NCBI RefSeq assembly: GCF_963675975.1
Contig: NZ_OY780939.1
Location: 2,232,001-2,296,000 of the forward strand
DNA: 64,000 bases
DNA from: Halarcobacter sp.
GTDB lineage: Bacteria > Campylobacterota > Campylobacteria > Campylobacterales > Arcobacteraceae
Direction of reading: 5' to 3'
The notes below the pieces were generated by a model. It saw only the letters and a program-made list of their open reading frames with translations. It did not search any database and was not told the DNA's origin. Shown here in pieces: positions 1 through 64,000 of the stretch. The translations under genes and the position numbers were made by a program. How positions within the stretch are numbered: the stretch's first letter is position 1; every line of letters begins with the position of its first letter.

Positions 1-1
1 G

Positions 2-640
2 TATGGTGAAAAGCAAGAGAATGTATTCTATTACTTAACTACATTAAACGAAAACTATAAACAACCAGCTATGCCAGAGGGTGCTGTTGAAGGTATCTTA
101 AAAGGTATTTATAAATTAAAAGATGTAGAAGCTAAAAACAACTATAAAGTTAAACTACTTGGTTCAGGTTCTATTTTAGAGCAAGTTAGAGTTGCTTCTG
201 AAGTTTTAGCTAGTGAGTATGGTATTGCTTCAGAGCTTTATTCTGTAACTTCATACAATGAATTAGCAAGAGAAGCACAAGATGTAGAAAGATATAACTT
301 ATTACATATTGATGAAGAGGATAAAGTTCCTTTCGTACAAACTGCTCTTGATAGTGATGATGATACAGTTATTATCTCTGCAACAGATTATATTAAAGCA
401 TACTCTGAGCAATTGGCTCCATTTGTAAAAGGAACTTTTAAAGCTCTTGGTACTGATGGTTTCGGAAGATCTGATTCTAGAGCAAACTTAAGATCGTTCT
501 TTGAAGTTGATACAGACTTTATTGTATTTACTACTTTAGCTCAACTGGCTAAAAAAGGTAAGATTGAAAAATCTGTATTAGTTGATGCAATGAAAAAATA
601 CAACATTGATCCAGAAAAAATCAATCCATTAAAAGCGTAA
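2..640 (+). CDS. aceE: Pyruvate dehydrogenase E1 component, C-terminal part
   Basis: The reading frame is open from base 2 to the stop at 638-640, so this is the 3' end of a gene that begins outside the window. The visible 212 residues contain the ENYKQPAMPEGAVEGILKG stretch typical of homodimeric (AceE-type) E1, followed by the C-terminal transketolase-like domain with GFGRSDSRANLRSFFEVD. E1 decarboxylates pyruvate with thiamine diphosphate and acetylates the lipoyl groups of E2. It lies 10 bp upstream of aceF, consistent with an aceE-aceF-lpdA operon. The family assignment is firm. The N-terminus and thiamine site cannot be seen. Confidence 0.95.
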   Translation, partial: YGEKQENVFYYLTTLNENYKQPAMPEGAVEGILKGIYKLKDVEAKNNYKVKLLGSGSILEQVRVASEVLASEYGIASELYSVTSYNELAREAQDVERYNLLHIDEEDKVPFVQTALDSDDDTVIISATDYIKAYSEQLAPFVKGTFKALGTDGFGRSDSRANLRSFFEVDTDFIVFTTLAQLAKKGKIEKSVLVDAMKKYNIDPEKINPLKA

Positions 641-650
641 GGGGTAATTG

Positions 651-2378
651 ATGAGTAAAATTGTAGATATTTTTATTCCTGATTTAGGGGCTGATAAAGA
701 CGTTGATTTAATTGACATTATGGTTAATGTTGGAGATACAGTTGAAGAGGAAGATGGACTTATAACTCTTGAGACTGAAAAAGCATCTATGGATGTACCA
801 ACAACACATGGTGGAGTTATTAAAGAGATTCTTGTAAAAGTTGGTGATAAAGTAAATTCTGGTGATTTAATCGCTAAAGTTGAAGTTGAAGAAGAGGGTG
901 TATCTGAAGCACCAGCTGCAGAACCTGCAAAAGCGGAAACTCCAGCTCCTACAACTTCTGCACCTGCAACTGAATCTACTGATTCTTCAGCACCAATGGA
1001 TTTAAAATCAGCAGAAGATGAATTAAAAGCTATTTCAGCATCTGGTGCTGAAATCTCTTGTCAGTTTGTAAATGAGCAAACTATTTGTTCAGTAGTTGAA
1101 GAGGTTTATATTCCTGATTTAGGTGCTGACAAAGATGTTGATTTAATCGATGTTATGGTTTCTGTTGGTGATACAGTAGAACTAGATGATGGATTAATCA
1201 CACTTGAAACAGAAAAAGCATCTATGGATGTTCCTGCACCATTTGCTGGTGAAATTTTAGAACTGTTTGTAAAAGCAGGAGATAAAGTAAATTCAGGTGA
1301 TTTAATCGCTAAGATGGTTAAAACTGTTGTTATGGAAAGTAAAGTTCCAACTCCAGCAAAAGCAGCACCAGCTCCAGCACCTGAGAAAAAAGAGGAAAAA
1401 GCACCTGCAACTGTTCAAGCAGCAGCTGCTAGTGTAACAGCTGAGAGTTCAACTGTACTTCAAGAAAAATCTAAAAAAGTATATGCTTCTCCATCAGTTA
1501 GAAGACTTGCACGTGAGTTTGGTGTTGATTTAGGTTTTGTAAAAGGTAGTGGTAGAAAAGGAAGAATCCTTAAAGATGATGTTAAAGCTTATGTAAAAGA
1601 GCAATTAAATAAACCTGCAGTTGCAGCTGGTGGAACTGGTCTTGGATTTGCCTTCCCTGAGCTTAAAGAGGTTGATTTCTCACAATTTGGTGAGATTGAA
1701 ACTGTTGAACTTAGCAGAATTCAAAAAATCTCTGGACCATCATTACACAGAAACTGGGTTTCTATGCCTCACGTTACTCAATTTGATGAAACAGATATTA
1801 CAGAAATGGAAGAGTTTAGAAAAGCTCAAAATGCAATTGCAGATGGATTTAAATTATCTCCACTTGTATTTGTTGTTAAAGCTGTTGCAAAAGCACTTGC
1901 AATTCATCCTAAATTTAACGCATCATTAACTCCTGATGGTCAATCATTAGTTATGAAAAAATATTTCCATATTGGTGTTGCTGTTGATACTCCAAATGGT
2001 CTTGTAGTTCCTGTTATCAAAGATGCAGATAAAAAAGGATTTAAAGAGATTGCTCTTGAGTTAGCTGATTTATCTCAAAAAGCAAGAGATGGAAAACTAA
2101 AAGCAACTGATATGCAAGGTGCAAGTTTCACTATCTCATCTTTAGGTGGAATTGGTGGTACATACTTTACTCCAATTATCAATGCACCTGAAGTTGCAAT
2201 TTTAGGATTATCTAAATCACAAATGAAACCAGTATGGAACGGTGAAGAGTTTGCACCAAGACTTATGTTACCATTATCATTATCTTATGACCACAAAGTT
2301 ATTGATGGTGCAGATGGAGCAAGATTTACAACTACATTATCACAATTATTAAGTGATATTAGATTGTTAAGTCTATAA
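651..2378 (+). CDS. aceF: Dihydrolipoamide acetyltransferase (PDH E2) with two lipoyl domains
   Basis: E2 core of the pyruvate dehydrogenase complex; it moves acetyl groups from E1 to CoA on swinging lipoyl arms. The 575-residue product has lipoyl domain 1 (about 1-80, lipoyl Lys44 in ETEKASM), an Ala/Pro linker, lipoyl domain 2 (about 150-225, again ETEKASM), a second Ala/Pro linker, a peripheral subunit-binding domain (about 276-315, SPSVRRLAREFGVDL) and the catalytic acyltransferase domain (about 345-575). The catalytic HxxxDG motif appears as DHKVIDGADG near 546-551. I chose ATG 651 rather than the in-frame TTG at 648, because the AAGGGG ribosome site at 639-644 is better spaced for it. 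The linker segment about 115-148 contains non-repetitive sequence with two Cys, which is unusual for a flexible linker. Confidence 0.96.
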   Translation: MSKIVDIFIPDLGADKDVDLIDIMVNVGDTVEEEDGLITLETEKASMDVPTTHGGVIKEILVKVGDKVNSGDLIAKVEVEEEGVSEAPAAEPAKAETPAPTTSAPATESTDSSAPMDLKSAEDELKAISASGAEISCQFVNEQTICSVVEEVYIPDLGADKDVDLIDVMVSVGDTVELDDGLITLETEKASMDVPAPFAGEILELFVKAGDKVNSGDLIAKMVKTVVMESKVPTPAKAAPAPAPEKKEEKAPATVQAAAASVTAESSTVLQEKSKKVYASPSVRRLAREFGVDLGFVKGSGRKGRILKDDVKAYVKEQLNKPAVAAGGTGLGFAFPELKEVDFSQFGEIETVELSRIQKISGPSLHRNWVSMPHVTQFDETDITEMEEFRKAQNAIADGFKLSPLVFVVKAVAKALAIHPKFNASLTPDGQSLVMKKYFHIGVAVDTPNGLVVPVIKDADKKGFKEIALELADLSQKARDGKLKATDMQGASFTISSLGGIGGTYFTPIINAPEVAILGLSKSQMKPVWNGEEFAPRLMLPLSLSYDHKVIDGADGARFTTTLSQLLSDIRLLSL

Positions 2379-2387
2379 GGAGTTAGA

Positions 2388-2630
2388 ATGGGAAAAATTG
2401 TAGATATTGTTATTCCTGATTTAGGCGCAGATAAAGATGTAGATTTAATCGATGTTATGGTTGCTGTTGGAGATACAGTTGAAGAGGAAGATGGACTTAT
2501 CACTCTTGAAACAGAAAAAGCATCTATGGACGTACCAACTACACATGGTGGAGTTATTAAAGAGATTCTTGTGAAAGTTGGAGATAAAGTAAACTCTGGT
2601 GATTTAATTGCTAGAGTTGAAGTTGAAGAG
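2388..2630 (+). repeat. Lipoyl-domain coding repeat (second copy of 651-893)
   Basis: The first 80 codons of lpdA closely match the first 80 codons of aceF at both protein and DNA level. Two uninterrupted identical stretches of about 30 or more bases cover the region around the lipoyl lysine and the VIKEIL segment. The second lipoyl domain of aceF (about 1100-1325) is a more distant third copy. Identity at silent sites suggests recent duplication or ongoing gene conversion. Confidence 0.85.
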
Positions 2631-4151
2631 GAAGCAGCAGCGGAAGCTCCTGCTCCTAAAACAGAAGCTCCAAAAGCAGCACCAGCTAAACCAGCTCCTA
2701 CTTCTACTGATACTAGTGGAGCAGGGGAAGTTAAAGGTCAAGTACTAGTTATAGGTGCAGGTCCTGGTGGATATTCTGCTGCATTTAGATGTGCTGACTT
2801 AGGTCTTGATACTGTTTTAGTTGAGAGACACGATACTTTAGGTGGGGTTTGTTTAAATGTTGGATGTATTCCATCAAAAGCACTTTTACACGTAGCTAAA
2901 GTTATAGAAGAAGCTGAGCATATTAACCATGCTGGTATCAAATTTGCTAAACCTGAGATTGATTTACCAGGTGTTGCAGCATACAAAAGTGGAGTTGTAA
3001 AAAGACTTACTGATGGACTTGCTGGTATGGCGAAAATGAGAAATGTAAAAGTTATCCAAGGTACTGCAAGTTTTATTGATGAAAACTCTGTTGTTGTAAA
3101 TCATACAAAAGATGATGGAAAAACAGTTGTTAAATTTGATAGTTGTATTATTGCTGCTGGGTCTCAAAGTTCTAAAATGTCATTTATCCCTCATGAAGAC
3201 CCAAGAATTTGGGATTCTACAAATGCATTAGAGGTAAAAGAAGTACCTAAGAAAATGCTTATCATGGGTGGTGGTATCATCGGACTTGAGATGGGTACTG
3301 TTTACCAAAAATTAGGTTCTGAAGTTGATGTTGTAATCAGAGGACCTCAAGTTATGACTGGAACTGATAAAGATATCGTTAAGGTATATACAAAAGCAAA
3401 TGAAGAGAGATTTAACTTTATGTTTAAAACTCAAACTCAAGCTATTATCCCTAAAGAAGATGGTATCTATGTTGAGTTCAAAGGTGATAACGCACCAGCA
3501 CCAAAAACTTATGATGCAGTTTTAGTTGCTATGGGAAGATCTCCAAATGGTCTTAAAATAGGTCTTGAAAATACTGGTATTGAAGTTGATGAAAAAGGAT
3601 TTATCTCAGTTGATAATCAAATGAGAACAAAAGTTCCTCATATCTTCGCTATTGGTGATATCATTGGTGGACCAATGTTAGCACACAAAGCAGTACATGA
3701 AGGACATGTGGCAGCAGAAGTTATTGCAGGTCACAAAGTATTCTTTGAACCAAAACAAATTCCAGGAATTGCATATACATTCCCAGAAATTGCAACTGCT
3801 GGTATGAGTGAAATTGATGCAAAAGAAGCTGGAATCAACTATGAAGTTTCTTCATTCCCTTGGTCTGCTTCAGGTAGAGCAATCGCTTCTGATGTATCAG
3901 GTGCAGGTATGACTAAACTTATCTTCGATAAAGATACACACCAACTAATTGGTGGAGCAATCGTAGGAGATAACGCTGGAGAACTACTAGGAGAAATCTC
4001 ACTAGCGCTAGAGATGGATTGTGATGCAGAAGATATTGGATTAACAATTCACGCTCACCCAACATTACATGAGTCTGTAGGTATGTGTGCAGAGATATTC
4101 CACGGGAGTATTACTGACTTGCCTAATGCGAAGGCTGTTAAGAAGAAATAG
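2388..4151 (+). CDS. lpdA: Dihydrolipoamide dehydrogenase (E3) with N-terminal lipoyl domain
   Basis: Re-oxidises dihydrolipoyl groups using FAD and NAD+. The 587-residue product begins with a lipoyl domain (1-80, Lys44 in ETEKASM) and an Ala/Pro linker (about 82-118). The flavoprotein follows: FAD loop GAGPGGYSAA near 123, redox-active disulfide CLNVGCIPSK near 155-160, NAD loop GGGIIGLEMG, second FAD motif AIGDIIGGPMLAH, and catalytic HAHPTLHE near 555. About 110 residues are extra compared with a plain E3. Lipoyl-fused E3 proteins are known in several proteobacteria. The ATG has an AAGGAG site beginning in the aceF stop, 9 bp after that gene, so it is the third gene of the operon. Confidence 0.96.
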   Translation: MGKIVDIVIPDLGADKDVDLIDVMVAVGDTVEEEDGLITLETEKASMDVPTTHGGVIKEILVKVGDKVNSGDLIARVEVEEEAAAEAPAPKTEAPKAAPAKPAPTSTDTSGAGEVKGQVLVIGAGPGGYSAAFRCADLGLDTVLVERHDTLGGVCLNVGCIPSKALLHVAKVIEEAEHINHAGIKFAKPEIDLPGVAAYKSGVVKRLTDGLAGMAKMRNVKVIQGTASFIDENSVVVNHTKDDGKTVVKFDSCIIAAGSQSSKMSFIPHEDPRIWDSTNALEVKEVPKKMLIMGGGIIGLEMGTVYQKLGSEVDVVIRGPQVMTGTDKDIVKVYTKANEERFNFMFKTQTQAIIPKEDGIYVEFKGDNAPAPKTYDAVLVAMGRSPNGLKIGLENTGIEVDEKGFISVDNQMRTKVPHIFAIGDIIGGPMLAHKAVHEGHVAAEVIAGHKVFFEPKQIPGIAYTFPEIATAGMSEIDAKEAGINYEVSSFPWSASGRAIASDVSGAGMTKLIFDKDTHQLIGGAIVGDNAGELLGEISLALEMDCDAEDIGLTIHAHPTLHESVGMCAEIFHGSITDLPNAKAVKKK

Positions 4152-4180
4152 TTTTTTAAACTGTTTTGGAAATAAATGAA

Positions 4181-4207
4181 ACCCATCTTCTTTTTTAGAA
4201 GGTGGGT
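4181..4207. terminator. Hairpin after the pdh operon
   Basis: A 10-bp stem (ACCCATCTTC / GAAGGTGGGT, one G-T pair) with a 7-base T-rich loop lies between lpdA and the convergent gene at 4286-5179. Neither side is followed by a long T run, so this is a hairpin in the right place rather than a textbook terminator. Confidence 0.45.
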
Positions 4208-4285
4208 AACGTTTAAAATGGCCAATGAATTGCCTGCAGGGTAATTTATTGGCTCCACTGATTTATTAGACAATTTATCTTCATT

Positions 4286-5179
4286 TTACTCTGATTTGTT
4301 TTCAATTTGTTTAATTTGAGAAGTAATAACATCTAAATTCTTGTAATCAGGAAATAGATTTTTAATTTTTTCTGGAGCCATTAGAGATGGATGCACTTCA
4401 GCACCATCTTGTATTAATTTCGCAAAGGTTTTTATTGTTGATTTCAGTCTTTCAAGTTGTTCATGTTCTATACTATCAAAATGTTTGTCTAATATAGCTT
4501 GAGCTTCATTTTCTATCAGCATATTTGTCATTTTCTTTTGACTATCAAGTATATCTTCTAAACTCTCATTCTTAATTTCCATACTTTTAACAGTTTGCTC
4601 TAATAATTTATTTTCATTAAATTTTTTTGAAATAACAGCTGCAGACCATGCTATACTTGAAATTAATGCTACAGCTGCTTGAGTACCTAAAAAAAGTTCA
4701 AGCCAAAAAGAACCAAATTCCCAATGATTTATTTTTAAAGTTCCATTAATATCTTCATTTATAATAACTTGTGAAATTGATTTTTGAAAAGTTGCCATTG
4801 TTTTAATTAATGAATCAAAATCAAGTGGCTCTGGAAGCTTTATACTAATTGATTGTTCATTAGATTTTGGTAGTAATTTTTTAAAAACTAATTGTAGTGA
4901 CTGAGCACTATCGATAAGATACTTTGCTTTATTATAGATATCAAGTGCTTCTTTTTTAGGTAACGTTAATTGACGGTGAGTTGTTTGATAGAGTTTTGAT
5001 TGTTTTATATAGTCGATTTCATCTTTATAAATATCTATAATTTCTATAGTTTCCAAAAAAAATTTAAATGAATCAATATTTATTAATTCAGGACTAGATA
5101 AGTGTAGGTTTTGTATATCAAGTCTTACATTATTTAATTCAATATCTTCTAAAATCTTTTCAATTTCTTTTAATCTCAT
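4286..5179 (-). CDS. Unrecognised protein with hydrophobic segment and coiled coil
   Basis: I do not recognise this 297-residue protein. It is rich in Glu, Lys, Ile and Leu. The first 150 residues look helical and soluble. A strongly hydrophobic stretch at about 155-185 (FWLELFLGTQAAVALISSIAW) could be one membrane span or hairpin. The C-terminal third is charged and heptad-like (KNESLEDILDSQKKMTNMLIENE). No catalytic motif was seen. The start at 5179 has an AAGGGAAC-like site. It is monocistronic, convergent to lpdA, and borders an AT-rich region with transposase remains and a toxin-antitoxin pair, so an accessory or defence role is possible but not shown. Confidence 0.6.
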   Translation of the reverse strand: MRLKEIEKILEDIELNNVRLDIQNLHLSSPELINIDSFKFFLETIEIIDIYKDEIDYIKQSKLYQTTHRQLTLPKKEALDIYNKAKYLIDSAQSLQLVFKKLLPKSNEQSISIKLPEPLDFDSLIKTMATFQKSISQVIINEDINGTLKINHWEFGSFWLELFLGTQAAVALISSIAWSAAVISKKFNENKLLEQTVKSMEIKNESLEDILDSQKKMTNMLIENEAQAILDKHFDSIEHEQLERLKSTIKTFAKLIQDGAEVHPSLMAPEKIKNLFPDYKNLDVITSQIKQIENKSE

Positions 5180-5493
5180 ATGTTCCCTTCAATTTTATAT
5201 ATAACTAATTATTATTAATAATACATTATATATAAATAATATATAAAAACATCTAATATCTTAACATTAAAACGTAAAGATATTAACTCAATTAAGTATT
5301 AAATAATATCAAAAGATATGCAATTATCTATGTTAGTTGTTAAGGTATATTTTAATATCTTGTCATTTTGTATGACTATTGGATGAAAATTTGATAGTTT
5401 AATAAAGTGATAAATATATATGTTGTGCTTGGGTTGAACTATTATCAAAATATTTGAGTATAAATAAACTTTTACTGTACCTCTTGGCTTTCT
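5180..5493. other. AT-rich intergenic stretch
   Basis: About 310 bp, very AT-rich, with no convincing gene on either strand. It must hold the promoter of the gene ending at 4286. I see no repeats or RNA structure I can defend here. Confidence 0.5.
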
Positions 5494-5617
5494 CAACTTT
5501 CTTTTGTGGAAAAGAAAGTTGCAAAGAAGCCATCCCTCAAAGTTTCGAAGCCGAAGGTTCCCTCGTTTATTATTTATTGTTTCTGTTTTGTAAAACAATA
5601 AATAAACACTCGGCTTC
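5494..5617. repeat. Hairpin-rich intergenic element
   Basis: Two strong inverted repeats sit side by side. The first is a perfect 12-bp stem with a GTGG loop (5494-5505 with 5510-5521). The second is a long arm: GAAGCCGA at 5547-5554 pairs with TCGGCTTC at 5610-5617, and inside it a perfect 12-bp stem (5571-5582 with 5593-5604). It resembles REP- or MITE-like dispersed intergenic repeats. Copy number in the genome cannot be judged from one window. A 76-residue open frame crossing it is not believable as a gene. Confidence 0.65.
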
Positions 5618-5655
5618 TCAAATGTGGGAAAGTGGGATATTCACCTTTGCATTTT

Positions 5656-5808
5656 TTAATACCATTTTATTTGAATTGGTGTAATACTCAATAAGTATTT
5701 TAAAAGTTCATGGCTAGTGTATTTTAGTCCAGAAATTAAATCTAAATCATTTATTGGAATATAAACATTAATTGTTGACTTACTTACGTCTAATCCGATA
5801 GAATACAT
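5656..5808 (-). pseudogene. IS110-family transposase, N-terminal stump
   Basis: Reading leftward from ATG 5808-5806, the product starts MYSIGLDVSKSTINVYIPIN. GLDVSK carries the first Asp of the DEDD (RuvC-like) transposases of the IS110/IS1111 family. Family resemblance stops after about 24 codons; the frame then runs through unrelated sequence to a stop at 5656. The RuvC remainder and the serine-containing C-terminal domain are absent, so the gene is dead by deletion. An AAGG motif lies 8 bp before the ATG. Confidence 0.75.
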
Positions 5809-6120
5809 TTCTTGAACCTTTATTTTAGTATAAAGAGTTCGTTAGGGTAGGATTTCTCCTACCTGATAATTATTATACAAACTTTAGACTTATAAAATAC
5901 GAACTAGTTATAAAACTGTTCTTGTTGCCACTCAAATTTAAAGTATAACTATCAAACTCGCCATCAAGCTAATTATAAATTATTTTTTATAATTGCTTTA
6001 GTTCCGCAACGATATATTATCTTTCAAACTCTTTGGAAATATATTAACTATATTCCCTTAAATGTATTATATAAGTTCCGCAAGGCAGGAAATAATTAGA
6101 AAACTGTAGGGAACTTTAGC
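5809..6120 (-). ncRNA. Possible remnant of IS110 5' noncoding region (bridge RNA)
   Basis: About 310 bp of noncoding DNA lies upstream of the transposase stump, in its orientation. In IS110-group elements the bridge RNA that guides recombination is transcribed from the region upstream of the transposase. Visible structure: a perfect 9-bp stem (5971-5979 with 5986-5994); a 7-bp GGTAGGA/TCCTACC stem (5846-5852 with 5857-5863); a 10-base direct repeat AGTTCCGCAA at 6000-6009 and 6074-6083; and a minus-strand TATAAT at 6071-6066 that could start an RNA of about 250 nt. The RNA identity is inference from position and structure only. It could also be decayed noncoding DNA. Confidence 0.35.
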
Positions 6121-6134
6121 TTTAACAACGCGTC

Positions 6135-6224
6135 TGGTGGCTTTTTACCTTACTTTTTGCCACCAAAAAGGAAGAAAGCGTACTCACTTTGTGAGTACAA
6201 GAGCAAAAGGAATGCAAGTTCCTT
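6135..6224. repeat. Three-hairpin intergenic repeat, copy 1
   Basis: Three hairpins in a row: TGGTGGC/GCCACCA (6135-6141 with 6159-6165, with an alternative CTTTTTG/CAAAAAG inside); a perfect 8-bp GTACTCAC/GTGAGTAC (6180-6187 with 6191-6198); and AAGGAA/TTCCTT (6207-6212 with 6219-6224). The same order, with similar sequence between hairpins (AAGAAAG before hairpin 2, CAAGAG after it), recurs at 7632-7704. The pair brackets the toxin-antitoxin genes. Confidence 0.7.
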
Positions 6225-6237
6225 AATGAATAAAAAA

Positions 6238-6266
6238 TTGACATTCTAACGATATTCATATATAAT
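6238..6266 (+). promoter_or_regulatory. Perfect consensus sigma-70 promoter for the toxin-antitoxin pair
   Basis: TTGACA at 6238-6243 and TATAAT at 6261-6266 are separated by exactly 17 bp and lie 21 bp upstream of the start codon at 6288. Both hexamers match the consensus fully. This is notable because Campylobacterota promoters usually have a good -10 but no conserved -35. Confidence 0.8.
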
Positions 6267-6287
6267 GTACTATTTAAAGGATATAAA

Positions 6288-6809
6288 ATGACACAAAAAC
6301 AGATTAGTAAATATTTAGACATACCAATAGCTACACTAAATGATTGGAAAAAAGAGAATAGTAATAGAAACAAATTATATCAACTTCTAATTAATCTTGA
6401 TGAAAAAGAAGTAGAAAAACTATGTCATAAAAAAACTAATCATAGATTTTTTCATATCCTAAATAGAAACATTAATGAAGATTCAAAATTTACCCAAAGC
6501 GATATCAAAAAAGCTTTTTCTAAAAAAGATTATCATGATGCAACTATCAAAGAACAAACTATTTATTCTAAATTTTTCAAAGAGCTTGAAGTAGGTGAGT
6601 TAGAAGAGTTCACAAAAGCTTTTAATGTGTCAAAAAGAGATATAAAAAGTATATATATTTCTTCTCCTTTTAGAAATCTAAAAGGTGTAGCAAAGGCTTG
6701 GGATAAAAGATTTAGATTAAAACACATTGATTTAAATAGTGAGAATAAAAAAGCTGTACCAATTGTATTACAAAATATTTTAAATAGAAAAAAACTAACA
6801 CATGTATGA
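6288..6809 (+). CDS. HTH protein, probable antitoxin of AbiEii-like pair
   Basis: A 173-residue basic protein. Residues 2-25 (TQKQISKYLDIPIATLNDWKK) form a helix-turn-helix resembling those of phage and IS regulators. The remainder (about 60-170) has no motif I know. It does not look like classical AbiEi antitoxins, which have an N-terminal winged helix and a larger C-terminal domain. Start ATG 6288 has AAAGGAT at the right spacing. It overlaps the downstream nucleotidyltransferase gene by 8 bp, so the two are translated as a pair, with the probable antitoxin first. By analogy with such pairs it likely represses its own promoter at 6238-6266. The role is inferred from position and the HTH. 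Confidence 0.65.
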   Translation: MTQKQISKYLDIPIATLNDWKKENSNRNKLYQLLINLDEKEVEKLCHKKTNHRFFHILNRNINEDSKFTQSDIKKAFSKKDYHDATIKEQTIYSKFFKELEVGELEEFTKAFNVSKRDIKSIYISSPFRNLKGVAKAWDKRFRLKHIDLNSENKKAVPIVLQNILNRKKLTHV

Positions 6810-7560
6810 TTTCTCAAAACAAAAAGCTATGCTTGAAGCGACACTTTTACTTCTAAGAGAGAATAATTTAGTAGATATTTCTGCTCTTGGTGGTGGAACA
6901 GCATTATCTTCTTATTATTGGAATCATAGATATTCAACAGATATTGATATTTTTATTTATGATAGAGATGATAAAAAACATTTATTGAAAGATACTAATT
7001 GGAGTGAAAGAGTTAAAGCTTCTATGGAAAATATTGGATATTCAGGAAACTTCATAAATCATCCTATATATTCAGAAATTAGTATTGATAAAGATTCAAA
7101 AATACAATTTTTTGATGTAATTAAGAAATCTAAAATACCATATAAAAAAGTTACTTTATGGGAAAATAATATCTTAATTGAAACTATAGAAGAGATTATT
7201 GCTAAAAAGATATATTATCGAGCAGATAAAGGTAATACAAGGGATTTATTTGATATTGCAGTAGCATTACATAAAGAACCTGATATTTTTACTAGAACAA
7301 GATTAAAAAAAGACAAAATTATTGCATTGTTTGAAACAGTATCTAATATAAATGATAAAGAAGAATTAAAAAGCTTATATTTAGAAGAGATAAAACAGAT
7401 GAATCCAAATAGTGAATATAGTTTTTTAGCTACAAATACTATTGAATATCTTTTTTTATTACTAGAAAATATTTGTGGAGCATTTGACATGGGATATGAG
7501 TTATCTAGTGAAGAGTATAAAGAAATAGAAGAGTACACTTATACTTCTTTAGAAAAATAA
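6802..7560 (+). CDS. AbiEii/AbiGii-family nucleotidyltransferase toxin
   Basis: A 252-residue protein with the family signature LGGGTALSSYYWNHRYSTDIDIF at about 30-53: a Gly-rich loop, a conserved Ser/Thr, and the DxD metal-binding pair of the DNA polymerase beta-type fold. Downstream it has the family pattern with ETIEEIIAKKIYYRADKGNTRDLFDI (about 128-153). Members include AbiEii (phage abortive infection) and MenT toxins, which transfer nucleotides onto tRNA or other targets. The start overlaps the HTH gene and lacks a good ribosome site of its own, suggesting translational coupling. Length is near the small end of the family. Target unknown. Confidence 0.82.
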   Translation: MYDFSKQKAMLEATLLLLRENNLVDISALGGGTALSSYYWNHRYSTDIDIFIYDRDDKKHLLKDTNWSERVKASMENIGYSGNFINHPIYSEISIDKDSKIQFFDVIKKSKIPYKKVTLWENNILIETIEEIIAKKIYYRADKGNTRDLFDIAVALHKEPDIFTRTRLKKDKIIALFETVSNINDKEELKSLYLEEIKQMNPNSEYSFLATNTIEYLFLLLENICGAFDMGYELSSEEYKEIEEYTYTSLEK

Positions 7561-7631
7561 TGTTCTAATCCTTATGTGTAATGCATTTTAATTAACAAAT
7601 CATTCTCAAAAACCTTTTTCTGTGCTTTATG

Positions 7632-7704
7632 TACTTTTTACAACTAAAAAGTAAGAAAGTGGACTCACCCCGTGAGTTCAAGAGATATTAGGAGTGCAAA
7701 CTCT
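7632..7704. repeat. Three-hairpin intergenic repeat, copy 2
   Basis: Same layout as 6135-6224: TACTTTTT/AAAAAGTA (7632-7639 with 7646-7653), then GACTCAC/GTGAGTT with a CCC loop (7662-7668 with 7672-7678), then GAGT/ACTC around GCAA (7692-7695 with 7700-7703). Sequence between the hairpins is clearly related to the first copy. It ends next to the thioesterase stop codon, so it may now also act as that gene's 3' end. Confidence 0.65.
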
Positions 7705-7711
7705 AAAAACC

Positions 7712-8464
7712 CTATTTTTCTATCTTTTTCCAAACAGATTTACCAGTAGCACAAACTACACCACTCTCTTTTATCTTAATAGTATGTACAAAAGAGTTCT
7801 CTTCCTCATCCCTTTTTGTTAAAGACAAAATCAAATCCCCATAATGAGCCTCTGAAATAAAACGTCCATCAATAAAGTATAAATAGTAATTGTCCAATAT
7901 CTCATCAGGAATTGATTCCATAAGCCATTGTAGGTATCTTAGATTATTTACATGTTTATTTGTATCAGTATCATACATATTTACTTTAAACTCTTTTTTG
8001 TACTCAAAAGAATTAAGGGGTTCAATCTTATTGCTTATATTATGTTCAAGGGATATTTTTTCATAAGATGACCATTTTTCTATAAAATTAGGGTGTATCT
8101 TTTTAGGTCTTCTCTTTTTTATATCGTAAAATACCCACAAACCTCTGGCTCTTCCTATAATATTGTAGTTTTTATCATATATAATATTTTCTCTAAAACC
8201 TCTAATAGAATGGTATTTTGATATCCATGTTCTTATAATTATCTTTTCTTTATAAAGAGGATATCTTTTCATTTCCATTACACCTGCAAGAAGTACCCAT
8301 CCAAGGTTTTCAGACATTAAAGATAGTAAATCATGACCTGCATAATAACAATGCTCCGCAGCAGTTTCTTGAAGTAAAGTTAATATAGAAATAGCTGAGG
8401 CTTCACCCAATCTATTCATCTCAAAAAATCTTAATTCAAACTCTTTATCAAAATAGTTATCCAT
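7712..8464 (-). CDS. Acyl-ACP thioesterase (FatA/FatB family)
   Basis: A 250-residue protein with the double-hotdog layout of acyl-ACP thioesterases. The N-terminal hotdog contains RFFEMNRLGEASAISILTLLQETAAEH, and the second contains VNMYDTDTNKHVNNLRYLQWLMES, whose N-x-H and downstream residues match the active-site pattern. It hydrolyses acyl-ACP to free fatty acid. I start at MDNYFDKEF (8464) because AAAGGAG sits 6-7 bp upstream; the longer frame from 8485 would place that ribosome site inside the gene. Monocistronic. These enzymes are best known from plants and Gram-positive bacteria, so presence here is mildly unusual. Confidence 0.85.
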   Translation of the reverse strand: MDNYFDKEFELRFFEMNRLGEASAISILTLLQETAAEHCYYAGHDLLSLMSENLGWVLLAGVMEMKRYPLYKEKIIIRTWISKYHSIRGFRENIIYDKNYNIIGRARGLWVFYDIKKRRPKKIHPNFIEKWSSYEKISLEHNISNKIEPLNSFEYKKEFKVNMYDTDTNKHVNNLRYLQWLMESIPDEILDNYYLYFIDGRFISEAHYGDLILSLTKRDEEENSFVHTIKIKESGVVCATGKSVWKKIEK

Positions 8465-8599
8465 AATAACTCCTTTAATAAACAAATATATACCTTTTAA
8501 GAATAATTGTCAAATAAAAAATAAAAGGATATTGTAAAAAGATGAATTCAGTCTAAAATATCTACTTATACTGATAAAAATAAAAGGGAAAATTAAATA

Positions 8600-9127
8600 T
8601 TACATTATATCATCAAAATTGAATACAGATTTTAATTCTTTTATTTGATTCAATTTATTTTTTTCTAAATCACTAATTTTTTCATAATTTTCTTTTGATT
8701 CATACATTAATCGCTTGCTTGAATATACAGAAAGTTGATAACTTTTCAATTCTCCTTCAATTTTATTTTGTAAATCAATATTTTTTTCATCATACCTTTT
8801 TAACGCAAATAAATAATTTGATGTATCAATAACTAAGTTATCAAGAGTTTTTTCTTCACAAATTAGATTATTTTTCACACTTAAATAAAATAAAGCATTT
8901 TGAAGCACTTTTTTTTGTAAGTTAATATTTTTTAACATTAATTCATTTATTGAGTTTTTATTTGCTTTTTTAGTACAGTATTCAGTTCTATTTAATGCTA
9001 TCTCTAATGATTTTTTATAATTTATCTCAAATTTTTCTAATGTTTTTTGTGAGTTAATATCTGATGCGTTTAGAGAAATTGTAATAAAAATAAATAAATA
9101 AATCAATTTACTTAAATTCACAACCAT
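8600..9127 (-). CDS. Secreted hypothetical protein
   Basis: I do not recognise this 175-residue protein. Residues 1-22 (NLSKLIYLFIFITISLNAS) form a signal peptide, so it is probably periplasmic or surface-exposed. The mature part is Lys/Asn/Glu-rich, mostly helical with a probable coiled coil towards the end, and has two Cys (CTKKANK near 51 and ICEEK near 88) that could form a disulfide. ATG 9127 has AAAGGATT upstream. It stands alone between the thioesterase and the ABC-F gene, with AT-rich flanks. Confidence 0.6.
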   Translation of the reverse strand: MVVNLSKLIYLFIFITISLNASDINSQKTLEKFEINYKKSLEIALNRTEYCTKKANKNSINELMLKNINLQKKVLQNALFYLSVKNNLICEEKTLDNLVIDTSNYLFALKRYDEKNIDLQNKIEGELKSYQLSVYSSKRLMYESKENYEKISDLEKNKLNQIKELKSVFNFDDIM

Positions 9128-9331
9128 TTTTTAATCCTTTTAATATATAATATAAAAAATTACTTTAACTGTCATTAAATGTAATAAATATTATATTCTT
9201 ATATAAATTTAGCTCTATTTATTCTCTTATTAGGATTTTTGGAAAATGATATTAAACTATTTTATAACCCACATTATCATATAATCCCATATTCAAAAAA
9301 ACAATTAAATTTTTAAAAAACAAAGAGCATT

Positions 9332-11161
9332 ATGATACAACTAAAAAACCTTTCAAAACATTATGGTGAAAAAACACTTTTTACAGATTTAAATCTTATA
9401 TTAGGACAAGGCCAAAGAGTAGGGCTAGTAGGTAGAAATGGTACTGGTAAATCTACACTATTTAAACTAATACTTGGGGAAGAATCAGCTGATGATGGCG
9501 AAATTTCTATTCCTAAAGGTTATAAAATAGGTGCACTTAAACAGCATCTTGTTTTTACAGAAAAAACTCTTAGAGAAGAAACAGCATTAGCTTTAAGTGA
9601 AGATGATAAGTATTCTATTTACAAAGTTGAGAAGATACTTTTTGGTCTTGGTTTTACACACGAGGATTTAGAAAAAGATCCTTTATCTTTTTCTGGTGGG
9701 TATCAGATTCGTATAAACCTTGCTAAGCTTTTGATTACAGAGCCAAATCTATTACTTCTAGATGAGCCTACAAACTACTTGGATATCTTGTCTTTAAGAT
9801 GGTTAAAAAACTTTTTAAAGAGTTTTGATGGAGAAGTTATAATTATTACTCACGATAGAGATTTTATGGATGCAGTTTCAACTCATACTATGGGAATCGT
9901 TAGAAAGTCTTTATCTATACTTGAAGGCGATACTTATAAGTTTTATTCTCAATTAGAAGCTAATGACGAACACTACGAAAAACAAAAAGAAGCACAAGAT
10001 AAAAAAAGAAAAGAGTTAGAGGATTTTATTGCTAAAAATAAAGCCAGAGCCTCAACTGCTGCACAAGCCCAATCAAAAGTAAAACTACTTGAAAAAATGG
10101 ATGAGATGGATGATATTGTTGAAGAAGCAAATTTAAAGTTTGATTTTAACTACAAAGATACGCCGGCGAAAGTTTTACTTGATGTTAGAAATTTGTCTTT
10201 TGGTTATATTGAAGATAATATTCTTTTCAAAAATATCTCTTTTAACCTTAAAAAAGGTGAGACTTTAGGGATTATTGGTAAAAATGGTAAGGGTAAATCT
10301 ACTTTATTAAATAATATTGCTAGAGAACTTACACCTTTATCTGGGAGTATTGATTACCATGTAAGTACTTCTTATGGGCATTTTGGTCAAACGAATATTT
10401 CTCATCTAAACCCAAACAATACTATTATGGATGAGATTTATGTTGCTCAACCAAAACTTCCTGAAGCAACTGTACGGGGTATTTGTGGTTCGATGATGTT
10501 TAGTGGAGATGATGTAAAGAAAAAAATCTCACTTTTATCAGGTGGCGAGAAAAGTAGGGTGATGTTAGGACAGATTATTGCAAAAGATGTAAATCTGTTG
10601 TTTCTAGATGAGCCTACAAACCATTTAGACATGCAATCGATTGATTCCCTTACTGAAGCTATAAAAAACTTTTCTGGCTCAACTATAGTTGTTACACACA
10701 GTGAAAAACTATTAAGAGAGGTTTGTGATAGATTGATTGTGTTCTCAAAAGAGGGTGCTGATTGTTTTGATGGAACTTATGATGAGTTTTTAGAAAAAAT
10801 TGGTTGGGATGAAGAAGAGATTGAAGAGAAGACTAAAAAAAACCCTAAAGTAAACAAAAAAGAGAACAAAAAACTAAGAGCATCAATAATTCAAGAAAGA
10901 AACAAAATAACAAATCCTCTTAAAAAAGCTGTTGAGAAATACGAAGCAGAGATTATCGAACTTGAAGATTATATAGAAAAAGAGCAAGCAGAACTTATAC
11001 AAGCTTCTAATGCTGGAGATAACAGTAAAGTAATTGAGCTTTCAAAAAATGTAACTACAAGTGAGAAAAAAGTTGAAGAGTTGTTTGAAAAGTTAGAAGA
11101 AAACCAACTAGAACTAGATGAGATAATGGAAGAGTATGATAAAAAGTTAGAAGAGTTATAA
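9332..11161 (+). CDS. ABC-F family ATPase (Uup/YheS type)
   Basis: A 609-residue soluble protein with two ATP-binding cassettes and no membrane domain. Cassette 1 has Walker A GRNGTGKST (about 35), signature SFSGGYQIR and Walker B LLLLDEPTN (about 147). Between the cassettes is a charged linker (about 220-265) that in ABC-F proteins reaches the ribosomal P-site tRNA. Cassette 2 has GKNGKGKST, LLSGGEKSR and LLFLDEPTN. The C-terminal 90 residues form a charged coiled coil, as in Uup. ABC-F proteins act on the ribosome in translation or its rescue. The exact subgroup cannot be fixed by eye. Antibiotic resistance is not indicated. Confidence 0.9.
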   Translation: MIQLKNLSKHYGEKTLFTDLNLILGQGQRVGLVGRNGTGKSTLFKLILGEESADDGEISIPKGYKIGALKQHLVFTEKTLREETALALSEDDKYSIYKVEKILFGLGFTHEDLEKDPLSFSGGYQIRINLAKLLITEPNLLLLDEPTNYLDILSLRWLKNFLKSFDGEVIIITHDRDFMDAVSTHTMGIVRKSLSILEGDTYKFYSQLEANDEHYEKQKEAQDKKRKELEDFIAKNKARASTAAQAQSKVKLLEKMDEMDDIVEEANLKFDFNYKDTPAKVLLDVRNLSFGYIEDNILFKNISFNLKKGETLGIIGKNGKGKSTLLNNIARELTPLSGSIDYHVSTSYGHFGQTNISHLNPNNTIMDEIYVAQPKLPEATVRGICGSMMFSGDDVKKKISLLSGGEKSRVMLGQIIAKDVNLLFLDEPTNHLDMQSIDSLTEAIKNFSGSTIVVTHSEKLLREVCDRLIVFSKEGADCFDGTYDEFLEKIGWDEEEIEEKTKKNPKVNKKENKKLRASIIQERNKITNPLKKAVEKYEAEIIELEDYIEKEQAELIQASNAGDNSKVIELSKNVTTSEKKVEELFEKLEENQLELDEIMEEYDKKLEEL

Positions 11162-11172
11162 ACTCTTCTTTT

Positions 11173-12144
11173 TTAACAACAAACTCTATTTTTACCTTGT
11201 TCTTTTGCTTGGTAAAGATTGTAATCAGCTTTTTGTATTAAGCTTGTGATATTTTCACCTTTTTCATATGAAGCAACACCAAAGCTTGCTGTAACTTTTT
11301 CTACCTCTTCAAAAAAATTATTGGCAATTTTATCTTTTATTTTATTTGCTAAAATACAACTTTTTTGTGTGTCATAATTTTCACATATTATGATAAACTC
11401 TTCTCCTCCCCATCTTCCAACGATATTTTCTTTTTCTACATTCGATTTAAGCAAGGTTGCTATAGTTGTAAGAACCTTATCTCCAATTATATGTCCATAA
11501 GTGTCATTGATACTTTTAAAATTATCTATATCTAAAAATATAATTGATAAATGTTGTAAATTATAACTATCTATCTTTTGAAAAGATTCAAAAAGTTTAT
11601 TGTCTATATATCTTCTATTGTATATTGATGTAAGTTTATCTGTAGTGGCTAGTTTATTTAAGATAATATTATCGTTTTTTATCTCTTTATATTTGTTTTC
11701 TAATTCTATATATGATGTTTCTCTTTTAATTTTACTTATAACAGAAGATAGGGTATTTACTAGAATTTCATACTCTATTGGCTTTTGAATAAACTTATAA
11801 ATACCTATATTTAATAATTCCAAAAGTTTATCTGATTCTGTATGTGCAGAGATAACCAAGATAAGTTGATTTGGATTTTTTTCTATTAAACATTTCGATA
11901 AGTCAATACCATTAAGTTTTGGCATACTTATATCTGTAATAACTAAATCATAGTACTTATTGTTCTCTTTTTTGAAGTTATTATATTTTTCTAAAGCAAT
12001 TTCCCCATCACTGGCTTCATCAATATTAGGGAAAAAGTTATTAAACAATTTAAATAATTGAACTTGTACATCTTTATTATCTTCAACAAATAAGACATTA
12101 AGATTTTTACTAAAAATTAATAGATCTTTTATATTATTCAACAT
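11173..12144 (-). CDS. Response regulator with GGDEF output (diguanylate cyclase)
   Basis: A 323-residue protein: REC domain (about 14-130, phospho-acceptor Asp71 in VITDISMP), short linker, then a GGDEF domain (about 165-323) with active-site motif GGEEF. This should make cyclic di-GMP when phosphorylated. No RxxD inhibitory site lies five residues before the motif (EKEN instead), so product feedback is probably absent. Its start overlaps the end of the BvgS-like kinase gene by 11 bp, making that kinase the likely partner. Confidence 0.92.
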   Translation of the reverse strand: MLNNIKDLLIFSKNLNVLFVEDNKDVQVQLFKLFNNFFPNIDEASDGEIALEKYNNFKKENNKYYDLVITDISMPKLNGIDLSKCLIEKNPNQLILVISAHTESDKLLELLNIGIYKFIQKPIEYEILVNTLSSVISKIKRETSYIELENKYKEIKNDNIILNKLATTDKLTSIYNRRYIDNKLFESFQKIDSYNLQHLSIIFLDIDNFKSINDTYGHIIGDKVLTTIATLLKSNVEKENIVGRWGGEEFIIICENYDTQKSCILANKIKDKIANNFFEEVEKVTASFGVASYEKGENITSLIQKADYNLYQAKEQGKNRVCC

Positions 12145-14980
12145 TTCTTTTCTCTTTTCTTTGTAAAACTGGTAATTCTATTGAAAAAACAGCACCATTG
12201 TCTTTATTTGTAACTTTTAGATTTCCATTACAGTGTTCATTAATAATTATTTTACTCATATATAGTCCTAGCCCTGTACCATCTTTTTTATTTTTAGTTG
12301 AAAAATAGGGGTCAAATATTTTTTCGATTATAGATTCTTTTATTCCACCACCATTATCTGCTATATTAATTACAACAGTTTTTTCATCTTTTTTATAAGT
12401 ATTTATATAAATTTTTCTATCAAAGTCTTTTTTATCTATTAAGGCATCTTCAGCATTTTTTAGAAGGTTTAATATCACTTGTTGTAATTCACTAGGGTAG
12501 GTATAAAGATTATAGTTATTGTCTAAATTTTTTATTAATGATATTGATCTTGCATCTAAAGAGGTTTTAATTATAGATAATGATTTCTCAATTATATCAT
12601 TTAGTTCAAATACAACTTTTTCTTTATCTGATTTAAAAAAGTTTCTGAAATCATCAATAGTAGAAGAAAGATATTGTGAATAATCTGTTATAAGTTTTAG
12701 CTCTGTGTCAAAATATTTTTTATCTATCTCATCTTCTATAATCATTTTTAATACAAGATTATTTGTTGTTGCTGATATGGCAGAAAGGGGTTGTCTCCAT
12801 TGGTGTGCAATCATAGAGATCATTTCACCCATTTGTGCTAGTCTGCTTTGTTGTATTAGTTGTTGTGTATTTATCTCGTTTTTTTCTATCTCTTCTTTAA
12901 CTTTTTTTTCTAGATTTGTATTTAAATCTTCAAGTTTTTGTTCTAGAAATTTTCTATTGGTAATATCTCTAATTACGCCATGAATAACTTTTCTTTCTTC
13001 AATCTCTATAGCTGTAAAAACTATTTCAGCCCAAAGGTTTTCATTTGAACCATTTGTAAAAACCCATTCAAAATTTACAACCCCATCTTTTAGGGATTTA
13101 TTGATATATTCTTCTGCTCTTTGTTTTGAGCTTACTCCACAGGGTTGTTTTGGTGGAGATAATTCATCTATAGTTTTATTTAGAAGTTCATTTTCTTTGT
13201 ATTGTAATATTCTTATGGCAGACTCATTGCAACTTGATAAAATCCCATTATTAAGTAAAATAACTCCATCTGCAGATTTATTATATATATTTTCAAAAAG
13301 CAGTTTTTGTTTTGCCAATTCTATTGTTTTATTTTCAATCTCTTCATTTGCTTGGGTTAATTCTTTATTTAATTTATCTAAAATATAGTGTCTATAAGCA
13401 ACTATAGATATTAATAAAAATAAAATAGTTACAGTTTCCCAAAAATATTTAAAATCAAAAATAGTTCCAAAAGAGATAGTTGTCCATTTATCTGAAATCT
13501 CTTTGTATTGATTCTCTGTAATTAGATTTAATGATTTATTTAATATATTTAATAATCTTGTATTATCTTTATTTACAGCCATATTTACACTATATGACAT
13601 ATTTGTATATCTTGAGATATAAAGATTTTTCATAGCATACTTAGATATATAGTATGAAGCAATAGGAAGTGGCTCTAAAGCAAAATAAGCTTGCCCAGAA
13701 CTTACTGCTTCTAATGCTTTTCTATGGGAACTTGCATATATCACTTTTATATCTGGGTTAAGGGATTTAATAAAAGGTATTAGTTCTGAGTTTTGTTTTA
13801 AAGCAATTGTTTTATCTAAAATATTGTTTAAACTTGAAACTACAGGTTTATTGTTTTGGGTAATAATTGCTAATTTATAGTTAAGAAAAGTTTTTGTTGT
13901 ATTTGCAAAATCTATAAGATCACTGCTATTTGTAACTGTAGAGATAAAGTCACATTTTCCTGATTTTAAATATTGTTTAGCATCATACCAAGATAGAGTA
14001 TCTATATGATCTAGTCTCATATTAGTTAAATCTTTTATTTTCTCAAGAATATCTATAACAATACCTTTATAATCATCATTTTCTTTAAACTCTATAGGTT
14101 TTATATCATCCCTTGTACACACTCTAAAAACTTTTCTATTAGCTATATAATTAAGTTCATCTTTGTTGAAAAAGTTTTTTGCTATTGGTGTTATATCTTT
14201 TGTTCCGAACCATTTTCTTTTTAGATTCAATAATTCAGTATCTGTAACACTTTTTTGTGCTTTCTCTAGTATCTCTTTTAATATTTTGTTTTTTTTAGCA
14301 ACACCTATACGTATTAAACTAACCATTCTATTATCATCAACATAATTTGTAGGAATTATTCCAGAAATATTGTTTTGGGCAATTATGTAATCAATTACAT
14401 TTTTCTTTCCAATTGTAGCATCAGCTTTTCCAAGAGATAACTCTTTTAAAGCTTCTAATGAGTCTTTTACTAAAATTTGTTTTATCTCTGGATAATATTT
14501 TTCAATGGCTTTTTGAGCAAAAAATCCTTTTGGCATAATAATAGTTTTATTTTTTAGTTTTTCAAGGGAATCAATATTTTCATGGCCTTCTTTTACATAT
14601 ATTGCATTTACAGCGGTATGGAATATTGAGGTAAATTCAATTGTTTTTGATCTTTCACTGTTTTTTGAGATATTAATCATAGCATCAATATCACCAGTTT
14701 GTAGCATATTCATAAATTGATCCCATGAAGGACCTGAAATATACTCAACATCTATATTAAGTTTTTTTGCTAAAAGATTCATATAATCTATAGAAAAACC
14801 TTTTGCTACACCATTTTCATTATAATTAAAAGGGGGCCAGTTTAATTCATTGTGTAGTTTCAAAGGAGTTTTATTATCTAAAAAATCTTTTTCTTCTTGA
14901 GTAAGATTTAAATTTGTATGGGAAAATAAATTTGTAGTTAATATTATGATTAGTAAAAAGCTTAGATTGATTAGTTTCAT
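12134..14980 (-). CDS. BvgS-like sensor histidine kinase with two periplasmic solute-binding domains
   Basis: A 948-residue membrane sensor. A signal peptide (1-20) is followed by two family-3 solute-binding domains (about 30-258 and 272-505), a membrane span (about 518-540), a coiled segment, a PAS domain (about 560-680), and a kinase core. The H-box is MGEMISMIAHQWRQPLSA, followed by N-box LLKNAEDAL, DNGGGI and GTGLGLYMSK. The layout suggests it senses a small molecule, such as an amino acid, in the periplasm. No receiver or Hpt domain is attached, unlike BvgS itself. The overlapping REC-GGDEF gene downstream implies the ligand controls cyclic di-GMP. Confidence 0.92.
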   Translation of the reverse strand: MKLINLSFLLIIILTTNLFSHTNLNLTQEEKDFLDNKTPLKLHNELNWPPFNYNENGVAKGFSIDYMNLLAKKLNIDVEYISGPSWDQFMNMLQTGDIDAMINISKNSERSKTIEFTSIFHTAVNAIYVKEGHENIDSLEKLKNKTIIMPKGFFAQKAIEKYYPEIKQILVKDSLEALKELSLGKADATIGKKNVIDYIIAQNNISGIIPTNYVDDNRMVSLIRIGVAKKNKILKEILEKAQKSVTDTELLNLKRKWFGTKDITPIAKNFFNKDELNYIANRKVFRVCTRDDIKPIEFKENDDYKGIVIDILEKIKDLTNMRLDHIDTLSWYDAKQYLKSGKCDFISTVTNSSDLIDFANTTKTFLNYKLAIITQNNKPVVSSLNNILDKTIALKQNSELIPFIKSLNPDIKVIYASSHRKALEAVSSGQAYFALEPLPIASYYISKYAMKNLYISRYTNMSYSVNMAVNKDNTRLLNILNKSLNLITENQYKEISDKWTTISFGTIFDFKYFWETVTILFLLISIVAYRHYILDKLNKELTQANEEIENKTIELAKQKLLFENIYNKSADGVILLNNGILSSCNESAIRILQYKENELLNKTIDELSPPKQPCGVSSKQRAEEYINKSLKDGVVNFEWVFTNGSNENLWAEIVFTAIEIEERKVIHGVIRDITNRKFLEQKLEDLNTNLEKKVKEEIEKNEINTQQLIQQSRLAQMGEMISMIAHQWRQPLSAISATTNNLVLKMIIEDEIDKKYFDTELKLITDYSQYLSSTIDDFRNFFKSDKEKVVFELNDIIEKSLSIIKTSLDARSISLIKNLDNNYNLYTYPSELQQVILNLLKNAEDALIDKKDFDRKIYINTYKKDEKTVVINIADNGGGIKESIIEKIFDPYFSTKNKKDGTGLGLYMSKIIINEHCNGNLKVTNKDNGAVFSIELPVLQRKEKRNVE

Positions 14981-15046
14981 AATACTCTCATTATTAGTTT
15001 TTTAGAATTTTATCTAAAGAGTGTCTCACAATTGTCTCAAAATATA

Positions 15047-15781
15047 TTAATCGTTTTTAAAGTTTAGTTTATATCCATGACCATAGATTGATTCAAATAG
15101 TTCATAACCTAGTTTTGTTTTTAATCTTGACATTAGGTTTCGAACTCTTTTACTATTTGAAGTCAAATCATCAAAAACATAAGATTCAATTTCTTCATAA
15201 GTTTTAAGTGAACCTTTTGAATTGGAAAAAAGTTTAAAAAGTTTTATTTCTGATTTTGTTAATTTTATTATCTCTTCATTTTTAAAAAGAGCATTCTCTT
15301 CATCATTCCAAACAAAACCATTTTCTAAGGGTAAGACATGTTCATTTAAACTTGATAAATCCTCTTTTTCAATCAAATTCATCAAAGAATTTGAAATCTG
15401 CTCTGCATTGTAAGGTTTTAAAACATACCCTACAATACCAGCATCAATAGTTTTTAAAAAATAATCTGTTCTACTGTGAGCTGAAAATATAAGTATTGGA
15501 ATTTTTTTATCTATTTCTCTAATTTTGTTAATCATTGAAATACCATCAATCTCAGGCATCTCTATATCTGTAATAATTAAATCCAATGAAGAAGATTCAT
15601 ATTTGTTTTTTTCTTTAAATATAGACAAACCTTCGTTTCCATTGACTCCAACAAGAATATTATCAAAAAAAAGATTTAGCATTTTTAGAGTTTGTTCTCT
15701 AACATCAATATTATCTTCTAGATATAATACATTTAATTTTTTTGTAATATTGATAATCTTCTTTAATTTTTCTTGATTCAT
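15047..15781 (-). CDS. OmpR-family response regulator
   Basis: A 244-residue protein with a REC domain (about 15-130; acidic LEDN pocket, phospho-acceptor Asp72 in IITDIEMP) and a C-terminal winged-helix DNA-binding domain (about 155-244; LTKSEIKLFKLF, RVRNLMSRLKTKLG, GYKLNF). ATG 15781 has GAAGG upstream. It lies 66 bp upstream of the BvgS-like kinase in the same orientation, so one kinase may serve both this transcription factor and the REC-GGDEF protein. Closely related in layout to the regulator at 61709-62455. Confidence 0.9.
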   Translation of the reverse strand: MNQEKLKKIINITKKLNVLYLEDNIDVREQTLKMLNLFFDNILVGVNGNEGLSIFKEKNKYESSSLDLIITDIEMPEIDGISMINKIREIDKKIPILIFSAHSRTDYFLKTIDAGIVGYVLKPYNAEQISNSLMNLIEKEDLSSLNEHVLPLENGFVWNDEENALFKNEEIIKLTKSEIKLFKLFSNSKGSLKTYEEIESYVFDDLTSNSKRVRNLMSRLKTKLGYELFESIYGHGYKLNFKND

Positions 15782-15870
15782 TTTAACCTTCGAGTTATAT
15801 TAAGCTTAATTAATTATGTTAGGAAACTAACTTCATATAATATTAAAAAAAAGATTTAAAGTAAGTTAAC

Positions 15871-15890
15871 TTAGGCGAATAATCGCCTAA
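15871..15890 (-). terminator. Hairpin after ccsBA
   Basis: A perfect 8-bp stem TTAGGCGA/TCGCCTAA with an ATAA loop, 28 bp beyond the ccsBA stop and upstream of the OmpR-type regulator. On the minus strand a T-rich stretch follows only after a gap, so termination is likely but not certain. Confidence 0.55.
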
Positions 15891-15918
15891 ATTATTATTT
15901 TGTGGTAGAAAGTAACAA

Positions 15919-18720
15919 CTATTTGGCAGTTAGATCTCTGTTTTTATATGCTAATGCAATTGTAACAAATACAGTTGCTGTCACATAATAAACCCACATT
16001 GGAATTGGAACAGGGTCACCTGTTGCATATGAGTGCATTCCTGATAGGTAGAAGTTAACTCCAAAATATGTCATTAATATTGTTGCAAAAGCTAAAAGTG
16101 ATGCAACTGAAAATGTAAATTGATTATTAAACACTTTTACAAATCTTAAGTGTACAACTAAAGCATATACTACAATTGAAACATAAGCCCAAGTCTCTTT
16201 AGGATCCCATCCCCAATATCTACCCCAAGATTCATTTGCCCAAACACCACCTAAGAAGTTACCAATAGTAATTGCACTTAAACCAATAATTAAAGCAATT
16301 TCATTTATAGCTGTAATATATTTTATATTTTCATCTAAGTGTGGTCTTCCTTTTCTAAATATAAACATTATAAGTGACATAAATCCAAGAATTGCTCCAA
16401 GTCCAAAGAAACCATAAGAAGCTGTTAATACTGAAACGTGGATTGTAAGCCAATAAGATTTAAGTACAGGTACTAAGTTTGTAATTTGAGGGTCAATACT
16501 TGTTAAGTGTGCTGTAAACATAAAAATACCTGCAACAATAACTCCTGCACTTAATGCAAGTAATGATTTTCTAAAGAAAATAACAGCTGCAAACACTGCT
16601 GACCATGAGATATATAACAATGACTCATAAGTATCAGACCAAGGTGCATGTCCAGAAATAATCCATCTGAATCCCATACCAAAAGTATGAAGTGCAAAAA
16701 GAAGTGCTAATATAATAAAAAATACAAATGTTGTTTTTTTAGGTTTGATTTTAGGATTAAATACAACAATAAATGCAACAATCAACATAATTAAACCAAG
16801 AATCATATATGCAACTGTTAGTTTAGGAAATATTGATAGTTTGTTAAACATAATCTCATTGTCTATTTGAGATTGAGGAGGCATAATATCAGAACCAACT
16901 TTTGTTTGATATTGAATAATCATATCAATAAATTTATTTGATAACTCCCAGTTTTCACTGATAACTGAGTTTATAAATCCTCTAATTAATGATTCAATAG
17001 CTATTTGATTATCACCTGTAAATGTATTCATAGCTTCTAAAGGATTATACCATCTGTTATTATCATTACCATTTTGTTGAGGGAACATTCTAAATAGATT
17101 ACCATTATAAACCAAATATGAGATATTTAATTTCTCATCAAGTTTAATAATCTCTCTTTCAAAAGTTCCTCTTTCATTTGGTTTTGCCATTGAGGCAGTT
17201 TGTGCTTCTTGCGTAAGGATATATTTTCCATCTTTGTCAAAAACTTCACCAAATGCTAAGTATTTTCTAGATTGCTCAATCCCTAAAACTTTTTTTAGTT
17301 TTGGAGTTTTGATTTTAAGCATTTTAACATTTCTCCAAACTTCAGGACGTGTTAGCATACCTAATACAATCTGATCCGCATTCATACCAAACATTGAGCT
17401 TTTTCCAGTTAATTTACTTACAATCTCATGGTTTAGTGTGTTTAATGGTTTCATTCTTCCACCATTACTTTGTACTACAATTTTAGAAAATTTCTCAGCA
17501 GTCTCTTTTGAAGTAGTTTGGAAATTTTCTAAATAAGCTGTCATATCATTTTTAGTTTTTTCAAAATCTAAGCCATGGTTGTTTTGCTCTTCGGCATATA
17601 AAGAGTTTGGTGAAAAAGATAATGCTAATACTGTAATAATTGCAGCAGCGGAATTTCTAGTACTTACATATTTTGTCATTTTCCAGAATCTTGATTTTTT
17701 ATCAAATAGATTCCAAATTAATCCTAATGTTAATAAAAAGTATCCTAAATATGTCGGCCATTTACCTGGGTCATTGTTTACAGACAATATTGTTCCTTTT
17801 TCATCTTGGTCATAAGAACTTTGGAAAAATAAGAAGTTTCCTTCATGTAAAGTTCTATTCATAAAAATTCTATAATCATATTTTTTGCCATCTTTTTTTA
17901 TTACAGTTACTTCAGAAGCATAAGATGATGGAGCCATACTTCCAGGATATCTATCTAGTTGAAAATCATTAAGTGCAATAGAAAAAGGTAATTCAAGTAT
18001 TTTTGAACCATATTCTAACGTTACAACTGTATCTCCAAAGTCTTCAATTTTTGGAATTCCTGTTTGACCTCTTTTACCTGGTAGTCTTACAGTTTTTGTT
18101 TGACCATTAAGAGTTAAGTCTACTGTTAAGATACCCATTTCAGCTTTACCTTTTTTACTTACTAGGTAATTTACATATTTTACATTTAATGTTTTATCAT
18201 TAAATTTAATATCATGTTCAAATCTGTTTTGGTATTCACTTAAAAGTTCAACAATTCCAGTTGAAGTTTCACCCTCCATACCTTTTCTTAAAGCTGCAGC
18301 TGCAAACTCTTTTTGGTATTCTTTATAAAAACTTCCATTTTCTTGTTTAATTTTAATTTGTAAGTAAGGTTCTAGAGATATCATTCTGTTTTCCACTGCA
18401 CCTTCACGTATATGAATAATACCTTCATATCCAATATATCTAGTTGCTCCTGCACCTAAAAGTATTACAACGAATGAAAGGTGAAATATAAATCTACCTG
18501 GATTTTTCCACATTTTAAATTTAATAATAATACCAATTAGGTTTATTGTGGTAAGAACTAATGCTGCTTCATACCAGATATTATTATATACAAGTACTCT
18601 TGCTGTTGATGTTCCAAAATCATTTTCAATAAAAGTTGCGATACCTGCACCTAATGCTAAAATCGCAAATAGGGATATGGTTAACTTAAATGAAAACAAT
18701 AGTTGCCAAAGTTTCTTCAA
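15919..18720 (-). CDS. ccsBA: Fused cytochrome c biogenesis protein CcsBA (System II)
   Basis: Exports haem and attaches it to CxxCH apocytochromes on the periplasmic side. The single 933-residue protein joins a ResB-like N-terminal half (several membrane spans near 10-90 and a large soluble domain) to a CcsA/ResC-like half with many spans and the WWD haem-handling motif WANESWGRYWGWDPKETWAY. The fused form is characteristic of Campylobacterota. I choose TTG 18720 as start, giving MKKLWQLLFSF, because AAAAGGAT lies just upstream; the ATG at 18756 would place the ribosome site inside the gene. The two cytochromes c at 55.1-55.9 kb are likely clients. Confidence 0.93.
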   Translation of the reverse strand: MKKLWQLLFSFKLTISLFAILALGAGIATFIENDFGTSTARVLVYNNIWYEAALVLTTINLIGIIIKFKMWKNPGRFIFHLSFVVILLGAGATRYIGYEGIIHIREGAVENRMISLEPYLQIKIKQENGSFYKEYQKEFAAAALRKGMEGETSTGIVELLSEYQNRFEHDIKFNDKTLNVKYVNYLVSKKGKAEMGILTVDLTLNGQTKTVRLPGKRGQTGIPKIEDFGDTVVTLEYGSKILELPFSIALNDFQLDRYPGSMAPSSYASEVTVIKKDGKKYDYRIFMNRTLHEGNFLFFQSSYDQDEKGTILSVNNDPGKWPTYLGYFLLTLGLIWNLFDKKSRFWKMTKYVSTRNSAAAIITVLALSFSPNSLYAEEQNNHGLDFEKTKNDMTAYLENFQTTSKETAEKFSKIVVQSNGGRMKPLNTLNHEIVSKLTGKSSMFGMNADQIVLGMLTRPEVWRNVKMLKIKTPKLKKVLGIEQSRKYLAFGEVFDKDGKYILTQEAQTASMAKPNERGTFEREIIKLDEKLNISYLVYNGNLFRMFPQQNGNDNNRWYNPLEAMNTFTGDNQIAIESLIRGFINSVISENWELSNKFIDMIIQYQTKVGSDIMPPQSQIDNEIMFNKLSIFPKLTVAYMILGLIMLIVAFIVVFNPKIKPKKTTFVFFIILALLFALHTFGMGFRWIISGHAPWSDTYESLLYISWSAVFAAVIFFRKSLLALSAGVIVAGIFMFTAHLTSIDPQITNLVPVLKSYWLTIHVSVLTASYGFFGLGAILGFMSLIMFIFRKGRPHLDENIKYITAINEIALIIGLSAITIGNFLGGVWANESWGRYWGWDPKETWAYVSIVVYALVVHLRFVKVFNNQFTFSVASLLAFATILMTYFGVNFYLSGMHSYATGDPVPIPMWVYYVTATVFVTIALAYKNRDLTAK

Positions 18721-18869
18721 TATAAATCCTTTTCTAAATAATGCTAAATTATACATTTACAATATGAACTTAACGTGGAGAGTTAGTCATATTTGAAAAA
18801 TTTTGTAATTATAACTAAAAAGAGGTTCCTAAAACCTTGATTGTAATCATCTATTTAATAAATTAACAA

Positions 18870-18875
18870 TATAAT
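18870..18875 (+). promoter_or_regulatory. -10 element only 5 bp before cmoB ATG (leaderless transcript?)
   Basis: TATAAT at 18870-18875 is followed by TACAC and the cmoB ATG at 18881. A start site 6-8 bp after the -10 would coincide with the ATG. No ribosome site is visible upstream of the ATG, which fits a leaderless message. Confidence 0.5.
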
Positions 18876-18880
18876 TACAC

Positions 18881-19795
18881 ATGGATTTAGAAGAATTAAA
18901 AAAGAAAAAAGACGAATGTCGATATTGGAAAAATGTTAACCCTTGGTTTGAACAATTACAAAAAGTTTTTGAGCTAAAAAAAGGTAATTTAAAAGTTGAT
19001 TATGGAGATTGGTTTAGTGTTGGACGAAAAGAGAATCTAACAGATCAAGAGTTTGCTCTTATAGAAGAAACAGCTAAAAAATTAATTCCATGGAGAAAGG
19101 GTCCTTTTAATATCTTTGGACTTGAAATTGATAGTGAATGGCAAAGCAATATAAAATATAATCTTATTAGACCTTATTTTAATTTAAAAGATAAAGTAGT
19201 TGCTGATATAGGGTGTAACAACGGTTATTATATGTTTAGAATGTTGGAAGACAAACCAAAAAGATTGATTGGTTTTGATCCTTCACCTTTAACATTACAT
19301 CAATTTGAGTTTATAAACCATTTTGTTAAATCAGATATAATCTATGAGATGCTTGGAGTTGAACACTTAGAGTTTTACAACCATACTTTTGATTTTATAT
19401 TTATGTTGGGTGTTTTGTACCATAGACCAGATCCAGTTGGAACTTTAAAATCATTGGCTAGAGGATTAAATAGTAAGGGTGAGATTTTAATTGATACTTT
19501 TATGATAGACGGTGAAGATGAAATTTGTTTAACACCAAATAAAAGATATTCAAAGATACCAAATATATATTTTATACCAACAATTCCCGCATTGAAAAAC
19601 TGGTTAAGTAGGGCAGGATTTGAAAATATTGAGGTTCTTGCTGTAACAACAACTACAAGTGAAGAACAAAGAAAAACTGATTGGTCTTTTGATCAAAGTT
19701 TAGAAGACTTTTTAGACCCAAATGATAGAACTAAGACTGTTGAAGGGTATCCTGCACCAAAAAGAGTTTATATGAAAGCAAGAAAGATACAATAA
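18881..19795 (+). CDS. cmoB: tRNA U34 carboxymethyltransferase CmoB
   Basis: Uses carboxy-S-adenosylmethionine to convert 5-hydroxyuridine at the tRNA wobble position to cmo5U. The 304-residue protein has the CmoB N-terminal part with WFSVGR and WRKGPFNIFGLEIDSEW, then a Rossmann methyltransferase domain with VADIGCNNGYYMFRM (about 107) and GVLYHRPDP. Length is typical. No ribosome site precedes ATG 18881 (see the -10 at 18870). The partner CmoA is not in the window. The stop is 1 bp from that of the convergent GGDEF gene. Confidence 0.93.
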   Translation: MDLEELKKKKDECRYWKNVNPWFEQLQKVFELKKGNLKVDYGDWFSVGRKENLTDQEFALIEETAKKLIPWRKGPFNIFGLEIDSEWQSNIKYNLIRPYFNLKDKVVADIGCNNGYYMFRMLEDKPKRLIGFDPSPLTLHQFEFINHFVKSDIIYEMLGVEHLEFYNHTFDFIFMLGVLYHRPDPVGTLKSLARGLNSKGEILIDTFMIDGEDEICLTPNKRYSKIPNIYFIPTIPALKNWLSRAGFENIEVLAVTTTTSEEQRKTDWSFDQSLEDFLDPNDRTKTVEGYPAPKRVYMKARKIQ

Positions 19796-19796
19796 A

Positions 19797-20771
19797 CTAG
19801 AAAAGTTCTATTGTATCTTCAACTTTTAACTCTTTGTAGTTAAAAAGTTGACTTCTCCCTCTGTTTTTAGCTTCATATAAAGCTATATCTGCATTTTTTA
19901 TTGTTTTATCTATTGAATCATCTGGATTATGTGTTTCAAAAATATCAATACCTACACAAACAGTTTTTTTAAGTACTTGTCCATCTTCAGTTACAGGTAC
20001 TTCAACTTTTGCAAAACTCTCAATAATATTTTGAGAGATTTTTAATATCTCATCTTCACTATTTGAGCTTAGCATAGAGATTAAAAACTCATCTCCACTA
20101 AGTCTAGCTACCATATCAAATTCAGAGATATTAGTATGTATGATTTTTGCAAGTTCAACTAAAACTTGGTCAGCTATATCATGGTCAAATTCATCAATTA
20201 CAGCTTTAAAATGATCAACACCAACCATTAAGAAATAGATTGTTTTATAATCTTTTTTTGATAAAGCCATTTGTTTATTTAAATTTTCTATTAAATAGTG
20301 TCTATTATAAACTTTTGTTACAGAATCTAAAGATAAAGTTTCAATAAAGTTTTTCTTAATAATTCCATTTTGTAATATTGGAGATATTTGAAATAATGCA
20401 GCTTCTATAATATTGTATTGACTATCTATCTCATTGAAGTGTTCTTTTGATGTTGCAGAAAATGAAACAATAGCATTTAAATTTGTATGAGTATTTACTA
20501 TAAAAAAGAATGATAAAGAATCATCTAAATAAAACTCTTCACCCTCTATAAATATATTTTCCCTATTATTTCTTTCTATATCAAATAGGGCAAAAGTTAC
20601 ATTATCTATATCAAAATTTGTATGCAACCACAAATAGATATCTTCAGCCATTTGTTTAATATTTGATGAGTATTGAAGCTGATCATATAAATGATATATT
20701 TTTTCTAATGCTTTGAAAGCTTTTTCATCATTCGCAGACTTTTTAATCAGTTCTAAAATACTGTTTTTCAT
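19797..20771 (-). CDS. GGDEF protein, likely active diguanylate cyclase
   Basis: A 324-residue protein. The first about 160 residues look like a GAF-type sensory domain (ending SPILQNGIIKKNFIETLSLD). The GGDEF domain (about 165-320) has motif SGDEF, an accepted active variant, with LVGVDHFKAVIDEFDHDIADQVL for nucleotide and metal binding. Four residues at the I-site position read SEFD, so the RxxD feedback site is missing. It is downstream of, and clearly related to, the gene at 20780-21676 (8-bp gap), a tandem duplication in one transcript. Confidence 0.88.
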   Translation of the reverse strand: MKNSILELIKKSANDEKAFKALEKIYHLYDQLQYSSNIKQMAEDIYLWLHTNFDIDNVTFALFDIERNNRENIFIEGEEFYLDDSLSFFFIVNTHTNLNAIVSFSATSKEHFNEIDSQYNIIEAALFQISPILQNGIIKKNFIETLSLDSVTKVYNRHYLIENLNKQMALSKKDYKTIYFLMVGVDHFKAVIDEFDHDIADQVLVELAKIIHTNISEFDMVARLSGDEFLISMLSSNSEDEILKISQNIIESFAKVEVPVTEDGQVLKKTVCVGIDIFETHNPDDSIDKTIKNADIALYEAKNRGRSQLFNYKELKVEDTIELF

Positions 20772-20779
20772 AATTTACC

Positions 20780-21676
20780 TTAAAATAATTCTATTTTTCC
20801 ATTGTCTTTTTCAAACTTGAAAAATTGACTTCTTCCTCTATTCCTAGCTTCATATAAAGCTATATCTGATGACCTGAAAATCTCTTCAACTTTTTCTGCA
20901 TCATCTGGATAGATAGAAATACCTGTACAAATAGTTTTCATCAATGTCTGATTTGTATCATCATCTACAACAACTTTAACATCTCTAAAATTTTCTATAA
21001 TTTTATTTGCAATCATTATAGCATTGTTTTCATTTGTAATGTTGTGTAGTACAATTAAAAACTCATCTGACTCTATTCTAGCAATTATATCTGATTTTCT
21101 TACTGAATTCTCTAAACTTTTTGCTAACTCTTTTAAAACCTTATCTCCAACTTCATAATTAAATTCATCAATTACTGCTTTAAAATGGTCAATCCCAACT
21201 TTTAAAAATGCAATTTTTTTATGTTCTCTTTTTGACAGAGGAAGTACAGTTTTAAGGTATTCATTAACATATTGTCTATTATATAAACCTGTTAAATTAT
21301 CCTTTAAATTTGATTCAACTAGTTTAAATTCAAGATACCTATTATATAAGGTTTGAGAAATTATTTTAAATATGATTTCTACAAATTCTATAGACTCAAT
21401 TATGTTATTTTTTGATAAGTCGTCATAGTAAATTGAAATAGTTAAATTATCTTTTCCATTTAAGTTAATATCAAAACTCTTTTTTTCTAAATTTTTTTCT
21501 TCTTCAAAATTTTTATAGATTAGAGTTTCTTTTAATTTAACTTCTAAAAAATCAATTGATAAATCATTTTTTAAATAAGAAGATATATATTCAAGCACAT
21601 CTTCTAATTTTTTTATAGTAATTAAATGGTCATTTAAAGCAATTGCAGTTTGAAAATTATATTTATCCATATTCAT
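20780..21676 (-). CDS. Degenerate GGDEF protein with intact I-site
   Basis: A 298-residue sister of the protein at 19797-20771 with the same layout. The catalytic motif is ESDEF, in which the first Gly is Glu and the second is Ser, so cyclase activity is doubtful. Five residues before it is RKSD, an intact RxxD cyclic di-GMP inhibitory site. It may act as a cyclic di-GMP receptor or as a regulatory partner of the neighbouring active enzyme. This is inference from motifs. It lies 9 bp downstream of the MBL hydrolase gene, so the three genes probably form one operon. Confidence 0.85.
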   Translation of the reverse strand: MNMDKYNFQTAIALNDHLITIKKLEDVLEYISSYLKNDLSIDFLEVKLKETLIYKNFEEEKNLEKKSFDINLNGKDNLTISIYYDDLSKNNIIESIEFVEIIFKIISQTLYNRYLEFKLVESNLKDNLTGLYNRQYVNEYLKTVLPLSKREHKKIAFLKVGIDHFKAVIDEFNYEVGDKVLKELAKSLENSVRKSDIIARIESDEFLIVLHNITNENNAIMIANKIIENFRDVKVVVDDDTNQTLMKTICTGISIYPDDAEKVEEIFRSSDIALYEARNRGRSQFFKFEKDNGKIELF

Positions 21677-21685
21677 AACTAATTC

Positions 21686-22279
21686 CTATAAATAATTCTT
21701 CCAGTTTTCTAAAGAAGCTCTTTCTTGATTTAAAGAAGTAGCTTGTCCATGACCTGGGTATATTCTGATATTTTTATTCCAACTTAAAACTTTATCAATA
21801 CTATTTTTCATATCATTTGGATTTGAAAAAGGAAAATCTGTTCTTCCTATAGAATTATAAAATATAAAATCTCCTGAAAATAGGTTGTTGTCTATTTCTA
21901 TTGCAGAGCAACCAGGGGTATGACCTGGGAAAAAATGGTATTTTATTTTTGTTCCATCAAAATCTAATTCTTCATCCTCTTCAACTAGATAATCAGGTGT
22001 TGAAGGTGGCATACCAAGACCATAAGGATCTTGCTTTAACATAAATTCATCTTGTTTTGGTGTATAGATTTTTATGTTTAACAGTTTACTTAATTCATCA
22101 TTTGACCATACATGATCAAAATGCCCATGCGTATTTAAAATTGCAACAGGATTTGAAACATTTTTTTTCACCCAATTTGTAGCTCCGACACCTGGGTCTA
22201 TAATAAAATCTTTCCCATCAACTGTAATAATGTAACAATTTGTTTGATAATCACCCATTGGTTGAATTTTAATGCTCAT
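21686..22279 (-). CDS. MBL-fold hydrolase (glyoxalase II-like)
   Basis: A 197-residue metallo-beta-lactamase-fold protein with metal motif THGHFDHVW (HxHxDH, about 50-58), FPGHTPGCSA, the bridging Asp region LFSGDFIF and a C-terminal PGHG. This pattern fits small glyoxalase II-like thioester hydrolases; the separate C-terminal helical domain of true glyoxalase II is absent, so the substrate is uncertain. First gene of the apparent operon with the two GGDEF genes. Start ATG 22279 has GGGAAAT upstream. Confidence 0.85.
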   Translation of the reverse strand: MSIKIQPMGDYQTNCYIITVDGKDFIIDPGVGATNWVKKNVSNPVAILNTHGHFDHVWSNDELSKLLNIKIYTPKQDEFMLKQDPYGLGMPPSTPDYLVEEDEELDFDGTKIKYHFFPGHTPGCSAIEIDNNLFSGDFIFYNSIGRTDFPFSNPNDMKNSIDKVLSWNKNIRIYPGHGQATSLNQERASLENWKNYL

Positions 22280-22347
22280 ATTTCCCTACTATATTTAATT
22301 TGTAATTAGTTATTATAGTATATATAATTGAAGCTGTAAGGTAGATT

Positions 22348-23166
22348 ATGAATTATTATAAATTATTAGAAAATATTGTTTTAACCTCAAAACCAGAGGA
22401 TAAGATTGCTAAATTCAAAGAGTTTTATGAACATTTTAAAGGCAATAAATTATATATGGAAAAAAATTATTTACCATATAAAATGGAAAAACCATCATAT
22501 GCAAATATATTAAAAATTGTATTACCCCAAAAATCAAAACAAAGAAAATATGTAAATACAAAAGAGGGCAAAATCAATCTTCTTCATACAATTGCACATA
22601 TTGAGTATTCCGCAATTGATTTAGCTTTAGATGCAGCACTAAGATTTCAAAATATGCCAGAAGATTATTACAAAGATTGGTTAGAAGTTGCAGATGATGA
22701 GATTAGACATTTTTTGATGATAGAAAAACTATTAAAAGAGTTAGGATCTTTTTATGGGGATTTAGAAGTTCATACAAATTTATTTGAAGCTATGAAAAAT
22801 ACTCCGGATATAGTTTCTAGAATGGCTGTAGTGCCTAGATATTTAGAAGCAAATGGACTTGAACAAAATCCAAAAATTATGGAAAAATTAAAATCAAATC
22901 CAGATAGTTTTAATAAAAAGATTCTTGATGCTCTAAACATAATACTTGATGAAGAGATAACCCATGTTTATAAGGGTGACAAGTGGTTTAAATATGTATG
23001 TAAGCTTGAAAATTTGGAACCTGAAAAAACATATATAGATATGTTAGAAAAAGTGTTTCCAGGGAGTACTAGTAAAAAATATCATTTGAATTTTGAAGCA
23101 AGAAAGAAAGCAGGATTTTCTTGTGATGAATTAAAATTTCTTTCCAAATCTAAAGATTGTAATTAG
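22348..23166 (+). CDS. DUF455 ferritin-like protein
   Basis: A 272-residue protein with the DUF455 pattern. HTIAHIEYSAIDLALDAALRF (about 83-103) and WLEVADDEIRHFLMIEKLL (about 113-131) supply the E/H pairs of a ferritin-like di-metal helix bundle, and a later DEEITHVYKGDKWF (about 210-223) supplies the third. The biochemical role of the family is not established; some members lie near tRNA-modification genes. It is transcribed toward the phn operon but separated from phnF by a 120-bp regulatory gap. Confidence 0.8.
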   Translation: MNYYKLLENIVLTSKPEDKIAKFKEFYEHFKGNKLYMEKNYLPYKMEKPSYANILKIVLPQKSKQRKYVNTKEGKINLLHTIAHIEYSAIDLALDAALRFQNMPEDYYKDWLEVADDEIRHFLMIEKLLKELGSFYGDLEVHTNLFEAMKNTPDIVSRMAVVPRYLEANGLEQNPKIMEKLKSNPDSFNKKILDALNIILDEEITHVYKGDKWFKYVCKLENLEPEKTYIDMLEKVFPGSTSKKYHLNFEARKKAGFSCDELKFLSKSKDCN

Positions 23167-23203
23167 ATAAAAATTTAATACTTAACTATACAGCTATATT
23201 TAC

Positions 23204-23215
23204 TTGTATAGACAA
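23204..23215 (+). promoter_or_regulatory. PhnF-type operator, distal copy
   Basis: TTGTATAGACAA, an imperfect palindrome that matches the general form of GntR/HutC-family sites. It strongly resembles the TGGTATAGACCA site I recall for mycobacterial PhnF. It lies 86 bp upstream of phnF, exactly 60 bp from the second copy. Confidence 0.75.
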
Positions 23216-23263
23216 CTTGTAACTTAGCTGTAATTATCCTTTTTTATACTTTCGCAATAAAAC

Positions 23264-23275
23264 TTGTATAGACAA
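23264..23275 (+). promoter_or_regulatory. PhnF-type operator, proximal copy
   Basis: A second identical TTGTATAGACAA 15 bp before the phnF start; identity extends to a preceding AC (14 bases in all). Position just before the ribosome site suggests it blocks transcription. The 60-bp spacing puts both sites on the same face of the helix. Confidence 0.78.
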
Positions 23276-23289
23276 GCAAAGGTATTATT

Positions 23290-24012
23290 GTGAAAAATAT
23301 TTCAAAACCACTTTATGTGGTGATTTATGAAAAAATTTTAGAAAATATTAATAATAAAAAATATAATTGTTGTGACAAACTACCATCAGAGAATCTATTT
23401 GCCAAAGAGTTTGATGTAAATAGACATACTGTAAGACAGGCTTTATCTTTACTAAAAGATGAAGGATATATTTATACTATAAGAGGAAAAGGTAATTATA
23501 TTTCAAATATACAAGTACCTTATTCTATCTCTGATAAAAGTTCCTTTTCACAAAAGATTATAGACTTAGGTTATGAACCAAAAACAAAACTTCTTAGCGC
23601 AGATATTATAGAACCAAATGCGGATATTGCACAACAATTAGGACTTAATAAAAAGCTTAAAGTGATTGAATTAAAGCTTTTAAGATATGCAAATGATCTT
23701 CCTATTTCAGTTTCTTACTCATATTTTGATGCTTTTGTTTATAGGGATATTATTGATAACTTAGATATTGAGCCTTTTTCAATTTATAATATTTTAAATA
23801 AGTGTTATCCCCAAATGGAAATTACAAAAATTTCAACTGTTTTTGAAGCTCAAATTCCAAATACTGAAATAAGTGATTATTTAAAAATGCCAGCAAATAC
23901 CCCTGTATTAATAGCAAGTACAATATCAAAAAATCAATTTGGCGATTTTGTTGAATATGGAAGTGCTTATTCAAGAGCAGACGCAGTAAAAATAAAAGTT
24001 GATTTAGTTTAA
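23290..24012 (+). CDS. phnF: GntR/HutC-family regulator of phosphonate genes
   Basis: A 240-residue regulator. The N-terminal winged helix (about 5-75) has DKLPSENLFAKEFDVNRHTVRQALSLL and the GYIYTIRGKGNYIS wing. A C-terminal UTRA ligand-binding domain follows (about 90-240). It begins at GTG 23290 with AAAGG upstream and heads the phn operon, 12 bp before phnC. Two operator copies before it imply autoregulation and control of the whole operon. The ligand is unknown; it could be phosphate or a phosphonate breakdown product. Confidence 0.9.
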   Translation: MKNISKPLYVVIYEKILENINNKKYNCCDKLPSENLFAKEFDVNRHTVRQALSLLKDEGYIYTIRGKGNYISNIQVPYSISDKSSFSQKIIDLGYEPKTKLLSADIIEPNADIAQQLGLNKKLKVIELKLLRYANDLPISVSYSYFDAFVYRDIIDNLDIEPFSIYNILNKCYPQMEITKISTVFEAQIPNTEISDYLKMPANTPVLIASTISKNQFGDFVEYGSAYSRADAVKIKVDLV

Positions 24013-24024
24013 TAGGAGAATATA

Positions 24025-24759
24025 TTGATAAAGATGAAAAACCTAACTTTGGGTTATAAAAAAGAAAAAATATTAACAGATGTAAATATAAGAGTAAAAA
24101 AAGGTGAGTTTGTAGGAATCATTGGCCCTAGTGGTGCAGGTAAATCTACAATGCTTATGGCTATAACTGGTGGAATAAAAGTATTTGATGGAAAATTTGA
24201 GGTATTGGACTTTGATTTAGAAAATATAAAGAAAAAAAACCTAGTTAAACTAAGAGAACAAATTGGGGTTATTTTTCAAGGTTATAACTTAGTTGATAGA
24301 TTAAGTGTATTAGATAATGTAGTTAGTGGAATGTTAAAAGATATACCTTTATCAAGGGCTATACTTAAATTATATAAAGAAAAGGAGTTGGAAAAAGCAA
24401 AAGAGTATATGGATATTGTAGATATTACAAAACATTCATTAAAAAGGTGTGATGAACTTTCGGGAGGTCAAAGACAAAGGGTTGCAATAGCTCGAGCCTT
24501 GGCCGCTGAACCGAAGATAATATTAGCAGATGAACCTGTGTCAGCATTGGATCCAAAGAGTGCAAAAAAGGTAATGGGAATATTAAAAAAAGTAAATGAG
24601 GTTTATGGGGTAACTGTTGTTACAAATCTTCATCACTTGGAGTACGCCAAAGAGTACTGTATCAGAATCATTGGTGTAAACAATGGTACAGTAGTCTTTG
24701 ATGATAAAAGTGAGAATTTAACTGATAAATCAGTTGAAAAAATTTACGCTACAAATTAG
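24025..24759 (+). CDS. phnC: Phosphonate ABC transporter ATPase
   Basis: A 244-residue ATPase that drives phosphonate import with PhnD and PhnE. Walker A GPSGAGKST (about 37), Q-loop GVIFQGYNLVDRLSVLDNV, signature LSGGQRQRVAIARAL and Walker B IILADEPVSALDP are present, followed by the H-loop region VTNLHHLEYAK. The NLVDRLSVLDNVVSG stretch is typical of PhnC. It starts at TTG 24025 (GGAGAATATTTG context), 12 bp after phnF. Confidence 0.93.
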   Translation: MIKMKNLTLGYKKEKILTDVNIRVKKGEFVGIIGPSGAGKSTMLMAITGGIKVFDGKFEVLDFDLENIKKKNLVKLREQIGVIFQGYNLVDRLSVLDNVVSGMLKDIPLSRAILKLYKEKELEKAKEYMDIVDITKHSLKRCDELSGGQRQRVAIARALAAEPKIILADEPVSALDPKSAKKVMGILKKVNEVYGVTVVTNLHHLEYAKEYCIRIIGVNNGTVVFDDKSENLTDKSVEKIYATN

Positions 24760-24784
24760 TAGCAAACTAAAAAGGAATATAAAA

Positions 24785-25651
24785 ATGAAAATCGTAAAGA
24801 AACTTGCAGTAGGTGCTTTAGCATTAACTTTAGGTGTAACTTCTATGTTAGGACAAGATAAATGGCCAGATAAAATCACTTTTGGTGTAATTCCAGTTGC
24901 TGGTTCAACTTCTATGAAAGAAAACTTTGGACCATTGGCTGATTATTTAGCAAAATCTTTAGGGATTAAAGTTGAACTAAAATTAGCTGGTGATTATACA
25001 GGTATTATCACAGGTATGCAACATAATCATATTGATGTGGCGTATTTTGGACCAAAATCTTATGTGGAAGCAGCAAAAAGAGCAAATGCTGAAGCTTTAG
25101 TTGTGGAAGTTGATGGAGAATCTGGATTACCTGGATATAACGGTATTATCATTACTAAAAAAGGTAGTGGTTTAAAAACTTTAGAAGATATCAAAGGTAA
25201 AACTTGGGCATTTACTTCTTCTCAATCTACTTCTGGTACATTAGTTCCAACTGTAATGTTTTCTAAAAAAGGTATTGTTCCAGCTAAATATTTCTCAAAA
25301 GTACTTTACTCAGGTGGACATGAAGCTTCTATTCTTTCAGTTAAAGCTGGAAAAGTTGATGCTGCTTCTACAAATAACTTAGATTTTAACAGAGGTTTAG
25401 GAAAACATTGGGAAAAAGATGATTTCAATGTTCTTTGGACTTCAGATTTAATTCCAGGTGCTCCGATGGCTGCAAGAAAAGATTTACCAACTTCATTAAA
25501 AATGGCTATTAAAGGTGCATTTATCTCTTACAATGACCCAGAAGGTTTAAAAAGACTTAAAAACAAAGGTTTTATTAAAGGTGATGATTCTGTATATGAC
25601 CCTGTTAGAGAGTTAATTAAATTAAAAAATGAATTAAAGAAAAAACAATAA
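24785..25651 (+). CDS. phnD: Phosphonate-binding periplasmic protein
   Basis: A 288-residue substrate-binding protein. The signal peptide (1-23, KIVKKLAVGALALTLGVTSMLG) has no lipobox. The mature part begins KWPDKITFGVIPVAGSTSM and contains GDYTGIITGMQHNHIDVAYFGPKSYVEA and the TSSQSTSGTLVPT phosphonate-binding loop. Start ATG 24785 has AAAGGAAT upstream; the longer frame from 24734 would overlap phnC and add residues before the signal peptide. A strong hairpin follows the stop. Confidence 0.94.
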   Translation: MKIVKKLAVGALALTLGVTSMLGQDKWPDKITFGVIPVAGSTSMKENFGPLADYLAKSLGIKVELKLAGDYTGIITGMQHNHIDVAYFGPKSYVEAAKRANAEALVVEVDGESGLPGYNGIIITKKGSGLKTLEDIKGKTWAFTSSQSTSGTLVPTVMFSKKGIVPAKYFSKVLYSGGHEASILSVKAGKVDAASTNNLDFNRGLGKHWEKDDFNVLWTSDLIPGAPMAARKDLPTSLKMAIKGAFISYNDPEGLKRLKNKGFIKGDDSVYDPVRELIKLKNELKKKQ

Positions 25652-25653
25652 TC

Positions 25654-25675
25654 AAAGTAGGCTTTTGCCTACTTT
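25654..25675 (+). terminator. Intra-operon hairpin between phnD and phnE
   Basis: A perfect 9-bp stem AAAGTAGGC/GCCTACTTT with a TTTT loop directly after phnD. There is no long T tail (TAATCT follows). Such hairpins after binding-protein genes usually act as partial terminators or protect the upstream mRNA, giving more binding protein than permease. Confidence 0.65.
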
Positions 25676-25692
25676 AATCTAAGGATATATTT

Positions 25693-26550
25693 ATGAATAT
25701 TGAAGAATTAAAGCAAAAAACTAATCCCTTTTCTCTATCAAAATCAATTGTAGTAATTGTTTTTCTAGTGATTTTTTTAAAGAGTTGGCAAGATACGGAA
25801 ATGAGTTTCTCTTCGCTTATTAGTGGATGGGATTATATGGTTGAATATATATCGGGTAATCCAGAGATAAAAAATAGTGGATTTTTCCCACCAAATTTAA
25901 ATAAAGATGATTTAATAACTTATGCCTTATCAATGCTTGAAACTATAGAGATGGCAATAATTGCTTTGGTTTTATCAGTAGTTGTAGCAGTTCCATTATC
26001 ATACTTAAGTTCAAGAAATATTTTAGATATTTTGATCCCCGGAAAAACACCAATTCATAATTTTTTTAAAAGAGTGATATATGGAAGTGCTACATTAGTA
26101 GCAAATATATTTAGGTCAATAAATGAGATTATCTGGGCACTTATTTTTGTAAGTGCCGTTGGTCTTGGACCTATGGCAGGGATTTTAGCACTAGGAGTAC
26201 ATACAGCAGGTGTTTTATCAAAACTTTTAAGTGAAGGAAATGAAGCAATTGATCCAGGACCAGTTGAAGCCCTTACTACAACAGGCGCAGGGTTTATTAA
26301 AGTTTTAATATATGCTGTTATTCCTCAAACAATGCCACATTTTGTATCTATGGCTTTATATAGATTTGAATCAGATGTAAGAAGTGCCTCAATACTTGGT
26401 TTTGTTGGTGCAGGTGGTATTGGTTTTTATCTTTTTGACAAGATGAGAGGGTTTGAAAACGGGGATGTTTGTACAATTATTATAGTTATTATTCTAACAG
26501 TTTGGTCACTTGATAAAATTAGTGCACTTATTAGAAAAAGGTTTATATAA
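25693..26550 (+). CDS. phnE: Phosphonate ABC transporter permease
   Basis: A 285-residue inner-membrane permease with about six membrane spans, the first at residues 17-34. The binding-protein-dependent permease loop is visible around EALTTTGAGFIKVLIYAVIPQTMPHF (about 193-218), which docks on the ATPase PhnC. SILGFVGAGGIGFYLFDKMR is characteristic of PhnE. It starts 41 bp after phnD, with AAGGATAT upstream. The single permease presumably forms a homodimer. Confidence 0.93.
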   Translation: MNIEELKQKTNPFSLSKSIVVIVFLVIFLKSWQDTEMSFSSLISGWDYMVEYISGNPEIKNSGFFPPNLNKDDLITYALSMLETIEMAIIALVLSVVVAVPLSYLSSRNILDILIPGKTPIHNFFKRVIYGSATLVANIFRSINEIIWALIFVSAVGLGPMAGILALGVHTAGVLSKLLSEGNEAIDPGPVEALTTTGAGFIKVLIYAVIPQTMPHFVSMALYRFESDVRSASILGFVGAGGIGFYLFDKMRGFENGDVCTIIIVIILTVWSLDKISALIRKRFI

Positions 26551-26552
26551 AA

Positions 26553-26966
26553 ATGAATAGAGAAGATATTAATTTTTTATCACAATTTATACAAAAAGAT
26601 AAGTTTGAAGAATTATATAAAAAAATAGAAAAGAATTATGAAATAAAAGTTTTAACAAATCCAACAGAACAAACACTTTTGGTTCCTGTAAAAGATCCCA
26701 TATCTGATGGGGAATTTTATGCAGGTGAAGTTTTAGTAACTTCAACAATAGTTGAAATAGACGGAATTAAAGGCTGGTCTATGGTTTTAGATACAAATGA
26801 AGATTTATCTTTAAAAACAGCCGTTTTAGATGCTTCTTTTGAAGCAAATATATTTAAAGAAGAGATTTTAAATTTACTTAAAAAAACAAAAAATGAGATT
26901 AATAATAAAAATGCAATTAACAATCAAAAAATCAACTCAACAAGAGTTTCATTTGATTTAATGTAA
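26553..26966 (+). CDS. phnG: C-P lyase complex subunit PhnG
   Basis: A 137-residue homologue of PhnG, part of the PhnGHIJ core that couples phosphonates to ribose of ATP and then cleaves the C-P bond. Recognisable features are the N-terminal helical part, VLTNPTEQTLLVPVKDPISDGEFYAGEVLVT and the DGIKGWSMVLDTNEDLSLKTAVLDA segment with the conserved W-M and A-x-x-D-A. Only 2 bp separate it from phnE, with AAAAAGG upstream. The C-terminal 30 residues are Asn/Lys-rich. Confidence 0.88.
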   Translation: MNREDINFLSQFIQKDKFEELYKKIEKNYEIKVLTNPTEQTLLVPVKDPISDGEFYAGEVLVTSTIVEIDGIKGWSMVLDTNEDLSLKTAVLDASFEANIFKEEILNLLKKTKNEINNKNAINNQKINSTRVSFDLM

Positions 26967-26976
26967 GGATTAGTTT

Positions 26977-27513
26977 ATGGATAAAATTGATATTGAAAAA
27001 TTAAATAGAGAAAATTTTAGATCAATGATGAATGCTTTATCAAGACCGGGAAATGTTGAAGAGATTAAACCACTTTTTAAATCAAACTTATTGGCTGTGG
27101 CAAATACTCTTTTATATGCAGAGGTTTCATACTTTTATAAGGGAAATGAAGATTTTGAACTAATAAATGCAATAACTAATTCAAAAGAATTAAAAGAGGA
27201 TGAAGCTGATTATGTATTTTGTGACACTTTAGATGAAAAATTGTTTGAAGTAGGCAAAGTAGGAACTATGAAAGACCCAGAGTTTTCATCAACATATATA
27301 TTCAAATGTAAAGATTTTGATGGAATAGAAGTAAAGTTAAGTGGTCCAGGTATAAATGGAAGCAGTAATCATACTCTTCCCATTTCAAAAGATTTTATAG
27401 AAAAATTTAATAATAAGAATTCTACTTTTCCTATGGGAAATGAAGTGTTTTTTATAAATGAAAAAGCACAGGTTTTAGCCCTTTCTAGAACTACTAAAGT
27501 GGAGGTTTTATAA
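26977..27513 (+). CDS. phnH: C-P lyase complex subunit PhnH
   Basis: A 178-residue PhnH homologue. Conserved features include LNRENFRSMMNALSRPGNVEEI (about 6-27), a Rossmann-like middle, KLSGPGINGSS (about 111-121) and SRTTKVEV near the end. It joins PhnG, PhnI and PhnJ in the core complex as a structural partner. It starts 10 bp after phnG with AAGGAT upstream, and its TAA overlaps the phnI ATG by one base. Confidence 0.9.
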   Translation: MDKIDIEKLNRENFRSMMNALSRPGNVEEIKPLFKSNLLAVANTLLYAEVSYFYKGNEDFELINAITNSKELKEDEADYVFCDTLDEKLFEVGKVGTMKDPEFSSTYIFKCKDFDGIEVKLSGPGINGSSNHTLPISKDFIEKFNNKNSTFPMGNEVFFINEKAQVLALSRTTKVEVL

Positions 27514-28574
27514 TGGCTTATTATGCAGTAAAAGGTGGAGAAAAAGCTATTGAAAACTCTTTGGATTTTTATGCACAAATTACACAAAAAGCAAAACAAT
27601 TAGATGACGAACAATTAATAGAAGGTTTAACTTTTTCAATAGATAAGGTTATTAGTGAAGGTTCTTTGTATTCTAAAAAATTAGCTAGTAAAGCCATAAA
27701 AAGAAGTGCAGGGGATTTGTTAAATGCCTCATTTTTCATAAGAGCTCATAGAAGTTCTTGTCAAAGAGTTGGGGAGAGTAAAACTTTGGATACCAATGAG
27801 ATGAAACTTACTAGAAGAGTTTCTTCAGCTTTTAAAGATATTGAAGGTGGTCAATTACTTGGAGCATCAAATGATTATGAGATTAAACTATTAATTGAAA
27901 CAAAAGAGAAAGAGTTAGACTTTGAAGAGTTTTCAAAAAAAGAAAATATCATAAAATCAGCATTAACACCACTTCGAAATGACAATTTAATAAAAAAACT
28001 TCCTAAAGAGGAAAAACCTTGGGATATTACAAGAACCTTTCCAACTTCACCATATCCTAGAAGTTCAATACTTCAAGTAATGAGTAGGGGTGAAAGTGGG
28101 AGTTTGTTAGGTTTTTCATACACTTCAATGAGAGGTTATGGGGATGTTCATCCTACAATTGGAGACTTAAGAGTTGGAACTTTAGATATAAAATTTACCC
28201 ATCCTTTTTCAAAAAAAGAGGTAAAAATAGGTTCTATTGAAGCAACAGCTGTTGAGTGTGTGGGAACTTTTAATAAAGATGAAAACGGGGACACAAAACT
28301 TACAACTGGATTTGGTTTTTGTTTTGGAAAAAATGAGACAAAAGCAATCTCTATGTCTATTATAGATTTAACTTTATATAACAGCTCATATAGCGTTGGA
28401 ACTGAACAAATAGTTGCTGCAGATTTTGAAATGATGATGCATCATGTGGATGGTATAGAGTCATTTGGATTTTGTAATCATTATAAACTACCACATTATG
28501 TTACTTTCCAAACAGATTATCAAATATTTAAATCTGCACAAAAGTATGTGGAAGAAAAAGAGGGTAAAAAATAG
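27513..28574 (+). CDS. phnI: C-P lyase complex subunit PhnI
   Basis: A 353-residue PhnI. In E. coli this subunit, with PhnG/H/L, replaces adenine of ATP by the phosphonate to give ribose-5-triphosphate phosphonate. Characteristic segments are MAYYAVKGGEKAIENS at the N-terminus, FIRAHRSSCQRVG, DITRTFPTSPYPRSSILQVMSRGESGSL, MRGYGDVHPTIGDLR and EMMMHHVDGIESFGFCNHYKLPHYVTFQTD. Length matches the family. It overlaps phnH by 1 bp and is 1 bp from phnJ. Confidence 0.94.
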   Translation: MAYYAVKGGEKAIENSLDFYAQITQKAKQLDDEQLIEGLTFSIDKVISEGSLYSKKLASKAIKRSAGDLLNASFFIRAHRSSCQRVGESKTLDTNEMKLTRRVSSAFKDIEGGQLLGASNDYEIKLLIETKEKELDFEEFSKKENIIKSALTPLRNDNLIKKLPKEEKPWDITRTFPTSPYPRSSILQVMSRGESGSLLGFSYTSMRGYGDVHPTIGDLRVGTLDIKFTHPFSKKEVKIGSIEATAVECVGTFNKDENGDTKLTTGFGFCFGKNETKAISMSIIDLTLYNSSYSVGTEQIVAADFEMMMHHVDGIESFGFCNHYKLPHYVTFQTDYQIFKSAQKYVEEKEGKK

Positions 28575-28575
28575 T

Positions 28576-29403
28576 ATGAGATATGCATTTTTAGATGAAG
28601 AAGCAAAAAAAGAGATAAGAAGAGCAACTTTAAAAGCTATAGCAATACCTGGATATATTGTTTCTTTTGCAAGTAGAGAGATGCCAGTTGCTAGAGGATG
28701 GGGTACAGGTGGTCTTCAAGTAACTTTATCAATCATAAATGAAGAAGATACTCTAAAAGTTATTGACCAAGGTTGTGATGGAAGTGTAAATGCAGTAAAT
28801 ATTAGAAATTTTATAAAATCTGTTACAAATGTAGAAACAACAACAAGTACAAAAGAAGCAACTATTATTCAAACAAGACATAGAATACCTGAAATAGAAT
28901 TAGATGAAAAACAAACTTTAGTGTTTCAAGTTCCTATGCCAGATATTTTAGAAACAGTAGAACCAAATACTGCAAAAGCAAAAATCATGCATGCAAATGC
29001 TGATTATTCGAAGTTATGGGTTTTATTATATGAAGATACTTCACAATTTGGAGATTCAAGAATCTCAAATAGATACCCAGTGATGGTTCATGATAGGTTT
29101 GCAATGGATCCAAGTCCAATACCCAAATATGATACTCCTAGATTGAACAATTCAAAAGCTTTACAGCTTTTTGGTGCAGGTAGAGAAAAAAAGATTTATG
29201 CAATACCACCTTATACAAAGGTTGTACCACTTAAATTTGAAGATAAAGAGTTTAAAGTGGAAAACTTTGAGAGTAAAGTATGTGAGAGATGTGGAAGTAA
29301 TAACAGCTTTTTAGATGAAGTTTATGATGACAAGGGAAGTGTTCATTATTATTGTAATGATACAGACTTTTGTGATAGCAATCTTGATAAGAAGGAGATA
29401 TAG
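28576..29403 (+). CDS. phnJ: C-P lyase catalytic subunit PhnJ (radical SAM)
   Basis: Cleaves the carbon-phosphorus bond by radical chemistry to give an alkane, such as methane from methylphosphonate, and phosphoribosyl 1,2-cyclic phosphate. The 275-residue product begins MRYAFLDEEAKKEIRRATLKAIAIPGYIVSFASREMP. Near the C-terminus it has a Cys set C-x2-C-x20-C-x5-C (CERC ... YYCNDTDFC) for the iron-sulfur cluster and thiyl radical. ATG 28576 is the start; the longer frame from 28465 overlaps phnI and lacks family sequence. Confidence 0.94.
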   Translation: MRYAFLDEEAKKEIRRATLKAIAIPGYIVSFASREMPVARGWGTGGLQVTLSIINEEDTLKVIDQGCDGSVNAVNIRNFIKSVTNVETTTSTKEATIIQTRHRIPEIELDEKQTLVFQVPMPDILETVEPNTAKAKIMHANADYSKLWVLLYEDTSQFGDSRISNRYPVMVHDRFAMDPSPIPKYDTPRLNNSKALQLFGAGREKKIYAIPPYTKVVPLKFEDKEFKVENFESKVCERCGSNNSFLDEVYDDKGSVHYYCNDTDFCDSNLDKKEI

Positions 29404-30240
29404 ATGATATTAGATATACAAAATGTCTCAAAAGTATTTGGAAGTTTTTGTGAAGATTGTTTAGATAAAACAGGCTCGAAATATAATAGTTCTATTTGTC
29501 CAACTTGTAATAGTGTAGTTGGTGTAAATAGTGTCAACCTTAGTTTAAAAAAAGGTGAAGTTCTTGGAATTGTAGGAGAGAGTGGTTCTGGTAAATCTAC
29601 TTTATTACAATTAATATATCAAGACCAGAAAGCATCAAAGGGTGAGATTTTTATTAAAGATTTTATTGATAAAAATGGAAATAAAAAGAATATTTTAGAT
29701 GCAAATTTAAATGAGCTGTCATATTTAAGAAACTCTTTAATGTCAATGATTTATCAAAACCCTAGATTGGGATTAAATTATAACTTTAGTGCAGGGGGAA
29801 ATATTGCACAAAAGGTGATAATGAGTGGAAATAAAAACTATAAAGAGATAAGAGAAAAAGCTTTATATTTTCTAGATAAAACAGAGATTCCAACAAGTAG
29901 AATAGATGATTATCCAGAATATTTCTCAGGTGGACAACAACAAAGAGTGCAAATCTCAAAAGCTTTGTCTTCTAATCCTAAGATTTTATTACTTGATGAA
30001 CCAACAACAGGGCTTGATTTATCGGTTCAGGCAAAAATTTTAGATTTGATAAAAGAGTTACAACATGAAATTGGTTTTGCAATGGTGGTTGTTTCTCATG
30101 ATTTAGGTGTAATAAAACACTTAACTGATATTACAGTTGTTATGAAAAATGGACAAATAGTTGAAAGGGGACTTACTGATCAGATACTAGAAGACCCACA
30201 ACATCCCTATACACAACTTTTAGTATCTTCAGTTTTATAG
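29404..30240 (+). CDS. phnK: C-P lyase ATPase PhnK with CxxC insert
   Basis: A 278-residue ABC-type ATPase that docks on the C-P lyase core. Walker A GESGSGKST (about 59), SGGQQQRVQISKAL, Walker B ILLLDEPTTGLDLS and VSHDLGVIKHL are all present. An insertion at about 14-40 (FCEDCLDKTGSKYNSSICPTC) forms a CxxC-x(11)-CxxC pair that looks like a zinc ribbon. As I recall, E. coli PhnK lacks it. It starts immediately after the phnJ stop, with AAGGAG upstream. Confidence 0.92.
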   Translation: MILDIQNVSKVFGSFCEDCLDKTGSKYNSSICPTCNSVVGVNSVNLSLKKGEVLGIVGESGSGKSTLLQLIYQDQKASKGEIFIKDFIDKNGNKKNILDANLNELSYLRNSLMSMIYQNPRLGLNYNFSAGGNIAQKVIMSGNKNYKEIREKALYFLDKTEIPTSRIDDYPEYFSGGQQQRVQISKALSSNPKILLLDEPTTGLDLSVQAKILDLIKELQHEIGFAMVVVSHDLGVIKHLTDITVVMKNGQIVERGLTDQILEDPQHPYTQLLVSSVL

Positions 30241-30248
30241 GAAAAAAA

Positions 30249-30938
30249 ATGGTTAGATTAAAAGTTAATAATTTGAATAAGAGTTTTAAACTATATACAC
30301 AAGGTGGAATAGAAGTAAAAGGTTTTGAAAATATAGGTTTTAATGTAAAGAATGGGGAGTTTATTTCCCTTTTTGGACCAAGTGGTGCAGGGAAATCATC
30401 TATTTTAAAAACTTTATTTAGAACTTATACCACAACAAGTGGTGAGATTTTATTTTATAGAGATAGTGGAGAAGTAATTGATATAGCAAAAGCAAGTGAG
30501 AGCCAGATTTTAGAGCTTAGACACTCTGAAATTGGTTATGTGTCACAGTTTTTACAAGTATTACCAAGAGTTAGTGCAGTCGACGTAGTTGCCCAACAAC
30601 TAATTTTTAAAGGTGAAGAGGAAAAAGTCTCTAGACAGAAAGCTAGAGAGATGTTGGATTATTTATCTATTAGAGAAGAGTTGTTTGATTTATCTCCTTT
30701 AACCTTTAGTGGAGGGGAGCAACAAAGAGTAAATATAGCAAAAGGGATTATTGCACCCAAATCTTTGTTATTACTTGATGAGCCAACAGCATCTTTAGAT
30801 AAAACAAATACTATGAAAGTTGTAGAAAAACTAAAAGAACTTAAACAACAAGGTGTAGCTATGGTAGGTATTTTTCATGATTTGGAAGCTATGGATATGA
30901 TTAGTGATGAAATATATAAGTTAAAGAGAGTTAATTAA
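30249..30938 (+). CDS. phnL: C-P lyase ATPase PhnL
   Basis: A 229-residue ABC-type ATPase. Walker A GPSGAGKSS (about 43), the signature FSGGEQQRVNIAKG, Walker B LLLLDEPTASLDK and the H-loop IFHDLEAMD are intact. The HSEIGYVSQFLQVLPRVSAVDVV stretch is typical of PhnL. It works with PhnK on the C-P lyase complex. It starts 8 bp after phnK, and its TAA overlaps the phnM ATG by one base. Confidence 0.92.
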   Translation: MVRLKVNNLNKSFKLYTQGGIEVKGFENIGFNVKNGEFISLFGPSGAGKSSILKTLFRTYTTTSGEILFYRDSGEVIDIAKASESQILELRHSEIGYVSQFLQVLPRVSAVDVVAQQLIFKGEEEKVSRQKAREMLDYLSIREELFDLSPLTFSGGEQQRVNIAKGIIAPKSLLLLDEPTASLDKTNTMKVVEKLKELKQQGVAMVGIFHDLEAMDMISDEIYKLKRVN

Positions 30939-32077
30939 TGGAAACTATATTAAGAAGTAAAAATGTATTAATAAATGAAGAGTTTATTCCTGCTGATTTA
31001 GTTATCTTTGAAGATAAAATCAAAAGAGTAGATGAATATGGAAAAAATGAAATTGCAATTGATTTAGGAGATAAAAAAATTGCTCCAGGAATAGTTGATT
31101 TACACTCTGATGCTATAGAAAAAGAGATTGAACCAAGACCCCATGCAACTTTTCCTGTAGAGTTAGCAATAACAGAATTAGATAAAAAACTTTCAATGGC
31201 AGGGGTTACTACTATGTTTCATGCTATTGGTTTTGAAGAAAATCCTAAAAAAAGAAGGTCTGTTGATTTAGCAATTGAACAAATAGAAGAGATTTACCAT
31301 GCAAATGAAAAACACTTAGGTGTAGATAATTTTGTGCATGCAAGATTTGAGCTTAGTTCTAGTGAAGCAGTTGAGCCTATAAAAGAGGTGATAAACAAAG
31401 GGATGGTTAAGTTAGTATCTTTAATGGACCATTCACCAGGGCAAGGGCAATTTAAAACTTTAGAGACTTTTAAAACCTATTATGGAAAACATTATGGCTT
31501 AGATGATGAAGATATAAAAGCTGTAATTGATAAGAAAATGAATAAAAATGAAGAGAAAATAAATGAATTAATCTCTTTTGTAAGGGAAAAAAATATCACA
31601 CTTCTAAGTCATGATGATGATTGTGTTGAAAAACTTGATAGTCTTTTAAAGTTAGGGGTAAAAATATCAGAATTTCCACTTAGTTTAGAGGTTGCGAAAT
31701 ATGCAGTTGATAAAGGTATAGCTACAGGAATGGGGGCTCCAAATATAGTAAGAGGTGGAAGTCAAAGTGGAAATATAGCTGCAATTGATTTGGTAAAAGA
31801 GGGCGTTTGTAAATACTTATGCTCTGATTACCATCCAACTTCTATGTTACAAGCAATTTATAGAATGGAAAAAGATGCAAACTTAGATTTGGCAAAAGGT
31901 TTTTCTATGATAACTTCTACACCTGCAAAGTATGCAAACTTAGAAGATAGAGGAGAAATAAAAGAGGGTAAAAAAGCTGATATTATAGTAATTGATGATT
32001 CAAATATTCCAAAAGTTATTTTAACTATAAAAGATGGAGAATCAATCTACAATGGTATTAGAGGATTTAGACTTTAA
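30938..32077 (+). CDS. phnM: Alpha-D-ribose 1-methylphosphonate 5-triphosphate diphosphatase PhnM
   Basis: A 379-residue amidohydrolase-fold enzyme that removes pyrophosphate from the ribosyl triphosphate phosphonate. Metal and substrate motifs are PGIVDLHSDAIEKEIEPRPHATFP (about 50-73), MDHSPGQGQF, SHDDDC (about 226-231) and the SDYHPTSML near 300. The C-terminal LEDRGEIKEGKKADIIVID is shared with amidohydrolases. Length and motif order match PhnM fully. It overlaps phnL by 1 bp. Confidence 0.94.
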   Translation: METILRSKNVLINEEFIPADLVIFEDKIKRVDEYGKNEIAIDLGDKKIAPGIVDLHSDAIEKEIEPRPHATFPVELAITELDKKLSMAGVTTMFHAIGFEENPKKRRSVDLAIEQIEEIYHANEKHLGVDNFVHARFELSSSEAVEPIKEVINKGMVKLVSLMDHSPGQGQFKTLETFKTYYGKHYGLDDEDIKAVIDKKMNKNEEKINELISFVREKNITLLSHDDDCVEKLDSLLKLGVKISEFPLSLEVAKYAVDKGIATGMGAPNIVRGGSQSGNIAAIDLVKEGVCKYLCSDYHPTSMLQAIYRMEKDANLDLAKGFSMITSTPAKYANLEDRGEIKEGKKADIIVIDDSNIPKVILTIKDGESIYNGIRGFRL

Positions 32078-32086
32078 GGAGTAGTT

Positions 32087-32158
32087 ATGGTTACAATATA
32101 TAGAAGTATTTTAGACTTGAAAGTTAAATATAATGACAAAAATAGAGTCTATAAATAA
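32087..32158 (+). CDS. Possible 23-codon ORF overlapping the transferase start
   Basis: ATG 32087 has a strong AAGGAG site 5 bp upstream and opens a 23-codon frame (MVTIYRSILDLK...) that stops 26 bp inside the next gene, in another frame. The transferase ATG at 32133 has only a weak ribosome site. It could be a coupling leader peptide, or the remains of a deleted gene. No similarity recognised. Confidence 0.4.
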   Translation: MVTIYRSILDLKVKYNDKNRVYK

Positions 32159-32771
32159 AAAACAAAAAGTAAAATTAGGAATAAAACCATATATTCCTAA
32201 TAATGCCATAATAGAAAACTCTTATTTTGGTAAATACACTGAAGTTGGAGAGTTTTCAAATATTTTGGATTCTACTTTGGATGATTATTCATATATTAGT
32301 GAGTATACACAAATATATAATACTATTATTGGAAAATTTTCAAATATAGCAGCACAAGTTAGGATAAATCCTGGTTTTCATCCCTATGAGATGCCTTGTC
32401 AGCACCATTTTTTATATAGAAAAGAGATGTATAGTTTTGGTGAAGATGATAAAGCATTTTTTAACTATAGAAAAGTACAAAAGGTTGAGATAGGACATGA
32501 TACTTGGATAGGTCATGGAGCAGTTATTATGCCAGGTGTTAAAGTAGGAAATGGTGCAATTATTGGTTCAAATGCTGTTGTAACTAAAGATGTACCATCT
32601 TATGCTATAGTTGCAGGAGTGAGTGCTAAAGTATTGAAATATAGGTTTTCAAAAGATATAATAAAAAAACTTGAAGAGATTTCTTGGTGGAATTGGAGCC
32701 ATGAAGAGATAAGAGATAGAATCGATGATTTAAAAGATATTAGGGCATTTATCTATAAATATTCAAAGTAG
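32133..32771 (+). CDS. Phosphonate-associated hexapeptide-repeat transferase
   Basis: A 212-residue left-handed beta-helix protein. Hexapeptide repeats run through about 20-75 and 125-170 (IGHDTWIGHGAVIMPGVKVG, NGAIIGSNAVVTKDV), ending with the AIVAGVSAKVLKYRF loop common to CoA- or acyl-dependent acetyltransferases. NPGFHPYEMPCQHHF is characteristic of the hexapeptide family found in phn operons. It possibly acetylates aminoalkyl phosphonates, as the unrelated PhnO does in E. coli; that is inference. Start ATG 32133 lies inside a small ORF with the better ribosome site. Confidence 0.82.
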   Translation: MTKIESINKKQKVKLGIKPYIPNNAIIENSYFGKYTEVGEFSNILDSTLDDYSYISEYTQIYNTIIGKFSNIAAQVRINPGFHPYEMPCQHHFLYRKEMYSFGEDDKAFFNYRKVQKVEIGHDTWIGHGAVIMPGVKVGNGAIIGSNAVVTKDVPSYAIVAGVSAKVLKYRFSKDIIKKLEEISWWNWSHEEIRDRIDDLKDIRAFIYKYSK

Positions 32772-32780
32772 GAGTATATA

Positions 32781-33311
32781 ATGAACAGTAAAATAATACT
32801 TGTTGTGGGACCAAGTGGTGCGGGGAAAGATACTCTTCTTAGATATGCAAAAGAGAAACTAAATGATAGGTTTAATTTTGTAAAAAGATATATCACTAGA
32901 GAAGCTGATGTTAATGAAAGTAATTATTTTATTGATGAGTATGCTTTTGAGATATTAAGACATAATGGATATTTCGCATCAAATTGGAATGCCCATGGGA
33001 ATTTTTACGGAATACCCAAAAGATTTATAAAAAATGGTGTTAATATCATCTCTATTTCAAGGTCTAGAATAAAAGATTTTGAAAATCTTTATGAAGATGT
33101 TTATACCTTAAATATAACATTACCTAAAGATAAACTAAGGCAAAGGCTTCTAGCTAGAGGTAGAGAATCTAGTGAAGAGATTGAACAAAGACTAAATAGA
33201 AGTTATGAAAAGATTGAATGCAATAAATTGATTGAATTTGATAATTCAAGCTCTCTTGAAGAATCAAAGGAAAAATTTTTAGAACTTTTAAAAAGTATAG
33301 AAAATGAGTAA
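32781..33311 (+). CDS. phnN: Ribose 1,5-bisphosphate phosphokinase PhnN
   Basis: A 176-residue kinase resembling guanylate kinases. P-loop GPSGAGKDTLL (about 9-19), RYITREADVNESNYFIDEYAF, the WNAHGNFYGIP substrate loop and RLLARGRESSEEIEQRLNRS are all present. It phosphorylates ribose 1,5-bisphosphate to PRPP, returning the ribose unit to nucleotide metabolism. It starts 9 bp after the transferase with AGGAG upstream and overlaps the next gene by 8 bp. Confidence 0.92.
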   Translation: MNSKIILVVGPSGAGKDTLLRYAKEKLNDRFNFVKRYITREADVNESNYFIDEYAFEILRHNGYFASNWNAHGNFYGIPKRFIKNGVNIISISRSRIKDFENLYEDVYTLNITLPKDKLRQRLLARGRESSEEIEQRLNRSYEKIECNKLIEFDNSSSLEESKEKFLELLKSIENE

Positions 33312-33990
33312 CTTAAAAATTGCTACATTTAATCTAGATAAAGACAATGGAATTTTCCCTGATAGAATATACAATCTTTCTAATATAATTTATAAAAATA
33401 GATTTGATATTTTATGTTTACAAGAGGATTATAACTCAAAAAGATTTTCAAGTGGAAAATTTTTAAATGTAGAATTAAACTATAATTATGTTTCAATAAA
33501 AACAAGAGAAAAAATAAGAAATGGAATTAACAGTAGTTCTAATTTAACTATTCTTTCTAAATATCCTATAAAACTTTTGGATAAAATTTTTTTTAACAAA
33601 GGTAAAGAGGATATTGAAAGAGCAGCTGTTTTTTCCCAATTAAGCTTTAAAGGTAAAGAGATTTTATTAATCAATACTCATCTTTGTCATTTAAGTAGTA
33701 AAAATAGAATAGAACAAATTAGAGTTATACTAAAAAAAATCAATGAATATAAAAATTTTAATACAATCATATTTTGTGGAGATTTAAATGCCCTTCCTAG
33801 TTATACGGAGGTAAAACTATTAAAAGAGTACGGTTTTAGGGATAAAAACAGTGAATTTACCCATGAAGACAAGGTGATTTTAGACTATATTTTAAATAAA
33901 TCTAAAAGAGATATCTCTATAGAATCTAAAGTATTATTAAAAGGGTTTAGTGATCATCACTGTTTGTTAAACATAATCAATTTTCTATAA
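33304..33990 (+). CDS. Endonuclease/exonuclease/phosphatase-family hydrolase in the phn operon
   Basis: A 228-residue protein of the EEP (DNase I-like) fold with the motifs in order: KIATFNLD (Asn, about 5-12), CLQEDYN (catalytic Glu, about 40), NTHLCHL (about 122), CGDLNALPS (Asp/Asn pair, about 156) and a final SDHHCL (Asp-His, about 218). It has no signal peptide, so it acts in the cytosol. Members cleave phosphodiesters of nucleic acids, inositol lipids or small molecules. It overlaps phnN by 8 bp and precedes phnP by 9 bp, an uncommon place for this family. The likely role is cleaving an organophosphate diester, which is inference. Confidence 0.8.
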   Translation: MSNLKIATFNLDKDNGIFPDRIYNLSNIIYKNRFDILCLQEDYNSKRFSSGKFLNVELNYNYVSIKTREKIRNGINSSSNLTILSKYPIKLLDKIFFNKGKEDIERAAVFSQLSFKGKEILLINTHLCHLSSKNRIEQIRVILKKINEYKNFNTIIFCGDLNALPSYTEVKLLKEYGFRDKNSEFTHEDKVILDYILNKSKRDISIESKVLLKGFSDHHCLLNIINFL

Positions 33991-33999
33991 GGGTTTATT

Positions 34000-34737
34000 T
34001 TGAGATTTAAATTTTTAGGTTCTTCTGATAGTGCAGGTATACCTGTAGCTAATTGTAATTGTAATATTTGTAATGAATACAGAACAAATAAAAAAATCAA
34101 TCTATCAACCTGTGCATATCTTGAATTTGATGATAAGTATATACTTTTAGATGCTGGAAATGAAATGATATCAAATATATTTGATATGAAAGATATTAAA
34201 GCAATTTTTCTAACACACTTCCATGCCGACCATTGTTTAGGACTTTTAAGGCTTAGACATTCAGCTAAAAATATTAAATGTTTTCATCCAAAAGATGAGT
34301 TGGGATTTTCTGACCTTTTTAAACATAAACATTCAATTACTTATGAAATATTAGAGCCTTTTAAATCAATTTATATTGATGATATAAAAATAACTGCAAT
34401 ACCTTTAAAGCATTCAAAAAATACTTTTGGATACTTTATTGAAACAAAAGAGGTAAATATTGCTTATCTAACCGATTGTTATTCTGTAGCAAAAGATAGT
34501 TTAGATTTTTTAAAATCAAAAAAAATAGATTATGCTTTTATAGATGCTTGTTATGATGAAACAAAATCAAAAGGCAATCATCTAAACTACTTACAAGCAA
34601 GTTCTATCCTTGATGAGATAAATGCCAAAAAAGGCTTTTTAATGCATATTTCACATACTACAATGGAATATATTAGAAATAATAAAATCAAACTAAAATA
34701 TAGATATGTTTTAGATGATGAAGAGTTTAATTTATAG
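34000..34737 (+). CDS. phnP: Phosphoribosyl 1,2-cyclic phosphate phosphodiesterase PhnP
   Basis: A 245-residue metallo-beta-lactamase-fold enzyme that opens the cyclic phosphate left by C-P lyase, giving ribose 1,5-bisphosphate for PhnN. It has the structural zinc-binding cysteines CNCNIC (about 18-23), the catalytic LTHFHADHCLGL (HxHxDH, about 71), AIPLKHSKNTFGY, LTDCYSV and a final HISHTTMEY. It begins at TTG 34000 with AAGGG upstream. Last gene of the continuous phn run. Confidence 0.93.
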   Translation: MRFKFLGSSDSAGIPVANCNCNICNEYRTNKKINLSTCAYLEFDDKYILLDAGNEMISNIFDMKDIKAIFLTHFHADHCLGLLRLRHSAKNIKCFHPKDELGFSDLFKHKHSITYEILEPFKSIYIDDIKITAIPLKHSKNTFGYFIETKEVNIAYLTDCYSVAKDSLDFLKSKKIDYAFIDACYDETKSKGNHLNYLQASSILDEINAKKGFLMHISHTTMEYIRNNKIKLKYRYVLDDEEFNL

Positions 34738-34819
34738 TTACAATTTGATTACATAAAAATCTACTTTCTCTCATTTATCATTAGATATAATCACAAAAAT
34801 AATTTTAGGGTGGGGATAA

Positions 34820-35593
34820 ATGTTTGATAATATAGGTGGTTTTATTATAGATTTTGATGGTGCTTTTTTTAAAGACTTTCATATCTTACCTGGAGGAAAA
34901 GACTTTATTGAAACATTAAAGAACAAAGAGATACCCTTTGTCTTTTTAAGCAATCTTACAACTAAAACACCTGAAGAGTTACATGAACTTTTATTTCGTG
35001 TGGGAATATATATAGATAAAAATCAAATAATTACCTCATCATTACTTGCTAGAAACTATTTAAAAGAAAACTATCCAGATGCAAATGTAAAGGTTTATGG
35101 AAGTAAAGCCTTAAAAAGTGTAATTTATCAAGAATATAAAATTGGTGTTACTGATGTAGATGTAATAGTAATAGGAATGGACCCTAAAATCTCTATTGAT
35201 GATTTATCAAAAATAAGAAAACATATTCAAGATAATAAAAAAGTGATTTTTACAAATCCTGATTACTATTCTCCCACATCAAGTGGCTATGATTTTGAAT
35301 GTGGTGTTATGGTTGAGTTATTTAAACCACACCTTCAAGAGCAACCAGAAATAATAGGTAAACCATCAAAATATGCCTTTGATTTTGCAATAAAAAAACT
35401 AAATATTCCTAGAGAATATATTGCAATGGTTGGAGATACTTATGAAACAGATATAAAAGGTGCCCATGATTGGGGTTTAATACCAATACACTTACAAACT
35501 ACAAATGATGATAGTTATAATACTTTAAAACTAGATGCCTATGAGTATAAAAATCTTGAAGATTTATGTACTCATTTTAAAAGTGTAGTTTAA
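34820..35593 (+). CDS. HAD-superfamily (IIA) phosphatase
   Basis: A 257-residue NagD-like hydrolase. Motif I is IDFDGAFF (nucleophile Asp13; the usual Thr/Val after DG is Ala), motif II FLSNLT (about 47), a cap domain in the middle, motif III Lys in GKPSKYAFD (about 180) and motif IV VGDTYETDIKGAHDWGL. It probably dephosphorylates a small sugar or glycerol phosphate. It follows phnP after an 82-bp gap containing TATAATC (34784), so it likely has its own promoter but may still serve organophosphate use. Convergent with, and overlapping by 4 bp, the PHP gene. Confidence 0.82.
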   Translation: MFDNIGGFIIDFDGAFFKDFHILPGGKDFIETLKNKEIPFVFLSNLTTKTPEELHELLFRVGIYIDKNQIITSSLLARNYLKENYPDANVKVYGSKALKSVIYQEYKIGVTDVDVIVIGMDPKISIDDLSKIRKHIQDNKKVIFTNPDYYSPTSSGYDFECGVMVELFKPHLQEQPEIIGKPSKYAFDFAIKKLNIPREYIAMVGDTYETDIKGAHDWGLIPIHLQTTNDDSYNTLKLDAYEYKNLEDLCTHFKSVV

Positions 35594-36393
35594 AACTTAA
35601 CTTTTATCATCTCTTTCTTTTCAAAATATACGCAGTTAGTAAAACCAATATTTTTGGCTAATTTTTCACAATAATCTTTTTTGTACCCCACATGTTCAAC
35701 TGCATGGGAGTCACTTCCAAAGGTAATTGGTATATCATATGCGTAAATCTCTTCAAGAAGTTTTTTAGAAGGATATGTATCTTTAACACTTTTTCTTAAG
35801 CCTGAAGCATTTATCTCAACTGCCATACCTGATTTTTTTATCTGTTTTAGAGCATCTTTTGCAATAAGTCGAATATCTTTTTTAGGTTCGTCATTAGTTA
35901 AAATTTTAACCAAATCAATATGTCCTACAATATTAAAATATTCAGTTTTAGCCATTTTTTTTATTTGTTCAAAATAATTATTCCATAAAGTAGTTGCATC
36001 TACATTTTTAAATAGATTTTTCCCTTTTTTATACTCTTTTATCATTTTGGGATCATCAACTAAATATTGATCTAAAAAATGAACTGAACCTATTAGATAA
36101 TCAACTTCATCTTTTAAAAGTTTTTTATTCATCCCATAATCTAAATAATCAAATTCATAGGCAAAAAGAAGTTTAATTTTATTGTTATATTCCATTTTTG
36201 CATCTTCAAACATTTGAATATAGTCTTTTTTATATTTGTTTTCCATTCTATGCTTTTTATCATATTTCATTGGGTTATGGTCTGAAAAACCCAATACATC
36301 TATTTTCTCTTTTATGGCTTTTTTTATATAATCATCCATAATTCCAACAGCGTGCTTACAAAGATAAGTATGGTTATGTAAATCAACTTTCAT
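35590..36393 (-). CDS. PHP-domain phosphatase, histidinol-phosphatase-like
   Basis: A 267-residue polymerase-and-histidinol-phosphatase (PHP) protein. Metal ligands are visible in DLHNHTYLCKH (about 3-13), FSDHNPMKY (about 38), GSVHFLDQY (about 120), IVGHIDLVK and TFGSDSHAVEHVGY (about 228). Layout and length fit the HisK-type histidinol phosphatases, so it may supply the last dephosphorylation in histidine synthesis. Its position after a second PHP gene and beside the phn operon allows an organophosphate substrate instead. The gap to the upstream gene is 2 bp. Confidence 0.82.
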   Translation of the reverse strand: MKVDLHNHTYLCKHAVGIMDDYIKKAIKEKIDVLGFSDHNPMKYDKKHRMENKYKKDYIQMFEDAKMEYNNKIKLLFAYEFDYLDYGMNKKLLKDEVDYLIGSVHFLDQYLVDDPKMIKEYKKGKNLFKNVDATTLWNNYFEQIKKMAKTEYFNIVGHIDLVKILTNDEPKKDIRLIAKDALKQIKKSGMAVEINASGLRKSVKDTYPSKKLLEEIYAYDIPITFGSDSHAVEHVGYKKDYCEKLAKNIGFTNCVYFEKKEMIKVKF

Positions 36394-36395
36394 TT

Positions 36396-37646
36396 TTAGC
36401 CTTTATAAAAGAAATTTTTTCTGTATCTTAATAGTTTTGATTTCACAATATCAATTTTATGGCTAAAGTCTTCTTTATTTATTAAGCCATCAACTATAAG
36501 TCTAGCCTCTTTTGATTTAAACTTATCATGGGTAGGGTAATACTCTTTTAATAAAAACAGTGTATATGAAACAAGTTTTTCATCTCCAACTGCTTGATAC
36601 TCGTTATTTGACCTTTTAAATATAGCTACAGATAATAAACCTTTTATTGCACCTACTATATCTGTCTCTTTTTTTGTTTTTGAATATATTATAGAAAATC
36701 TATCTCCAATACCTACTTTTATATCATGGGCATCACTATTTCCCAAAGCTGCAATATGTTTTTGCTTATATTGATAATAATTAAGATAAGTTAAATTATT
36801 ACACTCTTCAATTTGGTCAATATCTCCAAATACTTCAACTGCATCAACTGTTGATTTTTCCAATAACTCTTTATATATTGCTTGGTGTAGATGATATTTT
36901 TGGTCATAATATATCCAATGGGGATGACACAATATTGCAAGACCATTGTTCTCTTGTATTTTTTTTATTGTCCATAAATTTCTAGCATAATGTTTAGGAT
37001 TAATATCTTTAGCTATTTTACCCTTTATCTTATTTTCTATCTCTTCTAACTCACATTTGTATATCTCTTCATCATCTCTTAATTCGTCAATAGAACAATC
37101 TGTGTTTATACTCAGCATATGTCCATTTCCTTTTGAAAAAGAAGTATCCCCTTTTCCTACACTTACCTCTTCTCCTGGAAGTATAGTAATATCAATTTTA
37201 TTTTCATCTTTCTTTTTTATAGCTTCTTTGCTTCCTTTATAATTATCATGGTCTGTAATTGAAATAAAATCCATACCAAACTCTAAAGATTCTAGAATCA
37301 TAGCCATTGGTGTTCTTTTACCATCTGAATATGTAGTATGCATGTGTAAGTCACCTTTTAAAGCTGTTAGCTCTAAAATCTTTTTTTCAACTGCAAATAG
37401 ATTTATAGATTTTGATTCTTTATAATTAAAATTTACTTTTAAAATATATTCACCATAAGTTTGCATTTTATATTCAAAAACTATATCTTGTTTTTGTATT
37501 TCAAATTTAATTTTTTCATTATGAAAATAGTCATTTTTTGAGAATATATTTATTGATTCAATATTTTTTATATTGTTTGGATTTATAAGATTTAATTTAA
37601 ACGATATTTTTTTATCTAAAGGGGTTACCCGTGGGAATAGTTTCAT
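36396..37646 (-). CDS. PHP-domain metallohydrolase (CehA/McbA-like) with N-terminal beta domain
   Basis: A 416-residue protein. The first about 90 residues look like a beta-rich domain; the PHP domain follows with LKGDLHMHTTYSDGKRTP (about 92-109), FISITDHDNYKGS, ILPGEEVS, LCHPHWIYYD and GNSDAHDIKVG. No signal peptide is visible. PHP phosphodiesterases acting on small cyclic or glycerol-type phosphodiesters are known, including a PhnP-like one from Eggerthella. It overlaps the permease gene upstream by 4 bp (ATGA), so it is co-expressed with the transporter and probably hydrolyses the imported compound. Confidence 0.8.
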   Translation of the reverse strand: MKLFPRVTPLDKKISFKLNLINPNNIKNIESINIFSKNDYFHNEKIKFEIQKQDIVFEYKMQTYGEYILKVNFNYKESKSINLFAVEKKILELTALKGDLHMHTTYSDGKRTPMAMILESLEFGMDFISITDHDNYKGSKEAIKKKDENKIDITILPGEEVSVGKGDTSFSKGNGHMLSINTDCSIDELRDDEEIYKCELEEIENKIKGKIAKDINPKHYARNLWTIKKIQENNGLAILCHPHWIYYDQKYHLHQAIYKELLEKSTVDAVEVFGDIDQIEECNNLTYLNYYQYKQKHIAALGNSDAHDIKVGIGDRFSIIYSKTKKETDIVGAIKGLLSVAIFKRSNNEYQAVGDEKLVSYTLFLLKEYYPTHDKFKSKEARLIVDGLINKEDFSHKIDIVKSKLLRYRKNFFYKG

Positions 37647-38443
37647 TTATTTTCCTTTCTTTTTTTTAAAACATAAAGTGTAGATAATCCTATGGTTACT
37701 AGGATAATAATTAAGGCAAGTACATTTAGTACAGGAGTAAGTCCAAGTTTTACCATACTTCCAATATGAATAGTGATTGTACTTTGTGTACCTATTAAAA
37801 ACAGTGTTGTGTTATAGTTTTGTATTGATTGTAAAAAAGCTAATGCTGTTGCTGAAAAAATAGCAGGCTTTAAAAAAGGAACTGTTATTTTAAAAAACAA
37901 TTGTGTAGGTGAAGCTCCCAAATCTAAAGCTGCAAGTTCTAAGTTTTTATCAAACTTTTGAAGTCTAGACATAAACAGCAACATTGCCATAGATGAGATA
38001 AATGTAGTTTGCCCAACAATTGTCAAAATAATACCTCCTGAAACCTCAAAAAGATTATTCCACATCACTAGTGTTGCTATACCTATAATAACTCCGGGGG
38101 TTAATATGGGAGAGACTAAAATTGCATAAAAAACATCTCTTGCTTTTTTATTTATATTTAGTAAAAACAAAGCACCTGCTAAACCAAGAGGAATAGACAA
38201 TATTACAACTCCAAGACCAATTATTAGTGAGTTTAATATTGCTTCAAAAAGTTTATAATCTTGGAAAAACTCACTTATCCAATGTAAAGAAAACCCTTTC
38301 CATGGGTAAATTGTAGGGATTGAACTTTCATTGAACGCTGCTAATGAAACAACTACTAAGGGTAAAAACAGATATATAAAAAAGCTAAAAAAATAAAACT
38401 TTATTGCAATATCTGCAATTTTTTTTGAATCAATATTTTTCAT
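37643..38443 (-). CDS. ABC transporter permease (PotC/PhnV type)
   Basis: A 266-residue inner-membrane permease with six predicted spans, the first at 14-37. The ATPase-docking loop is at about 180-200 (LAALDLGASPTQLFFKITVPFLKPAI). It belongs to the class that serves spermidine/putrescine, iron and 2-aminoethylphosphonate importers. It overlaps the neighbouring permease by 4 bp and the PHP gene by 4 bp. Confidence 0.88.
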   Translation of the reverse strand: MKNIDSKKIADIAIKFYFFSFFIYLFLPLVVVSLAAFNESSIPTIYPWKGFSLHWISEFFQDYKLFEAILNSLIIGLGVVILSIPLGLAGALFLLNINKKARDVFYAILVSPILTPGVIIGIATLVMWNNLFEVSGGIILTIVGQTTFISSMAMLLFMSRLQKFDKNLELAALDLGASPTQLFFKITVPFLKPAIFSATALAFLQSIQNYNTTLFLIGTQSTITIHIGSMVKLGLTPVLNVLALIIILVTIGLSTLYVLKKRKENK

Positions 38444-39465
38444 TTTGACATATCCTCTAGTTTTACTTTAAAGAGTTTTAACATCAACACTATAAATAAT
38501 ATACATAAAACTAATAATGCAATTCCATATGCAGAACCTTGATTCCAATTTCCACCATCAAAAAACCAACTATATATAATCTGAGTAAACCATAAACCTT
38601 TAGTTCCACCTAATATTGAAGGTACTGCATAGGTTCCGGCTGTTAACATAAAAACAAAGATTGAACCAACAGCAATTCCTGGTTTCGCATAAGGAATGAT
38701 GATTTTTTTATGTATTGTTATCCAAGAAGCCCCTAAATCCCTTGCTGCTAGGATTTGATTTTTATCTAAAGTTTCTAGGGTATTGTAAATAGGGAAAAGC
38801 ATAAAAAGAATATAAGCATAAACCATTCCTATTAGTGCTGCTGAATTATTTTGAAAAAAATCAATAGGTGTATCAATAAAACCTAAAGAGATTAATATAT
38901 TATTTATAATCCCATTAAAAGATAAAATCATAAACCAAGCAAATGTTCTTAGAAGTTCATCTATCCAATATGGAATAATCAATCCCAAAAAGATAAATAT
39001 CTTACCCTTACTGCTTGCCATATGGGCTAAATAGTATGCGATAGGATAACATACTAAAAATGCAAGTATTGTAACAAGTATAGAGGACCAAATTGTTTTA
39101 AAAAATATAGATCTATGTAAGTTATTTGTTAATAAATACTCATAATTTTCATTAGTGTATATTTTAGGAGGTTCTTGGGATAATAAATCATTTTTTTCAA
39201 TTTGCTCACTTAGTTTGTTTATTTTCTCTTCAAGTTTTTTATTTTGTGGATTCTTATCTAACTGTTTTTCTAACTCATATCTTTTAGCATCTAATTTATC
39301 TGTCTCTTCCCACAGTTTTTGTTGTGCTGTTTCATCATATTTCCAAAATGAATACTCTACCATTAAAGCTTGGGGAAAGATAATAAATATACTTAACCAT
39401 AAAATCACAGAAAATAAGATATAAGCACTTAAAGCTTTTCCATATCTATTAATTAATTTTGACAT
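38440..39465 (-). CDS. ABC transporter permease (PotB/PhnU type) with charged insert
   Basis: A 341-residue permease, about 50 residues longer than usual for the class. After the first span (about 11-33) there is a charged, helical periplasmic insert at about 45-105 (DKLDAKRYELEKQLDKNPQ). The rest is a normal six-span permease with the docking loop AARDLGASWITIHKKIIIPYAKPGI. Partner of the permease at 37643-38443. It overlaps the ATPase gene by 1 bp. Confidence 0.86.
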   Translation of the reverse strand: MSKLINRYGKALSAYILFSVILWLSIFIIFPQALMVEYSFWKYDETAQQKLWEETDKLDAKRYELEKQLDKNPQNKKLEEKINKLSEQIEKNDLLSQEPPKIYTNENYEYLLTNNLHRSIFFKTIWSSILVTILAFLVCYPIAYYLAHMASSKGKIFIFLGLIIPYWIDELLRTFAWFMILSFNGIINNILISLGFIDTPIDFFQNNSAALIGMVYAYILFMLFPIYNTLETLDKNQILAARDLGASWITIHKKIIIPYAKPGIAVGSIFVFMLTAGTYAVPSILGGTKGLWFTQIIYSWFFDGGNWNQGSAYGIALLVLCILFIVLMLKLFKVKLEDMSK

Positions 39466-40535
39466 TAAAAAGCCTTTAAAAGTACAACATCATTTTCATC
39501 AAAATATATTGTCATCTTCTCTTTACTAACTTTTAATTGTAATTCATTGTTATTCTTTTTATGTAATACAATATCGTTTTTTATTAAATCCTCTTCATAT
39601 CTTTTTAGATAAATATTTAGTAAAGAGCCTTCAAAAGAGCTTGTGTTGATATTTAATGAGATAGAATTTATTTTTTGTTTTAATGAAAATCTTTCTGGTC
39701 TAATAAATAGTTTTACACTATCTCCAACTTTTAATTTAGCTTTTTTTATCACATTAAAATTTCCATATATAGTTTTAACAATAACATTTTCATCTAAATT
39801 TCGAATAATCTTTCCATTAAACTCATTATTCTCACCCACAAAATTTGCTACAAATGTAGTTTTTGGGTTATTATACAACTCTTGAGGGGTAGAAACTTGT
39901 TCAACTCTTCCTTTTGACATAACAGCAACTTTATCAGACATAGATAAAGCTTCACCTTGGTCATGGGTAATATATATAAACGTAATACCTGTAAGTTTTT
40001 GTAAAGCTCTAAGCTCTTTTCTCATATGTTGTCTAAGTTTTAAATCTAAAGCTGATAAAGGCTCATCTAAAAGCAATACTTTTGGTTCAACAGCAAGAGC
40101 TCTAGCTATTGCTACTCTTTGTTTTTGTCCACCTGACAAATCTTCTATTGAACTATTCTCATACTCTTCTAGGGATACCATTTTTAATAATTCATTTACT
40201 TTTTTGTCTATTTGTTTATTATCTACTTTTTTAACTCTTAGTCCAAAAGCAATATTCTCTTTTACACTAATATTTAGAAATAAAGCAAGATTTTGAAAAA
40301 CAAGGGATGTTGGTCTTTTATTTGCACTAACATTTTTCATATTTTGATCTGCTATAAAAACTTTCCCTTTTGTTGGTTCTAAAAATCCAGATATAATCTT
40401 TAATAATGTTGTTTTTCCACAACCAGATGGACCAAGAATAGAGAAAAATTCTCCTTTTTCTATATTTAAGTTTACGTTTTTAAGTGCGTGAAGTTTTTCA
40501 AATTCCATTGTAATATCTTCAATTTTTACACCCAT
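39465..40535 (-). CDS. ABC transporter ATPase (PotA/PhnT type)
   Basis: A 356-residue ATPase with Walker A GPSGCGKTT (about 35), signature LSGGQKQRVAIARAL, Walker B VLLLDEPLSALDL, H-loop YITHDQGEAL and a C-terminal TOBE-like domain (about 235-356). The sequence fits importers for polyamines, ferric iron or 2-aminoethylphosphonate and cannot by itself tell them apart. First gene of the leftward operon ATPase-permease-permease-PHP-PHP; divergent from the binding-protein gene. Confidence 0.9.
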   Translation of the reverse strand: MGVKIEDITMEFEKLHALKNVNLNIEKGEFFSILGPSGCGKTTLLKIISGFLEPTKGKVFIADQNMKNVSANKRPTSLVFQNLALFLNISVKENIAFGLRVKKVDNKQIDKKVNELLKMVSLEEYENSSIEDLSGGQKQRVAIARALAVEPKVLLLDEPLSALDLKLRQHMRKELRALQKLTGITFIYITHDQGEALSMSDKVAVMSKGRVEQVSTPQELYNNPKTTFVANFVGENNEFNGKIIRNLDENVIVKTIYGNFNVIKKAKLKVGDSVKLFIRPERFSLKQKINSISLNINTSSFEGSLLNIYLKRYEEDLIKNDIVLHKKNNNELQLKVSKEKMTIYFDENDVVLLKAF

Positions 40536-40592
40536 TCTATACCTTTTACTATTTTTTCTTATGAAACCTTACGTTGAGTATATTACAGAACA

Positions 40593-40609
40593 GTTACAAT
40601 ACTTGTAAC
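40593..40609. promoter_or_regulatory. Palindrome in divergent transporter promoter
   Basis: GTTACA-N5-TGTAAC lies roughly midway between the two divergent starts (40535 and 40666). This is a sensible place for an operator controlling both directions. It is not the PhnF site, though the ACTTGTA half resembles part of it. The binding factor is unknown. Confidence 0.4.
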
Positions 40610-40665
40610 CATTTGGTAATCACACAGATTTAAAATTTCATTATAAATTATTTAAAGGTGTGTTT

Positions 40666-41793
40666 ATGAATAGAAGAAATTTTCTAAAAAAGGGTTTAGG
40701 TTTAGGAAGTGCTGCACTTATTGCTCCTGCAATTGTTTCAAATACTATGGCATCATCAATGGAATTAAACCTTTATGCATGGTCTGATTATATTTCAGAA
40801 GATATGATTAAAGCTTTTGAAAAAGAGACAGGTATTAAAGTTAATCTAACAACTTATGGTTCAAATGATGAAGTGTTAAATAAATTAAGAGCCTCAAAAG
40901 GAAATGGATTTGATATTGTTATGCCATCTGTAACATATGGTCAACAATGGTATAAACACAGACTTTTACAACCATTAGATTTAACAAAATTAAATGTTGC
41001 AGGTTGTGAAAAATCAATGTGGGATTCATCTGCTTCATTTGGTGGAGAGTTTAGAGGAAAAAGATATATTGTTCCATTTAACTGGGGAACTGAAGCTATT
41101 GCTGTAAATACTGAAAAGCTTGATGCAAAAGCAAATAAGATTTCATATGGAGATTTATGGAAAGATAATTTAGATTCAAAAGTAACAGTTAGAGCTCATT
41201 CATCTTTAATTGGTGTTGGATTATATCTTGATAGAATCGGAAAAGTGAAATCAAATAGAATGTTAGATACCTATAAAGATGAACAAACTATGAGAGATGT
41301 TTACTCTAAGATAACTGATTATGTAATTGAGCACAAAAACAATATTAGACAATTTTGGTCAAATGCACAAGAAACAACTAATGCTTTTATGCAAAATGGT
41401 TGTGTTATAGGACAAACTTGGGATGGTCCTGCTATGAGAATGATGAGTGAAACTAATGGGAAAATCAAGTTTATGGCTCCAAAAGAGGGTGCTATTACTT
41501 GGATGGATGGAATGGCTATTCCAAAGGGTGCAAAAAATGTATCTGCTGCTTATGCTTGGATAAATTGGTATTATAATGGCGGAAAATCAGGAGCAATGCA
41601 TGCAAATGCTTCAGGATATAACTCTTGTGCAGCAGGAGCAGCAAAATACTTATCAGCTCAAGCTAAAGCAAATTTTGAAGAGGCTTATCCTGGCGATGCA
41701 ATTAAAAATCTATGGTGGTATCCAGAAGAGCCAACTTGGTTTGTAACAGTTAGAAATGAGTTTAGAGATAAACTTTTAGCAGCTGGTGTATAA
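40666..41793 (+). CDS. Periplasmic binding protein with Tat signal (PotD/PhnS-like)
   Basis: A 375-residue substrate-binding protein. The N-terminus MNRRNFLKKGLGLGSAALIAP is a twin-arginine (Tat) signal with RRNFLK, and cleavage is expected near residue 30. The mature part begins MELNLYAWSDYISEDMIKAFEKETGIKV, typical of the spermidine/putrescine-binding class, which also includes 2-aminoethylphosphonate-binding proteins. I start at ATG 40666 (AAAGG upstream), not the GTG two codons earlier. It is the binding protein for the divergent transporter. The ligand cannot be decided; an aminophosphonate or phosphodiester is suggested by the neighbours. Confidence 0.87.
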   Translation: MNRRNFLKKGLGLGSAALIAPAIVSNTMASSMELNLYAWSDYISEDMIKAFEKETGIKVNLTTYGSNDEVLNKLRASKGNGFDIVMPSVTYGQQWYKHRLLQPLDLTKLNVAGCEKSMWDSSASFGGEFRGKRYIVPFNWGTEAIAVNTEKLDAKANKISYGDLWKDNLDSKVTVRAHSSLIGVGLYLDRIGKVKSNRMLDTYKDEQTMRDVYSKITDYVIEHKNNIRQFWSNAQETTNAFMQNGCVIGQTWDGPAMRMMSETNGKIKFMAPKEGAITWMDGMAIPKGAKNVSAAYAWINWYYNGGKSGAMHANASGYNSCAAGAAKYLSAQAKANFEEAYPGDAIKNLWWYPEEPTWFVTVRNEFRDKLLAAGV

Positions 41794-41799
41794 AAAGAT

Positions 41800-41823
41800 T
41801 TACAAAGGGAAAACCCTTTGTAA
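41800..41823. terminator. Bidirectional terminator between binding-protein gene and trpB
   Basis: A perfect 10-bp stem TTACAAAGGG/CCCTTTGTAA with an AAAA loop, flanked by AT-rich tails on both sides, between two convergent genes. Confidence 0.85.
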
Positions 41824-41828
41824 TATAT

Positions 41829-43043
41829 TTAAAATTTAGCGTTTGGAATAGGGTGGTTCTCAACCACGAAATCAATATCTTTATCCCCTCTACCACTTAA
41901 ACTAACTAAAATAGTTTTATCTTTTGGAAGAGTTTTTGCTAGTTTCATTGCAAATGCTACAGCATGAGCTGATTCTAAAGCCGGAATAATCCCTTCAAGT
42001 TGAGACAGTTTATAAAAAGCATCAACAGCTTCTTTATCATTAGATAATCCAACTTTTGTTCGGCCTATCTCTTTTAAATAAGCATGTTCTGGGCCAACTG
42101 AAGGATAATCAATTCCTGAACCAATAGAATAAACAGGTGCAGGTTCACCATTTTCATCTTTTAGCATAATAGAATTAAACCCATGCATTACACCCTCTTG
42201 TCCATAAGTTAGAGTTGCAGCATGCTCTCCTATTTTTTCTCCAATTCCCATAGGTTCTACACCATAAAGATTTACCTCTTTTTCATCAATAAAAGCAGAA
42301 AATATTCCCATTGCATTTGAACCGCCACCAACACAAGCAACTATATTATCAGGTAACTTATCTTCATGTTCTAAAAACTGCTCTTTTGATTCAAAACCAA
42401 TAACACTTTGAAAATCTCTAACCATCATAGGAAAAGGGTGGGGACCTACAACAGAACCTATACAATAAATAGCAGTATCAGCTTGCGATACATAACTTTC
42501 AAAAGCTGAATCAACAGCTTCTTTTAAAGTTTTAAGACCATGTGTTGCAGGGATAACTTTTGCACCAAGAATCTTCATTCTAACTACATTTGGATGCTCT
42601 TTTTTTATATCAACTTCACCCATATGTATTTCACACTCTAAACCAAAATAAGCTGCTGCAGTTGCTAGTGCAACACCATGTTGTCCTGCTCCTGTTTCTG
42701 CAATCACTTTTTTAAATCCCATATGTTTTGCTAAAATAACTTCAGCCATACAATGGTTTAATTTATGTGCCCCAGAATGGTTTAAATCTTCTCTTTTCAA
42801 GTAGATTTTTGCTCCCCCACAAAATTTAGTTAAATTTTTTGCAAAAGAGATAGGAGTTGGTCTACCTTGATAATGCTTTCTTACATATTTTAACTCTTCA
42901 ATAAATTGTGGGTCATTTTTTAATTTTTTGTATTCTTTATTTATTTTTGCAAAAGGTTCTTCTAAAACAGGAGGAATAAAAGAACCTCCAAATTTACCAA
43001 AATATCCATTTTCATCTGGATAATTATCTAAATAATTAGACAT
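41829..43043 (-). CDS. trpB: Tryptophan synthase beta subunit, stand-alone copy
   Basis: A 404-residue PLP enzyme that joins indole and serine. The PLP-lysine region reads [17 protein letters not shown] (about 84-100; most TrpB have GAHKINN), followed by [37 protein letters not shown], the phosphate loop [11 protein letters not shown], and SGRGDKD near the end. No trpA is adjacent, and it follows a small HTH gene by a TAATG overlap, so it is not in a normal trp operon. It may recycle indole or act as the main TrpB; the region beside it handles indolepyruvate. Confidence 0.9.
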
Positions 43044-43492
43044 TAGGTTTTCTCCTTACCTAAAAATTCTTTGAAATAGACTGCTCTGTCTCTATCTCCA
43101 AATTTTCTTATTTTAAATATTTTTTTATATAGAAGGTATTTTTCTACAATGTTTAGCTCTTTTATTTTATTATAAATATTTAATACAAACTTGTGTCTAG
43201 TTGTAAGTATTTTATAATTGGCTTTTATAAAATAATCTTGAAACTCATTAACTTCTTCAATAGAGTTTAATTCAAAATCATTAATAATAAGAAAGTCAAT
43301 CTCTTTTAATGTAAAATCTTTTTGTATAGTATTTGAAAAATACTTTAGTAATGCATTAATCTCATTATTTATTTTTGAGTTATAATCTGCATTTTGAAGA
43401 TAAGAGTAAAGCTTTGGCTTACTTTTTCTCCAATTATATAGTGTATTTATTTGTACTTCAAAAAGTTCACTTATCTCTTTTGGAGTTAACAT
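43043..43492 (-). CDS. Small HTH protein coupled to trpB
   Basis: A 149-residue protein I cannot name. Residues 2-30 ([31 protein letters not shown]) form a helix-turn-helix like that in the probable antitoxin at 6288-6809. The remainder is helical and charged. Its stop overlaps the trpB start (TAATG), so the pair is translated together. A regulatory or adapter function is possible, but no evidence links it to tryptophan control beyond position. Confidence 0.65.
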
Positions 43493-43553
43493 TAAATATC
43501 CTCTTAAAAATAGTCATAGATTATATTCTAATAGTTTTTAATAAGTCTTTACA

Positions 43554-43976
43554 CTATATATTTTTTAAAAGCTTTACTTTAGATTTTGATAATACTTTTG
43601 TAGCTTTTTCAAAATCTTCAATAGATACTTTAAAAATAAAGGCTCCACTATTTGAAGAATTAATAGTATATGTATATTCTATATTAATATCATTTTCTGT
43701 TAATACTGTTAGAACCTCATTAAAAGAACCAATATGATCATCAATCAAAACAGCAAAAACTTCTGTTGTAGTTGATGAAAAGCCATTATCATCCATTATC
43801 CTTTTTGCACTTTCCAAATCATCTACTAATAATCTTAATATTCCAAATTCACTACCATCTACTAAATTTAATGCTTTGATAGATATTTTATTTGCAGATA
43901 AGATATTTGTTATGTCAGTTAATTCACCTCTTTTATTTTCTAAAAAAATTGATAATTGTTTTATTGCATTTTTCAT
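43554..43976 (-). CDS. Tandem ACT-domain protein
   Basis: A 140-residue protein made of two ACT domains (about 5-70 and 72-135), small ligand-binding folds that usually sense amino acids. KQLSIFLENKRGELTDITNIL and VDGSEFGILRLLVDD mark the first copy; VLIDDHIGSFNEVLTVLTENDINIEYTYT the second. It is the last gene of the ior-paaK operon (1-bp gap). Such proteins commonly sit beside PaaK/IorAB genes and may sense aromatic amino acids. Confidence 0.85.
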   Translation of the reverse strand: MKNAIKQLSIFLENKRGELTDITNILSANKISIKALNLVDGSEFGILRLLVDDLESAKRIMDDNGFSSTTTEVFAVLIDDHIGSFNEVLTVLTENDINIEYTYTINSSNSGAFIFKVSIEDFEKATKVLSKSKVKLLKNI

Positions 43977-43977
43977 A

Positions 43978-45273
43978 CTATTTCCTTTTATCTACTATTC
44001 TTATTGCTTTACCAACACTTCTTTCAATACTTCTTGGCTCAACAAGTTTTACATCAGTTTTTATATAAAGATTGGTTAATAAATTGTGTTGAATATCTTT
44101 TTTGATTTTTTCCATTTCACCAATTGAATCAATCATTATCTCATCACTTATTTCAATTAGTATATCTAATTTATCTAAATGACCCTTTTTTTCTATAATT
44201 ATTTGATAGTTTAATGTTAGTCCCTCAGTTTGTGAAATCACGTGTTCTACTTGTGAAGGATAAACATTTACCCCATTTATTATTATCATATCATCAACTC
44301 TACCAACCACACTTTCCATTCTAACAATTGTCCGTCCACATTTACAAGGTGTTCTTATTAAAGATGTTATATCTCCTGTTCTATATCTTATTATTGGTAA
44401 AGCTTGTTTTGTTAAAGAAGTAATTACTAATTCTCCCCTTTCTCCATCAGGAAGTTGTTCTCCTGTTTTTGGATTAATAATTTCTGGGTAAAAATGGTCT
44501 TCAAAAACATGTAAATGTTCTGAATCTTTACATGAGCAGCTAACTCCTGGTCCAATAATTTCAGATAAACCATAAACTTCATGATAATCTATACCCCAAA
44601 CTTTAGAAACCTCTTCTTTTAATCCCTTTGATGTAGGTTCTGCTCCAAAAATTCCAGCTTTTAATTTAAAATCTTTTTTAAAACATGCACCAGATTTTGA
44701 AGCTATTTCAGCGATATGTAGGGCAAATGAAGGAGTAGAAGCTAGAATTGTAGCACCAAAATCTTTCATAAGCATCACTTGTCTATCTGTAAAACCGCCA
44801 GAACTAGGGATTATTGTAGCACCAATCTTTTCAGCACCATTGTGTAGTCCTAAACCTCCTGTAAAAAGTCCATAACCATAAGCATTATGGACAATATCAT
44901 CTTGATTTGCACCTACCAAAGTAAAAACTCTAGCCATCACTTCATCCCAAACATCCATATCTTTTTTTGTATAGCCAACTACTGTAGGTTTTCCTGTTGT
45001 TCCTGATGAAGAATGAACTCTAACTATTTGACTCATAGGTACAGTAAATAATCCAAAAGGATAGTGATTACGTAGATCTTGTTTCTTTGTAAAAGGTAAT
45101 TTATTTATATCATTTATTGTTTTAATATCAGAAGGGGTTATATTTAATTCATCGAATTTCTCCTTATAAAAAGGAGTTAAATTATATACTCTTTCAACTG
45201 TTTCAATTAATCTGCTAGATTGCAGTTTTTTTAATTCTTCTTTTGGGGCACATTCAATTTCATTCCAAATCAT
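43978..45273 (-). CDS. paaK: Phenylacetate-CoA ligase family protein
   Basis: A 431-residue AMP-forming ligase that activates phenylacetate or a related aryl-acetate with ATP and CoA. The P-loop VHSSSGTTGKPTVVGYT (about 88-104), YGLSEIIGPGVSCSC, RYRTGDIT and GRVDDMIIINGVNVYPSQVE are all intact, and length matches PaaK. Next to IorAB, its likely substrates are the arylacetates derived from Phe, Tyr or Trp; it could also work in the reverse, ATP-forming direction, as in archaea. It overlaps iorB by 1 bp. Confidence 0.9.
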   Translation of the reverse strand: MIWNEIECAPKEELKKLQSSRLIETVERVYNLTPFYKEKFDELNITPSDIKTINDINKLPFTKKQDLRNHYPFGLFTVPMSQIVRVHSSSGTTGKPTVVGYTKKDMDVWDEVMARVFTLVGANQDDIVHNAYGYGLFTGGLGLHNGAEKIGATIIPSSGGFTDRQVMLMKDFGATILASTPSFALHIAEIASKSGACFKKDFKLKAGIFGAEPTSKGLKEEVSKVWGIDYHEVYGLSEIIGPGVSCSCKDSEHLHVFEDHFYPEIINPKTGEQLPDGERGELVITSLTKQALPIIRYRTGDITSLIRTPCKCGRTIVRMESVVGRVDDMIIINGVNVYPSQVEHVISQTEGLTLNYQIIIEKKGHLDKLDILIEISDEIMIDSIGEMEKIKKDIQHNLLTNLYIKTDVKLVEPRSIERSVGKAIRIVDKRK

Positions 45274-45809
45274 TATTTTCCCTTTGTATCAATTATTGCT
45301 TTTTCTAGCACTTCAATATTTTGTTCAGCTACTTTTGGGTTAAACTGAATTAAAGCCTCTTTTACATCATCTAAAGAAAATGGAAAATTTTCACATTTTG
45401 CTAATACTACACCTAACATATACACATTTAGTCCCTGAATAGGGAATTCATTATTTTTTGCTTTAGCAAAAGCATCTATTTGAAATACTTTTCCATTTAA
45501 ATCATCTTTATAAAAATCATCTTCAGCATTTACAACTAAAGATGCTCCTTTTTTTAAAAAACTTATATTTCTTAAAGCTTCATTCTTTTCTAAGCCAATT
45601 AATAAATCTGCTTGTGCAGAATCTATTAAAGGATTAGTATAATCTCCTAATTTTATTGTGCAAGAAACGGCACCTCCCCTTTGAGACATTCCGTGGTTTT
45701 CTGTACCTAAACATGCTACATTTTTATTACCCGCACAAAGTGCTAATATTTTTACTAAAAAAACTGAGCCTTGACCACCAAATCCTGCTATTACTATTTG
45801 ATATTTCAT
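45273..45809 (-). CDS. iorB: Indolepyruvate:ferredoxin oxidoreductase beta subunit
   Basis: A 178-residue gamma-type domain of 2-oxoacid:ferredoxin oxidoreductases. It begins with the family pattern IVIAGFGGQGSVFLVKILALCA and continues GTENHGMSQRGGAVSCTIKLG. With IorA it converts aryl pyruvates (indolepyruvate, phenylpyruvate) plus CoA to aryl-acetyl-CoA and reduced ferredoxin. It overlaps iorA by 4 bp and paaK by 1 bp. Confidence 0.92.
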   Translation of the reverse strand: MKYQIVIAGFGGQGSVFLVKILALCAGNKNVACLGTENHGMSQRGGAVSCTIKLGDYTNPLIDSAQADLLIGLEKNEALRNISFLKKGASLVVNAEDDFYKDDLNGKVFQIDAFAKAKNNEFPIQGLNVYMLGVVLAKCENFPFSLDDVKEALIQFNPKVAEQNIEVLEKAIIDTKGK

Positions 45810-47626
45810 TTTTTTAAACTCCTTTTTTCATCTAAAACAAAAGCCTCTGTTGGACATACAATATTTAGACATGAACCACAGCCAATACATAAAAATGGAT
45901 CTATTTCTACTTTTCCTTCATCGTTATAAGACATAGGTGGACACTTATAAACTGTTGTACACTGATTACAGGCAACACAATCTTCAGGATTAACTTTTGA
46001 AAACTCTTGGGGCAGGTGTAGATTTACAATCTCTTTATCTAATACACAAAATTCTCTAATTACAGCTACAATTGGTCCAGAGGCATTATCATATTTCTCT
46101 TTCATATTTTTAAAGAATTTAATTGTTTCATTTAAATCATTTGTATATTCATACTCATAGGTTTCAGCTCCACAACCTTGAGCAACTTTTACAATATCAA
46201 CTTCCCCACTTTGTCTTTGTGGTGGTTTTTGTCTTCCTGTCATTGCAACAACCGAATTATCTAATACAACAAGTAAAAATTTGTGTTTTTGGTAAACAGC
46301 ATTAATCAAAGGTGGTATACCCCCGTGAAAAAATGTACTGTCACCAATTGTTGCTACTGTGTATTTATCAGGATCAGAAATTGAAAACCCACTAGCCATT
46401 GACACAGAAGCACCCATACATAAGACAGTATCTATTGCACCTTGATTTATACCTAGAGTATAACATCCTATATCAGATGGGAAAATAGATTTTTTCTTTT
46501 TAAAAACCTTCATTATCGAATAATAAATATCTCTATGTGGACATCCTGGGCATAAATTTGGTGGACGAGATGGTATCTCTTCTTTATATGGAATTGTTGG
46601 ATATAAATTTTCACCTTTATAGATTTCAAGCTTTTTTAATGCATCTTGTATATATACTTTTTGTAATTCATCTATAATATTCATTGTTGAATCTAATCTT
46701 CCATGAACATTTGGTGCCATAATTTGTTCTTCAATACATGCCATAGGTTCTTCAACAACTAATATGTGTTCATAGTTTTTAAATTGCTCTCTAATTTTAT
46801 TTTCTGGAAGAGGATAAGGCATTTTAAATTTTATTATATCTGCGTCAATTGACAAATCTTCTAAGGCTTCTTTTGCAAATCCATAACCTGTACCTGAACT
46901 AAGTATTAATAATTTACCACCTTTACAAGCCTCAAATTCAGGTTTTATTAGTTTTTCCCAATTGTATTCTTTGATAGAATTAATTCTATCAATCATTTCA
47001 TAACCTTGTCTTAATCTTCCTGTACGGGGAACTGCTGCCCATCTAGTGATTTCTCTATTAAAATTACCTTTTTGTGGAATAAAATTAATATTATCTTCAA
47101 CTTCAACAATCTGTCTTGCATGACATACTCTCATTACTGGTCTAAGCATTGTAGGTGTCTGAAACTTTTCAGATATTTCTGCTGCTAAACTAACAAAATC
47201 ATATGCATCTTGTGGTGTTGCAGGGTCTAGTACTGGAATTTTTGCAAATTTAGCAAAAACTCTACTATCTTGTTCTGTTTGAGATGAGTGAAATCCTGGA
47301 TCATCTGCAACAATCAATACAAATGCACCTAAATTTCCTATATATGCAGCACTCATAAGTGCATCACTAGCCACATTTAAGCCAACTTGTTTCATTGTAG
47401 CTGCTGTTCTTTTTCCTGTCATAGCTCCTGCATATGCAACTTCAAAACCTACTTTTTCATTTGTTGCCCATTGAGCGTACAAATCTAAATTATATTTAGC
47501 TTTAAGCTTTTGAATATTAGTCAGAATTTCGCTTGAAGGTGTACCTGGATATCCTGAAACCATATCAATATTTGAATGAATCATACCTAATGCAATTGCG
47601 TCATTTCCCATTAATGTTTGTTTCAT
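45806..47626 (-). CDS. iorA: Indolepyruvate:ferredoxin oxidoreductase alpha subunit
   Basis: A 606-residue protein with a pyrimidine-binding domain (VSGYPGTPSSEIL at about 19), a C-terminal thiamine diphosphate domain (GDSTFFHGGIPPLINAVY, then VVLDNSVVAMTGRQ) and a ferredoxin-like end with two 4Fe-4S sets: CVACNQCTTVYKC and CIGCGSCLNIVCP. Preceded by CPGCPHRDIYYS. Together with IorB it oxidises aryl pyruvates. First gene of the operon iorA-iorB-paaK-ACT. Confidence 0.94.
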   Translation of the reverse strand: MKQTLMGNDAIALGMIHSNIDMVSGYPGTPSSEILTNIQKLKAKYNLDLYAQWATNEKVGFEVAYAGAMTGKRTAATMKQVGLNVASDALMSAAYIGNLGAFVLIVADDPGFHSSQTEQDSRVFAKFAKIPVLDPATPQDAYDFVSLAAEISEKFQTPTMLRPVMRVCHARQIVEVEDNINFIPQKGNFNREITRWAAVPRTGRLRQGYEMIDRINSIKEYNWEKLIKPEFEACKGGKLLILSSGTGYGFAKEALEDLSIDADIIKFKMPYPLPENKIREQFKNYEHILVVEEPMACIEEQIMAPNVHGRLDSTMNIIDELQKVYIQDALKKLEIYKGENLYPTIPYKEEIPSRPPNLCPGCPHRDIYYSIMKVFKKKKSIFPSDIGCYTLGINQGAIDTVLCMGASVSMASGFSISDPDKYTVATIGDSTFFHGGIPPLINAVYQKHKFLLVVLDNSVVAMTGRQKPPQRQSGEVDIVKVAQGCGAETYEYEYTNDLNETIKFFKNMKEKYDNASGPIVAVIREFCVLDKEIVNLHLPQEFSKVNPEDCVACNQCTTVYKCPPMSYNDEGKVEIDPFLCIGCGSCLNIVCPTEAFVLDEKRSLKK

Positions 47627-48006
47627 AATTTTCCTATTTATTAAAAATTTTAAATATTATACATATAATTATATTTATTAAGCTTTAATTAATTATTTTT
47701 TACAAATATTAATAAAAAATATAATTATTGGAAGAAAATACTAAATAATTAAATATAATCAATAAATATTTAACTTATTTAGATTATAAAATACAATAGT
47801 TGTATAAAAATATTAAGTTTTAAAGATTATTTAATTTTTATTTGTATATAAATTTATAAATTTGTTAAAATATATACTAATTTTTAATTTTAGTGTAGAA
47901 GTTAAATCTTTAACTATTTTAAATTTAATTCTAAAAAATCTAATAATTTAAATTTTGAGATTTTACTTAAGAAAGGAAAAGGTTGTAATTAACTAGAAAG
48001 AGAATG
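47627..48006. other. AT-rich intergenic region upstream of iorA
   Basis: About 380 bp of very AT-rich sequence without a supported gene. It must hold the iorA promoter. At its edge, AAAGAGAA/TTCTCTTT (47997-48004 with 48011-48018) forms a hairpin over the last codons of the next gene and may end that transcript. I see no riboswitch. Confidence 0.5.
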
Positions 48007-48399
48007 CTACTTCTCTTTAGTTTTTGGAAATATTTTATCTCTATCAGCCAAAATATGTTTAGTTGGTCTTTTATTGAAATCCAAAGCAACAACTACAATT
48101 TCATCAACAGAAACAATTATTTTATTTGTAGTTTTATTTTTTATTTCACATTTAACTGTAATTGATGTTTGGCCAGTACTTATAAGCTCTGTTCCAATTA
48201 CTACTATATCACCTATGTTGGCAGGACTTTTAAAGTATACTTCACTCATTTTTACTGTTGCTAATCTTTGTGTGTCTAAAAGCTGTGCTGCAAAAATAAT
48301 AACTTCTTCATCAATCCAAGAGATTGCTTGTCCACCAAAAAGTATTCCAGCAGCGTTTAAATGGGGATACATAACCATTCTTTGAGAATTGTATAACAA
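48007..48399 (-). CDS. Acyl-CoA thioesterase (YciA-type hotdog)
   Basis: A 130-residue single-hotdog protein. AAGILFGGQAISWIDEEVIIFAAQ (about 16-39) corresponds to the YciA/acyl-CoA thioesterase active-site helix with its Asp, and VYFKSPANIGDIVVIG follows. It probably trims acyl-CoAs. The start is TTG 48399 with AAAGG about 7 bp upstream; an ATG at residue 8 is the alternative. Monocistronic. Confidence 0.82.
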   Translation of the reverse strand: MLYNSQRMVMYPHLNAAGILFGGQAISWIDEEVIIFAAQLLDTQRLATVKMSEVYFKSPANIGDIVVIGTELISTGQTSITVKCEIKNKTTNKIIVSVDEIVVVALDFNKRPTKHILADRDKIFPKTKEK

Positions 48400-48488
48400 A
48401 ACTAACCTTTTTTATTTTATTTATACAATAATGAATTTAATAAAATAATTAAAAATGGTAATAAAAGATAAAATTTAATCTGGAAAGA

Positions 48489-48519
48489 GTAAAGATTTCA
48501 CTTATGTGAAAATCTTTAC
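48489..48519 (-). terminator. Terminator after dnaJ
   Basis: A long stem GTAAAGATTTCAC/GTGAAAATCTTTAC with one bulged base and a TTAT loop, starting 5 bp beyond the dnaJ stop; the minus strand continues TCTTTCC. Strong hairpin, moderate T tail. Confidence 0.8.
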
Positions 48520-48524
48520 AAATA

Positions 48525-49652
48525 TTATTTAAACCAACCTTTTACTTTATCAAACATATTTTCAAAGTTAGATTCATGAGGTTTACTTTCAAGTCCAAAA
48601 CTCTCTTGTAGTTTTTCTAAAAGCTCTTTTTGTTCGTTGTTTAGTGTTTTAGGATAAGTTATTTTGATTTGTACAATTAAATCACCTTTTCCATAACCTT
48701 GAACAGATTTTACACCTTCACCTTCAAATTTAAATTGCTCTTTATCTTTTGTTCCTGCTGGAATTTTTAGTTGTAATTCTCCTCTTAAACCAGGAATCTT
48801 GATTTTTGCACCAAGGGCAACTTGTGTAAAGAAAATAGGAACTTCTAAATAGATATCGTCTCCATGTCTAATAAAGTGAGAATCCTCTTTTACTTTTATT
48901 TGTAAATAAAGGTCTCCTCTTTGACCATTTGGAGCAATATTTCCTCTATTTGAAACTCTGATTCTATTTCCATCGTTTACACCTTCAGGAATTGAAACTT
49001 CAAATTTATCCTCTTTTTCTTTATATCCAAGACCATTACATGTATTACATTTATCTGTTGCAGTTTGCCCAGAACCTTGACAATGAGGACATGTTTGAGC
49101 AAAAGTCATAAAACCTTGTCTCATATGAATTTGACCTTGACCTTGACAATGTGGACAAGTGCTTAATTTACCATCTTTTGCCCCAGTACCTTTACAATCT
49201 GGACAAGCATCTTTATATGTATATTTAATCTCTTTTTTTGTTCCAAAAACAGCTTCATTAAACTCTACACTAACTTCTACAGCAATATCTAAATTGTAAT
49301 TATAAGTTTTTCTTTCTCTTCTGCTTGAACCACCGAAGCCTCCAAAGCCTCCGCCTCCAAACATCTCTTCAAAAATAGAACTTATGTCATCAAAACCACC
49401 AGAGAAACCACCACCTTGTCCATGACCTTCTAATCCAGCTTTACCATATCTGTCATAAATAGCTCTTTTTTCATCATCACTTAACACTTGGTAAGCTTCA
49501 TTTACAGCTTTAAACTTCTCTTCTGCTTCTGTATCACCAGGGTTTTTATCAGGGTGATATTTCATAGCCATTTTTCTATAAGCTTTTTTGATAGTACCCT
49601 TATCACTATCTTTAGTAACTTCTAATAATTCATAATAGTCTAATTCAGTCAA
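48525..49652 (-). CDS. dnaJ: Chaperone DnaJ
   Basis: A 375-residue Hsp40 that stimulates DnaK. It has a J domain (1-70, HPD in [11 protein letters not shown]), a Gly/Phe region (about 75-110, GGGFGGFGG), four zinc-finger repeats ([32 protein letters not shown], about 150-210) and the C-terminal substrate-binding domains. Complete type-I DnaJ of normal length. Divergent from recR across 71 bp; dnaK and grpE are not nearby. Confidence 0.96.
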
Positions 49653-49723
49653 TTACTAACTCCTAAATCAATATTTTGGGCGATTTTATCTAAAATCCCA
49701 TTAAGATTTGATATAATATCTTT

Positions 49724-50296
49724 ATGAAAAAAGGTTTAGAAAAGTTTTATGATTTGGTTGATGCTTTTGAAAGCTTACCAACTATAGGTAAAAAATCAGC
49801 ATTAAGACTTGCATATCATATAATTATGAATGACAATTATTGCGGAATAAAAATAGCTCACAGTATTGAAAATGCATTAAATAGCATAAAAAGATGTGTT
49901 AAATGTGGTTCTATGAGTGAACATGAGATTTGTGAAGTTTGTTTGGATGAAACAAGACAAAGAGACAAAGTTTGTATTGTACAAAGTGCAAAAGATATTT
50001 TTATAATAGAAGAATCAAAACAATTTGATGGATTATATTTTGTAATAGAAGAGTTAGACCATGATTCTTTGGATAGATTACTTAAGTTTATAGATGAAAA
50101 TGAGACAAAGGATATACTTTTTGCAATAACTCCATCTCTATCAAACGATGCTTTTATATTATATATTGAAGATAAATTAAAAGATAAAAATATAACTTTT
50201 ACAAAAATAGCACAAGGGGTTCCAACTGGTGTTAGTTTAGAAAATGTTGATATTTTATCTTTAGCTAAAGCTATACAAAGTAAAGTGGATATCTAA
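49724..50296 (+). CDS. recR: Recombination protein RecR
   Basis: A 190-residue RecR that helps RecO load RecA on gapped DNA. It has the N-terminal HhH region FESLPTIGKKSALRLAYH (about 15-32), the zinc finger CVKCGSMSEHEICEVC (about 55-70) and a Toprim domain (VCIVQSAKDIFIIEE onward) ending in the QGVPTGVSLENVD stretch. A little shorter than E. coli RecR. Its TAA overlaps the next ATG. Confidence 0.93.
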   Translation: MKKGLEKFYDLVDAFESLPTIGKKSALRLAYHIIMNDNYCGIKIAHSIENALNSIKRCVKCGSMSEHEICEVCLDETRQRDKVCIVQSAKDIFIIEESKQFDGLYFVIEELDHDSLDRLLKFIDENETKDILFAITPSLSNDAFILYIEDKLKDKNITFTKIAQGVPTGVSLENVDILSLAKAIQSKVDI

Positions 50297-50469
50297 TGGA
50301 AAAAAGAATAGTTTGTCAAAAATGTAAACACTATTTTGTAACTTGGCAACCAAGTAAACCCCATGGTTGTAATGCATATGGCTTTAAATCTCAAACCATT
50401 CCCTCAGTAGTTGTAAAAAGAAGTAGTGGAATTGATTGTTCATTTTTTGAATTAAAGAATAATAGTTAA
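50296..50469 (+). CDS. Small Cys-rich protein, zinc-ribbon-like
   Basis: A 57-residue protein. CQKCKHYFVTWQPSKPHGCNAYGFKSQ holds Cys8, Cys11 and Cys27, and a fourth Cys lies near 49 (GIDCSFF), enough for one zinc site. It starts in a TAATG overlap with recR and ends in another TAATG overlap with the kinase gene, so the reading frame is almost certainly real. Function unknown. Confidence 0.75.
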   Translation: MEKRIVCQKCKHYFVTWQPSKPHGCNAYGFKSQTIPSVVVKRSSGIDCSFFELKNNS

Positions 50470-51968
50470 TGAGAATCGTTCATTTAACAACTTACTATGA
50501 TTCTTTAAATAATAAAAATGTAAAAATTAAACTATTAAAAACTTGGTTAACAAAAGAAAAAGTTTTTAAAATTTTAAAAGCTCATAATGTAGATTTTGAG
50601 CCTTTTATAAAAAATTATGCTCTTAATATAATTAATCATTTTTTAATTGCTGTAAAAGATTCAAATTTAGATAACTTAAATGAAGTAGATGATTTTGTTA
50701 ATTATTTAAAAGAGCATGATATATCACTTGTTGATTTATATTGTGTTTGTAATGGTTTAAGAGATAGCTTCATTGAATATTTTAATGATAATAATATGAT
50801 GAAACTAGAGATAATAAAAGAGTTAAATGATATATCTGAATATAGTTTTTCTAAAATATTAACTAAATACACCCATACAAGTGAAAAAATTGTTAAAAAG
50901 CTAAATAAAAATGATGATATTATAGATAAATTTATAATAATGACTAAATATGATCTAGATGGAAATATAATAGATGTATCTCAAGCATTTTGCGATATTT
51001 CAGGTTATACAAAAGATGAAATACTTGGTAAATCTTTCAGAGAGGTCAAACATCCTGATTTAGATGAAAAAATACTTCAAGATATTGAAAAATCAATGAT
51101 AGATGGAAAAACTTGGCATGGTGAAATAAAAAATATAGACAAATATGGAAAAACATATTGGGTAGAAGCTACTATTACACCAGTATTTGATAATAATGGA
51201 AATGTTTTATATATAGATTCAATTAGACAAGATATAACTATAAAAAAAGAGTTAGAGGAGCAGCAATCAATATTAATTGAACAATCCAAATCTGCAGCGA
51301 TTGGAGAGATGATCTCTATGATAGCTCACCAATGGAGACAACCTTTACAAGCTGTTTCAATCTTAATTCAAAAATTACCTTTAACAAAAATGCAAGATGG
51401 AGTTATATCTGATGAACTTCTTTCACAAGTAGTTGAAGATGTTGGTTCACAGTTAGAATATATGAGCAAAACTATTGATGATTTTAGAGATTACTTTCTA
51501 CCTGATAAACCTAAAGAGAAAATATCTATTAGAGATTTAATTGAAAAAACTATGGACTTTTTAGGTTTTATGTTAAAAAATGATGGAATAAAAATAGAAA
51601 CTAAAATAAAAGATAATATATATTTAGAAATATATGTAAATGAAATTATACAAGTGTTTATTAGTATTATAAAAAATGCTCGAGATATTTTGGTTGAAAA
51701 ATCGATAAAAAATAGTCAAATTATAATTGAGGCTCATAAAGATAATTCATATTTAAATATATCTATAGAAGACAATGCAGGTGGAATACAAAAAGAGATT
51801 ATTAACAAAATTTTTGAACCATATTTTTCTACAAAAGATAATAAAAATGGTACAGGATTGGGCTTATACATGTGTAAAACTATAATTGAAAAACAAAGTT
51901 TAGGTTCTTTAAGTGTTGAGAACAGTGATTTAGGAGCAAAATTTATAATAAAACTGCCAATATCATAA
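50469..51968 (+). CDS. PAS-domain sensor histidine kinase (cytosolic)
   Basis: A 499-residue kinase with no membrane span. An N-terminal helical region (about 1-150) resembles sensory helical bundles; a PAS domain follows (about 155-265, FCDISGYTKDEILGKSF and a PAC end with SIRQDITIKKELEE). The kinase core has H-box IGEMISMIAHQWRQPLQA, N-box IKNARDIL, DNAGGIQ and GTGLGLYMCK. No partner regulator is adjacent. The start overlaps the small Cys-rich gene (TAATG); an internal start is possible. Confidence 0.88.
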   Translation: MRIVHLTTYYDSLNNKNVKIKLLKTWLTKEKVFKILKAHNVDFEPFIKNYALNIINHFLIAVKDSNLDNLNEVDDFVNYLKEHDISLVDLYCVCNGLRDSFIEYFNDNNMMKLEIIKELNDISEYSFSKILTKYTHTSEKIVKKLNKNDDIIDKFIIMTKYDLDGNIIDVSQAFCDISGYTKDEILGKSFREVKHPDLDEKILQDIEKSMIDGKTWHGEIKNIDKYGKTYWVEATITPVFDNNGNVLYIDSIRQDITIKKELEEQQSILIEQSKSAAIGEMISMIAHQWRQPLQAVSILIQKLPLTKMQDGVISDELLSQVVEDVGSQLEYMSKTIDDFRDYFLPDKPKEKISIRDLIEKTMDFLGFMLKNDGIKIETKIKDNIYLEIYVNEIIQVFISIIKNARDILVEKSIKNSQIIIEAHKDNSYLNISIEDNAGGIQKEIINKIFEPYFSTKDNKNGTGLGLYMCKTIIEKQSLGSLSVENSDLGAKFIIKLPIS

Positions 51969-52025
51969 ATAAAGTGATTTTACAGTAAAATATTAACCTT
52001 ATTTACTTAATTTAGGAGTAGAAAT

Positions 52026-52943
52026 TTGTTATATAAAGAATTAAAAGATAGTATAAAAGCTTTAGGATTCCCATCAATAGAGGATTTTGTACATTATATT
52101 GGAGTTACACCATCAGATATATTAGAATGGGAAGAAAAAGATGATGTCCCTTATACAGTTTCATTAATTATTCATTTGTTAAAAGGGGATAAAAATCTAC
52201 CAAATAATAAAACTTTAGATAATTTAGTAGAGGAGTGTTTACCTTTAGCTGAACTTTTAGAAGAGGCTTCATCATTTCCTCATAAATTAGAAGAGATGTT
52301 TCTACTACAAAAAGAGTTAAACGATTCGACAAACGGTAAAAACTGGGAATTAGGTGTTAATAAATTTGGTAAAGAGATTAATTGGCTAAGATGTATCCAT
52401 ATGGAAGTTGCAGAATTAATTGACTCTACACCATGGAAGCACTGGAAAAATATCAATGCAGAACCAGATATGAACAATATTCATGTGGAATTAGTAGATA
52501 TCTGGCATTTCTTAATGTCATATATTTTACAAGAAACAAATGTACCTAAAGCTGTATCTTTAGTAAATACTCATTGTATTTATGAAGCTTTAGAAGAGAT
52601 TGATGTTAAATCAATGGTTAAAGAAGCAGAGAAGTTATCTTATATCTCTTTAGCTATAGAAACAGGTAATATGCCTACATTTAGTGGAGTTGAGAGATTT
52701 ATTGATCAATTCTTTAGATGTTGTAAAATCTCTGGATTATCATTTAACTGGCTTCAAAAACTATATATTGGTAAAAACTGTTTAAATAAATTTAGACAAG
52801 ACCATGGATATAAAGAGGGAACTTATACTAAAATCTGGAATGGTGACGAAGACAACGTTGTTATGGTTTCAATTTTAGAAAAAATGGAAGATGTAAGTTT
52901 TAAAGATTTATACGAAAAATTAGAGAGTAATTACCCAGGATAA
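52026..52943 (+). CDS. All-alpha dUTP diphosphatase with N-terminal HTH-like segment
   Basis: Hydrolyses dUTP to dUMP, keeping uracil out of DNA. The 305-residue protein has the dimeric all-alpha dUTPase pattern: LQKELNDSTNGKNWE, EINWLRCIHMEVAELIDSTPWKHWK (metal-binding ExxE, about 118-142) and ELVDIWHFLMSYIL (second ExxD, about 158-171). Residues 1-60 (FPSIEDFVHYIGVTPSDILEWEE) look like a helix-turn-helix and are not part of the catalytic domain. Starts at TTG 52026, with TAGGAG 7 bp upstream. Confidence 0.85.
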   Translation: MLYKELKDSIKALGFPSIEDFVHYIGVTPSDILEWEEKDDVPYTVSLIIHLLKGDKNLPNNKTLDNLVEECLPLAELLEEASSFPHKLEEMFLLQKELNDSTNGKNWELGVNKFGKEINWLRCIHMEVAELIDSTPWKHWKNINAEPDMNNIHVELVDIWHFLMSYILQETNVPKAVSLVNTHCIYEALEEIDVKSMVKEAEKLSYISLAIETGNMPTFSGVERFIDQFFRCCKISGLSFNWLQKLYIGKNCLNKFRQDHGYKEGTYTKIWNGDEDNVVMVSILEKMEDVSFKDLYEKLESNYPG

Positions 52944-52966
52944 ATAGAACCATAAAGGTTCTATTT
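52942..52966. terminator. Bidirectional terminator after dUTPase
   Basis: A perfect 10-bp stem AAATAGAACC/GGTTCTATTT with an ATAAA loop between two convergent genes, with AT-rich tails on both sides. Confidence 0.85.
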
Positions 52967-52968
52967 AT

Positions 52969-54132
52969 TTAAAATTTGAATTTAGATTTTAATACAAAAA
53001 ACACTTTTGCTGTTTTAAATTGAATAAACATAAATGGTAACATAAGTATTAAAAAGGCAATTGAATACTTATCTACAACTCCATTAAATGCCAATCCAAA
53101 GTTTAGAAAAAACATTCCAAAAACAAAAAAAGCAACACCTGGACAAATTAAAGCAAAAGATATTGATGATTTAACTTCATCAGAATATATATATTTATCA
53201 AAATAACCATTCGATTTCATTACCTTATAACCTAACACTCCAAATATAATCTCTAAAGAAAGAATAGATGTTGTTAAAGTAAATAAAGATGATCTATCAA
53301 TTGGAGAATTGAAATTATGATCTAAACCAAAAGATACTCTAATCATCATAATTCCTAAAAGTGTTAAAATTGGTAAAAGGATCCAAAGTGAAGGTGAAGC
53401 TTCTAAAGAGATTCCTTGTTCAAACATATTTTTAAATCCCATTGTAATCTTAATAATTACAAGTAAAATTGCATAAGAAGCAAAGAATAGGGCACCAAAT
53501 ATACCAATTGCATTAACTGTTAAATTATGACTCATTGCTCCAGGAGCAGCAAAACCAACAGCTATCATAGATAAAGAAAATATTGATATCATTTGTGATA
53601 AATTATTGTTTTTTGTAAAATCAAACTCTCCTGTAGTTAATAATCTTGAAAAGTAATTAAAAGATATTTTAAGGGCATAGAAACCTGTAATTATAAATCC
53701 TAAAAGTGCAAAAGGAAACATATATTCAACAATAGACCAAAGATTAGGTACAAATACAGCGCCTAAAACAAAACAAACATTAATAGTCATCGCAAATGTT
53801 AGAGGAATAGTCATAAGTGTAATTTCTGCATTTGAATTTAATAAATTTTGATAAGAATCTGTTTTTTTATACATATTAAACTGCTTTACATTCCAAATAA
53901 GTATTTTAAAATGAAAAAAAGCAAAAACTATAATAAAAACTAAAGCAAAGACTATAACAAAAGATAACCATGTTCCTTTTATAAGCTCAGGAAATATATG
54001 GTTGTATGTTGCCATAGGTGCATCTTTATGTGGAACTAAAAACATAAGATACATAAAAAATGAGACAGAAAGTCCACCAGCACCCAATGATGCTAAAAAA
54101 CACATAGGGTTAAATTTTTCTCTTAATTGCAT
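52969..54132 (-). CDS. Polytopic membrane protein (possibly TsoY-like)
   Basis: A 387-residue inner-membrane protein with about ten hydrophobic spans, the first two at about 10-30 and 50-75. Opening MCFLASLGAGGLSVSFFMYLMFLVPH and the SHNLTVNAIGIFGALFFASYAILLVI segment remind me of the TsoY family of Campylobacterota, some of which are selenoproteins; no TGA readthrough is seen here. A tellurite-resistance/dicarboxylate (TDT) relation is the alternative. Substrate unknown. Monocistronic. Confidence 0.6.
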   Translation of the reverse strand: MQLREKFNPMCFLASLGAGGLSVSFFMYLMFLVPHKDAPMATYNHIFPELIKGTWLSFVIVFALVFIIVFAFFHFKILIWNVKQFNMYKKTDSYQNLLNSNAEITLMTIPLTFAMTINVCFVLGAVFVPNLWSIVEYMFPFALLGFIITGFYALKISFNYFSRLLTTGEFDFTKNNNLSQMISIFSLSMIAVGFAAPGAMSHNLTVNAIGIFGALFFASYAILLVIIKITMGFKNMFEQGISLEASPSLWILLPILTLLGIMMIRVSFGLDHNFNSPIDRSSLFTLTTSILSLEIIFGVLGYKVMKSNGYFDKYIYSDEVKSSISFALICPGVAFFVFGMFFLNFGLAFNGVVDKYSIAFLILMLPFMFIQFKTAKVFFVLKSKFKF

Positions 54133-54282
54133 AATTGTCCTTTAATTTTGAAGAAATTTCGTTGAATAATACATAAATAAATATTAAAAATAGATAAGTA
54201 ATATTATAAATAATTCTTATAATTAAAAATAAAAATTTTTGATATTTATATTGATTATAGTAATTTATTGATATTATTTCAT

Positions 54283-55122
54283 ATGTACAAGATTTCAGTA
54301 AACAAAGAACTTTTCAAAGATATTTTATATAAAAAAGCAACTATATTAGAAAAAGAAACATCACTATACTGGAAAAAAGAGTTATTACAACCTATTATTC
54401 AAGAAGATAGAATTAAATATACTATAAAACAGCTAGATAAGGTAACTATTACAAATGGTTTAGGTGAAGATAAGCCACAACTTATTATTGAGTGTAAAAA
54501 AATAGATTACTCTTTTAAAAATGATATATTTGAATTTCATTTTGGAAAAATTTTAGAACAAAAAAACACTGATATTCAAGAAGATTATAAAGATAATTTA
54601 ATAGAGCAATTGATGAGAGAAAAAGCTTTATTAGAAGATAAAATGCATAGAGACCATTTAACTGATGTTTATAATAGAAGGAAAATGGAAGCAGATTTAA
54701 ATATATATATTAATCAAAATAATAGTAGGGATCTTTGTGCTGTATTTGTTGATGCAGATAGATTTAAAGGGATAAATGATAACTTTGGTCATGACACTGG
54801 AGATAAGGTTTTATCTTTACTTGGTGAAAAACTAAAAAAACATGCGATAAATCTAAATGGACAAGTATATAGGTATGGTGGAGAAGAGTTTATTATTTTA
54901 TGTTTTACAAATAAAGATAATTTAATTCATAAATTAAACGATTTAAGAGAAGATATTAAATCACAAAGAATTTATCATCTCAAAAAAGATATATCAATAA
55001 CTGTTAGTATGGGTATTTCATTTTATAAAGATTGTAAATCAAAAGATGAAATGATTAAAAAAGCAGATAATAATGTTTATAAAGCAAAAGCTAATGGTAG
55101 AGATAGAATAGAGTTTGACTAA
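54283..55122 (+). CDS. GGDEF-domain diguanylate cyclase
   Basis: A 279-residue soluble protein. The first about 115 residues have no recognised domain; the GGDEF domain (about 120-279) has MHRDHLTDVYNRRKMEADL, VFVDADRFKGINDNFGHDTGDKVL and the catalytic RYGGEEFIILCF. The I-site position reads NLNG, so RxxD is missing. No clear ribosome site precedes either ATG 54283 or the alternative TTG 54268; I chose the ATG. Confidence 0.86.
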   Translation: MYKISVNKELFKDILYKKATILEKETSLYWKKELLQPIIQEDRIKYTIKQLDKVTITNGLGEDKPQLIIECKKIDYSFKNDIFEFHFGKILEQKNTDIQEDYKDNLIEQLMREKALLEDKMHRDHLTDVYNRRKMEADLNIYINQNNSRDLCAVFVDADRFKGINDNFGHDTGDKVLSLLGEKLKKHAINLNGQVYRYGGEEFIILCFTNKDNLIHKLNDLREDIKSQRIYHLKKDISITVSMGISFYKDCKSKDEMIKKADNNVYKAKANGRDRIEFD

Positions 55123-55123
55123 T

Positions 55124-55147
55124 TAAGAGTAGGAGAACCCACTCTTA
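55124..55147. terminator. Bidirectional terminator between GGDEF and cytochrome genes
   Basis: TAAGAGT (55124-55130) pairs with ACTCTTA (55141-55147); two inner G-C pairs extend it past one mismatch. It sits exactly between two convergent stop codons. Confidence 0.75.
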
Positions 55148-55435
55148 TTATTTAACAATAAAATCAGCAATAGCTTGAATATCAGCGTCAGATAATCCTG
55201 CTGCTTGAGGTTTCATAATTGCTTTCATTGGTCCACCGTATGAACCATCTTTGTAACCTTTCATTGCTGCAACAAAATCAGCTTTTGTCATATCTTTTAT
55301 AATTTTAGATTTACCTAAAGCTACTTTTTCACCATTTGCACCATGACATTGTACACATTTTGTATATAGTTCAGTTGCACCTGCAAATGAGATAGAACAT
55401 GATACAATCGCCGCTGCCATTACTAATTTTTTCAT
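55148..55435 (-). CDS. Monohaem c-type cytochrome (c553-like)
   Basis: A 95-residue periplasmic electron carrier. Signal peptide at 1-20 (KKLVMAAAIVSCSISFAGA), haem attachment CVQCHG at about 28-33, and Met ligand in MKAIMKPQ (about 70). The small single-haem layout is that of cytochrome c553, which passes electrons to terminal oxidases. Closely related to the protein at 55592-55867. Maturation would need CcsBA. Confidence 0.92.
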   Translation of the reverse strand: MKKLVMAAAIVSCSISFAGATELYTKCVQCHGANGEKVALGKSKIIKDMTKADFVAAMKGYKDGSYGGPMKAIMKPQAAGLSDADIQAIADFIVK

Positions 55436-55591
55436 AGATTTCCTTTTTTTCTTTTTTTATTGAAATTATTTTAATATAACTTAACTAATATTTTTATTTA
55501 ATTTACAATTAATAGTTAAAAAAAATGAAAAATTTAAATAATTAAAGAAATCTTTTCAATTAGTAACATTTAATACATAAATAATAAATTA

Positions 55592-55867
55592 TTACTTACC
55601 TATTTGATTCGCTATAGCTTTTATATCTTCATCACTTAAATTATTAACCTGACCTTTCATCATACCTTTTAAAGCTCCTCCATAAGTACCATTTTTATAT
55701 CCATGTAATGATTCGATTATTTCTGCTTTTGTCATATCTTTAATAACTTTTGATTTGCCTAATGCAACTTTCTCTCCATTTGCCCCATGACATGCTACAC
55801 ATTTAGCATAAGGATTAGCAAAAGCAACAGAAGCTAAGATTGTTGTTAGAAAAATTACTCTTTTCAT
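55592..55867 (-). CDS. Monohaem c-type cytochrome, sister copy
   Basis: A 91-residue protein with signal peptide 1-17, haem motif CVACHG (about 23-28) and Met region GALKGMMKGQ. GANGEKVALGKSK and IKDMTKA are identical in both copies, while the C-terminal helices differ. The 156-bp AT-rich gap between the genes suggests separate promoters after a tandem duplication. Confidence 0.92.
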   Translation of the reverse strand: MKRVIFLTTILASVAFANPYAKCVACHGANGEKVALGKSKVIKDMTKAEIIESLHGYKNGTYGGALKGMMKGQVNNLSDEDIKAIANQIGK

Positions 55868-55956
55868 TTTATCCCTTTATTTTTTATTTAAAAAATTATA
55901 GATTAAAAAAAGTGAAAAAAAATAGACCTAGGTCAAGAAAAAGAGAAAATTTAAAA

Positions 55957-55986
55957 TTTATGTACAGTAAAAATACTGTACATAAA
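55957..55986 (-). terminator. Terminator after the mutase/ligase operon
   Basis: A perfect 13-bp stem TTTATGTACAGTA/TACTGTACATAAA with an AAAA loop, 2 bp beyond the ligase stop; the minus strand continues into T-rich sequence. This marks the end of the four-gene operon. Confidence 0.85.
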
Positions 55987-55988
55987 AA

Positions 55989-57566
55989 CTAATTTAAAGT
56001 ATCTAAAAGTTCAGCTTTTAAATCTTCTTTGTTGATTTTATTCCTATCACTAGGAACTAAAGGTAGAGATTTTTTATAAATAATCTTTGTTGGAATCATA
56101 TACGAAGCAAGGTGTTTTTTTAATTCAAAAGTGATCTCTTTAGGAGCTAATTCACTTCTTGAACTATATACCATCACAATCTCTTCTTCTATTTCAGCAT
56201 TTGGAATAGAGAATATTGCGCATTGTTCTATAGTTGGAAGATTTTTTCTTACAACAGATTCTATCTCAAGTGGACTAACTCTAAAACCTCTAGTTTTAAT
56301 CATATCATCACGTCTTGAAACAAAATAAAAATATCCCTCTTCATCTTTATATACATAATCACCAGTTGCAACAACTATCTCATCTCTTAATTGTCCCTCT
56401 AGGTTAATTACATCTTTTAGAATTTGTATAGATTTAAATCTTTGAGAAGTCTCTTCAGGAGCATTCCAGAAACCTTTGTAGATATATCCACCTCTATGGA
56501 TAAGCTCTCCAACTTCCCTTGGTTTACACTCTTTCCCCTCTTCATTAACCACATAAAGTTCTACTCCTGGAATTGCTTTTCCAATAGACTCTGGTCTAAT
56601 ATTTATTTGAGAAGGTTCTAAATATGTTGATCTAAAGGCTTCTGTTAAACCATGCATAGAATAAAATTCAACATTTTGAAAGTATTTCTTCACTTTTTGT
56701 ACCATTTTTAATGTTACATTACCACCTGAAGAAGTGATTGTTTTAATATTTGATAATAACTCAGGACTTGGAAGCCTGTGTTCATCTTCATCAAACATAG
56801 ATGTAATAGTTACAGGCATTAGTGCAACTACTGTAACTTCATCATTAATTAAATGATTGAAAAAATCTCCTGGTAAAATAAACCTATGTAAAGCTAAAGT
56901 TGCTCTTTTGTATAAAGAACAAAAAATTTGATTTAATCCATAATCTAAATTAAAAATCAATATCCCTGATAATACATCATCTTCTTCTAATTTTAGATAT
57001 TGAGAAACTACTCTTGCACTATCAATTAGATTTCTGTGTGATATAACAATACCTTTTGGGGTTCCTGTAAGTCCAAATGAATAAGTGATAACAGCATTAT
57101 CGTGACCATTTACCTCACATGTATAAGGTTTATTATAGTATTTAAATATCTCTTCAAAAGATGCAATATCTTTATGTGTAGTTTCATAAGAGATTATATG
57201 TCCATCAAAAGCAATCTCTTCAATAGATTCAAGTTTGATTCTATCAGTTATAATACATCTAATATCACAATCATTAATAATATACTCAACTTGTTCACTT
57301 TTAAGGAGTCTTGTAAGTGGTACAAGTACATAATTGGTAGATAAAATGGCAAGTATTGCTATAACTTGGTCAATACTTTTTTTAGAATAAATTCCAATTC
57401 TACTCCCTTTTGGAAGATCTAATTCATTTAGATAAAAGGCTACTTGATTTACCTTTGTAAAAAGCTCTTTATATGTAATACTCTTATCATCATGTTTAAT
57501 TGCAATCTTATCAGGATGTGATAAGTTTGCATCTTCTATAAGTGCTCTAATACAATTAATTGACAT
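55989..57566 (-). CDS. AMP-forming acyl/aminoacyl ligase with degenerate P-loop
   Basis: A 525-residue member of the adenylate-forming (ANL) family. The A3 P-loop reads YSFGLTGTPKGIVISH, where most have TSGTTG-x-PKG, so two of the small residues are replaced by Phe and Leu. A5 is MHGLTEA, A7 ATGDYVYKDEEGYFYFVSRRDDMIKTRGFRV, and the catalytic Lys is kept near the end in SDRNKINKEDL. It should activate a carboxylic acid as an acyl-AMP, for CoA or a carrier protein. Its ATG directly follows the GlmL stop, with AAAGGAG upstream. Last gene of the B12-mutase operon, so its substrate is probably the mutase product or a related amino acid. Confidence 0.88.
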   Translation of the reverse strand: MSINCIRALIEDANLSHPDKIAIKHDDKSITYKELFTKVNQVAFYLNELDLPKGSRIGIYSKKSIDQVIAILAILSTNYVLVPLTRLLKSEQVEYIINDCDIRCIITDRIKLESIEEIAFDGHIISYETTHKDIASFEEIFKYYNKPYTCEVNGHDNAVITYSFGLTGTPKGIVISHRNLIDSARVVSQYLKLEEDDVLSGILIFNLDYGLNQIFCSLYKRATLALHRFILPGDFFNHLINDEVTVVALMPVTITSMFDEDEHRLPSPELLSNIKTITSSGGNVTLKMVQKVKKYFQNVEFYSMHGLTEAFRSTYLEPSQINIRPESIGKAIPGVELYVVNEEGKECKPREVGELIHRGGYIYKGFWNAPEETSQRFKSIQILKDVINLEGQLRDEIVVATGDYVYKDEEGYFYFVSRRDDMIKTRGFRVSPLEIESVVRKNLPTIEQCAIFSIPNAEIEEEIVMVYSSRSELAPKEITFELKKHLASYMIPTKIIYKKSLPLVPSDRNKINKEDLKAELLDTLN

Positions 57567-58760
57567 CTACTCTCCTTTATTCATACCCAAAGTCCAGATA
57601 TCGTAATTTAAATCCATTACAACAGCTGGGTTATGGCCTGAGTTTAATATTTTTTTATAGAAGAATGAAACAATATCTTCTATCTCTTCTTTTTTTAATA
57701 CTTTTGTAATTCCACCTGTTAAAACAATAGAATTTAAAGATAAAAGTTTTAAATTTATATAAGCTTTTCTGAAACTAGAAACTTTACATAGTACTAAGAA
57801 TATCGCAAGTTGCATTAAAATTCTTGTTGCTTTTTCACTATTTTCATCAAAAATATTTTCAGTTACTTTTAAATGTGCCAAAAGCTCATATACAAATTCA
57901 TTGTTTTTTGCTGCAAAAATTAAAGATTCTTTTGATTTATAAACACCAAGTTTTTTAAATACTAATCTATCATATTCATTCTCAGTTACCATATTTTCAT
58001 CAACTAAATCTTTTGAATAATGAATATCTGTTGTAGCTCCACCAATATCTATTAAAATAAATGGATTTGCAACAGCAAATTTAGTACCAACAATTGGAAG
58101 AGTTTTATTTACAATATATGGAGTAGAGTAGATTTGGTTTGAAGTGATTTCATAAAGGTGTTTAATATCCTCTTTACCCATAATATCAGCTTGATAAAGG
58201 TTTGTTAAATACTCTTTTAAATGCTCCTCTTCAACATGAAGTCTATCAGTTATAATATTTGGTAAAACAACTAGATTCTCAATATTTTCCTGTAAATAAG
58301 AACTATCTTGTTTACTTCCAACATAAACTATATTTGAGTAATTTATTTTTTCTAAATAAGAAAAAAGTTTTTCATCAAATATATTTGAGACTGAATCAAT
58401 TCCACCAACAAGGATTACAACATCAATCATATCACTAGGAACAGATGTGTTTTCAATATCTTTGTATAAAACTGTATCTATAATATTAATACCAGAGTTA
58501 AAAGCAATATTTGTAGCAAACTTTAATGAAAAAGAGTTTGTAATTCCTATAATTAAAGTACTTAATCCACCATTAGCAGATGAACAGATAAAAACATCAT
58601 CTTTTTTATAATTATGGATTGTATCACCACATTTGTAAGTTAAATCATCAAAAATATCTTTATTGAAATCTCTAAAATGTTGTTCCACTTTTTGAGGAGT
58701 ACACACTTTAAAATATGTACTTCCCACATCTATTAATAGTTTTTCATTTATTTCACTCAT
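57567..58760 (-). CDS. glmL: GlmL/MutL-type reactivating protein for B12 mutase
   Basis: A 397-residue ASKHA-fold ATPase. The N-terminal phosphate loop LLIDVGSTYFKV (about 8-19) and second phosphate motif ILIDIGGATTDIHY (about 238-251) match GlmL, the protein encoded with glutamate mutase and thought to exchange damaged cobalamin. VVILVGGIDS and a late VLTGGITKV complete the fold. It is shorter than clostridial GlmL, the difference lying mainly in the central part. It overlaps the mutase large-subunit gene by 4 bp (ATGA). Confidence 0.87.
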   Translation of the reverse strand: MSEINEKLLIDVGSTYFKVCTPQKVEQHFRDFNKDIFDDLTYKCGDTIHNYKKDDVFICSSANGGLSTLIIGITNSFSLKFATNIAFNSGINIIDTVLYKDIENTSVPSDMIDVVILVGGIDSVSNIFDEKLFSYLEKINYSNIVYVGSKQDSSYLQENIENLVVLPNIITDRLHVEEEHLKEYLTNLYQADIMGKEDIKHLYEITSNQIYSTPYIVNKTLPIVGTKFAVANPFILIDIGGATTDIHYSKDLVDENMVTENEYDRLVFKKLGVYKSKESLIFAAKNNEFVYELLAHLKVTENIFDENSEKATRILMQLAIFLVLCKVSSFRKAYINLKLLSLNSIVLTGGITKVLKKEEIEDIVSFFYKKILNSGHNPAVVMDLNYDIWTLGMNKGE

Positions 58761-60121
58761 TGCATAATCCCTATATCATGGATAATATCATTAACAATTG
58801 ATGTTGTATCTTTTGTTAAGTCACATTTAGATCTTTCATATTCAAAACATTTGTCAGGAATAGGAACTTTTCCTCTATCTATGATTCTAATATTTTTATT
58901 TTTATCTCTAATTGTAATCATATTGTTGTGGTTAATAATATGTGGAGAGAAAGGAACATCTATAATTCCATTTTTAATAGAGTTAAATACTTTTCTCCAT
59001 AATGTATCTGCATTATCATTGAATACAGCTTCCATTATTGCCATAACTTCTGCTGTTAATATCTCTTCTTCCTCTTCATCAACAATTTTAGGTAAACCAC
59101 TTAAAATTCTAAGTAGATATTGAGTATTTGCAACTGTTTCAGCATTTGCTTCTTTTGTTGGAATACCTGATGCTTCTTGTTTAGTTTTTGTAATAATCTT
59201 ATCAGCTCCAACCATTGAAGCAATAGCTGTACTCATACTAATTAGTTGAGTAGCATAGTTTTGATCTTCAGGAAATGCTCCCATCCATTGGTGATATACT
59301 AAATGGATTTGCGCATCACCACAATCAATCTCGTTTGCATAATATTTTGCAAGTTTTCTAATAACATTACCCATTACAATATCTTGATTCACTGAACCAC
59401 TTTGAGAAAATGATACAGAGAAAGATTTAACTCCCTCTTCAAGTGATAATAACATCTCTAAAAGTTGTATTACAATAGTAATGCATGGTGGAACTAATGT
59501 TGCTGTTAAAGGACCAAAAGATTCTCTGTTTATTGGTTCATTTAGTTTTGAATAGTTTGCACATACTCTTTCTACATATTTCCAGTATAAAAATGCTTTA
59601 TCTAATGGAAAGTTTTTAGAGTAGGGTAAAAGGTAAGTGATTGGACCACCTTCTATTTCAAAAATTCCCGAAGCAATTGCTGTTTCAATTAAAAGTCTAG
59701 CATCAGGAGTTCCATGTCTTAAAGATATAGGTTTATTAAAATGAGTCATCATTTTTCTTGTTGTTCTATACCCATGATTAATCAATGGATAACCATTTAG
59801 CATATCAACTTCACTCTCTTCACTAAGTCTTAACATCTTTTCTGAAGTTGCATAATCATTAAGTCTTGTATTTGAGTCAATTGTACATGGTAATACGTCT
59901 ACGTTTGCTTTATCAAAAAATTCATAAAGTGCAAACATTTTATTATATGTTGGAAACCCACCCCTAGGTTGTACAAGCATTTTGTTTTTTGTTTTAAAAT
60001 TATGAGAGATAAAAAGATCTTTTGAAGCGTTTTTAACAAACTCTTCAACTTCTGCAAAATCAAAATTATCTACATATTCATTACCTAATATGATTTTTCT
60101 TTCTTCTTGTAATAAACTCAT
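58757..60121 (-). CDS. glmE: Glutamate mutase epsilon (large, catalytic) subunit homologue
   Basis: A 454-residue TIM-barrel subunit of a B12-dependent carbon-skeleton mutase. It matches the methylaspartate mutase family: QPRGGFPTYNKMFALYEFF, IDSNTRLNDY, NGYPLINHGYRTTRKM, SLRHGTPDARLLIETAIASG, and IEGGPITYLLPYSK, where the classical enzyme has EGGGISY. The glutamate-binding Arg residues appear conserved, so an acidic amino acid is the likely substrate. It overlaps its neighbours by 4 bp on both sides. The next enzyme of glutamate fermentation, methylaspartate ammonia-lyase, is absent. Confidence 0.9.
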   Translation of the reverse strand: MSLLQEERKIILGNEYVDNFDFAEVEEFVKNASKDLFISHNFKTKNKMLVQPRGGFPTYNKMFALYEFFDKANVDVLPCTIDSNTRLNDYATSEKMLRLSEESEVDMLNGYPLINHGYRTTRKMMTHFNKPISLRHGTPDARLLIETAIASGIFEIEGGPITYLLPYSKNFPLDKAFLYWKYVERVCANYSKLNEPINRESFGPLTATLVPPCITIVIQLLEMLLSLEEGVKSFSVSFSQSGSVNQDIVMGNVIRKLAKYYANEIDCGDAQIHLVYHQWMGAFPEDQNYATQLISMSTAIASMVGADKIITKTKQEASGIPTKEANAETVANTQYLLRILSGLPKIVDEEEEEILTAEVMAIMEAVFNDNADTLWRKVFNSIKNGIIDVPFSPHIINHNNMITIRDKNKNIRIIDRGKVPIPDKCFEYERSKCDLTKDTTSIVNDIIHDIGIMQ

Positions 60122-60531
60122 TTTTTATTCTCTTTCAGAAATTTTTCTAATTCATCTAGTCCAGTATTTAAATCAACTTGATGGAATACTAAATCAAAAC
60201 CATAATTTTTAAATCTTGGAACAATATCGTCAGCATTCCCTGTACCAACAACTAGATTCCCACCAATCATAAATACTACATTGTCTAAAAGAGAACCATA
60301 TTTAGCTTTAAGAACTTTTACTTCTCTACACCAACCCTCTGCCTCACCATTTAAAGATGATATTAATAATATATCTGCATTTGTTTCAATCACTGCATCA
60401 ACAAACTCTTCAAGATATGTATTAACTCCTAAGTTAAATACCTCAAAGCCTCTAGCTTGTAGTGATAGTTCAATTAGTCTATTAGCAACGACATGGATAT
60501 CGTTACCTACTACTCCTGTTACTACTTTCAT
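60118..60531 (-). CDS. mamA: Glutamate mutase sigma (B12-binding) subunit homologue
   Basis: A 137-residue cobalamin-binding protein, normal length for the family. The Co-ligating motif is VVGNDIHVVANRL (about 7-19): D-x-H is intact, but the Gly of DxHxxG is Ala. SSLNGE (about 68) and MIGGNLVVG (about 95-103) match the nucleotide-tail-binding loops. It forms the active enzyme with the epsilon subunit. First gene of the operon; only 74 bp separate it from the kinase gene upstream, too little for a cobalamin riboswitch. The gene symbol for this subunit varies between sources. Confidence 0.9.
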   Translation of the reverse strand: MKVVTGVVGNDIHVVANRLIELSLQARGFEVFNLGVNTYLEEFVDAVIETNADILLISSLNGEAEGWCREVKVLKAKYGSLLDNVVFMIGGNLVVGTGNADDIVPRFKNYGFDLVFHQVDLNTGLDELEKFLKENKK

Positions 60532-60605
60532 CGATTTACCTAATTTTTATTCTTTTTAAAAGGCAAGTAGGATATCTAATTTTTGGTTAGAATTTGTTTA
60601 TATAA

Positions 60606-61643
60606 CTATTTAGCAATTTTAATTCTAAAACATGCACCATTTGGAATATTACTTGCAGTTATTTGTCCATCACAATGTTTTTCAAGAATTATTTTACACA
60701 TATAAAGACCAATACCAGTACCATTTTTTTTGTCTTTTGTAGAAAAATATGGATCAAAAATCTTATCAAGAATCTCTTCTCTTATTCCACCTGCATTATC
60801 AGACACCTCTATTATTTGATAATAATCTTCATCTTTATAATCTACTGTTACAAAAGCATTAGATTTTATTTTTTGTTCTTTAAAAGCATCTTTTGAATTA
60901 TTAAATACATTTAAAATAACTTGTAATAACTCATTTTTAAAAATATATATTTTAGGCAAATTCTTTTTATTATTGATAATTTTAATATTATTGTTTTCAA
61001 ATGCTTTTTCTATCATCTCCAAGCTGTTGTCAATAACTTCATCTAAACTAACTGCTTCTTTCTCTTTTTTTGTTTTAAAAAAATTTCTAAAATCATCTAT
61101 TGTTGTTGACATATAATTTAGATATTTATCAATATCTGTTAGTTTCTTATTAAAAACATCTTTTTCATACTTTTCTAAATTTACTCTAAATTTAAGATTT
61201 GAAGTAGCTGCTGCAATTGATGATAAAGGTTGCCTCCATTGATGGGCAATCATTGATATCATTTCACCCATAGCTGCCATTCTTGATTGTTCTAATAACA
61301 ACATCTCTTTCTTTTTTAATTCAGTTAAATTTTGTATAAATACTAATTTATAAACTTCATCTTTAAAATCTATATCTTTTATTTTAATAATGGCAGGAAC
61401 AATTTTCGCATTTTTAGAGACAAGTGATACCTCTTCAAAAACCTCATTATTGTATTCTAAATATTTTTTTTGTACATTTGGTATTAGTATCCCCGTAGCA
61501 AGTTTACCTACAACTTCATTTTTATCTTTATAATCAAGAATATTTAACATGGAATTGTTTATATCTTCAATAAAACCATCTTTTATAATTAATATACCCT
61601 CAATGGTATTGTTTAAAAGCTCTTTAAAAAATCTCTTTTCCAT
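60606..61643 (-). CDS. PAS-domain sensor histidine kinase
   Basis: A 345-residue soluble kinase: a short PAS domain (about 5-115, IEDINNSMLNILDYKDKNEVVGK), then H-box MAAMGEMISMIAHQWRQPLSS, N-box FNNSKDAF, DNAGGIREEILDKIFDPYF and GTGIGLYMCK. It is divergent from the OmpR-type regulator at 61709 (65-bp gap), its probable partner, and lies upstream of the B12-mutase operon in the same direction. Readthrough into that operon is possible. Confidence 0.9.
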   Translation of the reverse strand: MEKRFFKELLNNTIEGILIIKDGFIEDINNSMLNILDYKDKNEVVGKLATGILIPNVQKKYLEYNNEVFEEVSLVSKNAKIVPAIIKIKDIDFKDEVYKLVFIQNLTELKKKEMLLLEQSRMAAMGEMISMIAHQWRQPLSSIAAATSNLKFRVNLEKYEKDVFNKKLTDIDKYLNYMSTTIDDFRNFFKTKKEKEAVSLDEVIDNSLEMIEKAFENNNIKIINNKKNLPKIYIFKNELLQVILNVFNNSKDAFKEQKIKSNAFVTVDYKDEDYYQIIEVSDNAGGIREEILDKIFDPYFSTKDKKNGTGIGLYMCKIILEKHCDGQITASNIPNGACFRIKIAK

Positions 61644-61708
61644 TTTTTGCCTATTAATAAAATAAATTATATTATAGTATAATTTATTAATTCTTTTTTG
61701 GAGCTAAA

Positions 61709-62455
61709 ATGGTTGATTATGTATTGTTTGAAAAATATGCTAAAGATATAAAAGTTCTTTTTGTTGAAGATGATGAAAATATTATAAAAGAGACTTCTGA
61801 ACTTTTAGGTTTAATTTTCAATCATGTTGATATAGCAAGAGATGGAAAAGAAGGAATTGAAAAATATTTACTATTTAGACAAGAAAATGATTCTTATTAT
61901 GATTTAGTTATAACTGATATTAAAATGCCAAATATGGATGGTATTGAAATGTCTAAATTAATATACAAAGAGAATAAAGAACAACTTTTAATAGTATTAT
62001 CAGCGCACAGTGAAACTAAATATCTTTTAGAATTAGTAAATATTGGAATCTCTCATTTTATAACAAAACCTTTAATATATGATAGTTTTGTTCATGTTTT
62101 ATATACAAAGTTAAAAGAATATTATGAGTCACATAATACAATACAAAAAGAGTTTTCACCTATCTTGAGAATAAATGAAAACCTTTCTTGGAATAAAGAA
62201 TCAAATGAACTATTAAAAGAGAATGAGCCTGTTAAATTGACAAGAAAAGAATTACTACTTTTAGAAATACTATTTAAATATTGCGAAAAAACCCATACGG
62301 TAGATGAAATATTAAATTTTATTTGGGCAGATGATTCAAATACTGCACCTGATATTTCAAACTTAAAAAACATAATTTCTAGATTAAGAAAAAAAATTCC
62401 TGAGCTCGATATTGAAAATGTTTATGGTTTTGGATACAGAATTAACCTAAAATAA
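61709..62455 (+). CDS. OmpR-family response regulator
   Basis: A 248-residue regulator: REC (about 14-130; FVEDDEN acidic pocket, phospho-acceptor Asp70 in VITDIKMP) and a winged-helix DNA-binding domain (about 160-248; LTRKELLLLEIL, ISNLKNIISRLRKKI, GYRINL). ATG 61709 has TTGGAG upstream. Divergent partner of the kinase at 60606-61643. Repeats just after its stop may be its own binding sites. Confidence 0.91.
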   Translation: MVDYVLFEKYAKDIKVLFVEDDENIIKETSELLGLIFNHVDIARDGKEGIEKYLLFRQENDSYYDLVITDIKMPNMDGIEMSKLIYKENKEQLLIVLSAHSETKYLLELVNIGISHFITKPLIYDSFVHVLYTKLKEYYESHNTIQKEFSPILRINENLSWNKESNELLKENEPVKLTRKELLLLEILFKYCEKTHTVDEILNFIWADDSNTAPDISNLKNIISRLRKKIPELDIENVYGFGYRINLK

Positions 62456-62493
62456 TACTATTTCTTTAAAAATAATACTATTTTGATACTATT
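62455..62493 (+). promoter_or_regulatory. Three ATACTATT direct repeats before the CheY-like gene
   Basis: ATACTATT occurs at 62455, 62475 and 62486, that is at spacings of 20 and 11 bp, about two and one helical turns. The first two are part of a longer 15-base direct repeat (62449-62463 and 62469-62483). OmpR/PhoB-type regulators bind direct repeats about 11 bp apart. An inverted 7-base copy (ATAGTAT, 61674-61680) lies in the divergent kinase/regulator promoter. Confidence 0.5.
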
Positions 62494-62527
62494 GCTTAAT
62501 ATACTTCTAATATATAAGGAGTCTATT

Positions 62528-62896
62528 ATGGATTTTAAAGATTTTACAGTCCTTTATGTAGAAGATGAAGGTGTTATTAGATCAAATGTAGAAAAATGTT
62601 TAAACTATGTGTTTAATGTTTTAGTTGCAAAAGATGGACAAGAGGGATTAGAACTTTTTAACAACAATAAAGTTGATTTGATTATTACTGATGTATATAT
62701 GCCAGAAAAAGATGGTATAACTATGTTATCAGATATTAAAGAGATCAACCCAAGTGTTCCTTGTATAGTTACATCAGCTTATGATCCTAAACTATTTGAT
62801 CAATCTTGTGCATTTGAGTCGTGTGATTATATTAGTAAACCTTTTGATATAAAAGAGTTATTAAATAATTGTCTTAAGTCATTAGAGGTAATGTAG
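62528..62896 (+). CDS. Single-domain response regulator (CheY-like)
   Basis: A 122-residue REC-only protein: acidic pocket VEDEG, phospho-acceptor Asp55 in IITDVYMPE, Thr/Ser near 83 (VTSAYD) and switch Lys near 104 (SKPFD). No output domain, so it must act by protein contact or phosphotransfer. I start at ATG 62528 with AAGGAG upstream; the longer frame from 62483 is not needed. It probably receives phosphate from the kinase at 60606 or another in the genome. Confidence 0.9.
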   Translation: MDFKDFTVLYVEDEGVIRSNVEKCLNYVFNVLVAKDGQEGLELFNNNKVDLIITDVYMPEKDGITMLSDIKEINPSVPCIVTSAYDPKLFDQSCAFESCDYISKPFDIKELLNNCLKSLEVM

Positions 62897-62907
62897 AGGT
62901 AAAAAAG

Positions 62908-63078
62908 ATGAAAAAGTCAATCTTATTTTCATTTATTAGTGTTATATTTTTTTGTGCTTGTAGCAATAATGAAATATCTAAAGAAGAATGTCTAAATAAA
63001 GGTATGACTTATAAATATAAGACTGTACTTAACTATAGAACAGGTGAATATGAAAATAAGTTTGTATGTACTAAATAA
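62908..63078 (+). CDS. Small lipoprotein
   Basis: A 56-residue protein with a lipoprotein signal (MKKSILFSFISVIFFCAC), lipobox Cys at about 16-18. The mature part (about 38 residues) has two more Cys (KEECLNK and FVCTK) that could form a disulfide. It starts 11 bp after the CheY-like gene, with AGAGG upstream, and is probably co-transcribed. Function unknown. Confidence 0.7.
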   Translation: MKKSILFSFISVIFFCACSNNEISKEECLNKGMTYKYKTVLNYRTGEYENKFVCTK

Positions 63079-63102
63079 GCACAAAGAAAATCTTTATGCT
63101 TA
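63076..63102. terminator. Hairpin between convergent genes
   Basis: TAAGCA at 63076-63081 pairs with TGCTTA at 63097-63102, and after one mismatch AAAGA pairs with TCTTT. It overlaps both stop codons. Confidence 0.65.
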
Positions 63103-63600
63103 GGTATACTCATTTTTATATTCAACATAGTGTTGGGCATGTTTTATAAGTTTTTCTACATCCTCATCTGTTAATTGCTTAACAACTTTTGCAGGACTTC
63201 CCATAATTAAACTTTTAGGTGGAAATACTTTTCCTGAAGTAACAAGAGAATTAGCTCCCACAATTGAACCTTCACCAATAACAGCATTATCTAAAATAGT
63301 TGCACTCATTCCAATTAAACAATTATTTTCAATTTTACAGCCATGAAGCATAACCTTATGACCAATAGTAACATTATCCCCTATAATTGTCTGAGTATCA
63401 ACATCTGTGTGAATCATTGATAGGTCTTGAATGTTTGAATTTTTTCCAATTCTAACACTATTAACATCCGATCTTATAACACATTGAAACCATACTGATG
63501 AATTTTCTCCTATCTCTACATCACCTATAACATCAGCACTATGTGCAACCCAAGCAGTTGGATCAACTTTTGGGTAAAATTCTTTAAATTTCATTAACAT
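63100..63600 (-). CDS. Gamma-carbonic-anhydrase family protein
   Basis: A 166-residue left-handed beta-helix protein with hexapeptide repeats through about 15-125 and a C-terminal helix. SMIHTDVDTQTIIGDNVTIGHKVMLHGCKI carries the three zinc-binding His. Fits YrdA/PaaY-type gamma carbonic anhydrase homologues, whose activity varies. I start at ATG 63600 with AGGAC upstream; the frame extends to 63702, but that part has no family sequence. Confidence 0.86.
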   Translation of the reverse strand: MLMKFKEFYPKVDPTAWVAHSADVIGDVEIGENSSVWFQCVIRSDVNSVRIGKNSNIQDLSMIHTDVDTQTIIGDNVTIGHKVMLHGCKIENNCLIGMSATILDNAVIGEGSIVGANSLVTSGKVFPPKSLIMGSPAKVVKQLTDEDVEKLIKHAQHYVEYKNEYT

Positions 63601-63682
63601 TTTAAGTCCTATTGTTGATTTAAAAAAAATTATTATAGCTTTTGAAATTGAAAATTGCAAGGAGCAAAAAAAGAGTAAACTC

Positions 63683-64000
63683 TTAATTTGCTTTATATTC
63701 AATAATTACAGGTTCTGAGTAATTTGGTACTTCATCATAGGTAAATAATGCGTAATACTTATCTATATCTTTTGCTCCAAAATCATCAAAAGTGTAATTA
63801 TCCATTCCCGCATAAAGTTTTTGTCCATCGTGGGTAGAGTAGGGCTTTCTAAAGGCATTTTTTATAACTTTTACACCTTTTAGGTCTGAATTTTTTGGAT
63901 TATCCCAAGTAAGTTTTATTTTTCCATTCTCTTTTGTAAGTTTTGCATTTGTAACTTTTTCAATTGGGTATCTTCTTTTTGGAATATATTCAATAATTAA
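63683..64000 (-). CDS. C-terminal end of a secreted-type protein with fibronectin-III-like domain
   Basis: An open frame runs leftward from the window edge to a stop at 63683 (105 residues visible), so the start lies outside. KVTNAKLTKENGKIKLTWDNPKNSDLKGVKVIKNA and the YYALFTYDEVPNYSEPV end resemble a fibronectin type III domain as found at the end of extracellular or peptidase-like proteins. The main domain cannot be seen. It is separated by 82 bp from the carbonic-anhydrase-like gene. Confidence 0.7.
   Translation of the reverse strand, partial: LIIEYIPKRRYPIEKVTNAKLTKENGKIKLTWDNPKNSDLKGVKVIKNAFRKPYSTHDGQKLYAGMDNYTFDDFGAKDIDKYYALFTYDEVPNYSEPVIIEYKAN

Follow-up and report, generated by a model that had tools for sequence, protein, structure and literature searches.

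A glutamate mutase-ligase operon in Halarcobacter and its co-occurring RraA-like gene: a candidate module for 3-methylaspartate activation

Operon layout and mutase subunits

Four genes lie in a row on the minus strand of the window, the whole stretch of 64,000 nucleotides of Halarcobacter sp. DNA that was analysed. Profile searches assigned the first to a MutS/GlmS-type B12-binding small (sigma) subunit of 137 aa (60118..60531) and the second, together with a residue alignment, to a MutE/GlmE-type epsilon subunit of 454 aa (58757..60121). They are followed by a GlmL/MutL-type ASKHA ATPase of 397 aa (57567..58760; profile and fold search), a probable reactivase of the B12 mutase, and by an ANL-family (AMP-forming) ligase of 525 aa (55989..57566; profile search and pocket alignment). 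MutS and MutE overlap by 4 bp, as do MutE and GlmL, while GlmL and the ligase abut with 0 bp between them. A genome search for this exact order, suggested with the original prediction, found it unbroken at 108 of the 121 MutE loci examined in Campylobacterota, Gammaproteobacteria and others, and the arrangement is thus more than chance. The operon is real, with the junctions and gene families originally predicted. MutE was present in 57 of 397 Campylobacteria-class genomes.

A perfect 13-bp inverted repeat with a T-rich tail is located 3' of the ligase on the same minus strand (55957..55986) and is a possible weak terminator. It had been called strong, which overstates a stem with only three G-C pairs and a T tail broken by an A; the scan of the window gave two terminator-like sites compared to 1.2 (sd 1.2) in shuffles.

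The small subunit matched PF02310 (B12-binding) with 48.3 bits (cut-off 32.1) and NF002612 (methylaspartate mutase S) with 158 bits (cut-off 110), and scored 98.9 on TIGR01501 (cut-off 135.8). SxL and GG are retained, whereas the motif DxHxxG of solved small subunits reads DxHxxA; its D, H and A were found in all 116 aligned rows, i.e. 116 of 117 cluster members with one excluded by length. The epsilon subunit was over the cut-off of PF06368 (MutE) with 391 bits and just below that of TIGR01503 (375.5 vs 390.1). Its residues R53, R86, R135, E157, Y163, Y167, K312 and E316 were invariant at 121 of 121 loci. They align to R66, R100, R149, E171, Y177, Y181, K326 and E330 of the C. cochlearium enzyme, positions which we take to be the substrate-site residues of glutamate mutase (GlmE). 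A search on the MutE residues gave nothing of relevance, and none of nine pattern matches in viral contigs was related to MutE.

The GlmL-like protein matched PF13941 (MutL) with 94.6 bits (cut-off 27). On NF040745 (GlmL) it reached only 74.6 against 475 and is therefore called divergent and short; it was also far below the cut-off of TIGR01319. Foldseek neighbours of its AF2 model were mostly actin-like (ASKHA-type) ATPases with low TM-scores, and an Ensifer 'glutamate mutase L' matched it at 22% over 199 aa. The cassette has the same subunits as the C. cochlearium-type GlmS/GlmE and GlmL system, with the active-site residues kept, but differs from it in DxHxxA, in the short GlmL and in the lack of an ammonia-lyase match: as originally predicted, methylaspartate ammonia-lyase (PF07476) gave no match in the window's genome.

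The ligase and its substrate pocket

The ligase, found at 113 of the 121 MutE loci, matched PF00501 (AMP-binding) with 212 bits. Its best NCBIfam match was TIGR03098 with 443, below the cut-off of 592.35. In one genome, G356, the mutase, GlmL and RraA are present and a cassette-type ligase was not found (best 27%; fragmented MAG).

For residues 200-359, the top PDB match was VinN (3wv4/3wvn), a weak match with E 3e-6. According to excerpts of PMC11284099 and PMC11253843, VinN is the ligase of vicenistatin biosynthesis that activates 3-methylaspartate supplied by the VinH/VinI mutase, and the latter excerpt describes D230, F231, S299 and R331 as pocket residues. Three pocket stretches aligned without gaps (DYGL/DFGL, TSSGG/TNSAA and TEAFRS/TECKRI, cassette ligase first), and with a VinN chain numbering offset of 16 the ligase residues D208, Y209, S280 and R312 map onto these four. 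All four were kept in 112 of 112 aligned ligases, as were E309, D403, R418 and R429 of the ATP site, followed by K424 in 111 of 112. In overall identity, the ligase is closer to a TIGR03098 protein (33%) than to a VinN-like plasmid protein (about 25%). Several NRPS A domains ranked above VinN in full-length searches, and Foldseek with the ligase model returned general ANL enzymes, VinN being absent among the best 50.

The P-loop reads YSFGLTGTPKG here and follows YSFGx[TS]GxP[KNR]G among the cassette ligases. Its Phe (F164) was kept in 112 of 112 ligases, compared to Ser at the same place in four plasmid relatives. The A10 lysine, K510, occurred in only 60 of 112, with a lysine one or two positions off in many rows; the four plasmid relatives keep GST and GK. 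As both elements depart from ordinary adenylation enzymes, the ligase was not filed as a member of the VinN family, and they raise real doubts on its proposed role. The idea in the original prediction that mutase and ligase together make and activate 3-methylaspartate gains from the invariant MutE residues and the VinN-like pocket, but it had been made without sight of the diverged P-loop and A10 lysine, which count against it.

R312 is also found in TIGR03098 ligases without an adjoining mutase, so the pocket is no proof of 3-methylaspartate over aspartate. The exosortase-A-associated ligases of TIGR03098 have TEAFRSTYL in common with the cassette ligase, which differs from them in its score under the cut-off, in DYGL instead of DAGL (two aligned TIGR03098 members), in P-loop and A10, and in its neighbours: it is adjoined by a mutase, whereas a decarboxylase and a carrier protein adjoin TIGR03098 ligases. 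On two Streptomycetaceae plasmid loci, a ligase (DYGL, TEAKRI), a type III PLP enzyme, a cobalamin-binding protein and a methylaspartate mutase lie in one row, and one of these loci adjoins a PKS.

An RraA-like fifth gene and the wider genome

The four-gene scope of the original prediction was too small, as it missed an RraA-like partner encoded elsewhere. In the window's genome this gene is unlinked, 0.24 Mb from the operon (G000:C1:2530067-2530510), while in other genomes it is usually divergent and adjoins the cassette. Scored at family level, it was present in 57 of 57 MutE-positive and 15 of 340 MutE-negative genomes (Fisher p 2e-55, a value that is not literal since the genomes are related), and a functional link is hard to dismiss. 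Five of the 15 exceptions were looked at; in one of them, G207, RraA and MutS lie with a 65-residue ligase tail, and neither MutE nor GlmL was matched in this stretch. Trees place MutE and RraA of Gammaproteobacteria each among the Campylobacterota cassette copies, as if RraA had moved with the cassette.

The cassette RraA (family PF03737) has R97-D98 in 89 of 89 sequences, in contrast to Arg-Gln in E. coli RraA. The Arg-Asp motif also occurs in a second RraA-like protein of the window's genome (L153). It is common to the HMG/CHA aldolases, in which E or D is expected after R-D-x-x; this third residue was not seen in the cassette RraA, where position 101 is Q in 65, N in 9, T in 8, I in 3 and V in 1 of 89, with no E or D among the residues listed. 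For relatives of the RraA fold, oxaloacetate decarboxylase activity is described in an excerpt of PMC5065237. RNase E/G (PF10150) had no match in the window's genome, and a role of RraA as RNase E regulator was rejected here on that ground.

An AspC/TyrB-type gene was found at 32 of the 121 loci and is close to the cassette in many Gammaproteobacteria. Six genomes with such a cassette-side gene were searched: all six have at least two AspC/TyrB copies over the cut-off, and five carry a further RraA.

The original prediction had left CoA or a carrier protein as acceptor. A dedicated carrier is doubtful, as the only PP-binding match in the window's genome is not near the operon and is probably the fatty-acid ACP. 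A VinO-like decarboxylase was not evident there either; the two PF02784 matches (ORFs of 415 and 602 aa) are both away from the operon. A polyketide or NRPS starter unit was thus rejected as product, and nothing was found that points to the proposed surface-modification route.

In several Arcobacteraceae, RraA lies beside a ChaC-like gene, a membrane protein and OvoA (profile typing in L155 only). As OvoA is also frequent in members of these genera that lack the cassette (e.g. g21), a link to ovothiol is a lead only; OvoA was found in 52 of 57 MutE-positive and 67 of 340 MutE-negative genomes.

Proposed pathway and alternatives

From the observed gene content, order, conservation, co-occurrence and active-site residues, we infer substrates, direction, acceptor and the role of RraA as follows. 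The adenosylcobalamin-dependent MutS-MutE would convert L-glutamate to (2S,3S)-3-methylaspartate and the GlmL-type ATPase would keep it active. The ligase would bind 3-methylaspartate as a beta-amino acid in the manner of VinN, with Asp208 at the amino group and Ser280 and Arg312 on the opposite side of the pocket, and activate the beta-carboxyl with ATP; the acceptor may be CoA, an ACP or directly a small molecule. The RraA-like protein, with its class II pyruvate aldolase/oxaloacetate decarboxylase fold and intact Arg-Asp, would act on an oxaloacetate-type keto acid, most simply 3-methyloxaloacetate from transamination of 3-methylaspartate. We consider this five-gene scheme somewhat probable.

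The chemistry of a mutase and a 3-methylaspartate ligase is already known from vicenistatin, and the pathway is in this respect not undescribed as had been suggested. Both systems combine a glutamate mutase with an ANL ligase with a D/aromatic/S/R pocket. Unlike the starter route, however, the cassette has no adjoining PKS, and in the window's genome neither a dedicated ACP (VinL) nor a VinO-like enzyme was evident; it has a GlmL-type reactivase and the RraA-like partner instead. In the open-licence PMC literature, no paper was found pairing the mutase with Campylobacterota, Arcobacter or Colwellia, or joining any two of glutamate mutase, AMP-dependent synthetase and RraA. Whether it is a horizontally spread, undescribed module of free-living Campylobacterota and marine Gammaproteobacteria, which activates 3-methylaspartate outside polyketide and peptide lines, requires the RraA-like step and yields a new cofactor- or conjugate-like metabolite, is evenly balanced. 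If true, 3-methylaspartate would be a regular metabolite of many marine and sediment bacteria, a mutase dependent on B12 would be linked to activation by a ligase in a context other than antibiotic production, and a clade whose current annotation is RNase E regulator would gain a metabolic role, as might RraA-like proteins where the genome, as here, has no RNase E match.

In E. coli, isoleucine can be made by way of methylaspartate. In a corresponding route here, 3-methylaspartate formed from glutamate would be transaminated by an AspC-type enzyme to 3-methyloxaloacetate, which the RraA-like protein would decarboxylate to 2-oxobutyrate and so towards isoleucine, with the ligase as a side branch. 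This accounts for RraA, given the activity of its fold relatives (PMC5065237, excerpt), and for the neighbouring AspC/TyrB gene of Gammaproteobacteria, but leaves a ligase kept at nearly all loci unaccounted for. Moreover, a threonine-ammonia-lyase-like gene was found in 32 of 32 genomes tested (16 MutE-positive, 16 MutE-negative; best matches 311-363 bits, none reaching the 411 bits set as cut-off in the E. coli-type model), so there is no visible need for a second source of 2-oxobutyrate. Isoleucine shortage as driver is unsupported on the same ground, and we regard the route as rather unlikely.

The ligase could alternatively be non-adenylating and serve as partner or regulator of the mutase, e.g. 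in cofactor handling, with its pocket sensing 3-methylaspartate or glutamate. The diverged P-loop and poorly kept A10 lysine next to a fully kept pocket would agree with this, as would the constant coupling to mutase and reactivase, but the near-invariant ATP site and the lysines within one or two places of K510 make it unlikely. Aspartate or some other amino acid, in place of 3-methylaspartate, is quite unlikely as the unit activated: TIGR03098 relatives with TEAFRSTYL do have a PLP decarboxylase and a carrier protein next to them and no mutase, and VinN uses Asp at low efficiency (PMC11284099, excerpt), but Y209 gives the cassette ligase the DYGL of VinN-like plasmid proteins and it is coupled to the mutase in an operon.

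Compared to these readings, the five-gene scheme is preferred, and ordinary methylaspartate fermentation of glutamate, disfavoured despite mutase subunits of the same kind and the catabolic order on an Ensifer plasmid (S-L-E-methylaspartate ammonia-lyase-CoA transferase-CoA ester lyase), is highly improbable given the lack of a match to the lyase in the window's genome. In MutE-positive genomes, PF07476 gave partial matches only, in five of 16 tested (six matches, 78-96 of 249 positions, four over the cut-off); these were read as other enolase-type enzymes, and 11 of 14 control genomes matched as well. The 13 non-actinobacterial plasmid records found gave MutEs with 32-39% identity to that of the cassette.

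Gene order and distribution of the cassette

The four ORFs at 55989-60531 on the reverse strand agreed in position, strand and junctions with the original prediction, and Pfam and NCBIfam bore out their families: B12-binding MutS, MutE, a MutL/GlmL-like reactivase and an AMP-binding ligase. The "strong terminator" placed after the ligase gene was overstated, since the 13-bp perfect repeat has 3 G-C pairs and the whole stretch yielded 2 terminator-like sites against 1.2 expected. Two small tandem cytochrome c genes lie 3' of the ligase gene (55148-55867), and the same gene type follows the cassette in many Arcobacteraceae loci.

MutE (PF06368) was detected in 57 of 397 genomes of the class and 20 of 68 genera. 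Stretches of ~20 kb, or up to the contig end, were taken from 40 of the 56 other MutE-containing genomes, and the best 80 of 221 confirmed named loci were added. This gave 121 MutE loci including the window, with 114 distinct MutE sequences; some named records duplicate genomes of the class search. The closest relatives of the window's MutE among these best 80 of 221 carry the labels Arcobacter and Campylobacterales. The exact order MutS-MutE-GlmL-ligase was complete on one strand in 108 of the 121 loci, while the remaining 13 lacked at least one order step by ORF calls, contig ends (e.g. L087 and L135) being among them. Also among the 13, extra genes separate MutE from GlmL in genomes G234 (locus L060) and G393 (L071). 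The fragmented genome G356 (L051), a further one of the 13, contains the mutase, GlmL and the RraA-like gene, and a cassette-type ligase was not found in it (best match 27%).

The RraA-like fifth gene

Examination of the conserved neighbours revealed an RraA-like gene that the original prediction had missed. It is the divergent neighbour of the cassette in 63 of the 108 intact loci and one ORF away in 11 more; neither arrangement was seen in 34, the window included. The RraA-like gene of the window's genome (G000, one contig of 3.27 Mb with the window at G000:C1:2232001-2296000) lies about 0.24 Mb from the operon at G000:C1:2530067-2530510. It groups with cassette-linked RraAs of neighbouring Arcobacteraceae in a tree of 62 rows, for which the named loci were thinned to about one third. 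Counted at family level, PF03737 was present in 72 of 397 genomes, namely in 57/57 with MutE and 15/340 without it. Genera of mixed state agree, and in genus g21 the genomes with RraA are exactly its seven MutE-containing ones. Gene content, order, conservation and co-occurrence are shown by these data, and the five genes probably form one module.

Five of the 15 exceptions were inspected. G207 holds a cassette remnant (L157:7266-8473) with RraA (88% to the RraA of locus L037) and MutS, directly followed by a 65-residue ligase tail; MutE and GlmL were without match in this stretch. G261 and G297 have RraA relatives at 47-50% in different surroundings, and those of G345 and G348 match at 27-30%. 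In the cassette-bearing Colwellia genome G401 (L092), the cassette-side RraA is in separate pieces, either by sequencing error or by decay.

Arg97-Asp98 of the cassette RraA was found in 89/89 rows (cluster of 95; 6 excluded by length), whereas E. coli RraA has Arg-Gln there. RNase E/G (PF10150) gave no match in G000. A published study describes homologues bearing the metal motif as likely class II pyruvate aldolases, enzymes that also decarboxylate oxaloacetate (PMC5065237). Cassette MutE and RraA of Gammaproteobacteria nest within Campylobacterota copies in two trees, which would fit a joint transfer; both trees are midpoint-rooted with partly weak supports, and E. coli's is the sole other gammaproteobacterial RraA in the RraA tree.

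Mutase subunits and ligase pocket

Eight MutE positions (53, 86, 135, 157, 163, 167, 312 and 316) carry an identical residue in 121/121 loci. By phmmer alignment they correspond to R66, R100, R149, E171, Y177, Y181, K326 and E330 of C. cochlearium GlmE, residues of the glutamate-mutase substrate site. The small subunit (60118-60531) has DxHxxA in 116/116 relatives, compared to DxHxxG in solved small subunits. Among MutE matches on plasmids, identity was 32-39% to 13 non-actinobacterial and 25-30% to 17 actinobacterial proteins. A different MutE-like context was observed on a Methylobacter plasmid (L168:2847-8207). Genes for asparagine synthetase A, a B12-binding protein and an EamA transporter share one strand there with those of two hypothetical proteins, one of which is the MutE-like match (32%).

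The predicted structure of the ligase resembles an ANL enzyme (pLDDT 80) with general ANL neighbours. VinN, the 3-methylaspartate ligase of vicenistatin biosynthesis, was the top PDB match for residues 200-359 (E 3e-6) without gaps at the pocket, whereas NRPS A domains outrank it over the full length. Two papers give the VinN pocket as D230, F231, S299, K330 and R331, with specificity for 3-methylaspartate (PMC11253843, PMC11284099). The cassette ligase has D208, Y209, S279, S280 and R312 in 112/112 sequences (cluster of 113; one excluded by length). Y209 is common to two VinN-like plasmid proteins (DYGL) and absent from two proteins of the exosortase-A-associated family TIGR03098 (DAGL). All four plasmid relatives share R312 and have Thr at S280, which is Ser in VinN. 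The positions that count against ordinary adenylation are F164 in the P-loop (112/112), position 171, which is K in 91, N in 11 and R in 10 of 112 rows, and position 510, which is K in 60, Q in 21, R in 17, E in 5 and L in 4, with others. Unlike in the cassette ligase, the usual adenylation motifs are intact in all four plasmid relatives. As the VinN-type pocket is kept, but the P-loop and position 510 are atypical, the enzyme is predicted from sequence to be VinN-like in substrate choice and is not classed as a VinN-family member. At two other loci (L164:2871-7792 and L165:4899-8028), a TIGR03098 ligase adjoins a PLP decarboxylase, a carrier protein is encoded nearby and there is no mutase; these gene sets resemble the combination of VinN, VinO and VinL, and their substrate may be aspartate.

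Putative route and neighbouring genes

Judging from the enzyme families, the mutase would likely convert glutamate to 3-methylaspartate, and activation of the β-carboxyl group by the ligase is moderately likely. RraA could plausibly act on 3-methyloxaloacetate formed by transamination, either as a step of the path or in clean-up of an oxaloacetate analogue. The original prediction of an undescribed pathway holds in part: vicenistatin biosynthesis already uses the first two steps, while the setting is new, as the cassette has no adjoining assembly line and RraA as constant partner. No published account of the module was found in the open-licence PMC literature. Methylaspartate ammonia-lyase (PF07476), which glutamate mutase normally feeds in fermentation, was without match in G000 by profile search, in agreement with its predicted absence. 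Of 15 further MutE-containing genomes tested, 5 gave partial PF07476 matches; four matches pass the cut-off, and all are read as other enolase-type enzymes. G000 has one PP-binding match and two PF02784 matches; the latter lie in ORFs 415 and 602 aa long and, judging from this length, are probably LysA- and SpeA-like. Threonine-lyase-like genes occurred in 32/32 genomes tested (16 with and 16 without MutE).

An AspC/TyrB-type aminotransferase gene was present in 32 of the 121 loci, none of them labelled Campylobacterota. Among the 108 intact loci, 23 have it as the third or fourth gene upstream of MutE. Three were typed as PRK09257 over the cut-off. All six such genomes searched have at least two AspC/TyrB-type genes over the cut-off, one being a partial ORF (G401), and five of the six a further RraA copy. 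Several Arcobacteraceae have RraA in a row with genes for a ChaC-like protein, a large membrane protein and OvoA, the synthase of ovothiol. The row was seen in L155 (6846-12206), the one locus in which it was typed by profile, and similar rows in L037, L043, L046, L154, L159 and L160. OvoA was found in 52/57 genomes with MutE compared to 67/340 without it.
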